Positions 1 to 50,355 of a stretch of DNA of 50,355 nt are shown one piece after another. The stretch lies in assembly GCF_030611305.1 (NCBI RefSeq), contig NZ_JAUWQB010000018.1, positions 1-50,355 on the forward strand. Direction: 5' to 3'. This stretch comes from Desulfobacula sp. Its GTDB lineage: Bacteria; Desulfobacterota; Desulfobacteria; Desulfobacterales; Desulfobacteraceae. Below the pieces are notes generated by a model. It worked only from the letters and a program-made list of their open reading frames with translations, ran no database searches and was not told where the DNA came from. Each line of letters starts with the position of its first letter. Position 1 is the stretch's first letter. Both the position numbers and the translations under genes were made by a program.

Positions 1-1295
1 CTGGAGCGGAAGGCAAGCTCGATACCAGAGGCGATGCATCCAAGTTCGGCGGAGACTTTGCTGTGATGATCAAGGGTGTCAATGATACTCTCGATGCGAT
101 AATTGCTCCTCTGAATGTAGCTGCCGAGTATGTTGACCGTATCTCCAAGGGTGACATTCCCGAGAATATCACAGACGATTACAAGGGTGACTTCAACGAG
201 GTCAAGAACAACCTGAACCAGTGTGTCGATGCGCTAAAGTCACTGATTGAAGAAGATGGAGGAGCGGCTCTTGAGGCTGCGGCTAACAGGGATCTCACAG
301 TAAGTGTGAAACGAGAATACCAAGGCCTATACGCAAAAATGAAAGAAAATATCAATAAGATGATAGAGAGTCTGCACGAGGCACTCACCCAGGCCACAGT
401 GACAGCCGACCAGGTGGGTTCCGCATCCGGTCAGATCGCATCATCAAGCCAGCAACTGGCTGAAGGTTCTGCTGAACAGGCCTCGTCATTAGAGGAAACT
501 TCCTCTTCTCTTGAAGAAATGGCCTCCATGGTAAAGCAAAACGCCGACAACGCCAATCAGGCGAATACCCTGATGCGGGAGTCGAGTGGGGTCGTTAAAA
601 TCGCTACACAGTCCATGGGTGATCTTACCACATCAATGGAAGATATATCTAAGGCGAGCGAGGAGACGCAGAAAATAATAAAAACCATTGATGAAATCGC
701 CTTCCAGACCAATCTTCTTGCCTTGAATGCGGCTGTTGAAGCTGCCAGGGCGGGCGAGGCGGGCGCCGGATTTGCCGTGGTGGCGGAAGAGGTGCGAAAT
801 CTTGCAATGCGGTCTGCTGATGCTGCCAAGGACACGGCAGATCTTATTGAAGGCACCGTCAAAAAGGTCAAAGGCGGGTCAGACCTGGTCGAAAAGACCA
901 GTGAAGAATTCAACAAGGTAGCCGAAAGCTCCGGCAAGGTCAGCGTGCTCGTCGACGAGATTGATGTGGCCTCCAATGAGCAGTCCAAGGGAATTGATGA
1001 GGTTAACAAAGCTGTTGCCGAGATGGACAAGGTGACCCAGCAGAATGCGGCAAATGCTGAAGAGAGTGCTTCGGCCTCCGAGGAGATGAGCGGACAGGCA
1101 CAGGAACTCAACAGCATGCTTGCCTCTTTTAAGTTGAACGGGGGCGGGAATAGCAAAGGCAAACCTAAAAAGGTAACCGGAGCTGCTCCAAAGCCGAAGG
1201 TTCGCAATGTCAAAAAGACTGGGCAGAACGTGAATCCTGAAAACATAATCCCAATGGATAATGCTGCCAACGATGAGTTTTTTAAAGATTTCTAA
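1..1295 (+). CDS. Methyl-accepting chemotaxis protein, C-terminal part (5' end outside window)
   Basis: The reading frame is open from base 3, so this is the tail of a longer receptor; the first ATG at 63 is internal. The visible part starts with HAMP-like linker sequence ([20 protein letters not shown], a form I associate with multi-HAMP receptors). A long coiled coil follows, with Glu/Gln-rich methylation stretches ([13 protein letters not shown]). The very conserved signalling hairpin tip is present ([20 protein letters not shown] ... [12 protein letters not shown]), which contacts CheA and CheW. No membrane segment is visible in this part. The C-terminus ends in DEFFKDF after a flexible Lys/Pro-rich tail, which resembles the aromatic CheR-tethering peptides at receptor ends. 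It is followed at once by a strong terminator. The receptor role is certain; the ligand cannot be told. Confidence 0.95.
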
Positions 1296-1305
1296 TCAAT
1301 AACCT

Positions 1306-1360
1306 GATCCCGGCTCCGCCCTTTCCCAAGTGAGGAAAGGGCGGAGCCGGGATCGTTTTC
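1306..1360 (+). terminator. Rho-independent terminator after the chemoreceptor gene
   Basis: A perfect 21-bp GC-rich inverted repeat (arms 1306-1326 and 1334-1354) has a 7-nt loop and is followed by GTTTTC. It lies 10 bp after the receptor stop codon and before the next gene's Shine-Dalgarno sequence at 1371. It should separate the receptor transcript from the genes downstream. Confidence 0.85.
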
Positions 1361-1387
1361 AACTTATCATAGGAGGTGCACCAACAG

Positions 1388-1993
1388 ATGGCTTTCACAT
1401 TTTTTTTCAGAGATCTTCCAGCCCTTCATGCGATCCGGGATCATGTGATCCCGGAGCTTAGAAAAAACCGCTATATTAATGCCTGGGATGCAGGGTGCGC
1501 TATGGGACCCGAACCATACTCCCTGGCCATTATCTTTAAGGAGGCCCTGGGGTACTACGAGTTTAAAAGGCTGAAAATATATGCCACAGACCTTGATGAA
1601 GAAAGCCATGAGTTTGGAAATATTATTGCAAAAGGGCTCTATCCGGAAGAAACAGTTAAAAGGATACCAAGGGATATCTTTGAAAAACATTTTTCAGCTA
1701 ACAATAAGCCCGGCCATTTCAAGATTGCAGACGAGATCATGCAATGTATTTCTTTTCAAAAACATGATCTGCGCACATTGAAGCCGATCCGTGATGATTT
1801 CGGCCTGATCGTCTGTAAAAATGTGCTGCTCCACCTGCAAGAGTCCGAGCGTATTGACGTTATCAAGATGTTCCATAAATCCCTTGCTCCCGGAGGATTC
1901 TTTGTAACAGAGCAGACACAGAAAATGCCCGTGACAACAGCCCGCCTGTTCAAGCAGGTAATCTCAAACGTGCAATTGTTTCGTAAAGTATAG
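1388..1993 (+). CDS. CheR-like SAM-dependent methyltransferase, catalytic domain only
   Basis: About 201 residues. It carries the CheR catalytic fold: an SAM-binding loop (DAGCAMGPEPYSLA, compare AGCSTGEEAYSLA in the full CheR at 3775), ATDLDEES as the acidic ribose-binding strand, and VCKNVLLHL with LAPGGFF late in the fold. It lacks the N-terminal helical CheR domain that helps recognise receptors. The usual GHSE ending is replaced by TEQTQ. An in-frame GTG at 1376 lies inside the Shine-Dalgarno AGGAGGTG (1371-1378), so ATG 1388 with a 9-nt spacer is chosen. It probably methylates glutamates on a receptor or another protein; the substrate is inferred from family membership only. The MBL gene follows 20 bp downstream. 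Confidence 0.8.
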   Translation: MAFTFFFRDLPALHAIRDHVIPELRKNRYINAWDAGCAMGPEPYSLAIIFKEALGYYEFKRLKIYATDLDEESHEFGNIIAKGLYPEETVKRIPRDIFEKHFSANNKPGHFKIADEIMQCISFQKHDLRTLKPIRDDFGLIVCKNVLLHLQESERIDVIKMFHKSLAPGGFFVTEQTQKMPVTTARLFKQVISNVQLFRKV

Positions 1994-2013
1994 TACGTGG
2001 TTGGAAAAAACAT

Positions 2014-2610
2014 ATGAAAATCATAAATCTTACAAGCAACAGCAATATATACACATCCAATGTTTATTTTCTTCTGGGTGATTGGAAGGCCATTGATGAC
2101 GTCAATACCCTTATCGACGTTGGCAGGGATTCTTCGATCATTGAGAAAATTAGACAGCTTGATACTGGCATAGGCAAGAAGAGGGTAGAAAAGGTAGTGT
2201 TGACCCACGGGCATTATGACCACGCAAGTCTTCTGCCGGTCATCAAAGATGAGTTTAACCCGGATGCCTATTCCTTTCATCCATTTAACGGGGTGAGCTA
2301 TGCCTTGAGGAATGGACAGGTACTGAAGCTGGCAGACAGGTGGTTCGAGGTCATACACACTCCGGGTCACACCAGTGATTCGATCTGTCTTTATTGTGCG
2401 GAAGAGGGCTCATTGTTTTCTGGTGATGCAGGCCTTATCGTTACTGCGATGGATGGCTCATACCAGGAAGCTTTTGTTAACGCCCTTGAAAGCATTGCGC
2501 GAAGGAATATCAAGGTAATCTACCCGGGGCACGGGAAGCCCATAACCAGACAGCCTAAGCAATTACTTTATAACTCTCTTGACAACATAAGAAAAAGCAA
2601 GATTTTTTAA
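2014..2610 (+). CDS. Metallo-beta-lactamase-fold metallohydrolase
   Basis: 198 residues. The zinc-binding signature HxHxDH is seen as THGHYDHAS. It is followed by a later metal histidine in HTPGHTSDS, the bridging Asp in FSGDAGL, and the terminal histidine in YPGHGKP. This is the layout of the glyoxalase-II-like or hydroxyacylglutathione-hydrolase-like branch. Such enzymes hydrolyse thioesters, lactones or phosphoesters; the sequence does not give the substrate. It is cytoplasmic, with no signal peptide. Only one base separates its stop from the start of the deacetylase gene, so the two are almost certainly co-translated. The pairing with a deacetylase and an acetyltransferase makes an acyl-thioester substrate an attractive guess, but it is only a guess. 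Confidence 0.85.
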   Translation: MKIINLTSNSNIYTSNVYFLLGDWKAIDDVNTLIDVGRDSSIIEKIRQLDTGIGKKRVEKVVLTHGHYDHASLLPVIKDEFNPDAYSFHPFNGVSYALRNGQVLKLADRWFEVIHTPGHTSDSICLYCAEEGSLFSGDAGLIVTAMDGSYQEAFVNALESIARRNIKVIYPGHGKPITRQPKQLLYNSLDNIRKSKIF

Positions 2611-2611
2611 A

Positions 2612-3373
2612 ATGAAAATTGTCTTCCATAATGATTACAAGGATTCAAGTTATGCCTCGGACCCTGCAGCCGCAGAAGGTAGAATGGAAAGCATAATGGA
2701 TCTTCTATCCAGACAAAAAGATTATTCCGTGATCAAACCAACAGCGGCTAAGATTGAAGATATTTTGCGGGTTCACGTAGAAGAACATGTGAGCCGCATC
2801 AAACAGGATGAAAAATTGTTTCGCATGGCACTCCTGTCGGCCGGCGGTGCCATAACTGCTGCCCAAATTGCTTTTGACGGAGAACCCACATTCGCATGTA
2901 TCCGGCCTCCGGGGCATCATGCCTCCAGTGCCTCATCCTGGGGATTCTGCTATTTCAACAACATTGGGATCTCTCTTTTGAAGCTCAGGTCGGAAGGCAA
3001 GATAAAAAGCGCATTCGTTCTGGATTTCGATGTACACACGGGAGACGGAAATAAGGACGTGCTTTCTGAATATCCGGAAATCAGAGTCTTTAATCCATTC
3101 TCAGGTGATAGAAAAGCCTATCTTGCGGAGATTGAAAAATTTTTAGCCGGAATCAACGGGATTGACATCATCGCTGCCTCGGCCGGCTTTGATACCTATG
3201 AAAAAGATTTCGGGAAAAAACTCAAAACGTTCGATTTCTATCTCATCGGCCGGCTGCTTAAAAAGTTTTCCAAAAAGTTGTGTAATGGTCGAAGATTTGC
3301 AGTACTTGAAGGGGGTTATTATCTACAGGATCTGGGTAAAAATGTACTTGCCTTTTGCCAGGGTTTTGAGTAA
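2612..3373 (+). CDS. HDAC-superfamily deacetylase (acetoin-utilization / acetylpolyamine-amidohydrolase type)
   Basis: 253 residues, short for the family (about 300-375). All catalytic landmarks are visible: the tandem histidines in RPPGHHA, the GFCYFNN loop, zinc ligands Asp and His in DFDVHTGDG, the third zinc-ligand Asp in SAGFDTY, and the transition-state Tyr in LEGGYY. The family removes acetyl groups from lysines or polyamines using zinc. The usual HHGNG segment reads HTGDG here, one of the few differences. It is tightly coupled to the MBL gene (1-bp gap) and is followed 15 bp later by a GNAT acetyltransferase. Together these could form a reversible acetylation pair beside chemotaxis genes. 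The enzyme class is well supported; the substrate is unknown. Confidence 0.9.
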   Translation: MKIVFHNDYKDSSYASDPAAAEGRMESIMDLLSRQKDYSVIKPTAAKIEDILRVHVEEHVSRIKQDEKLFRMALLSAGGAITAAQIAFDGEPTFACIRPPGHHASSASSWGFCYFNNIGISLLKLRSEGKIKSAFVLDFDVHTGDGNKDVLSEYPEIRVFNPFSGDRKAYLAEIEKFLAGINGIDIIAASAGFDTYEKDFGKKLKTFDFYLIGRLLKKFSKKLCNGRRFAVLEGGYYLQDLGKNVLAFCQGFE

Positions 3374-3388
3374 TCGGAAAATAAGTGA

Positions 3389-3712
3389 ATGAAAAAAAAA
3401 CTGAATATCAAGATGGAAAACATAAAACAAGGGGATTCAAGTTACTGCTGGGTAAACATTGAGCTTGGAAGCGCCCGGGTCGGCAAGGTCAGGATAAAAA
3501 AAATTTACAGCCGGCTTATAATTAAAAACATTAACATTTTTTCCGAGTTTGAAAAGCGCGGTTATGCAAGACAGACGATAGAGTTATTCAAGGAAACAGC
3601 CAGAGAAATTATTGCAGACAGAGTAAGAGACACAGCAAAAGGGTTCTGGGAGAAAATGGGATTTTTCGATGCTGGAGATGGAAATTACAGGTGGGTGCAC
3701 AAAGCGCGCTGA
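3389..3712 (+). CDS. Small GNAT-family N-acetyltransferase
   Basis: 107 residues, shorter than a typical GNAT domain (about 140-150), with the N-terminal part reduced. The acetyl-CoA-binding motif A is visible as EKRGYARQTIELFKE. The C-terminal strand shows the familiar AKGFWEKMGF ending, where the Tyr/Trp and Phe lie near the active site in this family. It would transfer acetyl from acetyl-CoA to an amine, of lysine, a protein N-terminus or a small molecule. It sits 15 bp after the HDAC-type gene and 62 bp before cheR, with the same orientation. It may be the forward arm of an acetylation cycle; this rests on context alone. Confidence 0.75.
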   Translation: MKKKLNIKMENIKQGDSSYCWVNIELGSARVGKVRIKKIYSRLIIKNINIFSEFEKRGYARQTIELFKETAREIIADRVRDTAKGFWEKMGFFDAGDGNYRWVHKAR

Positions 3713-3742
3713 AGACTATTCGACCAAACATGGGAGTGAATA

Positions 3743-3778
3743 ATGGGTTCGAAACTTGAGTTGGTTAGACGACGATGA
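3743..3778 (+). other. Possible 11-codon leader ORF coupled to cheR
   Basis: A mini reading frame (MGSKLELVRRR) begins 11 bp after a GGGAG Shine-Dalgarno-like run at 3731-3735. It ends in TGA overlapping the cheR ATG as ATGA (3775-3778). cheR itself has no clear ribosome site directly before its ATG, because that stretch is the mini-ORF. Translation of cheR may therefore depend on termination of this leader, or the mini-ORF may be the scar of a lost gene. No protein role is claimed. Confidence 0.35.
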
Positions 3779-4590
3779 CAGCCGAACTGAGAGATATTGA
3801 TTTTGGGAAGATAAGCCGTTTTGTTTATGAAAAATACGGAATCAATCTTCACGCCGGCAAAAAGGAGCTGGTGAAGGCTCGCTTAGGCAAGCGTTTGAGA
3901 GATGGAAATTTCAGGTCTTTTGCCGAATATTTTAGATTTGTTACAAAAAAAGAGGGGGCGGATGAACTGACCGTAATGATCGATTCCCTTTCAACGAATC
4001 TTACCAGTTTTTTCCGGGAGGACGCTCATTTCCATAGGTTCCGCAAGATTATACCCGGGATGGCAGGACCACTTTCTCACTATGGCCGTCTCAGAATATG
4101 GTGTGCCGGGTGTTCAACGGGCGAGGAAGCCTATTCCCTGGCTATGACATTAAAAGAAGCGTTAAACGGCCAAAATATTGATACACAAATACTGGCATCG
4201 GATATTTCCACGAAAGTGCTTAAAACCGCTATGGCAGGTGTTTATCCGAATGAGCGTGTCAAGAATATTCCCAATTCTTTACTTAGAAAATATTTTCAAA
4301 TCGGCCAGGAGGAATGGGAGGGATATTATCGGGTGAAAAAAGATATTAAAGATATTATAAAATTCATGAGGTTCAATCTTATGGAAAAGCCTCCTTTTAA
4401 TAATCCCTTTGACAGTATCTTCTGTAGAAATGTTATGATTTATTTTGATAAAGAAACTCAGGAAAAGCTGATCAACAGATTTTATGACTGCCTGAAAAAA
4501 GACGGGTGGTTGTTTATCGGACATTCCGAAAGCTTGACAGGCATGACGCATCCGTTTAAGTATGTTGAGCCAAGTGTTTATCGCAAATGA
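3775..4590 (+). CDS. cheR: Chemotaxis protein methyltransferase CheR
   Basis: 271 residues, full length for CheR. It has an N-terminal helical domain (about 1-75, with FVYEKYGINLHAGKKELV and LSTNLTSFFRE) and then the SAM-dependent methyltransferase domain. Motifs seen are WCAGCSTGEEAYSLA, the acidic strand LASDISTKVL, FCRNVMIYFD, and the closing FIGHSESL. CheR methylates glutamates of chemoreceptors using S-adenosylmethionine for adaptation and is opposed by CheB, found at 5967. The ATG overlaps the stop of a short leader ORF. It heads the run cheR-cheD-cheY-cheX-cheB-cheA. A perfect hairpin separates it from cheD. Confidence 0.95.
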   Translation: MTAELRDIDFGKISRFVYEKYGINLHAGKKELVKARLGKRLRDGNFRSFAEYFRFVTKKEGADELTVMIDSLSTNLTSFFREDAHFHRFRKIIPGMAGPLSHYGRLRIWCAGCSTGEEAYSLAMTLKEALNGQNIDTQILASDISTKVLKTAMAGVYPNERVKNIPNSLLRKYFQIGQEEWEGYYRVKKDIKDIIKFMRFNLMEKPPFNNPFDSIFCRNVMIYFDKETQEKLINRFYDCLKKDGWLFIGHSESLTGMTHPFKYVEPSVYRK

Positions 4591-4603
4591 AAGGTGGACT
4601 GAA

Positions 4604-4629
4604 GTTGTTTAGACCATAGTCTAAACAAC
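4604..4629 (+). promoter_or_regulatory. Perfect hairpin between cheR and cheD
   Basis: An 11-bp perfect inverted repeat (arms 4604-4614 GTTGTTTAGAC and 4619-4629) has a 4-nt loop. It is not followed by a T-run, so it is not a classic terminator. It could stabilise or process the mRNA between cheR and cheD, or be a DNA operator. The cheD start lies 18 bp downstream. Confidence 0.6.
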
Positions 4630-4647
4630 CTGAATGGATATAACTTT

Positions 4648-5130
4648 ATGAGCCGGATGATAGTAGGAATTTCAGATTTGAAGGCAAGTGGGAACGTTGA
4701 GGATATGTTGATTACGTATGCTCTGGGTTCATGTATCGCTGTCGCTGTTTATGATCCCACGGTAAAGGTGGGAGGGCTTTTGCATTTTATGCTTCCGAAT
4801 TCAAAGCTTGATTTGAATAAAGCCAAAGCAATTCCTGCAATGTTTGCAGATACCGGCATACCTCTTTTGTTCAAATCGTGTTACGGGTTGGGAGCTGAAA
4901 AAAAACGTATGATCGTAAAGATTGCCGGCGGGGCCAGCATCCTGGATAATTCAAACTATTTCCGGATCGGTCAGAAAAACATAACTGCTTTAAGGAAGAT
5001 ATTCTGGAAAAACGATGTGTTAATAGATGCCGAGGACACCGGCGGAGATCGCAACCGAACAGTTTCTCTCGATGTTTCTACCGGCAAAGTTGTTGTTAAA
5101 AAACCCAGCAATATTTTGCTGGAATTGTAA
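4648..5130 (+). CDS. cheD: Chemoreceptor glutamine deamidase CheD
   Basis: 160 residues, the usual CheD length. The catalytic cysteine lies in TYALGSCIAVAVYDP and the catalytic histidine in GGLLHFMLP, at the expected spacing. The later glycine-rich KIAGGASIL and DTGGDRNRTVSLDVSTG stretches are family hallmarks. CheD converts receptor glutamines to glutamates so that CheR and CheB can act, and in several bacteria its activity is tuned by a CheC or CheX-type partner. A CheX-like protein is encoded two genes downstream, so the same coupling is plausible here. The stop is 11 bp before the next gene, with GAGGGGG as its ribosome site. Confidence 0.93.
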   Translation: MSRMIVGISDLKASGNVEDMLITYALGSCIAVAVYDPTVKVGGLLHFMLPNSKLDLNKAKAIPAMFADTGIPLLFKSCYGLGAEKKRMIVKIAGGASILDNSNYFRIGQKNITALRKIFWKNDVLIDAEDTGGDRNRTVSLDVSTGKVVVKKPSNILLEL

Positions 5131-5520
5131 GAGGGGGTATCATGTCTTTTAATGTATTGATAGTGGATGATTCAAACTCAATGCGGGCTGTTATAAAGAA
5201 GGTTATTTCAATTTCAGGTTTTAAGATGGATCAATGCATTGAGGCCGGGAACGGAAAGGAAGCGTTGAAGGCGCTAACAGACAATTGGGTGGATGTAATT
5301 ATATCGGATATAAATATGCCGGAAATGAATGGTTTTGAATTATTAAAGAGTTTAAAAGATGATGATCTTTTAAAGAACATTCCCGTCATACTTATAAGCA
5401 CGGAAAGCAGTAAGGAGCGTATGCAGGATGCATTCAATCTGGGAGCAAAAGGTTTTATAAAAAAACCTTTTACTCCTGAAGCGGTTAAAAAAATTCTTTA
5501 TGAGGTCATAGGGGCAAGCA

Positions 5521-6998
<1,478 letters not shown>

Positions 6999-7001
6999 AT
7001 T

Positions 7002-9188
7002 ATGGAAAAATATGGCTCTTTGATGAATTTGATTGACGGCATGGCTTCAGACTTTTTATTTATTGACGGCAGAGAGATTGATGTGCCCACTGCGGGGAAG
7101 CTCCTTAATAACTTGGATGAATTGATAAAAGAAGCGAATAGCCAGAAGGTATTTCAGTTGAAAAACGTTGCCGGCGGTTTGAATTCACTTTTAGAAAAAA
7201 CTATTCTTGATGACATTGATGATAAAGAAGCAAGTTTTAATGTCCTTGAAAAAGGAATTGCCCTGATGCAGGAGATCGGTGAAAGTTTTAAGAACACCAA
7301 TGGTTACGAAGGTGATATTGAAAGTTTTATGGAGTCGATTGTCGCTCTTACGGGAGATCAACTACTGGAAGAAGTGGTGGAGGCTTATCAAGAGGAATCG
7401 CAACCGGCTGAAACTATTGAGGAGATACAGGATGACTCGCTGCTGAGGGATTTTATTGTTGAAGGTCTGGAATATATTGATGAGATTGAGGTAAATTTAT
7501 TGAATCTGGAGCAGGAGCCTGAAAATCTGGATTGCGTTAACGCTATCTTCAGACCGTTTCATTCCATCAAGGGGGTCGCCGGGTTTCTTAATTTAGAAAC
7601 GGTTTGTGATTTTGCCCATATTCTGGAGAACCTTCTGGACAGGATAAGAAATAAGGAATTATCGGTGACTTCCCGGCTTATAGATATAATTCTGGATGGA
7701 GCCGATGCCCTGAAGGCGCTGATTATTGAATTGAAAGAAAACATGGAAGGCAATCCCGGCGAACCTCTCGAAATTGACCTGCCTGCCTTGAAAAAAAGGA
7801 TAGAAAACGTTGAACAGGACGTCTCTGATGCGGTGGAAGTAAAAAGACTGGGTGAAATACTGGTCGAAGACGGCGCTATAACAGAGGAGAACCTGGAACA
7901 AGGGCTTGAGGTTGCGCAAGAATTGACTCCACCTAAAAAAATTGGAGAATCCCTGATATCTGAAGGCAAGGTTACTCCGAAGCAGGTATCACAGGCCCTG
8001 AGAAAACAGACAAAGCAGGTCGCAGATACTGCTGTGATAAGGGTAAATATAAAGAAGCTGGATGATTTAATCGATATGGTTGGTGAACTGGTCATTACCC
8101 AGGCGATGATCAGGCAAAACTCCTTTATTCTATCAAATTCCGATATAAGGTTAAGCAGAGATGTTTCCCGTCTGTCCAGTATCACATCGGAACTCCAAAG
8201 AACCTCTACCAGCTTAAGAATGGTGCCTATCAAGCAGACATTTCAGAGAACATCCCGTCTTATCAGGGATCTGTCCAGAGATACCGGAAAGCAGGTTGGT
8301 GTTGTAACTGAAGGTGAGGATACGGAAATAGACAGAAATATGGTGGAAGAGATATATAATCCGCTTGTACACATGGTACGAAATGCCGTAGATCACGGTA
8401 TAGATTCTTCGGAGGAGCGCATAAAGGCCGGTAAACCTGAAAAGGGTTTAATACAGCTCAAGGCCTTTCACAGAGGAGGTAATGTTGTCATCGAAATATC
8501 GGATGACGGAAAGGGGTTGGATAGGGATGTAATACTAAAAAAGGCTGTCGAGAAAAAACTCATCGATAGTTCACAGGATCTTTCGGATCAGGATATTTAT
8601 AAATTGATTTTTCTCCCCGGTTTCTCAACTGCTGCGAAGGTAACGGATATCTCCGGGCGGGGGGTCGGGATGGATGTAGTGAAACAGGCCGTGGTAAAAC
8701 TGCGGGGTAAAATAGAGATTGACAGCACTATTAATAAAGGCTCCACCTTTTCGCTCGGCTTTCCTCTTACCATGGCTATTATTGACGGTATGATTGTGAG
8801 GGTGGGCACTGAAAGATATATTATTCCTACCACCGCGATAAGACAGTTGTTACGTCCAGTGAAGAAATCTTATAACAACATAATCGGCAAGGGTGAAACG
8901 ATAAATGTGATGGGCAACCTTTTGCAGTTGGTAAGGTTGTATAAAATCTTCGATATAGAGCCTGAGCATAAAAATCCCTGGGATGCCATAGTGGTAGTGG
9001 TTGAATGTGAAAACAGCTCCAAGACCCTGATGGTTGATGAAATTTTAGGTGAAGAGGAAGTCGTTATCAAAAGCCTTGGTGAAAGTTTAAAAAATAGCAA
9101 AGGAGTTTCCGGCGGTGCTATCATGGGGGATGGTAATGTAGGATTGATATTGGACCCGGAAGGATTGTTTGAATTGAGTGAGGTGTAA
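7002..9188 (+). CDS. cheA: Chemotaxis histidine kinase CheA with an internal MshEN-like tandem repeat
   Basis: 728 residues. Residues 1-120 are helical and look like an HPt bundle without the histidine. A true HPt follows, with the phosphorylated His187 in RPFHSIKGVAGF. At residues 282-305 and 313-336 there are two 24-residue repeats (RLGEILVEDGAITEENL... and KIGESLISEGKVTPKQV...QALRKQ) matching the MshEN-type pattern. The dimerisation helices start near 345. The ATPase domain shows the N box VRNAVDHGID (about 457), DDGKGLD (about 500), FLPGFSTA and GRGVGMD. The CheW-like domain starts near 590. No P2 CheY-docking domain is recognisable. CheA phosphorylates CheY and CheB in response to receptor arrays. 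The gene starts 3 bp after cheB. Confidence 0.95.
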   Translation: MEKYGSLMNLIDGMASDFLFIDGREIDVPTAGKLLNNLDELIKEANSQKVFQLKNVAGGLNSLLEKTILDDIDDKEASFNVLEKGIALMQEIGESFKNTNGYEGDIESFMESIVALTGDQLLEEVVEAYQEESQPAETIEEIQDDSLLRDFIVEGLEYIDEIEVNLLNLEQEPENLDCVNAIFRPFHSIKGVAGFLNLETVCDFAHILENLLDRIRNKELSVTSRLIDIILDGADALKALIIELKENMEGNPGEPLEIDLPALKKRIENVEQDVSDAVEVKRLGEILVEDGAITEENLEQGLEVAQELTPPKKIGESLISEGKVTPKQVSQALRKQTKQVADTAVIRVNIKKLDDLIDMVGELVITQAMIRQNSFILSNSDIRLSRDVSRLSSITSELQRTSTSLRMVPIKQTFQRTSRLIRDLSRDTGKQVGVVTEGEDTEIDRNMVEEIYNPLVHMVRNAVDHGIDSSEERIKAGKPEKGLIQLKAFHRGGNVVIEISDDGKGLDRDVILKKAVEKKLIDSSQDLSDQDIYKLIFLPGFSTAAKVTDISGRGVGMDVVKQAVVKLRGKIEIDSTINKGSTFSLGFPLTMAIIDGMIVRVGTERYIIPTTAIRQLLRPVKKSYNNIIGKGETINVMGNLLQLVRLYKIFDIEPEHKNPWDAIVVVVECENSSKTLMVDEILGEEEVVIKSLGESLKNSKGVSGGAIMGDGNVGLILDPEGLFELSEV

Positions 9189-9209
9189 AAAAACGATGGG
9201 AGTATGGTT

Positions 9210-9596
9210 ATGAACATTGATAAGAATATAAAAATACTGTTGGTTGATGATTTTGCCACAATGAGGAAGGTCATTAAAAATCTCTTAAAACAGTCCGGGT
9301 ATAATAATATCGTTGAGGCCGAGGATGGTGTAGAGGCCTTGAAGGTGCTGAAATCAGAAAAGGTGGATTTTATTGTTTCCGACTGGAACATGCCCAACAT
9401 GACAGGCATTGAACTTCTAAAGGCCGTGAGGGCAGATAGTGACCTTTCCGGTTTGCCGTTTCTGATGGTTACAGCGGAAGGCCTTAAGGAAAACGTTGTG
9501 GTGGCGGTTAAGGCGGGTGTCAGTAATTATATTGTAAAACCTTTTACTGCTGAAGTCCTGAATGAAAAGATTAAAAAAATCATAGAAAAACTATAA
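9210..9596 (+). CDS. cheY: Chemotaxis response regulator CheY (second copy)
   Basis: 128 residues, one receiver domain of canonical CheY length. It shows [20 protein letters not shown], the phospho-Asp in [23 protein letters not shown] and VKPFTAEVL, all very close to the classic motor-binding CheY. ATG 9204 is only 2 bp from the GGGAG ribosome site, so ATG 9210 with normal spacing is chosen. It lies 21 bp after cheA, so CheA is the expected phosphodonor. Of the two CheY proteins here, this one is the better candidate for motor control. Confidence 0.93.
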
Positions 9597-9620
9597 GAAC
9601 GGGGTCTGAAGGAGACAAGG

Positions 9621-10100
9621 ATGGATGTTAGATTTATAAATCCCTTTTTAGAGGGAACGATTAGCGTATTGAAAACAATGGCCTTTGTTGAACCAAAACC
9701 TGGCAAACCCTATCTTAAAAATGATGGTTTGGCCAGGGGTGATGTCTCCGGCATCATAGGTTTTACAGGAACACTATCAGGTTCAATGGCCCTGAGTTTT
9801 TCTGAGAACGCCATATTGAAGATTGTATCAAATATGCTTGGGGAGGAAATTAGAGAAATCAATGGTGACATTGAGGATGCCGTGGGTGAGATTACAAATA
9901 TAATTTCAGGTGTGGCCAGAAAAAAGCTGGAGTCGCTCGGCTTAACTGTCTTAGCTGCAATCCCTACTGTAGTCTCAGGCAAGGGTCACTCAATCAAGCA
10001 TGTCCTGGGTGGTACAAGTGTTGTTATTCCATTTGAAACGAAAGATGGGCCTTTTGTCGTGGATGTTTGTATGAGCGAGATGAAACAGAAAACAAAGTGA
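9621..10100 (+). CDS. cheX: CheX-family CheY-P phosphatase (second copy)
   Basis: 159 residues. The D-x3-E-x2-N phosphatase signature is EDAVGEITNIISG, followed 22 residues later by the conserved proline in AAIPTVVSG. The start MDVRFINPFLEGTISVLKTM and the FTGTLSGSMALSFSENAI strand pair are typical of CheX. It should dephosphorylate CheY-P. It follows the second cheY by 24 bp with AAGGAG as ribosome site. With the earlier cheY-cheX overlap, the cluster holds two cheY-cheX pairs around cheB-cheA. The two CheX proteins are clearly diverged, so this is not a recent duplication. Confidence 0.92.
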   Translation: MDVRFINPFLEGTISVLKTMAFVEPKPGKPYLKNDGLARGDVSGIIGFTGTLSGSMALSFSENAILKIVSNMLGEEIREINGDIEDAVGEITNIISGVARKKLESLGLTVLAAIPTVVSGKGHSIKHVLGGTSVVIPFETKDGPFVVDVCMSEMKQKTK

Positions 10101-10170
10101 AGAAAAAATCTAAATAACTGATAAGCCGAGCTGTAGAGAATTGAAATAAAAAGAATAGGGGAATAATGGA

Positions 10171-10572
10171 GTGAAAACTAAAACCAATGATTATCTGACG
10201 GCCAATGAGACCATTCTTTTAGTGGATGATGAGAAGCCCATTCTCGACGTAACATGCGATATGCTGACTCGGCGTGGTTATACGACTATCACGGCGGAAA
10301 GCGGAGAGACGGCCATTGAGGTTTATAAGAGAAAAGGAGATCAGATTGATCTGGTGCTCCTGGATATAGGGATGCCCGGCATGGGTGGTCACAGGTGTTT
10401 TGAGGAGCTTCTTAGAATCAATCCCGGGATAAAGGTTATTATTGCCACTGGTTATCCTGCCAGCGGAAAGGTAAAAGAAACGCTTGGTTCCGGTGCTGCC
10501 GGTTTTATAAGCAAACCATATCGGATAGCTGATATGGTGAAAAAAGCAAGAAAGGTTCTGGATAGAAGATAG
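10171..10572 (+). CDS. Single-domain response regulator (receiver only)
   Basis: 133 residues. It has a receiver domain with VDDEKPILD, the phospho-Asp in LVLLDIGMPGMGGHRCFEELL, the switch residue in IATGYP and the conserved Lys in FISKPYR. It resembles the receiver domains at the ends of hybrid histidine kinases more than it resembles CheY. It starts with GTG at 10171, 8 bp after AGGGGA; the ATG at 10166 is closed at once by a stop. The upstream 70-bp gap is larger than elsewhere in the che cluster, so it may be a later addition. Its 3' end faces the NtrC-type gene 4 bp away. Partner kinase unknown. Confidence 0.85.
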   Translation: MKTKTNDYLTANETILLVDDEKPILDVTCDMLTRRGYTTITAESGETAIEVYKRKGDQIDLVLLDIGMPGMGGHRCFEELLRINPGIKVIIATGYPASGKVKETLGSGAAGFISKPYRIADMVKKARKVLDRR

Positions 10573-10576
10573 GCCT

Positions 10577-11956
10577 TTAGCTGATGTTATATCTTTTCAA
10601 TTTTTCTACAAGGGTTGTTCTGTTCAGCTTTAATAACTTTGCGGCCCTGCTTTTTACCCCCCCCGATTTCACCAGGGCCTTCCGGAGCAAATCTTTTTCA
10701 AATTGACCGATTGTTTCATTCAGACCCAGACCGTTATCCGAAATCTCAATATCGCTTATGATTCCTTCAATTTTTTCTGAATTCAGTTTTGTTTTATCAG
10801 GCAAATCCTTTAACTCTATAGTGCCGGATCCTTTCATGACAACAAGCATTTCAATAAGGTTTTGCAATTCTCTTACATTGCCGGGCCAGGAATATTTCGC
10901 AAGGCAATTCATGGATTCGGGCGTTAATCCCTGAATTTTTTTTTCTTTTGATTTATTAAATGTTCTTAGGAAATGATTGATCAGGACAGGTATATCCGCC
11001 TTTCTTTCTCTAAGAGGCGGAAGATGAATGGGTATCACGTTGATGCGATAAAAGAGATCCTCTCTGAATTTTTTTTCTGCCACGGCTTTTTCCAGATCCA
11101 GGTTTGTCGCGGTAATAATCCTTATATCCAAATCTATGGTTTTTATGCCTCCAATTCGTTCGCACTGCCTTTCCTGTATTACCCTCAGCACCTTTACCTG
11201 CAACGAAGGGCTCATGTCGCCTATCTCATCGAGAAAGATTGTTCCCCTCTGGGCTAATTCAAACCGACCTGTCCTGCTCCGTATGGCCCCTGTAAATGCG
11301 CCTTTTTCATGCCCGAACAATTCACTTTCGAGAAGCTCTTCAGGAATTGCACCGCAGTTTACCGTAACAAACGGCTGGGCTTTCCTGCCGCTATTGAAAC
11401 ACAGCGCATGGGCCACCAGTTCCTTGCCTGTTCCGCTTTCGCCATATATAGCAACAGTACTGTCTGATGAAGCCGCTTTTTTGATTTTTTCAAAAACATC
11501 CTTCATCTTATCGCTGTAAGCTGTCAATTTGCCAAAGTTATACTTTTCCTCTAAATGACCCCGAAGGATGATATTTTCCTCTTTGAGTTTTGCATGGGAC
11601 AGAGCCCTTTCAACAACCAGCCCGACACGATCTTTCTTCAAAGGTTTTGTTATATAATCAAAAGCTCCTAACCTCATGGCTTCAACAGCGCTTTTCACAG
11701 TGGCGTAACCTGTCATCATGACAACGACATTTTCGGGATTCATCTCTTTTATGAATTTAAGCAGCTGCAGACCATCGATGTGGGGCATTTTCAGATCTGT
11801 TATGACCAGATCATATTTGTCATAAGGAAAGACTTCCATTGCCTCCTGACCATCTTTGACAGCCTTAACCTCATAGCCGTTTTCAGACAACAATTCTACC
11901 AGATTTTTTCTGTTAAGATCATGGTCTTCAGCAATTAATATCTTAGCCTTTTTCAT
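10577..11956 (-). CDS. NtrC-family sigma-54-dependent response regulator
   Basis: 459 residues with three domains. An N-terminal receiver (about 1-120) has IAEDHD and the phospho-Asp in LVITDLKMPHIDG. A central AAA+ sigma-54 activator domain has Walker A GESGTGKE, the sigma-54 contact loop GAFTGA and Walker B TIFLDEIGDM. A C-terminal Fis-type helix-turn-helix reads SRAAKLLKLNRTTLVEKLKRY. It would remodel sigma-54 RNA polymerase at enhancer-dependent promoters when phosphorylated. No cognate kinase lies next to it; the orphan kinase at 22745 is one candidate. Its target genes cannot be read from here. A terminator hairpin lies just upstream, after RNase G. Confidence 0.93.
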   Translation of the reverse strand: MKKAKILIAEDHDLNRKNLVELLSENGYEVKAVKDGQEAMEVFPYDKYDLVITDLKMPHIDGLQLLKFIKEMNPENVVVMMTGYATVKSAVEAMRLGAFDYITKPLKKDRVGLVVERALSHAKLKEENIILRGHLEEKYNFGKLTAYSDKMKDVFEKIKKAASSDSTVAIYGESGTGKELVAHALCFNSGRKAQPFVTVNCGAIPEELLESELFGHEKGAFTGAIRSRTGRFELAQRGTIFLDEIGDMSPSLQVKVLRVIQERQCERIGGIKTIDLDIRIITATNLDLEKAVAEKKFREDLFYRINVIPIHLPPLRERKADIPVLINHFLRTFNKSKEKKIQGLTPESMNCLAKYSWPGNVRELQNLIEMLVVMKGSGTIELKDLPDKTKLNSEKIEGIISDIEISDNGLGLNETIGQFEKDLLRKALVKSGGVKSRAAKLLKLNRTTLVEKLKRYNIS

Positions 11957-11989
11957 AGCAACCTACCCCCAACAACCAAGAACTATTTT

Positions 11990-12017
11990 CAAAAAAAGCA
12001 ACATATGCGAGTTGCTT
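11990..12017 (-). terminator. Rho-independent terminator downstream of RNase G
   Basis: Read on the - strand, arms AGCAAC and GTTGCT (12016-12011 and 12003-11998) enclose a 7-nt loop and run into seven T's. It lies about 110 bp beyond the rng stop and about 35 bp before the NtrC-type start. It can end the radical SAM-rng transcript, unless it acts as an attenuator for the regulator gene. The rest of the 168-bp gap (11957-12124) shows no clear promoter match. Confidence 0.65.
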
Positions 12018-12124
12018 ATAAAACAGTTTTTCATTTTTGTCTATAGATCAGAAAATTTGATAACAAGAATAGCAAAAAACTTGCTGGTTTGAGGCACCAA
12101 TGGCTGCAAGCTGAAAATTCTGTG

Positions 12125-13696
12125 CTATTTTACCAGGGACTCGAAGATATGGTATTCCTCTATATGGTAATGGGGTTCGGGGTATATCGCAATCGGTTTT
12201 GAAAACTGTTTTTCAAGGGATGAAATCAGGTGCTTTTCCCTGCCATGGAGCAATTGGGCGATTTCCGGATGCACCTTTACAGTGAACCGGTTACCCATGA
12301 TATCACCTGCTTCGCTGACAAGATCCCTGTAAATTTTATGGCAGAGGGATTTTCCTGATAAAAGATGTCCGTCACCGTTGCAATAGAAACAGGGCTCACA
12401 AAGGGTGCGGGTCAGGTTCCGTCTGATTCTTTTCCTTGTCATCTGCACAAGGCCAAGCTCGGTTAATGGCAGGACATTGGTCTGGCTCTTGTCCTTTTTC
12501 ATGGCTTCATTCATATGTGCCATGACCTTTTTCTTGTGCTGCTCTTTTTTCATATCAATAAAATCAAGAATAATGATACCACCGATATTCCGAAGCCGTA
12601 TCTGATAGGCAATCTCTTTGACAGCCTCAAGGTTGGTTTTAAGGATGGTCTCATCAAAATTATGCTTTCCCACATACCGGCCGGTATTCACATCTATGGC
12701 CACAAGAGCCTCTGTCTGCTCAATCACAATATATCCACCGGATTTGAGCCACACTTTTTTCTTTAATGCTCTTGCCACATCTCCTTCAATGTTATAGGCA
12801 TCGAAAATAGATTCCCTTCCCCGGTAAAGTTCCACAGATAATTTCACGTCCGGCATCAGCCTTTTTAAAAAATTCTGAACATTTTCATACTCTTCCTTTG
12901 AATCGATAATCAGCTTGTCGGCTTCATTGGCCAAAAGATCCCTGACCGCCCTGAATGTTACGGTAAGGTCTTTATATACGAGAGATGTGGCAGAGGTCGT
13001 CTCGCTCTTTGCCAGAATGTCTTCCCAGGTTTTGGTTAAAAAATCGATCTCTTTTTTGATGGTATCTTCATCAATTCCCTGGGCCTGTGTTCTGAATATA
13101 TATCCAAACTTATTTTTCCGAATAGCGACTAAAAGCTCTTTTAACCGTGTTCTTTCAGTGTCATTTTCAATTCTTTTTGATATGCCGATATGATCAACAG
13201 TGGGCATTAATACCATATACCGGCCTGCCAGGGAGATGTGGGTAGTGATTCTCGGCCCCTTGGTGCCAATGGATGATTTCGCTACCTGGACCAGGATCTC
13301 CTGACCTTCTATGAGCAATTCCTCAATACTGCACCCCTGGTTTAAAGAAGCTTTCCAGGAAGTATAATTATCTGCCATGTCTGTTGTTTCAATATCTTCA
13401 TCATTGGATTCGGTATCCGTTTCAACATCATTGTCCTGCTCAAATTTCTGATACATTTTATGACTGGCTGTATCCAGAACATCATCCACATATATGAAGG
13501 CGGCCTGATCAAACCCGATATCAACAAAAGCGGCCTGCATCCCCGGAAGAACTCTTTGCACCCGTCCTTTATAAATATTTCCGGCAATGGATGTCTCGTC
13601 TTCCCTTTCAATAAAAACTTCTACAATGGTGCCGTTTTCAAGAAGCGCCACCCTTGTTTCATGGGGGGCGGTATTCACAACAAGCTCTTTTAACAT
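12125..13696 (-). CDS. rng: Ribonuclease G / E family endoribonuclease
   Basis: 523 residues. The N-terminal start (LLENGTIVEVFIERE ... GNIYKGRVQRVLPGMQAAFVDIG) is the S1-like RNA-binding entry of RNase E/G. The S1 region carries an acidic low-complexity insert (about residues 80-105, rich in Asp, Glu and Thr). The catalytic DNase I-like domain has magnesium-binding aspartates in ALVAIDVNTGRYVG and IILDFIDMK. The zinc-link-like cysteines are in CEPCFYCNGDG. There is no long C-terminal degradosome scaffold, so RNase G is the better name. It matures 16S rRNA 5' ends and cleaves AU-rich single-stranded RNA. It lies 29 bp after the radical SAM gene, a neighbour pairing I recall from other bacteria. 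Confidence 0.92.
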   Translation of the reverse strand: MLKELVVNTAPHETRVALLENGTIVEVFIEREDETSIAGNIYKGRVQRVLPGMQAAFVDIGFDQAAFIYVDDVLDTASHKMYQKFEQDNDVETDTESNDEDIETTDMADNYTSWKASLNQGCSIEELLIEGQEILVQVAKSSIGTKGPRITTHISLAGRYMVLMPTVDHIGISKRIENDTERTRLKELLVAIRKNKFGYIFRTQAQGIDEDTIKKEIDFLTKTWEDILAKSETTSATSLVYKDLTVTFRAVRDLLANEADKLIIDSKEEYENVQNFLKRLMPDVKLSVELYRGRESIFDAYNIEGDVARALKKKVWLKSGGYIVIEQTEALVAIDVNTGRYVGKHNFDETILKTNLEAVKEIAYQIRLRNIGGIIILDFIDMKKEQHKKKVMAHMNEAMKKDKSQTNVLPLTELGLVQMTRKRIRRNLTRTLCEPCFYCNGDGHLLSGKSLCHKIYRDLVSEAGDIMGNRFTVKVHPEIAQLLHGREKHLISSLEKQFSKPIAIYPEPHYHIEEYHIFESLVK

Positions 13697-13712
13697 GGGC
13701 TTATCCTTGTTT

Positions 13713-13748
13713 TTACGTGTGACCTTTAGGTTACGTGTGACCTTCGGG
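13713..13748. repeat. Two-copy 18-bp tandem repeat at the end of the radical SAM gene
   Basis: Units 13713-13730 and 13731-13748 differ at 2 of 18 positions (TTACGTGTGACCTTTAGG versus ...TTCGGG). The radical SAM gene's stop codon lies in the first unit, so its last residues (RRSHVT) are encoded by the repeat. This is likely a small local duplication. Confidence 0.8.
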
Positions 13749-16251
13749 TTATCTTTTTTATCCTTGCTATCTTTATGACATCTTCATCCAGTTCAAAATA
13801 TTTTGTCAATATTTCTGCGGGTCTTATCGTTCTTTCATTATATTTTTTTAAAACCATTTCAATGGTTTGTAAATCTATAAAAAATATTTTCTCAACAGAT
13901 TTTCGCAAATCCGTTTTCCTTATTTTCCCTTTTTTACTCAGGTCTTCAACAATAAATTCTGATAAATTCAAAAATCGATCTACTTTTTCTTGTCCAAGAC
14001 AAACATCAGCAAACCCGATGATATAACAAGAAGGTTGCTCTTTTCTTTTTACAAGCTTGTTAAAAGGTTTGCACCCTGTGATGCAAAGGCCTTCAGGGAG
14101 CGTGTTGTTTAACAGATCAACAATTGTTTTGGGTGCCAAATCCTTTTCAAGGTAAATAAAAAGTGTTTCTTCTTCGCTTTCCATTCCAACGGGAAGGGCA
14201 TTTTCAAAGGAGAGTCGCATGGAAGGATTAAACCCTTGTGAATATTTTGCATTTAATCCGGTTCTTTTCACGGCCCTCTGAACAATGGAGGCAAGTTCAA
14301 GATGCCCGAAAAATCTTGCTGTTCCAAGTTTTGAAAAAGCGATCTCAAATTTCTTAAAGCTGTCATCCGGCAACCTTTTCAGAGTGCCAACGTTTCCCGG
14401 ATCAGTTTTTGGAGTGTCTGACAGGACGTCGTGCAGCACCGGCTTTATCTTTTTAAAATCACACACACCGCATCCTGTGCAGTCATTCTCCCTGCAGTCA
14501 GCGGTAAGTGATTTCTCCCTGGCTTTTTGAAATTCTTCTTTTAAGAATTGGGGCAACACACCTGAATCAATATGATCCCAGGGAAGAGTTTCTTCATCAT
14601 TTCGTTGACGGGTCGTATAAAATAAGGGATCAATCCCTGTTTTTTCAAAGGCTTTTTGCCATAAAGAAAAATCAAACTTATCGGTCCAGCCGTCCAGGCG
14701 GCACCCTTTTTCAAAAGCCGTTACCAAAAGCTGCGACAATTTCCTGTCTCCTCTTGCCCAAACCCCTTCAACCATGCTCATCTCAGGACCTTGCCATTTG
14801 AGTTTCACCTTGCGATGCCTTAAATTGTCTTTCAGGTATTGCAGTTTTTCTTTTGTTTCATCCAGAGAAATTTGGGCGCATCTTTGAAAAGGGGTGTGTG
14901 CTTTGGGAATAAACGTGGTTGCACTGACATTGATGGCCTTTTTTCCCTTGGCATAGGAAGATGCCAGCCGTTTTGAAAGACTACAGATGGCCTCAATGTC
15001 ATCTGATGTTTCAAAGGGAAGCCCCATCATAAAATAGAGCTTGATATTTTTCCAGCCGAGATTCAATGCATTTTCAACCGTTGCCACAATGCTTTCTTCA
15101 GTCAGATTTTTATTAATAATATCTCTCAAACGCTGAGAGCCTGCTTCCGGGGCAATGGTAAATCCGGTTTTCCTGACCTTTTGTATAATATTCATCAATT
15201 CCAAGTTAAGTTTTTCCGCCCTTATGGATGGAAGGGAAATAGCATTGCAATGCCCCTGACCCAAATCAAGAAGCCGCGCCATCAATTGGGGCAAATTTGA
15301 ATAATCCCCCGTACTTAATGACAAAAGAGAAACATCAGAATATCCGGTTGTTTTTAAAGATTCCCCTGTGATCTCTATCAAGTCATCCAATGATCTTTCC
15401 CTGACCGGGCGGTATATCATGCCTGCCTGGCAGAACCTGCATCCCCTGGAACATCCCCTGGCTATCTCAAGCCTCAACCGGTCATGAACCGGTTTGGCAA
15501 AGGGAATAATCGGAGATTTGGGGAAATTGTCTTTTGTAAGGCTCGGCAAGAATGCCCTCTTAACTTTCTGGTAGTCTTCGAATATGGGGGTAAGGACCTG
15601 GATACCATTTTCATCATATGTCGGTTCAAAAAAAGAAGGAATATACACCCCGTCTATCTTTGACAAGAGCTTGAGAAGGGTCTTCTTTTGCCCGTCGCCT
15701 TGTTTTTTAAACTCAATGACCTGATTTGAAATTTGAACAGCCGCTTCTTCACCATCCCCGATGACAAAGGCATCAAAAAAGTCAGCCAGGGGCTCAGGAT
15801 TGAAGGCGCAGGGTCCACCGCCAATAATAAGGGGGAACGAATCATCTCTTTCTTTCGAATAAAAAGGAATCTTTGACAGGCTCAATAGGGTGAGGATATT
15901 AGTGAAGTTCAGTTCGTAAAGAAGGCTGATCCCAATGATATCAAAGGTTTTCAGATCTTTTTGGGACTCCATGGAAAGGCAGGGAATCTTTTTTTCCAGT
16001 AAATAGGCTTCCATATCCGGAGCAGGCGAAAAAAAACGTTCTGCTGCAATATTTTCATGGTTGTTTAAAATGGAATAAAGAATCTGCAGCCCAAAGTGTG
16101 AGGTTCCAATTTCATAAAGATCCGGAAATACCAGGGCAAATGTCAGATCCACCTGTTCCAGATCTTTTTTCACGGCATTGATCTCATTGCCCACGTATCG
16201 TGTCGGTGTCTGGACCAGTGCAAGGATATCTTGATAATTTTGTTTATGCAT
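13726..16251 (-). CDS. B12-binding-type radical SAM protein with C-terminal DUF2344-like domain
   Basis: 841 residues. The N-terminal 180 residues look like a B12-binding-type Rossmann domain (FALVFPDLYEIGTSHFGLQIL; LIIGGGPCAFNPEPLADFFD). The radical SAM core follows, with the iron-sulfur motif CSRGCRFC in RLEIARGCSRGCRFCQAG. A Cys-rich segment (DCTGCGVCDFKK) comes next, and then a C-terminal domain (about 640-840: RFFGHLELASIVQRAVKRTG, KYSQGFNPSMRLSF) of the DUF2344 type. This matches the TIGR03960 plus TIGR03936 fusion as I remember it, often found next to rng. Function is not established; a link to tRNA or rRNA modification is only a guess. Start ATG 16251 is divergent from asnS. Confidence 0.85.
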   Translation of the reverse strand: MHKQNYQDILALVQTPTRYVGNEINAVKKDLEQVDLTFALVFPDLYEIGTSHFGLQILYSILNNHENIAAERFFSPAPDMEAYLLEKKIPCLSMESQKDLKTFDIIGISLLYELNFTNILTLLSLSKIPFYSKERDDSFPLIIGGGPCAFNPEPLADFFDAFVIGDGEEAAVQISNQVIEFKKQGDGQKKTLLKLLSKIDGVYIPSFFEPTYDENGIQVLTPIFEDYQKVKRAFLPSLTKDNFPKSPIIPFAKPVHDRLRLEIARGCSRGCRFCQAGMIYRPVRERSLDDLIEITGESLKTTGYSDVSLLSLSTGDYSNLPQLMARLLDLGQGHCNAISLPSIRAEKLNLELMNIIQKVRKTGFTIAPEAGSQRLRDIINKNLTEESIVATVENALNLGWKNIKLYFMMGLPFETSDDIEAICSLSKRLASSYAKGKKAINVSATTFIPKAHTPFQRCAQISLDETKEKLQYLKDNLRHRKVKLKWQGPEMSMVEGVWARGDRKLSQLLVTAFEKGCRLDGWTDKFDFSLWQKAFEKTGIDPLFYTTRQRNDEETLPWDHIDSGVLPQFLKEEFQKAREKSLTADCRENDCTGCGVCDFKKIKPVLHDVLSDTPKTDPGNVGTLKRLPDDSFKKFEIAFSKLGTARFFGHLELASIVQRAVKRTGLNAKYSQGFNPSMRLSFENALPVGMESEEETLFIYLEKDLAPKTIVDLLNNTLPEGLCITGCKPFNKLVKRKEQPSCYIIGFADVCLGQEKVDRFLNLSEFIVEDLSKKGKIRKTDLRKSVEKIFFIDLQTIEMVLKKYNERTIRPAEILTKYFELDEDVIKIARIKKITRRSHVT

Positions 16252-16280
16252 GATAGTGAATTTTTAAAAAATATAATCTT

Positions 16281-16298
16281 TAAACGTTTAGGTATAAT
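16281..16298 (+). promoter_or_regulatory. Candidate asnS promoter element with a TAAACGTTTA palindrome
   Basis: In the 85-bp gap between the divergent radical SAM gene and asnS there is a perfect 10-bp palindrome TAAACGTTTA (16281-16290), followed by TATAAT (16293-16298). No good -35 is seen at 17 bp. The same AAACGTTT core occurs twice around the nrdD promoter. Confidence 0.35.
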
Positions 16299-16336
16299 CA
16301 AAATTTTTAATATATTATTTTTTGCAGGATAAAGCA

Positions 16337-17686
16337 ATGAAAAGAACAAAAATCAATGTGTTGCTCGCACTTGATAAAACACCGGGAAAAGTCCTTATCA
16401 AAGGCTGGGTCAGAACCAAAAGGGATTCAAAAGAATTCTCTTTCATGGATATAAATGACGGATCAGCCTTAAAAAGTATCCAGGTCATTGCAAATAATGA
16501 TCTTGAAAATTATCCGGATATAGAAAAAATTACCACGGGCACCTCTGTAACTGTTGCAGGACAGCTTGTAGAGTCTCCCGGAAAAGGGCAAAAATGGGAA
16601 ATCCAGGCATCAGATATTGAAATTATAAATATTGCTCCGGAATCCTATCCCCTTCAAAAAAAAAGACACTCGGATGAATTCTTAAGAACCATTGCCCATC
16701 TCAGACCTCGGACAAACAAATATGGAGCTGCCTTCCGGATCCGATCAGAGATGATGTTTGCCATTCATAAATTTTACAAGGAAAAAGGTTTCAAATATCT
16801 GACCACTCCTTTGATCACAGGGGCTGACTGCGAAGGTGCGGGTGAAATGTTCAGGGTAACCGGCCCTGATCCCGGGAAGGAGAATTTCTTTGGCCGGGAA
16901 TCCAGCCTGACGGTTTCAGGCCAGTTGCCTGCTGAGATGTTTGCCCTTGCCCTAGGTGATGTCTACACCTTTGGCCCGACTTTCAGGGCGGAAAACTCCA
17001 ATACCAGCCGGCATGTGGCAGAATTCTGGATGTTGGAACCGGAAATGGCTTTTTGTGACTTAAAAGAAAACATGGATCATGGTGAAGAGCTCGTTAAATA
17101 TCTCACTCAGCATGCCATGGATGAATGCAGTGAGGATATGGCTCTTTTCATTAATTTTGTAGACAAATCACTGTTAAAGCGCATTGACACCCTTTTGAAC
17201 ACGGAATTCGGGAGGATTTCCTACACGGATGCCATTGAAATTTTACTCAACTCAAAAAAGAAGTTTGACTATAAAGTTGAATATGGAACCGATTTACAGT
17301 CTGAACATGAACGGTATCTGGCCGAGGAATATTTTAAAAAACCGGTTTTTCTTACAGATTATCCAAAGGAAATCAAACCGTTTTACATGCGGATGAATGA
17401 TGATGGAAAAACCGTTGCAGCCGTAGACCTGCTTGTTCCCGGAATAGGGGAACTTATTGGCGGCAGCCAGAGAGAAGAGAGGCTTACTGCGCTGGAAAAA
17501 AGGATGGATGAGATGAATCTGCCAAAGGAAGACTACTGGTGGTATCTGGATTCCAGAAAATTCGGCTCGGCACCCCATTCAGGGTTTGGCATGGGGTTTG
17601 AAAGATTTTTAATGATGATTACCGGAATCAGTAATATAAGGGATGTTATACCTTTCCCAAGAACTCCGGGTAGTATTGATTTTTAA
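16337..17686 (+). CDS. asnS: Asparaginyl-tRNA synthetase
   Basis: 449 residues from ATG 16337, chosen over an upstream TTG at 16322 because AGGAT at 16326 is well placed. An N-terminal OB-fold anticodon-binding domain (about 1-105: VLIKGWVRTKRDSKEFSFMDINDGS) is joined to a class II catalytic core. Motif 2 is FGPTFRAENSNTSRHVAEFWMLEPE and motif 3 is GFGMGFERFLMMITG. The ENSNTSRH wording and GGSQREERL are those of AsnRS rather than AspRS. It charges tRNA-Asn with asparagine, so this organism should not depend entirely on the indirect amidotransferase route for Asn-tRNA. First gene of a five-gene operon. Confidence 0.97.
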   Translation: MKRTKINVLLALDKTPGKVLIKGWVRTKRDSKEFSFMDINDGSALKSIQVIANNDLENYPDIEKITTGTSVTVAGQLVESPGKGQKWEIQASDIEIINIAPESYPLQKKRHSDEFLRTIAHLRPRTNKYGAAFRIRSEMMFAIHKFYKEKGFKYLTTPLITGADCEGAGEMFRVTGPDPGKENFFGRESSLTVSGQLPAEMFALALGDVYTFGPTFRAENSNTSRHVAEFWMLEPEMAFCDLKENMDHGEELVKYLTQHAMDECSEDMALFINFVDKSLLKRIDTLLNTEFGRISYTDAIEILLNSKKKFDYKVEYGTDLQSEHERYLAEEYFKKPVFLTDYPKEIKPFYMRMNDDGKTVAAVDLLVPGIGELIGGSQREERLTALEKRMDEMNLPKEDYWWYLDSRKFGSAPHSGFGMGFERFLMMITGISNIRDVIPFPRTPGSIDF

Positions 17687-17693
17687 ACTTTAT

Positions 17694-18542
17694 ATGCATT
17701 ACACTTATTATTTCCATTTTGATGTTATCACAAGAATTCTTGAGGCGATCAGGAATGGTACAAAAAGTATTAGCCTGTCCCTGAACCTGAACTTGTCTGA
17801 AAAGGTCTGGCAAATTGAAGCAGACAGGTTGATACTCGATAATGATACGTTTATTGATATGAAAAAGCTTGAGCCCATATCCTCTTTTAAAAACAGAATT
17901 TTTATCTTTCAAAACAATGTGTTGACTCCGGTTGAAGTTCGAAGTGACGGGTATTACAAACTGGTTCCCACGCAGAGCGCACCGACCCTTGAGATCAACG
18001 GAATCAAGATGCACCGTTCCAAAGATATTGACCCCTTAACTGATGCAAAATTAAAAACGCGGCTGGTTGTTACAACAAATGATCAGGTTCTCGATACCTG
18101 CGGTGGTCTTGGATATTCAGCCATTTTTGCTTTAAAGGCAGGGGCAAAAAAAATAATTTCAACGGAAAAAAGCCCTGCTGTAATAAAAATACGCAATTTA
18201 AACCCCTGGTTAAAAAAATATGCCGACAAAAGACTGGAGCTGATCCATACCGACATCACCCGTGAGATTGACAGATTTGAAAATGGCATGTTTAACAGTG
18301 TGATTCATGATCCGCCAAGGTTCACATCAGCTACCGGAGATCTTTACGGAAGAAAATTTTATGATGCACTTTTCAGGATCATGACGTCCCGCTCAAAATT
18401 GTTTCACTATACCGGCAGCCCGAAAAAAATTAAAACCAAAAATAAATTTATTAAAAATACCATGAAACGGCTTGAACAATCAGGATTTAAAGCCCTTTGC
18501 TTTCATGACAATCTACAGGGAATTTATGCACAAAAAAACTGA
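17694..18542 (+). CDS. Class I SAM-dependent methyltransferase, COG2521-like
   Basis: 282 residues from ATG 17694, 7 bp after the asnS stop; in-frame codons further up overlap asnS and give no conserved-looking sequence. The N-terminal half (about 1-110) has no motif I recognise. The second half is a Rossmann methyltransferase: VLDTCGGLGYSAIFALKAGA is the SAM loop, IISTEKSPAV the acidic strand, LIHTDITREI the third motif and VIHDPPRFT the catalytic-strand motif. The DPPR wording resembles a group of predicted archaeal methyltransferases and spermidine-synthase-like folds. Target unknown: tRNA, protein or small molecule. Its end overlaps the larA start by 17 bp, so the two are translationally coupled. 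Confidence 0.75.
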   Translation: MHYTYYFHFDVITRILEAIRNGTKSISLSLNLNLSEKVWQIEADRLILDNDTFIDMKKLEPISSFKNRIFIFQNNVLTPVEVRSDGYYKLVPTQSAPTLEINGIKMHRSKDIDPLTDAKLKTRLVVTTNDQVLDTCGGLGYSAIFALKAGAKKIISTEKSPAVIKIRNLNPWLKKYADKRLELIHTDITREIDRFENGMFNSVIHDPPRFTSATGDLYGRKFYDALFRIMTSRSKLFHYTGSPKKIKTKNKFIKNTMKRLEQSGFKALCFHDNLQGIYAQKN

Positions 18543-19761
18543 ATTTAAATATGGAAAGGCCTTCTGGGACATTGAATTACCGGATAAAACAGACAGTTTA
18601 AGCATCCGGGAACCTGTATCTTTTATTGACAGAAAAAAGTTTGTAACCGATTTTTCAAAGGCGTTGCCTGAAGATTTACCGAACTGCCATGCCATCTCAA
18701 TCGTGGTGGCTGATAAAACAAGGCTTTGCGGCTATAAAACCTATCTGCCCTGGATTTTGGAGATACTCCGCCTAAAAGGGATAGAAAACCGGCAGATTAC
18801 GTTTTTTATTGCCTATGGGACCCATGCAAGACAGAGTGATGAAGAATGCCTGAATATCTACGGAAATATATATCAAAGATACAGATTTATTCACCATGAT
18901 AGTAATGATAAAAGCCTTTTCACACATCTTGGTAAAACCAAAAGAGGTACAAGGGTTCATCTTCGGAAAGACATTCTTAAAAGTGACCTGATCATTACTT
19001 TTGGCGCTTTATCCCATCACTATTTTGCAGGATACGGGGGTGGCAGAAAGCTTATGTTCCCCGGATTGGGGTATACGCCTGACATTTATCAGAACCACGG
19101 GCTTTTTCTTGATAAAAACTTAAAAAAACTATCTGCTGAATCCCGGCCCGGAAACCTTGAAAACAATCCATTAGCCCAGGATTTAAAACAAGTTGATGAT
19201 TTTATTGAGATCCAAAGGGTTTCCATCCACGGGATTCTTGATTCAAAAGGAAAGGTGTGTCAACTCATTGTCGGAAAAACTTACAACGACTTTTTAACGG
19301 CGTGCAAAACCCTTGACTCCTTTTATAAAACCAGGACCAAAAAGCAGTATGAACTTGTCCTTGCATCCTGCGGCGGATTTCCAAAAGATATTAATTTCAT
19401 TCAGGCCCATAAAGCTATCAATAACGCGGCCATGGTTGTAAAAGACAAGGGCAGCCTGGTTGTTCTGGCTGAATGCCTTGATGGCATCGGGTCTGACACC
19501 TTTATTAAATACTTTAATTATGGCAGTTTCAACCAGGCGTTTAATGTCCTTGAAAAGGACTATAAAGGCAACGGCGGTACGGCACTGTCCATGATGGCCA
19601 AAACGAGCAGGATAAATATCTTTCTAAAAACCGCTTTGGATGATAAAATCTGCAAAACAATTGGAGTAAAAAAAGTAGAGGAAACATTAATACAGACACT
19701 GATAAAAGAATTTCAACACGATATGGCATGTATTGAAAATGCAAGTTTATTGATCAGATAA
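18526..19761 (+). CDS. LarA-family nickel-dependent racemase/epimerase
   Basis: 411 residues. ATG 18526 with ACAGGGA just upstream is preferred over an in-frame codon at 18472. The LarA fold is clear: VADKTR near residue 62, then YGTHARQ (His100), SHHYFAGYGGGRKL (second His at 165, Lys175) and His191 in YQNH. The spacings His165-Lys175-His191 match the His174-Lys184-His200 nickel-pincer site of the lactate racemase I recall, and His100 matches His108 within one residue. These enzymes use a nickel-pincer nucleotide made by LarB, LarC and LarE, none of which is in this window. The family includes racemases for several hydroxy acids, so the substrate is left open. Coupled to the methyltransferase gene. 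Confidence 0.85.
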   Translation: MHKKTEFKYGKAFWDIELPDKTDSLSIREPVSFIDRKKFVTDFSKALPEDLPNCHAISIVVADKTRLCGYKTYLPWILEILRLKGIENRQITFFIAYGTHARQSDEECLNIYGNIYQRYRFIHHDSNDKSLFTHLGKTKRGTRVHLRKDILKSDLIITFGALSHHYFAGYGGGRKLMFPGLGYTPDIYQNHGLFLDKNLKKLSAESRPGNLENNPLAQDLKQVDDFIEIQRVSIHGILDSKGKVCQLIVGKTYNDFLTACKTLDSFYKTRTKKQYELVLASCGGFPKDINFIQAHKAINNAAMVVKDKGSLVVLAECLDGIGSDTFIKYFNYGSFNQAFNVLEKDYKGNGGTALSMMAKTSRINIFLKTALDDKICKTIGVKKVEETLIQTLIKEFQHDMACIENASLLIR

Positions 19762-19779
19762 AGACACGGGAGCTTAAAA

Positions 19780-20184
19780 ATGGAACCTGAAATCAGAATC
19801 AGAGGATATCATACAGACCTGTACCAGCATGTCAACAATGCCCGGTATCTTGAATTTTTAGAAGAAGGAAGGTGGCAGCTTCTTGAAGGCCATATAAACC
19901 TTGAAGACTTTATGAATAAGGGTTTCCGCTTCTTTGTTGTTAATATTAATATATCGTATAAAAGTCCGGTCAGGGTCAATGATGTTATTATCATCAAATC
20001 AGGCCTTGGAAAAATAGGAAATAAGAGTGCCGTCATAAAACAGCAGATTATCAACAACAAAACCGGTGTTGTTTGTGTGGATGCCGACATCACCTTTGTG
20101 ATTGCAGGCCTTAATGGAAAACCACTTAAAATTGAGGGTGAGCTCAAAGAAAAATTCCAGCAAATCCCCGGGTTTAAAGGATAG
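19780..20184 (+). CDS. Hotdog-fold acyl-CoA thioesterase (4HBT family)
   Basis: 134 residues, single hotdog domain. The signature YHTDLYQHVNNARYLEFLEE carries the catalytic Asp and the H-V-N-N turn of the 4-hydroxybenzoyl-CoA thioesterase/YbgC branch. The later strands (INISYKSPVRVNDVIIIKS) are typical. It hydrolyses acyl-CoA or acyl-carrier thioesters in the cytoplasm; chain length is not readable. It has an 18-bp gap after larA and a 9-bp gap before hisHF, so it is part of the operon. The ribosome site is GGGAG. Confidence 0.88.
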   Translation: MEPEIRIRGYHTDLYQHVNNARYLEFLEEGRWQLLEGHINLEDFMNKGFRFFVVNINISYKSPVRVNDVIIIKSGLGKIGNKSAVIKQQIINNKTGVVCVDADITFVIAGLNGKPLKIEGELKEKFQQIPGFKG

Positions 20185-20193
20185 AGAAACATT

Positions 20194-21780
20194 ATGATTA
20201 CCTTGCTTGATTATGGGGCCGGTAACGTTCGAAGCGTGGTCAATGCCATTGAAAAACTGGGCGGGACAATCAAGCCGGTTACCAAACCTTCTGATATCCT
20301 GGATGCTGACAAACTCTTATTTCCCGGTGTGGGCAATTTTGAGAGCATGATCAGGATTCTCAACGAAAAAAAATATATCAACCCCTTGAGGGAATATCTT
20401 AAAGCCGACCGGCCTTTTTTGGGTATCTGTCTGGGCATGCAGGCCCTTTTTGAGGGAAGCGAAGAAGCTTTTTCAGGCAATGAAAGCTTGTGTATATTCA
20501 AGGGCATGGTCAAACGATTCAGGACCAGCCTTGCTGTTCCGCATATTGGATGGAACGGGGTGAATCTGAAAAAGGACTCTCCTGTTTTTAAAGGTGTTAA
20601 GCCAGATACAAAATTTTACTTTGTCCACTCCTATCATATTGTACCTGAGGAGGAGTCTGTTGTTTTAACCACCACAAATTATGATTATGAATTTGTGAGC
20701 AGTGTTCAGAAAGGCAATATCATCGGTACCCAGTTTCACCCTGAAAAAAGCGGGAATGCCGGGATCAAACTGCTTGAAAATTTTATTTACCAAAAAAATC
20801 TGAAGGCTCAAAAAACTATCGATATCAAAGGAAAGGGGCTTTCAAAAAGAATCATCGCCTGCCTGGATGTCAGGACCAACGATGAAGGCGACCTTGTGGT
20901 GACCAAAGGGGACCAGTATGATGTAAGACAAGAAGGGAATGTCAGGAATCTGGGTAAACCCGTGGAACTTGCCAAACGGTATTATGAAGAAGGTGCCGAT
21001 GAAATTACCTTTTTAAATATCACAGGATTCAGGGATTTCCCTTTAAAAGATATGCCCATGATAGATGTTCTTGAAAAAACCAGTAAAAACGTTTTTGTAC
21101 CGCTGACCATTGGCGGTGGGATCAGGGATTATACGGACAGCAACGGTAAAACATATACAGCGCTTGATGTGGCCTCCCGGTATTTCAGGTCAGGTGCTGA
21201 TAAAATATCCATTGGCAGCGACGCCGTGTATATTGCCGAACAATATTTAAAATCAGGGGGGAAATCAGGGAAAAGTTCCATAGAACAAATTTCGAAAGTA
21301 TATGGAAACCAGGCTGTTGTGATTTCAGTTGACCCTAAAAGAGTCTATGTGAATTCCCCGGACGATGCAAAAAAACACCATGTGATCAAAACTAAATTTC
21401 CCGGGCCCAACAATGAAACTTACTGCTGGTATCAGTGCACAGTCCAGGGCGGCAGGACAACAAGGGACCTGGATGCTGTTGCACTGGCAAAAGCCTGCCA
21501 GGATCTTGGCGCCGGAGAAATTCTCCTCAACTGCATTGATAAAGACGGAACAAACTCAGGTTTTGACCTTGAATTAATCAATGCAGTAAAAAACGCTGTT
21601 TCCATCCCGGTAATTGCTTCAAGCGGGGCTGGCTGTGAAGAACATTTTGCCCAGGTGTTTGAAAAAACTTTTGCAGAGGCAGCCCTGGCCGCCGGCATAT
21701 TTCACAGGAAAGAAGTGCCAATTCAGCGTGTAAAAAACTATCTCGCCAAAAAAAATATTGAAGTAAGAGTTGCCATATAG
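20194..21780 (+). CDS. hisHF: Bifunctional imidazole glycerol phosphate synthase (HisH-HisF fusion, HIS7-like)
   Basis: 528 residues. Residues 1-205 are the glutaminase HisH, with nucleophile Cys79 in LGICLGMQ and the His182/Glu184 pair in FHPEKSG. Residues about 216-528 are the cyclase HisF, with catalytic Asp225 in IIACLDVRTND and Asp380 in VVISVDPKR. It converts PRFAR and glutamine to IGP and AICAR in histidine synthesis, with ammonia passed between domains. Bacteria normally have two separate proteins. This fused chain, and inserts such as RTNDEGDLVVTKGDQYDVR and NLGKPVELA, look strikingly like fungal and plant HIS7. No other his gene is near. Function is sure; origin is inferred. Confidence 0.95.
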   Translation: MITLLDYGAGNVRSVVNAIEKLGGTIKPVTKPSDILDADKLLFPGVGNFESMIRILNEKKYINPLREYLKADRPFLGICLGMQALFEGSEEAFSGNESLCIFKGMVKRFRTSLAVPHIGWNGVNLKKDSPVFKGVKPDTKFYFVHSYHIVPEEESVVLTTTNYDYEFVSSVQKGNIIGTQFHPEKSGNAGIKLLENFIYQKNLKAQKTIDIKGKGLSKRIIACLDVRTNDEGDLVVTKGDQYDVRQEGNVRNLGKPVELAKRYYEEGADEITFLNITGFRDFPLKDMPMIDVLEKTSKNVFVPLTIGGGIRDYTDSNGKTYTALDVASRYFRSGADKISIGSDAVYIAEQYLKSGGKSGKSSIEQISKVYGNQAVVISVDPKRVYVNSPDDAKKHHVIKTKFPGPNNETYCWYQCTVQGGRTTRDLDAVALAKACQDLGAGEILLNCIDKDGTNSGFDLELINAVKNAVSIPVIASSGAGCEEHFAQVFEKTFAEAALAAGIFHRKEVPIQRVKNYLAKKNIEVRVAI

Positions 21781-21851
21781 CTCATATTCATCGCTGTTTT
21801 AAACGAAAATTTTTAAAATCAAACAAGCAAAATGTGAGTTATCGCTTTTTT

Positions 21852-22066
21852 CAATCTCTTTCACCTTTCTTATTCATATTAAAAATTGGATTAACCCCGG
21901 AATTTTTAATACTGATAGGCCGTATTAAAAAGTAATTGAAGACCTGCTCCTTGAACTGAAAAAGGATTGTACGATGATTCTTGTATCCCATTATCTGAAC
22001 CAGGTGAAACGGATAGCCGATTCAGGCATGGTTTTGTCGGACCGGCAGATGAAGCAACAATGGTAA
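21852..22066 (+). pseudogene. Decayed C-terminal remnant of an ABC-transporter ATPase
   Basis: The roughly 300-bp gap after hisHF contains a gene scar. One frame (21894-21914) reads TPEFLIL, like the strand leading into Walker B. After a frameshift and an in-frame stop (21926-21928), the frame 21929-22066 reads KVIEDLLLELKKDC then TMILVSHYLNQVKRIAD. This is the D-loop helix, H-loop histidine (VSH) and following helix of PstB/TupC-like ATPases. Walker A is absent and the end is worn. No working protein is expected. Whether it was a phosphate, tungstate or other importer cannot be decided. The rest of the gap shows nothing else. Confidence 0.6.
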
Positions 22067-22081
22067 ACAAAGTAACTGAAT

Positions 22082-22660
22082 TTACAAATTTCCTTTTAAA
22101 CCGATCTCTTCTGCTACGGGCCGCATTCCCAAGATTACTTCTGTAATGAGCTCGGAAAGATCCATATCAAGCAATTCGGCTCCCTGCTGGATCACCTTTC
22201 TGTCAACCCCTGCGGCAAAGCGTTTATCTTTAAATTTCTTTTTCACGGATTTTGCCTTGATATCAAGAATGCTTTTTGACGGTCTGACCAGGGCAGAACT
22301 TGCCACAAGGCCTGTAAGTTCATCAATGGCATAGAGTGTTTTCTCAAGATTGGTTTCAGGCTTCACATCCGTACAAATTCCAAAGCCGTGACTGATCACC
22401 GCCCGGATATAGTCTTCAGGCCAATTGTGTTCTTTGAACAATTCAACACACTTGTGGCAATGCGCGTCAGGGAACATCTCATAATCAAGGTCATGCACCA
22501 ATCCTATGACCCGCCATTTTTCTTCATCTTCATTGAAGCGGTGGGCAAAGTGGCCCATCACGGCTTCAACAGCAAGGGCATGCCGGATTAACCCTTCTTT
22601 TTTATTATATTTTTTTAATAGCTTGAATGCATCTTCTCTGGTCGGGACGTACTGTTTCAT
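22082..22660 (-). CDS. HD-domain hydrolase (HDIG-type)
   Basis: 192 residues. The metal-binding pattern is visible: His in LIRHALAVEAVM, the His-Asp pair in GLVHDLDYE, His in CHKCVELF and ISHGFG, and Asp in YAIDELTGLV. This is a stand-alone HD phosphohydrolase of the HDIG group, which hydrolyse phosphate esters of nucleotides or similar compounds. The C-terminal third (IKAKSVKKKFKDKRFAAGVDR) is a conserved-looking helical part. The substrate is unknown. It is divergent from the histidine kinase at 22745 with an 84-bp shared promoter region, and convergent with the ABC ATPase remnant. Confidence 0.85.
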   Translation of the reverse strand: MKQYVPTREDAFKLLKKYNKKEGLIRHALAVEAVMGHFAHRFNEDEEKWRVIGLVHDLDYEMFPDAHCHKCVELFKEHNWPEDYIRAVISHGFGICTDVKPETNLEKTLYAIDELTGLVASSALVRPSKSILDIKAKSVKKKFKDKRFAAGVDRKVIQQGAELLDMDLSELITEVILGMRPVAEEIGLKGNL

Positions 22661-22744
22661 GACAAATCCTTTAAATTATATTGCATTTTATGACCGATAT
22701 AGTACAATCTTCATTATCTTTAAATTATTAATAAGTCAACGGTT

Positions 22745-23866
22745 ATGATCTCCAGTATTTCCACTGTAAAATCTATTTATGAAAACGATGACGATATCCT
22801 TTATTTCCGGCAGAAAAAAATCTTCAGCCGTCTGTTGCTGATCCTTTTAGTCGGTAGTCTTGTCCCCTATATCGTAATACTGATTGTATTTGGATTTTTT
22901 TATTTTAACGGATGGATCTCATTAGGACATTCTCAAGGGGTTTCAAGCCCTGCAGGATGGCTTGTGTTTTTTGGAACATTCTCTTTTTTATGTGCTGTAG
23001 CAACCCTTTCCCTGGCGATTTTGATCAAAGCCCTGAAAATCTCAGGCAGGGAATTTAAACTCCTGATAAAAAATCTGGAAAAAGAACAGCAACGGCTCAA
23101 AGAAAAACTCATACAGGCTGAAAGATTAAAGGCCCTGGGGATATTAGCCGGAAATGTTGCCCATGACCTGAATAACATCCTCTCAGGAATTGCCACATAT
23201 CCGGAGGTTCTTATGATGGACAAAGATCTTGATCCCCAGCTCAAACAGGGGTTGACTCTGATTAAGTATTCCGGTCAAAAAGCGTCTGCCATTGTGAGCG
23301 ATCTATTAACCATCTCCCAGGGTTCCAGTACACAAATGGAAATCATCAATATTAATTCTATCATAGACCATTATACCTCTGCCCATGATTTTGACAAAAT
23401 AAGAAAAGCCTACCAGCAGGTAAAAATAGAAATTCTGACAGAACCGGAGCTGTTGAATATCAAGGGCTCCTATCTTCATATCGAAAAAACGATCATGAAC
23501 CTTGTTTTGAATGCTGCGGAAGAAGCTTCAGGTAATGAAGGCGGCAAGGTTCTTATCACAACCTCTAACAGGTATATTGATTCCTCCGTACCCGGGTATA
23601 ACGATATTGTGCCTGGCGAATATGTCATTTTAAGTGTGGTTGATAATGGGCCGGGCATTGATAATAAAAATCTGAAAAAAATATTTGACCCCTTCTTTAC
23701 AAAAAAAGAAATGGGGAAAAGCGGTACTGGCTTGGGTCTTACTGTTGTCTGGAATGCGGTTCAGGATCATAATGGATTTATTAATGTGGTTTCCAATAAC
23801 AAGGGAACAAAATTTGATCTGCTGTTTCCTGCAATCCGGCAGAAAAATACCACAAAAGAGGAGTAA
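22745..23866 (+). CDS. Orphan membrane sensor histidine kinase
   Basis: 373 residues. Two membrane segments lie near residues 29-57 (LLLILLVGSLVPYIVILIV) and 75-99 (WLVFFGTF ... LSLAILI). The short loop between them leaves little room for a sensor domain. A coiled coil (EKEQQRLKEKLIQAERLKALG) leads to the dimerisation domain with phospho-His in NVAHDLNNIL. The HATPase domain has N-box LNAAEEAS, VVDNGPGID, FDPFFTKKEMGKSGTGLGL. The AHDLNN wording is typical of kinases paired with NtrC-type regulators, so the orphan regulator at 10577 is a possible partner; no receiver gene is adjacent. panC follows 9 bp later. Confidence 0.88.
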   Translation: MISSISTVKSIYENDDDILYFRQKKIFSRLLLILLVGSLVPYIVILIVFGFFYFNGWISLGHSQGVSSPAGWLVFFGTFSFLCAVATLSLAILIKALKISGREFKLLIKNLEKEQQRLKEKLIQAERLKALGILAGNVAHDLNNILSGIATYPEVLMMDKDLDPQLKQGLTLIKYSGQKASAIVSDLLTISQGSSTQMEIININSIIDHYTSAHDFDKIRKAYQQVKIEILTEPELLNIKGSYLHIEKTIMNLVLNAAEEASGNEGGKVLITTSNRYIDSSVPGYNDIVPGEYVILSVVDNGPGIDNKNLKKIFDPFFTKKEMGKSGTGLGLTVVWNAVQDHNGFINVVSNNKGTKFDLLFPAIRQKNTTKEE

Positions 23867-23875
23867 AGAAAAATA

Positions 23876-24730
23876 GTGGACATCTTAAAAACAACATCAG
23901 ACATGCAGGAATGGTCAAAAAAAAAGAAAAAAGAATCAAAAACTATTTGCCTTGTACCGACCATGGGATATTTTCACCAGGGACACATTTCCCTGATGGA
24001 AAAAGGAAAACCCTTATGTGATGAACTTGTGGTCAGCATCTTTGTCAACCCGGCTCAATTTGGGCCTAATGAAGACTTGGATTCCTACCCTTCAGACATT
24101 GAAAATGATCTTGCCCTTGCCCAAAAAACCGGTGTGTCCGCAATTTTTTTACCCAATAAAGAACATATCTATCCTGAAAACTTTCAAACCCAAATTAAAC
24201 TTCAATATCTTCCAAAATTTTTATGCGGGAAATTCAGACCGGTTCATTTTGCAGGTGTTGCAACCGTGGTCACCAAATTGTTTAATATTGTTATGCCTGA
24301 TATTGCCATATTCGGGCAAAAAGATTATCAGCAGCTTCAGGTTATTCGACAACTTACACTGGATCTGGATTTTGACATCAAAATTATAGCAGGAGATATC
24401 TTCCGGGAAGAAGACGGCCTTGCAATGAGTTCGAGGAACGCCTATCTTTCCAAACTTCAAAGGGCGTCCGCCTTAAGTCTTTCAAAATCATTGAATCTGG
24501 CCAAAGAATTAATTGCCGGGGGGGAGAAAAACCCTGTGGCCATCAAAAACCGGATAGAAACATTTATTTGTACATTTCCTGAAACAAATATAGAATATAT
24601 TTCCTTTTGCAATCCTAAAACCCTTGAGGCTATTGACAGCATAGAAAATCAGGTCTTACTGGCAATAGCTGTGAAAATAGGAAAAACAAGATTAATTGAT
24701 AATGCCCTTATTGATCATCCTTCACAATAA
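23876..24730 (+). CDS. panC: Pantothenate synthetase
   Basis: 284 residues, full family length, with a GTG start at 23876. Signature motifs are VPTMGYFHQGHISLM (ATP-binding HxGH), VNPAQFGPNEDLDSYP, HFAGVATVV, FGQKDYQQLQVI and MSSRNAYLS. It joins pantoate and beta-alanine using ATP to make pantothenate for coenzyme A. The other pan genes are not in this window. The last 23 bp overlap the end of the opposing LPP20-like gene. It follows the histidine kinase by 9 bp in an unlikely functional pairing, so the two probably share a transcript by chance of order. Confidence 0.97.
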   Translation: MDILKTTSDMQEWSKKKKKESKTICLVPTMGYFHQGHISLMEKGKPLCDELVVSIFVNPAQFGPNEDLDSYPSDIENDLALAQKTGVSAIFLPNKEHIYPENFQTQIKLQYLPKFLCGKFRPVHFAGVATVVTKLFNIVMPDIAIFGQKDYQQLQVIRQLTLDLDFDIKIIAGDIFREEDGLAMSSRNAYLSKLQRASALSLSKSLNLAKELIAGGEKNPVAIKNRIETFICTFPETNIEYISFCNPKTLEAIDSIENQVLLAIAVKIGKTRLIDNALIDHPSQ

Positions 24731-25571
24731 TTATCCTGCATTCTTTCAGAAACGTATGGCGCTCTGTTGCTTTTTCCAACAGGCGGTAATCCGACATGCT
24801 GATAACGATGGCGGTATTGGGTTTTCCCTCTTTGCGAAGCCCCTTGAAAACCATGGGATTATTGCCAATTCTCTTGTCCTTTAATGCCTGATCCATACTG
24901 CAAAGATATTTGCAGACACCATTTTGAACCGCAAACTCTCTGCTGATAAAAACGGAAGAATATATGTTATGGCCCTGTTCGCTGACAACCAAAGGATTAA
25001 GCACAGGTTCAACTCCAAGCCCTCTTGCATCAATGATCAAACCCGTGTAGAAATTTTCTCCTGTCATTTTAATATCTTCCCGGGGTATATCAGGGCTGAT
25101 TTTTGATATCTGGCGAATTTCTTCCGGCAATATCAATTGTAAAAAGCTACCAAACATACTGGTTTCAATCATTATTTCCACAGAAAGGGCGGAAGTATAA
25201 TACTGTTTTAAAATGATTGCATCCCTTGCTGTTTTCTCCATACCCGCCAAAATGACATCGTTTTTGGAAGCATACTCTCCCACGCTCAAAATATTATTAA
25301 TTTTTATTTGTTTTAAAATATCTATGAGCTGCCGGTTTGCCCCTGCCCTTGCTGATCCGGGAACCGATTCATGGGAGGTTTCCCTGTTATCTTCAGGAGA
25401 CGCCTTACCAATTGCAGAGATCTTTCCAGTGCTCCAGTTTATAGTCCCATTTTCAAATTGGGTAATGCAATGATACCCCTTAGGTTGATCCTGGCTTGCC
25501 ATACAAAAGGAATAAAAAAAGATTGCGGCAATAATACAGCCATACGCCAGGCACCGTCTGTTTCGTTTCAT
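24708..25571 (-). CDS. Secreted protein with LPP20-like domain
   Basis: 287 residues from ATG 25571; an in-frame GTG five codons earlier is less likely. It has a basic N-terminus and a hydrophobic core (CLAYGCIIAAIFFYSFC), then small residues (MAS) that suit signal peptidase I. A lipoprotein box is not convincing. The middle region (RQLIDILKQIKINNILSV ... SALSVEIMIETSMFGSFLQLILPEE) resembles the LPP20/FlgP group of envelope proteins. The ending YTGLIIDARGLGVEPVLNP is a recurring module in such proteins. The role is unknown; some relatives belong to flagellar or outer-membrane assemblies. Convergent overlap with panC by 23 bp. Confidence 0.6.
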   Translation of the reverse strand: MKRNRRCLAYGCIIAAIFFYSFCMASQDQPKGYHCITQFENGTINWSTGKISAIGKASPEDNRETSHESVPGSARAGANRQLIDILKQIKINNILSVGEYASKNDVILAGMEKTARDAIILKQYYTSALSVEIMIETSMFGSFLQLILPEEIRQISKISPDIPREDIKMTGENFYTGLIIDARGLGVEPVLNPLVVSEQGHNIYSSVFISREFAVQNGVCKYLCSMDQALKDKRIGNNPMVFKGLRKEGKPNTAIVISMSDYRLLEKATERHTFLKECRIIIVKDDQ

Positions 25572-25590
25572 GTTTTTCTTTTGCACGCTG

Positions 25591-26085
25591 TTAACTTTTT
25601 AAAAAATTTAATTCAATAAAGTCGGCAATCTGACTGATCTCTTCAAGTCCAAACAAAGGCACATCCGGATGATAGTCCGAATCTGTAACAAAGGCGATCA
25701 AATTTTCATCCTCCATGCAAAGCGGTTCTTTGTGCACACTTTGGGTCCTGAAAACTTCTATTTTCGGCAGATTTTGCTTTTTAAATCCCTCTGCTAGAAT
25801 TATATCCATATCAGAAAGATAAGATCTCATCTTTTCAATATAGCCATGGTTGTCGTCTTTAATCATTGCGACTTTATTTTGAGTAATAACAAGAGTGGCC
25901 CTGGCACCTGCTTTTCTGTGACGCCAGCTGTCTTTGCCTTCTTTGTCCATTTCAAACCCGTCATGGGCATGCTTTACAGATCCTGTTTTGTACCCTCTTT
26001 GTGTCAGAAGGGGGATCAATTTTTCAAGAAGAGTGGTCTTTCCGGAGTTGGATTTCCCTACAATGGTAATTATCTTTGGTTTCAT
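25591..26085 (-). CDS. mobB: Molybdopterin-guanine dinucleotide biosynthesis adaptor MobB
   Basis: 164 residues from ATG 26085; a GTG at 26100 is an alternative. The P-loop is IVGKSNSGKTTLLEKLIP, followed by the family sequence SVKHAHDGFEMDKEGKDSWRHRKAGA. Further on are the LAEGFKK motif and a C-terminal VTDSDYHPDVPLF. MobB binds GTP and assists MobA in attaching GMP to molybdopterin for molybdenum or tungsten enzymes such as formate dehydrogenase. It lies near a regulator with a molybdate-type binding domain (26333), so the two may belong to one metal-cofactor theme. The 3' end is 5 bp from the start codon region of the LPP20-like gene. Confidence 0.93.
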   Translation of the reverse strand: MKPKIITIVGKSNSGKTTLLEKLIPLLTQRGYKTGSVKHAHDGFEMDKEGKDSWRHRKAGARATLVITQNKVAMIKDDNHGYIEKMRSYLSDMDIILAEGFKKQNLPKIEVFRTQSVHKEPLCMEDENLIAFVTDSDYHPDVPLFGLEEISQIADFIELNFLKS

Positions 26086-26185
26086 TTTCGTTGTCTTCAC
26101 AGCCTTTTATTAAATTTTCATAAAAATAGTCTTCGAAACAAAGAAAGTCAAGCCGGGAAAAGCTCAGCCGGGAAATCGCATGTAA

Positions 26186-26314
26186 AAGGAAAGAGCTGAA
26201 GACCTTTACAAAGAAAGAACCCGCTTATATGATACATATTATGATATAAAAATTGATTGCGACTCAATGACAGCAGAACAAGTTGTTGAAAAAGCAGTGA
26301 AATATTTATCTTGA
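26186..26314 (+). pseudogene. C-terminal remnant resembling shikimate kinase
   Basis: Between mobB and the HTH regulator a 42-codon frame, opened only by a stop at 26183, reads RAEDLYKERTRLYDTYYD then IKIDCDSMTAEQVVEKAVKY and ends in TGA at 26312. This matches the end of shikimate kinases (L..ER..LY...AD..I....T.EEVV..I). There is no P-loop and no room for one, because mobB starts only 100 bp upstream in the other direction. I read it as the scar of a gene whose front was deleted. The rest of the gap (26086-26185) shows nothing. Confidence 0.55.
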
Positions 26315-26332
26315 GGCAAAGGGAGACCTATT

Positions 26333-27244
26333 ATGGAAGAAATGCTGTCAACCAGAGAAGTTGCAAGGTTTTTAAACGTAAATGAAAAAATGATATATTC
26401 ACTCATTGCGGAAAAAGGTCTGCCTGCCTCCAAAGTTACAGGAAAATGGTTATTCCCCATACATCTGGTTCGGCAGTGGATAGAAGTCGGTACCGAAAAT
26501 TACCCCCAACTTGCCAAACTTCCCCCTTATCACGGGCTTGTCCTCATTGCCGGCAGTAATGACTTATTGCTGGATAAAATTATTTCAACCTTTAATCTTA
26601 AACACAAAGAGCATATGGCCATGTTCGGTATTGCAGGTTCCATGGGCGGTTTAAGGGCCTTGAAGCATAATCTTTGCCACATTGCCGCCAGCCATCTTAT
26701 TGCAGACAACGAAGAGTATAATTTTCCTTTCTTAAAAGATGAAATGAACCAGATGCCGGCAGTGGTAAATTTCTGTTTAAGAGAGCAGGGCATTATTGTC
26801 CAGAAAGGGAATCCAAAAAACATCCAATCGGCAAAAGACCTTGGCAAACCAGGCATCAGAATCATCAATCGCCCCTTAGGTACAGGAACCCGGCAGCTTT
26901 TTGATAAAGAGCTGAAAAAATCAGGGATAAAAGGCGAAACCATAGACGGATATGGAAATACTTTATCCAGACATATGGATGTTGGTTTACAAATCCTGAC
27001 AAACAAAGCAGATGCAGGCCCCGGCATCAGACCGGTTTCCATAGTTCTGGGGCTTGATTTTATTCCCCTTTGCTGGGAACGGTTTGATTTGCTCATCACT
27101 AAAGAGCGATTTTTTGATCAGGGTATCCAGCTTTTCTTATCTCTTTTAAAAGGAAAAGTGATTCAGGCCACTGCCGAAGAGTTCGGCGGTTATGATTTAT
27201 CCTATACCGGTAAAATGCTTTACCCGGAACCAGAATCTGAATAA
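26333..27244 (+). CDS. HTH (excisionase/MerR-type) regulator with molybdate-type binding domain
   Basis: 303 residues. The first 50 residues are a winged-helix DNA-binding domain of the excisionase kind (LSTREVARFLNVNEKMIYSLIAEKGLPASKVTGKW in parts). The remaining 240 form a periplasmic-binding-protein-like domain, without a signal peptide, so it senses in the cytoplasm. The landmarks are GSMGGLRALKHNLCHIAASHL, INRPLGTGTRQLFD and ADAGPGIRPV. This layout is known for one-component regulators proposed to sense molybdate or tungstate. The mobB gene nearby fits this. The ligand is inferred. Start ATG 26333 has GGGAGA upstream. Its last 25 bp overlap the end of alr on the other strand. Confidence 0.82.
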   Translation: MEEMLSTREVARFLNVNEKMIYSLIAEKGLPASKVTGKWLFPIHLVRQWIEVGTENYPQLAKLPPYHGLVLIAGSNDLLLDKIISTFNLKHKEHMAMFGIAGSMGGLRALKHNLCHIAASHLIADNEEYNFPFLKDEMNQMPAVVNFCLREQGIIVQKGNPKNIQSAKDLGKPGIRIINRPLGTGTRQLFDKELKKSGIKGETIDGYGNTLSRHMDVGLQILTNKADAGPGIRPVSIVLGLDFIPLCWERFDLLITKERFFDQGIQLFLSLLKGKVIQATAEEFGGYDLSYTGKMLYPEPESE

Positions 27245-28389
27245 ACCTTTTTTACCCGGACTGTCAAAGCAGATACAATCTCATAATTAATTGTATTTAT
27301 CCTGTTTGCCAATTCATCTGCGCCAAGGGTTTCATCCCCCTGGGAACCGATCAACACGGCTTCATCACCCGGATTTACACCAGGGATGTCGCCCACATCA
27401 ATCATGGTCTGGTCCATGCAGATCCGGCCGACAACAGGCGCCCTGTGTCCTTTTACAAGCATAATGCCATTGGAGGAAAACCGTCTTGAAAACCCATCGG
27501 CATACCCGACGGGTACCGAGGCAAGCCTTGTCGCCTTTTGGGTTACATGGGTCATTCCATAGCTGACGCAAAATCCTTTGGAAACCTCTCTTACCGCCGT
27601 CACAATGGATTTTAATGTCATGGCCGGACCCAGTTTTACTTTTGACTGATCCACCTCACCGGAAGGGTAGAGCCCATAAATGGAAATGCCGGCTCTCACC
27701 ATATCAAAATGAGACCCGGGAAATTCAATAATTCCTGCACTGTTTGCAGCGTGACAGGTCGAAAGTTCGATTCCCTTTTTCTTTAAATCATCCAGCAAAG
27801 ATGCAAACAACTCTATCTGTAAGTCTGTATAGTGTCTATCCTTGCAGTCGGCAGCGGCGAAATGGGTATAGGCACCCTTAAGATCAATACCCGGCAATTT
27901 TACAAGTTCTTGAATTTCTTTTAATACCTGTTTTCTTGCCGATTTATCGGCCAGGGTTTTCTTTTTTCCAATAACCATGCCGACCCTGCCCATTCCGGTA
28001 TCAATCTTTAAATGCACCTTAACAGATTTGTTTAACAATTTTGCTTTATTGGACAAGGCCTTAGCCATCTTTAGATCATACACGGTAGCAACCAGATCCA
28101 GGTCTTTTATCATGGCGGCCTGTGCCGGATGGATATATCCGAAAACCAGCAAAGGCGCATCGATCCCGGCCTTCCGAAGTTCAACAGCTTCGTTGAGCCT
28201 TGCTACCCCCAGCCAGTCAGCGCCACTTTGAAGAGCTTTTTGGGCTACCTTTACCGCCCCGTGGCCATAACCATCCGCCTTGACCACTGCCATGAATTTA
28301 GATTTTTTGTCTGTAATTCGTTTTAGATTTTGAATATTCTTCTGGATGGTATCAAGATCGATACAGGCCTTTACAAGAGGATATTCCAT
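27220..28389 (-). CDS. alr: Alanine racemase
   Basis: 389 residues. The PLP-binding lysine is in FMAVVKADGYGHGAV. The conserved AGISIYGLYPS and SYGMTH (catalytic tyrosine region), VPVGYADGFSR and GRICMDQTMIDV motifs are all present in order. It makes D-alanine for peptidoglycan. It is the third gene of the nrdD-nrdG-alr run, 30 bp after nrdG, although there is no metabolic link. Its 3' end overlaps the opposing regulator gene by 25 bp. Confidence 0.97.
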   Translation of the reverse strand: MEYPLVKACIDLDTIQKNIQNLKRITDKKSKFMAVVKADGYGHGAVKVAQKALQSGADWLGVARLNEAVELRKAGIDAPLLVFGYIHPAQAAMIKDLDLVATVYDLKMAKALSNKAKLLNKSVKVHLKIDTGMGRVGMVIGKKKTLADKSARKQVLKEIQELVKLPGIDLKGAYTHFAAADCKDRHYTDLQIELFASLLDDLKKKGIELSTCHAANSAGIIEFPGSHFDMVRAGISIYGLYPSGEVDQSKVKLGPAMTLKSIVTAVREVSKGFCVSYGMTHVTQKATRLASVPVGYADGFSRRFSSNGIMLVKGHRAPVVGRICMDQTMIDVGDIPGVNPGDEAVLIGSQGDETLGADELANRINTINYEIVSALTVRVKKVYSDSGSG

Positions 28390-28419
28390 GCATCCTTCCT
28401 TTCCAGGAGATTTTCACCT

Positions 28420-29124
28420 TTAACGGATAACCGATGTTATAACATATTTATCGATTGTCTCTTTTAGTTCAAGCATCTCTTTATCAGAAAAAAAGTTATT
28501 ATCCGCTTTTAAAAATTTTGGATCAAGTACTTTTACGTTCCTTGAGCACTTCTGAAGAATATATTTTGATGCGCCCATTATCATTTCCCCGACATCCTTC
28601 ATGATTTCTTTGCTGACAAACGGTCTGGTGCAAGTGGTTCTGAACTCATAGGCAGGTGCTTTTTCCATTAAAAGGCGGATGCTCTCTAAAATTTTTTGGG
28701 TCTCAAATTTTCCCGGTACGACAAGATGATAATTTTCAAGGCTGGTTTTTATATCCATGGAAATAAAATCAACCAGCCTGTCTTCAAAAAGCTTTGCCAG
28801 TACGTGGGGACAGGTCCCGTTGCTGTCCAGCTTCAACTTATATCCCATATCCTTAACTTTCCGGCAAAATGCTATCAAATCTTTTTGCAGTGTGGGTTCT
28901 CCGCCTGTGATCACAAGGCCTTCCAAAAAACCTTTTCTTTTTTCAAGAAATTCAAAGATCTTGTTTTCATCATAAAGATCGCCAGCCTCCTTTTTGGGGC
29001 TGGCGATCAGATCAGGGTTATGGCAGTACGGGCATATAAAATTACACCCTTGTGTAAAAACGATGCAAGCTATGGTTTCAGGAAAGTCAATCAGAGAATT
29101 TTTTTGAAACCCACCAATATTCAT
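28420..29124 (-). CDS. nrdG: Anaerobic ribonucleotide reductase activating protein (radical SAM)
   Basis: 234 residues. It opens with GGFQKNSLIDFPETIACIVFT and the radical SAM cluster motif CNFICPYCHNPD. VITGGEPTLQ and FISMDIKTS follow at usual spacing. The length and the opening phrase are those of the longer NrdG type found in strict anaerobes. It uses SAM and a 4Fe-4S cluster to place the glycyl radical on NrdD, encoded 16 bp upstream. The same motif family includes pyruvate formate-lyase activases, but the neighbour settles the identity. Confidence 0.95.
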   Translation of the reverse strand: MNIGGFQKNSLIDFPETIACIVFTQGCNFICPYCHNPDLIASPKKEAGDLYDENKIFEFLEKRKGFLEGLVITGGEPTLQKDLIAFCRKVKDMGYKLKLDSNGTCPHVLAKLFEDRLVDFISMDIKTSLENYHLVVPGKFETQKILESIRLLMEKAPAYEFRTTCTRPFVSKEIMKDVGEMIMGASKYILQKCSRNVKVLDPKFLKADNNFFSDKEMLELKETIDKYVITSVIR

Positions 29125-29140
29125 CTTTAAGCTTTCTTTA

Positions 29141-31231
29141 TCAGGCTACATTAAATGTCTTACGCATGAAAAATTCTGTCTGTTTTCCTTTATTCCATTG
29201 CCCGACAGGTCTTAAGTATCCGACAACTCTTGAGTAGACTTCAGTTTCTGCATCACAGGTGTCACATTTTTCATGCTCCCCTGAAAGATATCCATGGGAC
29301 GGGCAGACACTGAATGTCGGGGTCAATGTAAAATACGGCAGTTTAAACGAGTTGGACACCTTGTCCACTAGATTTTTTACAACCTCGATGTCCGTAACTT
29401 CTTCCCCCAGGAAAAGATGCTGGACAGTTCCGCCCGTATATTTAACCTGCAGCCTGTCCTGAAGTTCCAGGGCTTCAAAAATATCGTCGGTATAGTTTAC
29501 CGGCAGATGGGTGGAATTGGTATAGAACGGATCTTTACCCTGCTTGTATTCGTCTTCATTGGCACAGATAATATCTTCAAATTTGGCCTTGTCCATACTG
29601 GCAAACCGGTAGGTGGTGCCTTCGGCCGGGGTTGCTTCAAGATTGAAGATTTCATCGGTTTCTTCCTGCAATTGTTCAATTTTAGCTCTGATATGGTCCA
29701 TGACCTTTACGGCAAAATCCTGCCCGTTTTGTGTGGCAATGCCTTCTCCCATAAGGTTGAGACAGGCCTCATTCATGCCCAGGATGCCGATGGTTGAAAA
29801 ATGGTTGCGCCAGTAAACACCGGTACTCTCTTTAATTTTTCTTAAATAAAATTTTGAATAGGGATAAAGATCACCCTCTGTAAATTTTTCAAGGATCTTT
29901 CGTTTAATGCTCAATGAGTCTGCTGAATATTTGATTAGGGTATCCAGTCTTTTAAAGAAGTCGTTTTCATCCTTTGCCAGATAACCGATTCTAGGCATGT
30001 TTATAGTGACAACCCCAATGGAGCCGGTCAATGGATTGGCACCAAACAAGCCGCCTCCCCTTTTTCTGAGTTCCCTGTTGTCCAGCCTTAACCGACAACA
30101 CATGGAACGGGCATCTTCAGGATCCATGTCTGAATTTACAAAATTTGAAAAATAGGGGATGCCATATTTTCCGGTCATTTTCCAGATATTCTCAAGATTT
30201 GGATTGGTCCAGTCAAAATCCTCGGTAATATTATATGTCGGGATCGGGAAGGTAAACACCCTGCCTTTTGCATCGCCTTCCATCATGACTTCGGCAAATG
30301 CAGCATTCAGCATATCCATTTCTTCCTGATACCTGGCATAGGTCTCCTCTCCATATTCTCCACCGACGACAACGGGAGAATTCTTTAAAGTGGACGGTAC
30401 GTTCAGGTCCATGGTGATATTTGTAAAAGGCGTCTGAAATCCGACCCTTGTGGGGATATTGATGTTAAATACAAATTCCTGGAGTGCCTGTTTAACTTCT
30501 TTGTAGGATAAGTTGTCTTCCCTGATAAACGGCGCTAAAAGCGTATCAAAATTGGACATGGCCTGGGCACCTGCAGCCTCGCCCTGCAATGTATAGAAAA
30601 AGTTGACAATTTGACCCAGCGCACTTCTGAAATGTTTTGGCGGAGCAGATTCCACTTTTCCTGCTACACCTTTAAACCCTTCATGCAAAAGGTCTTCTAA
30701 ATCCCATCCCACACAATATACGGACAAAAGACTTAAATCATGAATATGGAGATCTCCTCTGTAATGTGCATCCCTGACGTCCGGTGGATAAATTTTGTTG
30801 AGCCAGTATTCTGCTGTAATGTCTGAAGATATGTAATTGTTCAATCCCTGGAGAGAATAACTCATATTGCTGTTTTCTTTGACTTTCCAATCCATTCTCC
30901 GAATATAGGATTCCATGAGCCCCACATTCTCTTTAATGGCAATCTTTCTGATCTGGTTATGCTGCTCCCGGTAAATAATATATGCTTTGGCAGTTTTATA
31001 AAACGGGGAGTCCAAAAGGACTCGTTCCACGATGTCCTGAATTTCTTCTACTTCGGGAATCGGCCCAATACGCAGGTCTCTTGCCAGGGTGACAACCTTC
31101 ATCGTCATTTTTTTTGCTTCTCTTCCATTAAATTCACCGCTTGCCTCACCTGCTGTTTGAATAGCATGGGTAATTTTTGATGAATCAAACGATGCTATTC
31201 TTCCATCCCGTTTTTTAATTTGCTCAAACAT
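29141..31231 (-). CDS. nrdD: Anaerobic (class III) ribonucleoside-triphosphate reductase
   Basis: 696 residues from ATG 31231, which has AGAGGT 7 bp upstream; upstream in-frame codons are rejected. An N-terminal ATP-cone (about 1-95: IKKRDGRIASFDSSKI) senses ATP/dATP. The glycyl-radical barrel follows. At the C-terminus are zinc-site cysteines in CPSHGYLSGEHEKCDTCD and the radical glycine in RVVGYLRP (about Gly671). It reduces ribonucleotides to deoxyribonucleotides without oxygen. It supports a strictly anaerobic life style. A strong promoter with a palindrome between -35 and -10 lies about 105 bp upstream. Confidence 0.97.
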   Translation of the reverse strand: MFEQIKKRDGRIASFDSSKITHAIQTAGEASGEFNGREAKKMTMKVVTLARDLRIGPIPEVEEIQDIVERVLLDSPFYKTAKAYIIYREQHNQIRKIAIKENVGLMESYIRRMDWKVKENSNMSYSLQGLNNYISSDITAEYWLNKIYPPDVRDAHYRGDLHIHDLSLLSVYCVGWDLEDLLHEGFKGVAGKVESAPPKHFRSALGQIVNFFYTLQGEAAGAQAMSNFDTLLAPFIREDNLSYKEVKQALQEFVFNINIPTRVGFQTPFTNITMDLNVPSTLKNSPVVVGGEYGEETYARYQEEMDMLNAAFAEVMMEGDAKGRVFTFPIPTYNITEDFDWTNPNLENIWKMTGKYGIPYFSNFVNSDMDPEDARSMCCRLRLDNRELRKRGGGLFGANPLTGSIGVVTINMPRIGYLAKDENDFFKRLDTLIKYSADSLSIKRKILEKFTEGDLYPYSKFYLRKIKESTGVYWRNHFSTIGILGMNEACLNLMGEGIATQNGQDFAVKVMDHIRAKIEQLQEETDEIFNLEATPAEGTTYRFASMDKAKFEDIICANEDEYKQGKDPFYTNSTHLPVNYTDDIFEALELQDRLQVKYTGGTVQHLFLGEEVTDIEVVKNLVDKVSNSFKLPYFTLTPTFSVCPSHGYLSGEHEKCDTCDAETEVYSRVVGYLRPVGQWNKGKQTEFFMRKTFNVA

Positions 31232-31336
31232 GTATCTACCTCTTGAAATCTGATTGAAATTAACATATCTTTTGTAAACGTTTTTAATGACTATAAAAAT
31301 TTTTACCTTGTGCGTCAAACTATACGCAGAATAATA

Positions 31337-31365
31337 AATTTAATCAACATATTGTTGTTTGTCAA
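31337..31365 (-). promoter_or_regulatory. Sigma-70-type promoter of nrdD with an embedded palindrome
   Basis: On the - strand, TTGACA (31365-31360) and TAAATT (31342-31337) are separated by exactly 17 bp. A 13-bp inverted repeat CAACA-TAT-TGTTG (31345-31357) fills the spacer and is a candidate operator. Two AAACGTTT cores (31276-31283 and 31395-31402) flank the promoter. Confidence 0.65.
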
Positions 31366-31415
31366 GAAAAAAATCTATATATTGTGATTTTAACAAACGT
31401 TTAATAGAAACACAA

Positions 31416-31664
31416 ATGCAATTAGATCAAAATCCATTTTTCAGAAAAACCATAACACCATGGTATGATTCAAATTTTGCCTGCTGGACACTTATCACCA
31501 TAATGTTCTTTGTGTTTGCCTTTGCTATTGCCGGCGTTTTTGTCGGTTCCGACAATCAGAATTTCCATGAACATGTATGGTTTCCAGGCTTTTTGGCATT
31601 TTTAAGCTTGTTTCTTGTGGTTAAAATATTTTTAAGACTTAAAAGACGTTCAAAAAACAACTAA
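31416..31664 (+). CDS. Small membrane protein of unknown function
   Basis: 82 residues from ATG 31416. An in-frame TTG at 31359 overlaps the nrdD -35 box and is rejected. After a soluble start (NPFFRKTITPWYDSNFACW) there are two hydrophobic segments, about residues 25-45 (LITIMFFVFAFAIAGVFVG) and 55-72 (PGFLAFLSLFLVVKIFL). A basic tail ends it (RLKRRSKNN), so both ends probably lie in the cytoplasm. The PWYDS motif before the first helix recalls small hypothetical proteins of other Desulfobacterota. Its stop overlaps the end of the opposing Nudix gene by 4 bp. The ribosome site is weak. Confidence 0.6.
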   Translation: MQLDQNPFFRKTITPWYDSNFACWTLITIMFFVFAFAIAGVFVGSDNQNFHEHVWFPGFLAFLSLFLVVKIFLRLKRRSKNN

Positions 31665-32233
31665 CCGCCCTTTAACAACACATCAATAAGGTGGTACAAA
31701 ATTTTTGCCGTCACACCCCAGATCAGGACATCTTCATAGGGATATGTCAGATGCATAACATTGGGTGCCTGTCGATGAAACTCTTTTTCTTTGTGCAGAT
31801 CAATCAAATACTTTAACGGAATCTGAAATACTCTGGATATTTCAGACCTGTCATAATTAATGGCTTCTTTTTGATTCCAGATACCGATCCAGGCTTCAAT
31901 ATCTTTGCTGTTAATAGTTTGAAAGTGCCCTAGCGAACCGAGAACCTCTACGTTTTCCCGGTTTATCCCCATTTCTTCTGTAAGTTCCCTTAAAGCCGTA
32001 TCCTTTGTTGAAAGATCCTTCTTGTCTTTATGCCCACCTGGAAATGCCATCTGGTTGGCCCAGGGATATCCTTTTACATCTGCTTTCTGGATAAACACCA
32101 GTTCAATTTCCTTATTAAAAACAAATAATGCAATCACACTGGTTGACTGAAACAGACCATCGTCCGGAGGCCCGGGGTGAGATCCGTTTTGAACTGCTGA
32201 TCGAATAATACTGATACACTTATTTTTATCCAT
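31661..32233 (-). CDS. Nudix hydrolase, CoA-pyrophosphatase-like (NudL/YeaB type)
   Basis: 190 residues from ATG 32233, which has GAAGG 5 bp upstream; a GTG at 32245 is the longer choice. The Nudix box is GHKDKKD ... ALRELTEEMGI, with the first glutamate of the G-x5-E-x7-RE-x2-EE pattern replaced by aspartate. The QMAFPGGHKD phrase before it and the later IPLKYL and WGVTAKIL recall coenzyme A diphosphatases. It would cleave nucleoside diphosphates linked to another group, perhaps CoA or its oxidised forms. Substrate assignment is tentative. Confidence 0.8.
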   Translation of the reverse strand: MDKNKCISIIRSAVQNGSHPGPPDDGLFQSTSVIALFVFNKEIELVFIQKADVKGYPWANQMAFPGGHKDKKDLSTKDTALRELTEEMGINRENVEVLGSLGHFQTINSKDIEAWIGIWNQKEAINYDRSEISRVFQIPLKYLIDLHKEKEFHRQAPNVMHLTYPYEDVLIWGVTAKILYHLIDVLLKGG

Positions 32234-32474
32234 GAAAACCTTCACCTGAAATATTCAAACAAAACCCGAAAAAGATACAAGGAAAAAGTGTCATTGTCAA
32301 ATATCCAGATTTTTAATAAACAACCCGATACCTTAAAAAAAGGGGCGGGTTTTCATTTTTCACCCTGGCAAAGCATAAAACCTTGTTATGGAATCAAATT
32401 TTATGCAATAATATCCAAACAACTATAGTATGAAAGCAATACCTTAACATGAATACTTATTTGGAATGGTATGA

Positions 32475-33995
32475 ATGAAATCTTTTGAAGAAGTCTCGCT
32501 CCTGTATGAAATCAGTGAAGCACTGAACCAGCACATGGACATGAAAAAATCTTTGTTCAAGGTATTAAGTGTTCTATCTGAATCCTTGAATCTGGTCAGA
32601 GGAATCATCTTTCTGATCAACTCTGAAACCGGCGAAATCCGGATTGAAATTGCCCATGGTATTTCCGAAGATACCACTCGTCAAATTAAGTACCTTCCCG
32701 GTGAAGGCATCATCGGCAAAGTTATTCAAAGCGGAGAATCGGCTGTTGTCCCACGGATAAGCGAAGAACCATTGTTCCTGGATAAAACCCATTCAAGGGA
32801 TATTGTAGAAGGCCAGGACTATTCTTATATCTGCGTCCCCATAAAAAAAGATAACCGTGTCGTCGGTGCCATCAGTGCGGATAGACCATTTGAAGGCAAA
32901 AAATCCCTGGGAAAAGGAGAAAAACTCTTATCGGTTGTGGCAGCCATGGTGGCCCACCATGTCATCAATATAGAAACCATCCGGGTTGAAAAAGAGCAGT
33001 TAAAAACAGAAAACCTTCGGCTGAAATCAGAGCTTGAAAACAGATACAGCTTTACCAATATCATTGGAAATTCCAACAAAATGAGGGAAGTCTTTCAAAT
33101 GATTTCCCAGGTATCTTCTTCTTCAGCAACTGTTCTAATCCGGGGAGAAAGCGGTACAGGAAAGGAGCTTGTCGCTAATTCCATTCATTATAACAGTGAT
33201 AGAAACCAAAAGCCCTTTATCAAAATAAATTGTGCCGCCATACCGGAAAACCTTATCGAAAGCGAATTGTTCGGCCATGAGAAAGGGGCGTTTACCGGAG
33301 CTTCCCACCAGAAAAAAGGGAAGTTTGAAATAGCAGATCACGGAACCATCTTTTTAGATGAAATCGGTAGCATGGCGCCTTCCGCCCAGGTAAAACTGTT
33401 AAGAGTCCTACAGGAAAAAGAATTTGAAAGAATAGGGGGATATAAGCCCATAAAAAGCGATGTCAGAATTGTTGCCGCCACCAATTCAAATCTTGAAGAG
33501 ATGCTTCAACAGGGCAACTTCAGAGATGATCTTTATTTCAGGCTGAATGTATTCCCCATTTACATTCCAAGCCTTAGAATGAGAAAAACAGATGTGATTC
33601 TGCTGGCTGATCACTTTCTTGAAAAATACAGAAAAGAACATGGTAAAGATATCAAAAGGATCACAACCCCTGCCATTGACATGATGATGGAATACCACTG
33701 GCCCGGAAATGTAAGAGAGCTTGAAAACTGTATTGAACGGGCTGTCATCCTCTGTAATGAAGGGGCCATCCACAGTTATCATCTTCCAGCCACTCTTCAA
33801 ACAGGAATCAAATCCAAAACCCTTCCCCTCTCTCTTGAAGATGCTGTAGCCCATCTTGAAAAAGAAATTCTAATGGATTCTTTGAAAAACACTAAAGGAA
33901 ACATTAATAAGGCGGCAAAAGTGATTGGGGTTACTGTCAGGAAATTTTCTTATAAAGCGACTAAATATAATATCAATTATAAGGATTACAGATAA
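32475..33995 (+). CDS. NifA-like sigma-54 activator with GAF domain
   Basis: 506 residues. An N-terminal GAF domain (about 1-170: LLYEISEALNQHMDMKKSL ... YICVPIKKDNRVVGAISADR) is followed by the AAA+ activator. Walker A is GESGTGKE, the sigma-54 loop is GAFTGA and Walker B is TIFLDEIGSM. The C-terminal Fis-type helix-turn-helix is GNINKAAKVIGVTVRKFSYKATK. No receiver domain is present, so it responds to a small ligand or partner at the GAF domain. It lies 15 bp before an RND efflux pair in the same direction and may control or be co-transcribed with it. I checked the 230-bp upstream gap and found no clear -24/-12 site. Confidence 0.9.
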   Translation: MKSFEEVSLLYEISEALNQHMDMKKSLFKVLSVLSESLNLVRGIIFLINSETGEIRIEIAHGISEDTTRQIKYLPGEGIIGKVIQSGESAVVPRISEEPLFLDKTHSRDIVEGQDYSYICVPIKKDNRVVGAISADRPFEGKKSLGKGEKLLSVVAAMVAHHVINIETIRVEKEQLKTENLRLKSELENRYSFTNIIGNSNKMREVFQMISQVSSSSATVLIRGESGTGKELVANSIHYNSDRNQKPFIKINCAAIPENLIESELFGHEKGAFTGASHQKKGKFEIADHGTIFLDEIGSMAPSAQVKLLRVLQEKEFERIGGYKPIKSDVRIVAATNSNLEEMLQQGNFRDDLYFRLNVFPIYIPSLRMRKTDVILLADHFLEKYRKEHGKDIKRITTPAIDMMMEYHWPGNVRELENCIERAVILCNEGAIHSYHLPATLQTGIKSKTLPLSLEDAVAHLEKEILMDSLKNTKGNINKAAKVIGVTVRKFSYKATKYNINYKDYR

Positions 33996-34010
33996 TTTGA
34001 GGGCTATGCC

Positions 34011-35132
34011 ATGAAAAAAATGTTTTTTTTCGTATTTCTATTGTCGGTTTTGTTCCTTTTTTTTGCCTGTGAGAATGATAAAATAAAACCGGGGTTTTCA
34101 GGAAACGGCGCAGCCGACAAAATATCTGACCCTGAAAATATTACCACCGTTGAAAAACAGGACATCACCCAGATGTATGAAGCTGTCGGAACCATCCGGC
34201 CGCTGACAGAATCCGTGATTGAATCTCAGGTAAGTGCGCAGGTTATAAAAGTATCCTGTGTTCCGGGTACGGCCGTAAAAAAAGGACAGCTTCTCATCCA
34301 GCTTGATGCAAGACAACTCACAACCCGACTCCAACAGGCAAAAGAAGGACTTGCCGTTGCAAAAAACAACCTGAAACAGAATTATAAATCCATGGATGAA
34401 GCAAAGGCCGGCTTTGACCAGGCAAAAGCGGCATACAACAGAATGGAAAAGCTGTTTGAATCAGATATTGTAACATCTCAAAAGCTTGAAATTGACAAAG
34501 CAGGGTATCTTCAAGCAAAAGCACGACTTGAAAAATCCCAGGAAGCTGAACTATCGTCAAAAGCATCCATCAGACAGGCTGAAGAACTTGTTAAAGAAGC
34601 CCAAATCGCTCTTGGCTATTCCGCGATTACATCACCGGCAACCGGTGTGGTGGTGGAAAGAATGATTGATCCGGGAGATCTTGCCGTCCCGGGGAAACCG
34701 CTTTTAATGATCCAGACCAGCGGCGCCTTAAGGCTTGAGGCCAATGTAAGGGAGGGGTTGATCAGTCGTATCATTCTGGGAAATAATTATCAGGTCAGAA
34801 TTGAAACCATAGGGAAAACCGTGGTGTCAAAAATAGATGAAATTGTGCCCTATGCTGATCCAACCACCCGGACCTTTCTGGTAAAGGCATCCCTGCCGGA
34901 CACACCGGGCATTTATCCGGGAATGTTTGGAAGGCTTCTTATCCCGGTTGAAAAAGAAAAAACCCTTCTCATTCCGCAAAAGGCTGTGATCCGGGCAGGT
35001 CAGCTTGAACTGGTTTATGTAAAAAAAGATGGCGCCTGGCAATCGGTCTATATCAAAACAGGAAAGATCTTTGATGAAAAAATTGAAGTGCTTGCAGGGC
35101 TCACCGGAAATGAAACCATAGGATACAAATAG
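34011..35132 (+). CDS. RND efflux periplasmic adaptor lipoprotein (MFP)
   Basis: 373 residues. The signal sequence ends in a lipobox-like LFFAC, with Cys20 as the likely lipidated residue. It has split lipoyl halves (VIESQVSAQVIKVSCVPGTAVKKGQLLIQLD; ITSPATGVVVERMIDPGD). A long coiled-coil hairpin (about 105-195, rich in Lys, Ala and Gln) lies between them, and beta-barrel and membrane-proximal domains follow. It would link the inner-membrane pump to an outer-membrane channel; no TolC-like gene is in this window. Start ATG 34011 has GAGGG upstream. It sits 3 bp before the pump gene. Confidence 0.92.
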   Translation: MKKMFFFVFLLSVLFLFFACENDKIKPGFSGNGAADKISDPENITTVEKQDITQMYEAVGTIRPLTESVIESQVSAQVIKVSCVPGTAVKKGQLLIQLDARQLTTRLQQAKEGLAVAKNNLKQNYKSMDEAKAGFDQAKAAYNRMEKLFESDIVTSQKLEIDKAGYLQAKARLEKSQEAELSSKASIRQAEELVKEAQIALGYSAITSPATGVVVERMIDPGDLAVPGKPLLMIQTSGALRLEANVREGLISRIILGNNYQVRIETIGKTVVSKIDEIVPYADPTTRTFLVKASLPDTPGIYPGMFGRLLIPVEKEKTLLIPQKAVIRAGQLELVYVKKDGAWQSVYIKTGKIFDEKIEVLAGLTGNETIGYK

Positions 35133-35135
35133 CAA

Positions 35136-38100
35136 ATGGTTAAAAAACAAAATTCAATTCTTACCCGTATCGTAAAGCTTTTTTTAACCTCCCAGCTCTC
35201 TATTATGCTGATAGTTATCTCCTTGTGCTTAGGGGCATTCAGCATCTATATCACCCCGAAAGAAGAGGAACCCCAGATCGTTGTCCCCATGGCAGATGTT
35301 TATGTGGAAGCACCGGGGGCAAATCCCGGAGAGATAGAAAAGCTTGTGGCAACACCCCTTGAAAAAATGCTCTGGGAAATTGACGGGGTTGAGTATGTTT
35401 ATTCCATGTCCACAAGAGAAAAAGCCATTGTGACTGTCCGTTTTTTTGTGGGAGAAGACAGGGAAAACTCTCTTGTAAAGCTTCACAACAAAATACAGAT
35501 GAACCTTGACAGGGTGCCGCCCATCGTCACCAGCTGGCTGATCAAACCCATTGAAATAGACGATGTCCCTATTTTAAATCTCACCCTTTATTCAGACAAA
35601 TACAGTGATCATGAGCTTCAAAGGGTAGGAGAAGAACTGATCGCAAGACTGTCAAGGCTTGACAATATTTCAAGGTCTTCCATTTATGGCGGCAGAAAGA
35701 GAGAAATCCGGGTTGAACTTGACCCCCTGCGGATGAAGGGGTTTGGCGTTTCAATACAGGACATTGAACAGGCGCTTAAAGGGGCGGATGTCTCCACCCA
35801 GGCCGGAGTCTTTAATAAAAACAATATCCAAATCACGATTACCAGCAGTTCTTTTTTAACCTCTGTGGACGAAGTAAAAGCCCTTGTGATAACTTCAAGA
35901 CAGTCAAAACCGGTCTGTCTTGAAGATGTGGCTAATATCATTGACGGTCCTAAGGAGGCAGATTCCTATACCCGGATCGGCTTTTCCAATTTTTATAAAA
36001 AGACCCATGACATTCAGTCTGACAGGCCTCTATCCTTTCCCTCCGTGACCTTGGCGTTTTCAAAAAAAAAGGGAACCAATGCCGTCACAGTGGCCCAAGA
36101 CCTTCTTGATGAGGTTGAAAAACTAAAAAACACCATCATTCCCGGCGGCATTTATATCGAAGTGACCCGGAATTATGGCAAAACTGCCCAGACCAAGGTC
36201 AACGAGCTGTTAAAGTCCCTTGGGTTTGCCATTGTTTCTGTCGTTATCCTTTTGGCTTTCACCCTGGGATGGCGGGAAGCCTGTGTCGTTGCCCTTGCGG
36301 TTCCCATATCCTTTTCTTTGGCCCTTTTTATGAATTATATTTTCGGGTATACCATAAACCGGGTCACCCTGTTTGCCCTGATTCTCTCTTTGGGGCTGGT
36401 GGTGGATGATCCCATCACCAATGTTGACAATATCCAGCGGCATATTAAGGAAAAAGTTTTCATGCCCTTTGAGGCCACTCTTTATGCTGTACAAGAGGTG
36501 CTGCCACCGGTGATCATGTCAACCATCGCCATTATTGTCTGTTTTACGCCCCTGGCTTTTATTACCGGCATGATGGGTCCCTATATGGCACCCATGGCAA
36601 TCAATGTGCCTCTGACAGTGACCTTTTCAACGGTTTGTGCCCTTACCATTGTTCCCTGGGTATCTTATAAACTGTTAAAAAACGTTAAAAAAAAAACCGA
36701 AAAGAAAAAAAAATCAAAGCGATATCTGGCTAAATTTTACAAAGCTGTCCTGACCCCCTTCCTGAATAAACAATACATGCGGATCTTATTGTTCATTGTG
36801 ATCATCATTCTTTTAATCGGATCATGTTCCCTTGCTGTATTCAGGCTTGTGCCGATGAAGCTTTTGCCCTTTGACAATAAAAACGAATTCCAGATCGTGA
36901 TAGATATGCCCGAAGGAACATCCCTTGAATATACGGACCGGGTGGTCCGGGAATTTGAAAGTTATCTGAAGACCGTCAATGAGGTCACCAATTTTGTGTC
37001 CTTTACCGGAATATCATCCCCCATGGATTTTAACGGCATGGTCCGGCATTATTTCATCCGTAAAGGCAGCCATCTTGCAGACATCCGGGTCAACCTGGCC
37101 CATAAATCTGACAGAGACCAGCAAAGCCATACCATCCTTTTGCGCATCAGAAAAGATCTTGAAAAAATCGCCAGAGAAAACAATGCCCGTGTTCAGCTGG
37201 TGGAAGTACCGCCGGGGCCGCCTGTTCTATCCACCCTTGTGGCTGAAATCTATGGCAGTTATGACAAAACCTATGAAGAATTGTTACATGGCGCGGAACA
37301 TATTAAAACCATCATGGAACAGGAACCCAACGTTGCCGATGTAAAAATCATGACAGAAAAAAACAGCAACCGGATGGACATAGTTGTTGACAGAAAAAAA
37401 GCCGCCTTGCACGGGATTACTACAAAAACCATTCTTGACGCCCTGAAGAGTGCCGTGGGAGGCATCACCCCTGCAAGCCTTCATATGGACCCTGAAAGAA
37501 ATCCACTCTGGATCAAGGTTGTTCTGCCCCGGGACATACGGTCCGACATGATATCCATCTCCCACATTCCCATAAGGTCTTCCATGGGCAAAATGATCCC
37601 CCTGGCTGAACTTGTTCGTGTGGTTGAACTAAAAACCCAAAAACCCATTTACCATAAAAATCTTGAACCGGTTGTCTATGTTGTTGGAGAGATGACCGGC
37701 AGGGCACCCGGAGAAGCGGTTCTGGATATGATGAAAACGCTTAAAGACAATCCGGCTGAAAACGGGATTCGTGTCAACTGGGCGGGAGAGGGTGAATGGA
37801 AAATTACCCTGAGAGTCTTCAGGGATATGGGTCTTGCCTTTGCCGCAGCTCTTCTTGGCATCTATTTTATCCTGGTGATTAATACAGAGTCTTACTTTAT
37901 GCCCATGTTAATCATGATGGCCATTCCTCTGACCATCCTTGGAATTATGCCGGGATTTTTTATTTTAAACCTTTTTACCAGAAGCGTCGGCGGATTCAAT
38001 GACCCTGTCTTTTTTACCGCCACAAGCATGATCGGCATGATAGCCCTTGGTGGTATCGTGATCCGAAACGCCCTGGTATTGATCGAGTTTATTCAGGATG

Positions 38101-38339
38101 CCATTAAAAAAGGCCTTCCATTCAAGGATGCCATTTTAATCAGCGGAGTAGTCAGGATGCGGCCCATTTTATTAACGGCTTTAACGACTGCCATCGGTGC
38201 CTTTCCCATCACGTTTGACCCTGTTTTTTCAGGGCTGGCATGGGCATTGATATTCGGCTTATTTGCATCAACGCTGTTTACACTTTTGGTTATTCCGGTC
38301 ACTTATTATGCGGTTTATAAAAAAGAATACGAGAGATAA
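35136..38339 (+). CDS. RND-family efflux pump (AcrB/MexB-like permease)
   Basis: 1067 residues, full RND size. TM1 starts near residue 17. The two porter halves are separated by TM helices. The proton-relay pair is in GLVVDDPITNVDNIQ, as in TM4 of AcrB. Gly-rich helix-pack segments recur late (IALGGIVIRNALVLIEFI). A Lys/Glu-rich cytosolic linker (VKKKTEKKKKSKR) lies between the halves. It exports drugs, solvents or similar compounds using the proton gradient, with the adaptor upstream. The subgroup looks like ones with a single adaptor; the substrate cannot be read. A weak hairpin terminator follows. Confidence 0.94.
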   Translation: MVKKQNSILTRIVKLFLTSQLSIMLIVISLCLGAFSIYITPKEEEPQIVVPMADVYVEAPGANPGEIEKLVATPLEKMLWEIDGVEYVYSMSTREKAIVTVRFFVGEDRENSLVKLHNKIQMNLDRVPPIVTSWLIKPIEIDDVPILNLTLYSDKYSDHELQRVGEELIARLSRLDNISRSSIYGGRKREIRVELDPLRMKGFGVSIQDIEQALKGADVSTQAGVFNKNNIQITITSSSFLTSVDEVKALVITSRQSKPVCLEDVANIIDGPKEADSYTRIGFSNFYKKTHDIQSDRPLSFPSVTLAFSKKKGTNAVTVAQDLLDEVEKLKNTIIPGGIYIEVTRNYGKTAQTKVNELLKSLGFAIVSVVILLAFTLGWREACVVALAVPISFSLALFMNYIFGYTINRVTLFALILSLGLVVDDPITNVDNIQRHIKEKVFMPFEATLYAVQEVLPPVIMSTIAIIVCFTPLAFITGMMGPYMAPMAINVPLTVTFSTVCALTIVPWVSYKLLKNVKKKTEKKKKSKRYLAKFYKAVLTPFLNKQYMRILLFIVIIILLIGSCSLAVFRLVPMKLLPFDNKNEFQIVIDMPEGTSLEYTDRVVREFESYLKTVNEVTNFVSFTGISSPMDFNGMVRHYFIRKGSHLADIRVNLAHKSDRDQQSHTILLRIRKDLEKIARENNARVQLVEVPPGPPVLSTLVAEIYGSYDKTYEELLHGAEHIKTIMEQEPNVADVKIMTEKNSNRMDIVVDRKKAALHGITTKTILDALKSAVGGITPASLHMDPERNPLWIKVVLPRDIRSDMISISHIPIRSSMGKMIPLAELVRVVELKTQKPIYHKNLEPVVYVVGEMTGRAPGEAVLDMMKTLKDNPAENGIRVNWAGEGEWKITLRVFRDMGLAFAAALLGIYFILVINTESYFMPMLIMMAIPLTILGIMPGFFILNLFTRSVGGFNDPVFFTATSMIGMIALGGIVIRNALVLIEFIQDAIKKGLPFKDAILISGVVRMRPILLTALTTAIGAFPITFDPVFSGLAWALIFGLFASTLFTLLVIPVTYYAVYKKEYER

Positions 38340-38353
38340 CTGAACACTTTTTG

Positions 38354-38379
38354 AGTTTATTTATTAAACTGTTTTTATT
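38354..38379 (+). terminator. Weak hairpin terminator between the RND pump and XRE-cupin genes
   Basis: Arms AGTTTA (38354-38359) and TAAACT (38365-38370) enclose a 5-nt loop and are followed by GTTTTTATT. It lies in the 35-bp gap between convergent genes. The stem is short and AT-rich. Confidence 0.45.
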
Positions 38380-38983
38380 GAGGTGAAAAGATAACGATCA
38401 AAGACTTAGCAACACCATCAACGCCGCGCAGGGCATGGGGGATACTGGAGTCAAAATAAATACAGTCACCTTTTTCAAGCAGATGGATCTGTTCAGAACT
38501 TCTGAACTCAACAACGCCATCCATGACAAAATGAAACTCTTCTCCTTTGTGGTCATTATAAAGCAGCTCTTCTTCTTTCCTATGCTCTATCTCTACAACA
38601 AACGGCTCCATGTGTTTTCCCACCATAGGATATGCCAAAGACTCCCATCGATACCCGACTTTGGATTCGTTTTTATGATGAAACAATTTTTTAACGCTGT
38701 ACCGTTCATGTTTTCTTACTACCACAATCCGGTCTCTCTTTTCATGATCCCGGAAAAAATAACTGATTTTTACACCAAGAGCGGTTGAAATCTTAATCAG
38801 CGTGGCAATGGGAGGTGCAGCTATATTATTTTCAATCTGCGAGAGCAACGGCTTGGAAAGTCCGGTCAGATTTGAGACTTCTTGAAGCGTTAAAGCCCTT
38901 TGCTTACGAAGGTTTCGAATTTTATTGCCCAGGTTAAGTGCAGCAACTTCTTCTTTCACTTTGTTTCCTGTTTTAGGTGACAT
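38375..38983 (-). CDS. XRE-family regulator with C-terminal cupin domain
   Basis: 202 residues. An N-terminal helix-turn-helix (about 17-72: LGNKIRNLRKQRALTLQEVSNLTGLSKPLLSQIE) is joined to a cupin (about 100-200). In the cupin, LLYNDHKGEEFHFVMDGVVEF and DCIYFDSSIPHALRG hold the conserved strands and turns. This layout is common in repressors of small-molecule metabolism, such as PuuR-type and SutR-type proteins. The ligand is unknown. Two AAAATATTT palindromic cores upstream may be its operator. The MaoC gene on the same strand lies upstream of it and may be a target. Confidence 0.9.
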   Translation of the reverse strand: MSPKTGNKVKEEVAALNLGNKIRNLRKQRALTLQEVSNLTGLSKPLLSQIENNIAAPPIATLIKISTALGVKISYFFRDHEKRDRIVVVRKHERYSVKKLFHHKNESKVGYRWESLAYPMVGKHMEPFVVEIEHRKEEELLYNDHKGEEFHFVMDGVVEFRSSEQIHLLEKGDCIYFDSSIPHALRGVDGVAKSLIVIFSPQ

Positions 38984-39002
38984 CTTTGCTTCACTTCCTT
39001 TT

Positions 39003-39034
39003 AAAATATTTCAGGTTTTTTTTTGAAAATATTT
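39003..39034 (-). promoter_or_regulatory. Paired AAAATATTT boxes upstream of the XRE-cupin gene
   Basis: Two identical AAAATATTT cores, at 39003-39011 and 39026-39034, are 23 bp apart, about two helical turns. They lie 20-51 bp before the regulator start, where an autoregulatory operator is expected. The sequence is AT-rich, so chance is possible. Confidence 0.3.
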
Positions 39035-39115
39035 AACAAAAAACAAAAAAGTTTAACACGATGGAACATTGAGATCAAGGCTATTTTCGCCAAGACTACT
39101 TATCAATGGCGGCAA

Positions 39116-39667
39116 TCACATTTTACCCTTACGATTCTTGCCATGATATTTGTTGTTCCCGAAGAACTCGCCCATTAGGGAATAATGTTCAGCAGCCAGT
39201 TGATTGGTTGGATCACCTTCCTGTGTCATGGCTCTCAAGATTTCTTTTTCTTCTTTCATTGGTAAACGACCTGTCATGTGGACACAACCAACCTGTTTTT
39301 TGTCCCGGTTGGTAAAGAGCGCCGTTGCTTCTGCCCGGCCATTCTCCTCTATTTTGGTGATGGTCACGGTACATTGGATGGTATCGCCAAAATAAACAGG
39401 GCGGATGAATTTAAAATTCATGCCTGTGGCAAGCCACCCCACTTGGCCACCAAACTCACAGATCATTGACCCGACCAGGAGACCGTGGCAGATAAACCCT
39501 TTAAAACCTTTTTTATCTGTCCAGCGCCCATCATAATGAACCGGATTGTAGTCCCTTGTCATATCACCAAATAACAGGGTGTCTTCTTTTGTAAATGTTC
39601 TTTGATATGTAAATGTATCATCTGGTTTAAGACCACTGATAGCTTTTAACCGGATTGGGTTTGCCAT
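39116..39667 (-). CDS. MaoC-like hotdog hydratase/dehydratase
   Basis: 183 residues. The hydratase-2 motif is seen as FGDMTRDYNPVHYD, with the catalytic Asp and His of the D-x-N-P-x-H signature, and then GFICHGLLVGSM. The following strands (MNFKFIRPVYFGDTIQCTVTI) fit the hotdog core. It hydrates enoyl-CoA or enoyl-ACP, or dehydrates the reverse. The C-terminal 50 residues are basic and variable. It starts 3 bp after the collapsed acyl-CoA synthetase gene, so the two were probably an acyl-CoA operon before the deletion. Confidence 0.85.
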   Translation of the reverse strand: MANPIRLKAISGLKPDDTFTYQRTFTKEDTLLFGDMTRDYNPVHYDGRWTDKKGFKGFICHGLLVGSMICEFGGQVGWLATGMNFKFIRPVYFGDTIQCTVTITKIEENGRAEATALFTNRDKKQVGCVHMTGRLPMKEEKEILRAMTQEGDPTNQLAAEHYSLMGEFFGNNKYHGKNRKGKM

Positions 39668-39670
39668 ATT

Positions 39671-39949
39671 CTATTTTCCCTTTATAAAAAAACTTTTCAC
39701 TTTTTTCTTTAACACCTTGCCCATTGTATTTTTAGGAATATTGTCTGTAAACAGAATTTTTTTTGGACATTTCCAATCATGAAGCTTTTCCTTGCACACA
39801 GATTTTATTTTGGCTTCAGTCAATTCAACCCCTTCTGTTTTTTGAACCAGGGCCACCACTTTTTCACCCCGAAAAAACGTAATGGCTTTTTCCCTGCCAT
39901 ATGTTTCAAAACTGTCTTCAAACCATGTATTGATTGATTCTATTGCCAT
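39671..39949 (-). pseudogene. Acyl-CoA synthetase collapsed by in-frame internal deletion
   Basis: A 92-residue frame joins the two ends of an AMP-forming ligase. Residues 1-32 (NTWFEDSFETYGREKAITFF, RGEK) read like the start of an acyl-CoA synthetase. Residues 33-92 read like the C-terminal domain: VALVQKTEGVELTEAKIKSV, then KCPKKILFTDNIPKNTMGKVLKK with the conserved GK lysine. The whole adenylation core, about 400 residues, is missing, without loss of frame. Its ribosome site GGAGAG remains, so a small protein may still be made, but it cannot adenylate. I read it as a broken gene that keeps MaoC translation going. Confidence 0.72.
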
Positions 39950-40034
39950 TTCAATCTCTCCGTCGTATTTAACACCCCATGGGTCATGTTATTATATGAA
40001 GAAGCTCTGGTTTTAAGACACCTTCAGTAATCCT

Positions 40035-41267
40035 TTAAGTTGATTTTTTATCTGACGAGACAGGCTTTTGAGCGGTTAATATTCTTACAGACAACTCTAT
40101 TGTTCTTGCTAAAAACTGTTCCATTTCAACTGGTCTGACCGGTTTTGCCGACGGGGATTTGTGCTTGAGCGGATCAAGCAGTTTTCCGTTTTTCTTCATC
40201 CGGAAATCCAAATGGGGACCTGTTGCATACCCTGTCATTCCAACATATCCGATCACATCTCCCTGCAACACGCTTTTCTTTTTTTTCATGCCTTTGGCAA
40301 ATTTGCTCATATGGTTATACCCGGTAGTATATCCATTAGAATGATGAATGTTAATATAATTTCCCATGCCCTTGTTGTAACCGATTTCCGCGATAATACC
40401 GTCTCCAACAGTTTTTATGGGTGTACCTTTTGGAGCAGCATAGTCAACTCCTGGATGTGACCGATACACTTTAAAAATAGGGTGAAGCCTTTTTTTAGTA
40501 AATTTGGATGTAATTCGTGAAAACGCAAGCGGTGCTTTTAAAAATGCTTTTTGAAGTGATCTCCCGTTCTCATCATAATATCCTGACACCCCTTTTGAGC
40601 TTTTGTGCAAAAAGGCTTTAAAACAAGTATTGTTATTGGTAAAAAAGGCTGCCTGAATATTACCATAGCCTGAAAGCTTACCATCGCGATACCGTTTTTC
40701 CACAAGAACCTTGAACTGGTCACCAGATTGGATATCTCTGATAAAATCAATGTCCCATGCAAAAATATCAGACAATTTCCATGCAAGTTTGCTTTGCTCC
40801 CCTGATTTTCTTACGGCTTCAAACAGGCTGGATGTAATTGTAGAAGATACCACCTCAAGAGATAGATCATATTCGATTGGTGCCTGGATTATGGAAAATC
40901 TGCCATTTTCTTTTTGAACAACCAGCCTGACTTCTTTGTTGATTTCATATTCAACCCCAACCAGATTATTCTCCTGCAAAATAATTTTATACGGCTGACC
41001 TTTTCTGATGTGTGTTAAAGAGAAATTATCCGAACTCAGCCTGCTTATCTCGTATATGGTTTTCAGGGGAAGATATTTATTGAGTAAAGAAGATGCCGTA
41101 TCTCCTCGTTTCACGACTCCTTTTACAACTTGAATATCAGGGTGAATGGTTGAAAAGGCTTTTGGAATCTTTTTGTCTGAATTTGATGCAAAAACATTAT
41201 TTAACCCGAAGTTAAAAATAATGCTGGCAAAGAACAGTATAAAAATAATTTTTTTTGGGCAGGTCAT
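40035..41267 (-). CDS. Secreted M23-family peptidase with OapA/LysM-like N-terminal domain
   Basis: 410 residues from ATG 41267 (GGAG 7 bp upstream); ATG 41291 is an alternative. A signal peptide (KKIIFILFFASIIFNFGLNNVFA) is followed by a region like the OapA/LysM part of murein hydrolases (VVKRGDTASSLLNKYLPLKTIYEI in parts). Then comes the M23 domain with SHPGVDYAAPKGTPI (Hx3D zinc site) and YNHMSKFAKGMKKKKSV. The usual HLH zinc motif reads GPHLDFRM, so Asp replaces the third zinc ligand. The enzyme would cut peptidoglycan cross-links, or has a regulatory role if the change weakens zinc binding. No partner gene is adjacent. Confidence 0.85.
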   Translation of the reverse strand: MTCPKKIIFILFFASIIFNFGLNNVFASNSDKKIPKAFSTIHPDIQVVKGVVKRGDTASSLLNKYLPLKTIYEISRLSSDNFSLTHIRKGQPYKIILQENNLVGVEYEINKEVRLVVQKENGRFSIIQAPIEYDLSLEVVSSTITSSLFEAVRKSGEQSKLAWKLSDIFAWDIDFIRDIQSGDQFKVLVEKRYRDGKLSGYGNIQAAFFTNNNTCFKAFLHKSSKGVSGYYDENGRSLQKAFLKAPLAFSRITSKFTKKRLHPIFKVYRSHPGVDYAAPKGTPIKTVGDGIIAEIGYNKGMGNYINIHHSNGYTTGYNHMSKFAKGMKKKKSVLQGDVIGYVGMTGYATGPHLDFRMKKNGKLLDPLKHKSPSAKPVRPVEMEQFLARTIELSVRILTAQKPVSSDKKST

Positions 41268-41361
41268 TTTCAGGCTCCAGCGTATTCTCATGTCTTATTC
41301 CCAATTTATATAATAAGTTAGCTAAATTGTTTAGCACCACATACCAACAAACATTTTTAGT

Positions 41362-41392
41362 AAAGGGCCGGAAATTTAGTTCCCGACCCTTT
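41362..41392 (-). terminator. Hairpin terminator downstream of PFOR
   Basis: On the - strand, arms AAAGGGTCGG (41392-41383) and CCGGCCCTTT (41371-41362) pair over 10 bp with one G-T wobble around an 11-nt loop. The T-run after it is weak (ACTAAAAATG). It sits about 28 bp after the PFOR stop. Confidence 0.6.
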
Positions 41393-41419
41393 CTGCATAA
41401 TTTTTATCTGCTTAAAGCG

Positions 41420-45136
<3,717 letters not shown>

Positions 45137-45185
45137 CTAATATATTTTTTTAATAAAAATAACTATTTATAACAAGGATAAAGGT

Positions 45186-45800
45186 ATGGGATTAATCTCT
45201 TCAACACATTCTGTCAGCCGGTATCATATTGATGGAAAAATTGAGGGCTCTATAACAGAAGAAGTGCGAAATGGTCTAATAAAACATTCCATCCCAAAAA
45301 TAGAAAGTGAATATGATGAAATTTCAGCAGGCTGGGCACCGGTTGAAAGTCCTTATAATCCTGATTTTGATAAATTTTCCTTTTTGTTTGGAACTTATTT
45401 TCTTTTTTCTTTGAGAATTGATAAAAAATCGATCCCGGCCAAATTAATTCAAAAATATATGGCCCTTGAAATTGAAAAAAAGAAGGGAAAATCAGGAAGA
45501 GATTTTATTTCTAAAAATGAAAAATCAGAAATAAAAGAAATAGTTATAGATATTTTAATGCATAAAGTTCCAGCCATTCCCAATATATATGATGTCCTCT
45601 GGGATTATGAAGAAAAAAATTTATACCTTTATACCACACAGAAAGCAGCCAATGAGTTTTTTGAAACCCTGTTTTTAAAATCATTTAATTTAAAACCCGT
45701 AAGACTGTTTCCCTATACCATTGTTGAAACCCAATCAACTTTTTCAAACCCTCAAAAAGACAGGGTATTAACGCTTGCCCCTTTAAAATATTCGAGGTAA
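45186..45800 (+). CDS. rdgC: RdgC-like recombination-associated protein (short form)
   Basis: 204 residues, against about 300 for E. coli RdgC. The family landmarks are GWAPVESPYNPDF near residue 50, and a basic stretch LRIDKKSIPAKLIQKYMALE. The middle part is KKKGKSGRDFISKNEKSEIK, then VPAIPNIYDVLWDYEEKNLY and ETLFLKSFNLKPVRLFPYT. This fits the short RdgC-like proteins of Desulfobacterota as I remember them. RdgC forms a ring on double-stranded DNA and restrains RecA in E. coli. The start has AAGGATAAAGGT upstream. It leads a pair with the next gene (5-bp gap), just upstream of dnaN and gyrB. Confidence 0.75.
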   Translation: MGLISSTHSVSRYHIDGKIEGSITEEVRNGLIKHSIPKIESEYDEISAGWAPVESPYNPDFDKFSFLFGTYFLFSLRIDKKSIPAKLIQKYMALEIEKKKGKSGRDFISKNEKSEIKEIVIDILMHKVPAIPNIYDVLWDYEEKNLYLYTTQKAANEFFETLFLKSFNLKPVRLFPYTIVETQSTFSNPQKDRVLTLAPLKYSR

Positions 45801-45805
45801 TTTTT

Positions 45806-46339
45806 ATGCTTGATATTGCAACTGGTTATAATAAATATAAATTTCTTGGAAATGACTTTTTAACCTGGATCTGGTTTTTAATTGAAACCAATCGGAATAT
45901 ATCATCCCTTTTAAAGACAAAAGATGTTGTCACTCTTGAAGTTGGTAATTCAATTGTCCTTGAAAATAAATTAGGGGATAAATCAAAGGAAAAAATTACC
46001 ATAAAAGGGGATCAGGCGGGTCTTGAAGAAGGAACCACCGCATTGAAAAAAGGTGCGTGGGTTACCCAGATTAACCTGATTTTTAAAATTAATAAAGATG
46101 AGTATAAATTTACTATAAAGGGGGAAAGTTTTAATATTACCGGTCTTAAAACCCCAAAAACAGAACTGTCTAAAAAAGAAGATGAAATTGAAGGTTTGGT
46201 ATTGGAAAAAGCTTTCTTTTGTTTTAAAATTTTCGAAGTTATTGACATTCTTTTTTTAAATTATCTTGAACAAAGAACGGCAGATGATTGGAATAGTAAA
46301 GGATTACAAGATGTTAAAAACTGGATTGGGTCATTTTAA
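45806..46339 (+). CDS. Conserved unknown protein paired with the RdgC-like gene
   Basis: 177 residues, function unknown. It begins DIATGYNKYKFLGNDFLTWIWFLIETN; the LG-x-(D/E)-FLTW-(I/L)-WF phrase is one I associate with proteins encoded beside rdgC-like genes in related bacteria, but I cannot name the family. The middle is rich in beta-strand pattern (DVVTLEVGNSIVLENKL, KITIKGDQAGLEEGTTALKKG), and the end is helical (EKAFFCFKIFEVIDILFLNYLEQ). No signal peptide and no catalytic motif are seen. The 5-bp gap from the RdgC-like gene points to a complex or shared role in DNA handling. GC is low, like its neighbours. Confidence 0.6.
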   Translation: MLDIATGYNKYKFLGNDFLTWIWFLIETNRNISSLLKTKDVVTLEVGNSIVLENKLGDKSKEKITIKGDQAGLEEGTTALKKGAWVTQINLIFKINKDEYKFTIKGESFNITGLKTPKTELSKKEDEIEGLVLEKAFFCFKIFEVIDILFLNYLEQRTADDWNSKGLQDVKNWIGSF

Positions 46340-46618
46340 TAAAATTTTAAAAACCGGGTAGTTTTGAACACTATAAAATAAAGAGATAAAATTGCTAAGT
46401 TTTTATTGAAGAACAAACATAAGTATAAATAGTTATTAAAAAATATATATTATAACTTTAAATAGTTATAACGTTTTGAACATTTAAACACCCTTTATTG
46501 TTATTATTATTTTTTACTAAGTATTTAATTAATAAACTCACCTTTATTTAATAATTGATAAATCAAATAATTTGATATAAATATTGAGGGATGTATAATT
46601 TTAAAAAAGGATATTTAA
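46340..46618 (+). other. Very AT-rich, palindrome-rich spacer upstream of dnaN
   Basis: This 279-bp gap is very AT-rich and holds several symmetric elements. They are TATAACT-TTAAAT-AGTTATA (46451-46470), a repeat of AAATAGTTAT (46427-46436 and 46460-46469), TTGATAAATCAA (46555-46566) and the perfect 15-bp palindrome ATCAAAT-A-ATTTGAT (46562-46576). A promoter for dnaN may be TTGATA (46555) with TATAAA (46576-46581), though the 15-bp spacing is short. No TTATCCACA-type DnaA box is seen, so I do not call it oriC. No gene is found here. Confidence 0.5.
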
Positions 46619-47740
46619 ATGAAATTTTCGTTTGACAAAAAAGATATTCTGGACGTTCTTTCAAAAATTCAGGGATTAACAGGAAGAAAAACCAATTTAG
46701 CCATTACATCTGATATTCTTATCAAAGCAATGGGATCTGGAATCACTATCACAGCCAATGATCTGGAAACCATTTTTCTTGGGACCTATGAGGCCCAGGT
46801 GGAAACAGAAGGTGTTTTATCTATTAATTCGAAAAAATTTTTTGAAATTATCAGAGAATACCCGGAAAATAAAATTTTTATTAATGAAATAGAAAACAGA
46901 TGGGTTGAAATTGGAAAAGGAGACAGTATTTTTCATATTGTATCTTCTGATTATGAAAATTTTCCTGAGACACCGATCATAGAAAATATAGAATTTATTG
47001 AAATTAATTCCACAGATCTGAAAAAGATGGTTGATGTAGCCTCTATTGTGAATTATTCAGGTGAAGAAAAACGGATTTATGTTATAGGATCCCTGATTGA
47101 AAAAATATCAACAGATGCTGGCGAAAGATTAAGAATAGTATCAACGGATTCAAGACGGCTTCATTGTTATGATACAGAGTTCAAAGGAGAACTCTTGTTA
47201 CCGGATGAAAGTGTGATTATTCCTAAAAAAGGGTTGTCTGAATTGAGCAAATTCATCGACAGCAGTAAAGGTGGTATAAAAGTGGGAGTTAAAAACAACC
47301 ACTTTATTTTTCAAAATAAAAATGAATCCATCATGATCAAACTTCTTGAAGGAGAGTATCCTGATTATAAACCCGTGATAAATCACGAAAACATGATTCC
47401 CATTGAAATGGACAAAATTATGTTTTCAACCCTTATGAAGCGGGTATCTATTTTAACCTCTGATGATTACAAAAGCGTGATTTTAAATTTCAAGAACAAT
47501 GAGCTTTTGGTTACTATTACCAATCCTGAAATAGGCGAATCAAAAGAGCAGATGATGATCTCATTTTCCGACGAAGAAATTAAAAGTGCCTTTAATCCGA
47601 GATATTTTATAGAAGCCCTAAGTCTTTTTGAAGAAAACATGGTTGTTATAAATATTAAAGACAGTAAAAGTCCTTGTATTATTAAAGGTCTTGATGATGA
47701 TAAACTTGTTTGTGTAATAATGGCGATGCATATATCATAA
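46619..47740 (+). CDS. dnaN: DNA polymerase III sliding clamp (beta subunit)
   Basis: 373 residues, usual beta-clamp length, with three repeated clamp domains of about 120 residues. The landmarks are MKFSFDKKDILDVLSKIQGLT at the start, RRLHCYD in domain II (STDSRRLH), EGEYPDYKPVI in the domain II/III link, and NPRYFIEAL near the end. The MAMHIS ending replaces the usual MPMRL pocket residues, a mild variant. It encircles DNA and tethers polymerases. AAGGA lies 7 bp before the ATG. It is co-oriented with gyrB 14 bp downstream; dnaA and recF are not in between. Confidence 0.96.
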   Translation: MKFSFDKKDILDVLSKIQGLTGRKTNLAITSDILIKAMGSGITITANDLETIFLGTYEAQVETEGVLSINSKKFFEIIREYPENKIFINEIENRWVEIGKGDSIFHIVSSDYENFPETPIIENIEFIEINSTDLKKMVDVASIVNYSGEEKRIYVIGSLIEKISTDAGERLRIVSTDSRRLHCYDTEFKGELLLPDESVIIPKKGLSELSKFIDSSKGGIKVGVKNNHFIFQNKNESIMIKLLEGEYPDYKPVINHENMIPIEMDKIMFSTLMKRVSILTSDDYKSVILNFKNNELLVTITNPEIGESKEQMMISFSDEEIKSAFNPRYFIEALSLFEENMVVINIKDSKSPCIIKGLDDDKLVCVIMAMHIS

Positions 47741-47745
47741 CATAG

Positions 47746-50178
<2,433 letters not shown>

Positions 50179-50243
50179 TAGAGTTGTTTAAAATAAAAGG
50201 CTGGTGAACAGATCCCCCAATTCACCATCAAAAAAAATAAAAA

Positions 50244-50355
50244 ACCCCGTTGCGCTTGATGGCTCAAGCAGATAGAATATTTGTGCAACCAAAAAACTAT
50301 CATCAACGGGGTGAAATAAATATGACACAAGGCGTGCTACCATTCAAGTATGAAC
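50244..50355 (+). mobile_element. Left end of an IS1380-like insertion sequence (truncated by window end)
   Basis: About 65 bp after gyrB, ACCCCGTTG (50244-50252) is repeated in inverted form as CAACGGGGT (50304-50312). This is followed by the start of a transposase-like frame. The outer end probably lies at the CCCCGTTG run. The far end is outside the window, so target duplication cannot be seen. Confidence 0.6.
50322..50355 (+). CDS. Transposase start, IS1380-like (truncated by window end)
   Basis: Eleven codons are visible from ATG 50322: MTQGVLPFKYE. I recall this opening from IS1380-family transposases. It is preceded by inverted-repeat sequence CCCCGTTG...CAACGGGG, as expected for an insertion sequence end. 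Eleven residues are too few for more than a tentative call. Confidence 0.55.
   Translation, partial: MTQGVLPFKYE

Follow-up and report, generated by a model that had tools for sequence, protein, structure and literature searches.

Acetyltransferase, deacetylase and MBL-fold genes beside a CheR-like gene in a chemosensory cluster of Desulfobacula

Introduction

Why would a bacterial chemosensory gene cluster carry, between two genes of CheR type, genes for an MBL-fold protein, an HDAC-type deacetylase and a small GNAT-family acetyltransferase? The question is raised by a 50,355-nucleotide stretch of Desulfobacula sp. DNA, here called the window (G000:C126:1-50355, G000 being the window's genome). 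A previous sequence-only reading of this locus proposed that the three genes could be a dedicated writer and eraser of acetyl marks on chemotaxis proteins, with the MBL enzyme acting on an acyl thioester, or else a polyamine acetylation cycle that sits there by chance. Among the literature matches listed, mostly non-subscription papers, neither an acetyl pair in a chemosensory cluster nor the pairing of an MBL-fold protein with the CheR-like protein encoded here (CheRl) is described. Our best reading, which we advance tentatively, is that a chemosensory protein carries an acetyl mark written by GNAT and erased by HDAC.

Results

Gene layout of the window

The cluster runs on the + strand, with short gaps, from a gene for a methyl-accepting chemotaxis protein (MCP) to a second cheX gene. 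The first gene is truncated at its 5' end, where the contig starts, and its 3' part (3..1295) was identified as an MCP from the translation; an MCP also lies upstream of CheRl in L010, L118, L122, L163, L165 and L166. It is followed by genes for CheRl, a 205-residue CheR SAM-domain protein without CheR_N (1376..1993; PF01739 at 6.7e-38, no PF03705 match), whose likely start is the ATG at 1388, as most aligned relatives begin MAFT; for an MBL-fold protein of 198 residues with an HxHxDH metal motif, glyoxalase II/LACTB2-like by Pfam and alignment (2014..2610); for HDAC, a short classical (HDAC-type) deacetylase of 253 residues identified by Pfam, motifs and tree (2612..3373); and for GNAT, 107 residues, identified by Pfam, profile and alignment (3389..3712). 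Beyond these lie canonical cheR, encoding CheR_N and the SAM domain (3775..4590, Pfam), and genes for CheD (4648..5130, Pfam), a CheY-like receiver (5142..5564), a CheX-like protein (5521..5964, Pfam), CheB (5967..6998), CheA (7002..9188; PF01584 at 8787-9176), another CheY-like receiver (9204..9596) and CheX (9621..10100, domain annotation), the receivers, CheB and CheA being named by eye from their translations.

The MBL and HDAC genes are separated by 1 bp and HDAC and GNAT by 15 bp, all on one strand and flanked by CheRl and cheR; ORF translation and Pfam confirm the coordinates, gaps and domain calls given earlier for them. A promoter and terminator scan returned 4 promoter-like sites against 7.3 expected and 1 terminator-like site against 3.7 expected. 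Among relatives, pairwise dN/dS for CheRl, MBL, HDAC and GNAT falls between 0.05 and 0.23 in 35 of 36 comparisons, the outlier (0.40) being the GNAT pair L005-L006 with a dS of 0.10. These low values point to purifying selection, and hence to all four genes being kept as proteins.

Genomes surveyed

We surveyed 291 genomes of the order and 297 of the phylum, each set a sample of a larger group. Matches were found in 114 (HDAC), 14 (GNAT) and 18 (MBL) genomes of the order and in 5 (GNAT) and 13 (MBL) genomes of the phylum; G000 is counted in every set, and G045 and G096 in both MBL sets. Combined, the surveys yield 20 places for GNAT, spread over 18 genomes, and 32 for MBL, spread over 28, and since only the best-ranked candidates per genome were scored, places may be missed. 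The stretches around all GNAT and MBL places were scanned for che genes, many contigs ending near the genes in question. A core che gene is taken as MCP, CheA, CheW, CheR, CheB or CheD.

GNAT is linked to CheRl and to core che genes

The GNAT acetyl-CoA motif is Q/RxxGxG/A. The pattern [E/Q]xxGx[A/G] occupies residues 55-60 in 14 of 14 aligned rows, with E in first place in the window (the L010 GNAT, which has a stop within the stretch, was left out of the alignments), and a 14-row profile matches solved GNATs at 3e-5. By this motif and by a marginal pass in Pfam (Acetyltransf_1, 22.1 bits; cut-off 20.7), the window GNAT belongs to the family.

CheRl lies on the same stretch as GNAT, or is fused to it, in 14 of the 20 GNAT places, and a core che gene is present in 13; one or the other occurs in 19, the core che gene of L115 being an MCP only, about 9 kb from GNAT. 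The single place with neither is L116 (G156), where a kinase/chemotaxis-type sensor-domain gene (PF22309) lies beside HDAC. GNAT keeps company with CheRl in L166 (G177) though MBL and HDAC are missing there, and outside the order L198 carries the one-strand series CheY-CheA-CheW-CheRl-MBL-GNAT-MCP-CheR-CheB-CheD-HDOD. A full che operon with GNAT between MBL and MCP, and without the module's HDAC, is recorded for G455, which lies outside the order.

MBL, HDAC and GNAT share a contig in eight loci (the window, L006, L010, L117, L118, L119, L123 and L124). A core che gene was found in six of them, CheRl in six, and one or the other in all eight. The trio is thus not mostly away from che genes in these loci, and the chemosensory placement on which the sequence-only reading was built is conserved.

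GNAT and CheRl also occur fused. In G444, protein P0001 (318 aa; L201:6045-6998, - strand) joins CheRl and GNAT in one chain, with CheR at 8-175 (Pfam) and GNAT at about 212-311 (family profile); an NCBIfam N-acetyltransferase match at 253-303 stays below its cut-off, and Pfam lists no GNAT domain at E 0.01. The CheR part keeps the Tyr of the NVxxYF motif and is closest to the CheRl of L175 (61%). Elsewhere, short GNAT pieces that look like remnants follow CheRl in G049 and G573; GNAT remnants are recorded at L179, L203 and L010, and the L123 GNAT is without its C-terminal part.

This pattern could also mean that GNAT partners CheRl alone, acetylating CheRl or a shared target site, with HDAC as an optional reset and no array-wide acetylation. 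The 14 places with CheRl, which include one where both MBL and HDAC are missing, and the fusion are consistent with such a partnership. The HDAC-GNAT pairs of G132, G156 and G566, however, stand on stretches without CheRl, and the fusion gene lies among TRAP transporter genes (TAtT, DctP, DctM) on a contig with no che operon. We regard this explanation as possible, though unlikely. Distinctly less probable is a non-flagellar arrangement of two writer-eraser pairs, CheRl (an altered methyltransferase) with an MBL hydrolase and GNAT with HDAC, under which array adaptation would follow both SAM/methyl and acetyl-CoA status and the fusion would be a two-headed writer.

HDAC is paired with GNAT in part of the lineages

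The window HDAC scores 129.9 bits against Pfam Hist_deacetyl (cut-off 27.9). The motifs RPPGHH (98-103), DxDxH (138-142), GFD (192-194) and EGGY (233-236), which we take to have catalytic roles, are invariant in 15 aligned rows, bearing out the earlier claim of a complete catalytic set. Judged from its sequence, the score together with the metal and catalytic motifs assigns the protein to the classical Zn-dependent deacetylase family. It has its Pfam family and zinc-site motifs in common with the five clusters of classical bacterial deacylases set out in PMC11532494, where the available main text has no occurrence of "chemotaxis" or "CheY".

HDAC lies directly upstream of GNAT in 10 of the 20 GNAT places; in the other 10, one of them at a contig end, GNAT occurs without it. 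At E 1e-15, HDAC went unmatched in G041, G177 and G238, and the matches in G170 and G455 were no more than partial, at 39-40%. Two copies on the che side are damaged, L010:2960-3685 being without the GHH motif and L124:1132-1813 broken. HDAC is the least stable member of the module, and the damaged HDAC and GNAT copies mean either that the acetyl mark is dispensable or that there are assembly errors in the MAGs.

We placed the HDACs in a tree of 47 rows, including 29 of 74 loci from more distant organisms and 6 control loci and excluding the damaged L010 and L124 copies. The HDACs seen with the module's GNAT fall in one clade of 11 rows (support 100/99), in which the L007 contig ends before any GNAT and the G261 GNAT is on a second contig. 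The clade includes G132, G156 and G566. In G132 and G156 the pair is found outside che operons, next to hybrid kinases or a sensor-domain gene, so the label "beside che genes" takes two changes on the tree. In G566, a DnaJ-domain gene (Pfam) precedes CheD-HDAC-GNAT (L199:815-1573); in L010, an ORF close to the second MBL (L010:5891-6661) resembles a J-domain gene by eye.

Other HDACs show no such surroundings. Among 22 control loci (the 19 best-scoring lower-identity HDAC places with longer stretches, plus G228, G269 and G192), none has CheA, CheW, CheR, CheB or CheD, one has an MCP, and none has GNAT, MBL or CheRl. In the 74 distant loci, with flanks of up to 6 kb and many short contigs, none of these genes was found at all. 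We therefore rejected random neighbours as an account of the conserved linkage. We likewise rejected the idea that the window HDAC is an ordinary copy of the general family, as its distant relatives (in Loki- and Thorarchaeota, Archaeoglobus, Dehalococcoidia, Spirochaetes and Deltaproteobacteria) sit in other, lineage-specific neighbourhoods. An acetyl-CoA synthetase suspected beside the distant HDACs was not borne out, the three annotated neighbour clusters being epimerase, FtsZ and ABC ATPase. As a separate observation, the tree unites HDACs of Lokiarchaeota, Spirochaetes and Deltaproteobacteria (100/100; L011, L012, L016, L021, L026, L047, L049, L059, L060 and L120), which suggests HDAC transfer between Asgard archaea and bacteria.

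The GNAT fold includes polyamine enzymes, as does that of HDAC, and solved acetylpolyamine amidohydrolases are among the HDAC matches. The pair could accordingly run a small-molecule acetylation cycle on a polyamine or other amine, its product sensed by the neighbouring receptor, or the cycle could be there by chance. Residue 71 of the window HDAC aligns with residue 126 of the acetylpolyamine amidohydrolase 3q9b, so about 55 residues fewer precede the shared core, and in the alignment to HDAC6 the place of the PIS/PEG motif reads D-F-G. PMC11532494 links activity on polyamines to dimer formation, to PIS or PEG motifs and to an extended L2 loop, which it places in the N-terminal part that is shorter here; the extended L2 loop and PIS that mark bacterial polyamine deacetylases there (cluster 4) are not recognised in the primary structure of HDAC. 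These features favour an open, protein-type site. Together with the conserved che linkage and the single HDAC clade, they weaken the polyamine or chance alternative raised at the outset, which we rate as less probable again than the two-pair arrangement.

CheRl and MBL form a wider unit

CheRl is present on the stretch in 29 of the 32 MBL places and a core che gene in 26. CheRl is absent from L123 and L178, where MBL is at a contig end, and from L177; the places without a core che gene are L117, L119, L164, L167, L175 and L177. GNAT or HDAC accompanies MBL in 12 places and neither does in 20. No GNAT match was found in 13 of the 28 MBL genomes, and no MBL match in 3 of the 18 GNAT genomes (G049, G177 and G573). 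One-strand clusters joining CheRl-MBL with CheA, CheW, MCP, CheR and CheB occur in L169, L198, L202, L205, L207, L209 and L210. Because CheRl and MBL are linked across the MBL places, most of which have neither HDAC nor GNAT, they make up the wider unit, and the pair seems to have been retained widely in the phylum as an accessory of chemosensory operons. By the same count we rejected the trio as one acetyl unit, so that of the proposed dedicated writer and eraser the che placement stands and the grouping of the three genes does not. Since MBL so often occurs without acetyl partners, its suggested action on an acyl thioester of the acetyl cycle finds no support in the genomes.

We take the Tyr of NVxxYF to be the one lost from a CheR-like domain of Treponema denticola. 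CheRl differs from canonical CheR in having no PF03705 (CheR_N) match and in the replacement of this Tyr, which is His in 27 of the 28 stand-alone CheRl copies read (of 33; L124, L167, L170, L171 and L174 were left out) and Tyr in 10 of 10 canonical CheR proteins from the same set of loci. In 11 of 12 rows CheRl retains the Arg motif FFR. According to PMC7666581, the T. denticola domain has lost the Arg and Tyr essential for methylation but has kept SAM binding, and ordered arrays depend on it. The two systems are alike in having an MBL-fold protein and a catalytically altered CheR-like domain as array accessories, the former being ODP in T. denticola (PMC7666581). There, however, CheW carries the CheR-like domain as a fusion, with both Arg and Tyr changed, whereas CheRl is free-standing beside MBL, has His for Tyr and keeps the FFR motif. 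Two variants may be recorded here: L175:396-1688 holds a CheRl with Tyr kept beside an MBL with Asp for the second His of HxHxDH, and in L122:3190-5227 (G261) MBL and HDAC are separated by a gene for a ParA/MinD-like ATPase and by another that weakly matches a methyltransferase.

The window MBL scores 78.1 bits against Pfam Lactamase_B (cut-off 22.7). In an alignment of 22 rows, from which the MBLs of L177, L165 (broken) and L123 and L178 (both cut) were omitted, every row has H65, D69, H70, H119, D138 and H173, and 21 have H67. Flavodiiron proteins carry the metal motif HxExD, in contrast to the HxHxDH of MBL. Matches to Pfam ODP (PF19583) reach 20.2 bits in the window and 21.6 in L169, below the 27.2-bit cut-off. 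That MBL serves the array as an ODP-like redox or oxygen sensor, with the acetyl enzymes along as incidental passengers, is the least probable explanation: it draws on these weak matches, on the frequent company of CheRl and on the MBL-fold oxygen sensor for chemotaxis ODP of T. denticola, genetically coupled to an MCP homologue (PMC7666581 and PMC7319448), yet one would not expect passengers to remain linked and under selection, and the ODP-linked receptor is without sensing and membrane parts, whereas the L163 MCP has a weak-to-clear HBM sensor match.

Neighbouring kinases and signalling output

Hybrid or PAS kinases neighbour the module in L007, L115, L117, L163, L164 and L166. PAS histidine kinases border L117 and L164, and genes near L117 labelled CheA by BLAST turned out to be such kinases; in L007 a hybrid kinase separates MBL from HDAC, and its 3.9 kb carry no che gene. 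Two-component genes being frequent neighbours, the module may be part of sensory signalling more widely than chemosensory arrays.

The che cluster at 1-10572 of the window belongs to a genome without matches to FliM (PF02154) or FliG_C (PF01706) and with two PilT-family genes above cut-off. The same searches were positive in 4 of 14 control genomes. The flagellar switch genes that would mark flagellar chemotaxis thus gave no match in the assembly, which is 97.37% complete in 159 contigs, so that FliM or FliG could have been missed. With no such match, signalling in the manner of CheY and FliM is doubtful here, and the PilT-family genes make type IV pili, or some other non-flagellar function, the probable output. 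The sole CheW match in the genome is the C-terminal domain of CheA; in L163 and L166 a free CheW stands beyond the MCP, and here too one may precede the start of the contig.

Discussion

AcuA is a GNAT-type lysine acetyltransferase. In the acu operon of Bacilli, AcuA and AcuC are neighbouring writer and eraser of the target AcsA (PMC13121692), and this pairing of an acetyltransferase with an HDAC-like deacetylase is the closest precedent for the enzyme pair. It differs in that the window GNAT has 107 residues and its profile has no chain named AcuA among the matches listed; reading by eye through the ORFs of 1-12000 and 10 further ORFs brought up no AcsA, AcuB or acetyl-CoA synthetase gene. 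The closest precedent for the target class is E. coli CheY, an acetylated chemotaxis protein with CobB as deacetylase, where loss of CobB lowers chemotactic responses (PMC2883070). CobB is an NAD-dependent sirtuin, whereas the window enzyme is of HDAC type, and the E. coli output is the flagellar switch protein FliM. To our knowledge, CobB is not encoded in a che operon.

We propose that 1376-3712 is a lineage-specific accessory block of the chemosensory gene cluster, built in layers: CheRl with MBL would be the most widespread, GNAT would have been added beside CheRl, and HDAC would have been paired to GNAT in part of the lineages. GNAT would transfer acetyl from acetyl-CoA to a lysine (or N-terminus) of a chemosensory array protein, probably near CheRl, either CheRl itself or a receptor, CheA or CheW surface that CheRl binds. 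HDAC would remove the mark, so that array output might track the acetyl-CoA state of the cell. MBL would be a separate accessory, either a metal-site sensor or a hydrolase working with CheRl.

We favour an acetyl mark on a chemosensory protein because of the 19 of 20 linkage, the fusion, the L198 operon, the one HDAC clade, the control loci and the purifying selection, and further because of the lack of FliM and FliG_C matches, the PilT-family genes and the AcuA/AcuC and CheY/CobB precedents. Against it count the GNAT places without HDAC, the damaged copies, the G132 and G156 pairs outside che operons, the kinase-flanked loci and the marginal GNAT Pfam score. If the proposal is right, GNAT and HDAC, inherited with the chemosensory cluster, would supply a sensory array with an acetyl input of its own, and removing the genes would then be a way to test acetylation in chemosensing. 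The locus suggests that some uncultured relatives of sulfate-reducing bacteria may use acetylation to adjust their sensing machinery.
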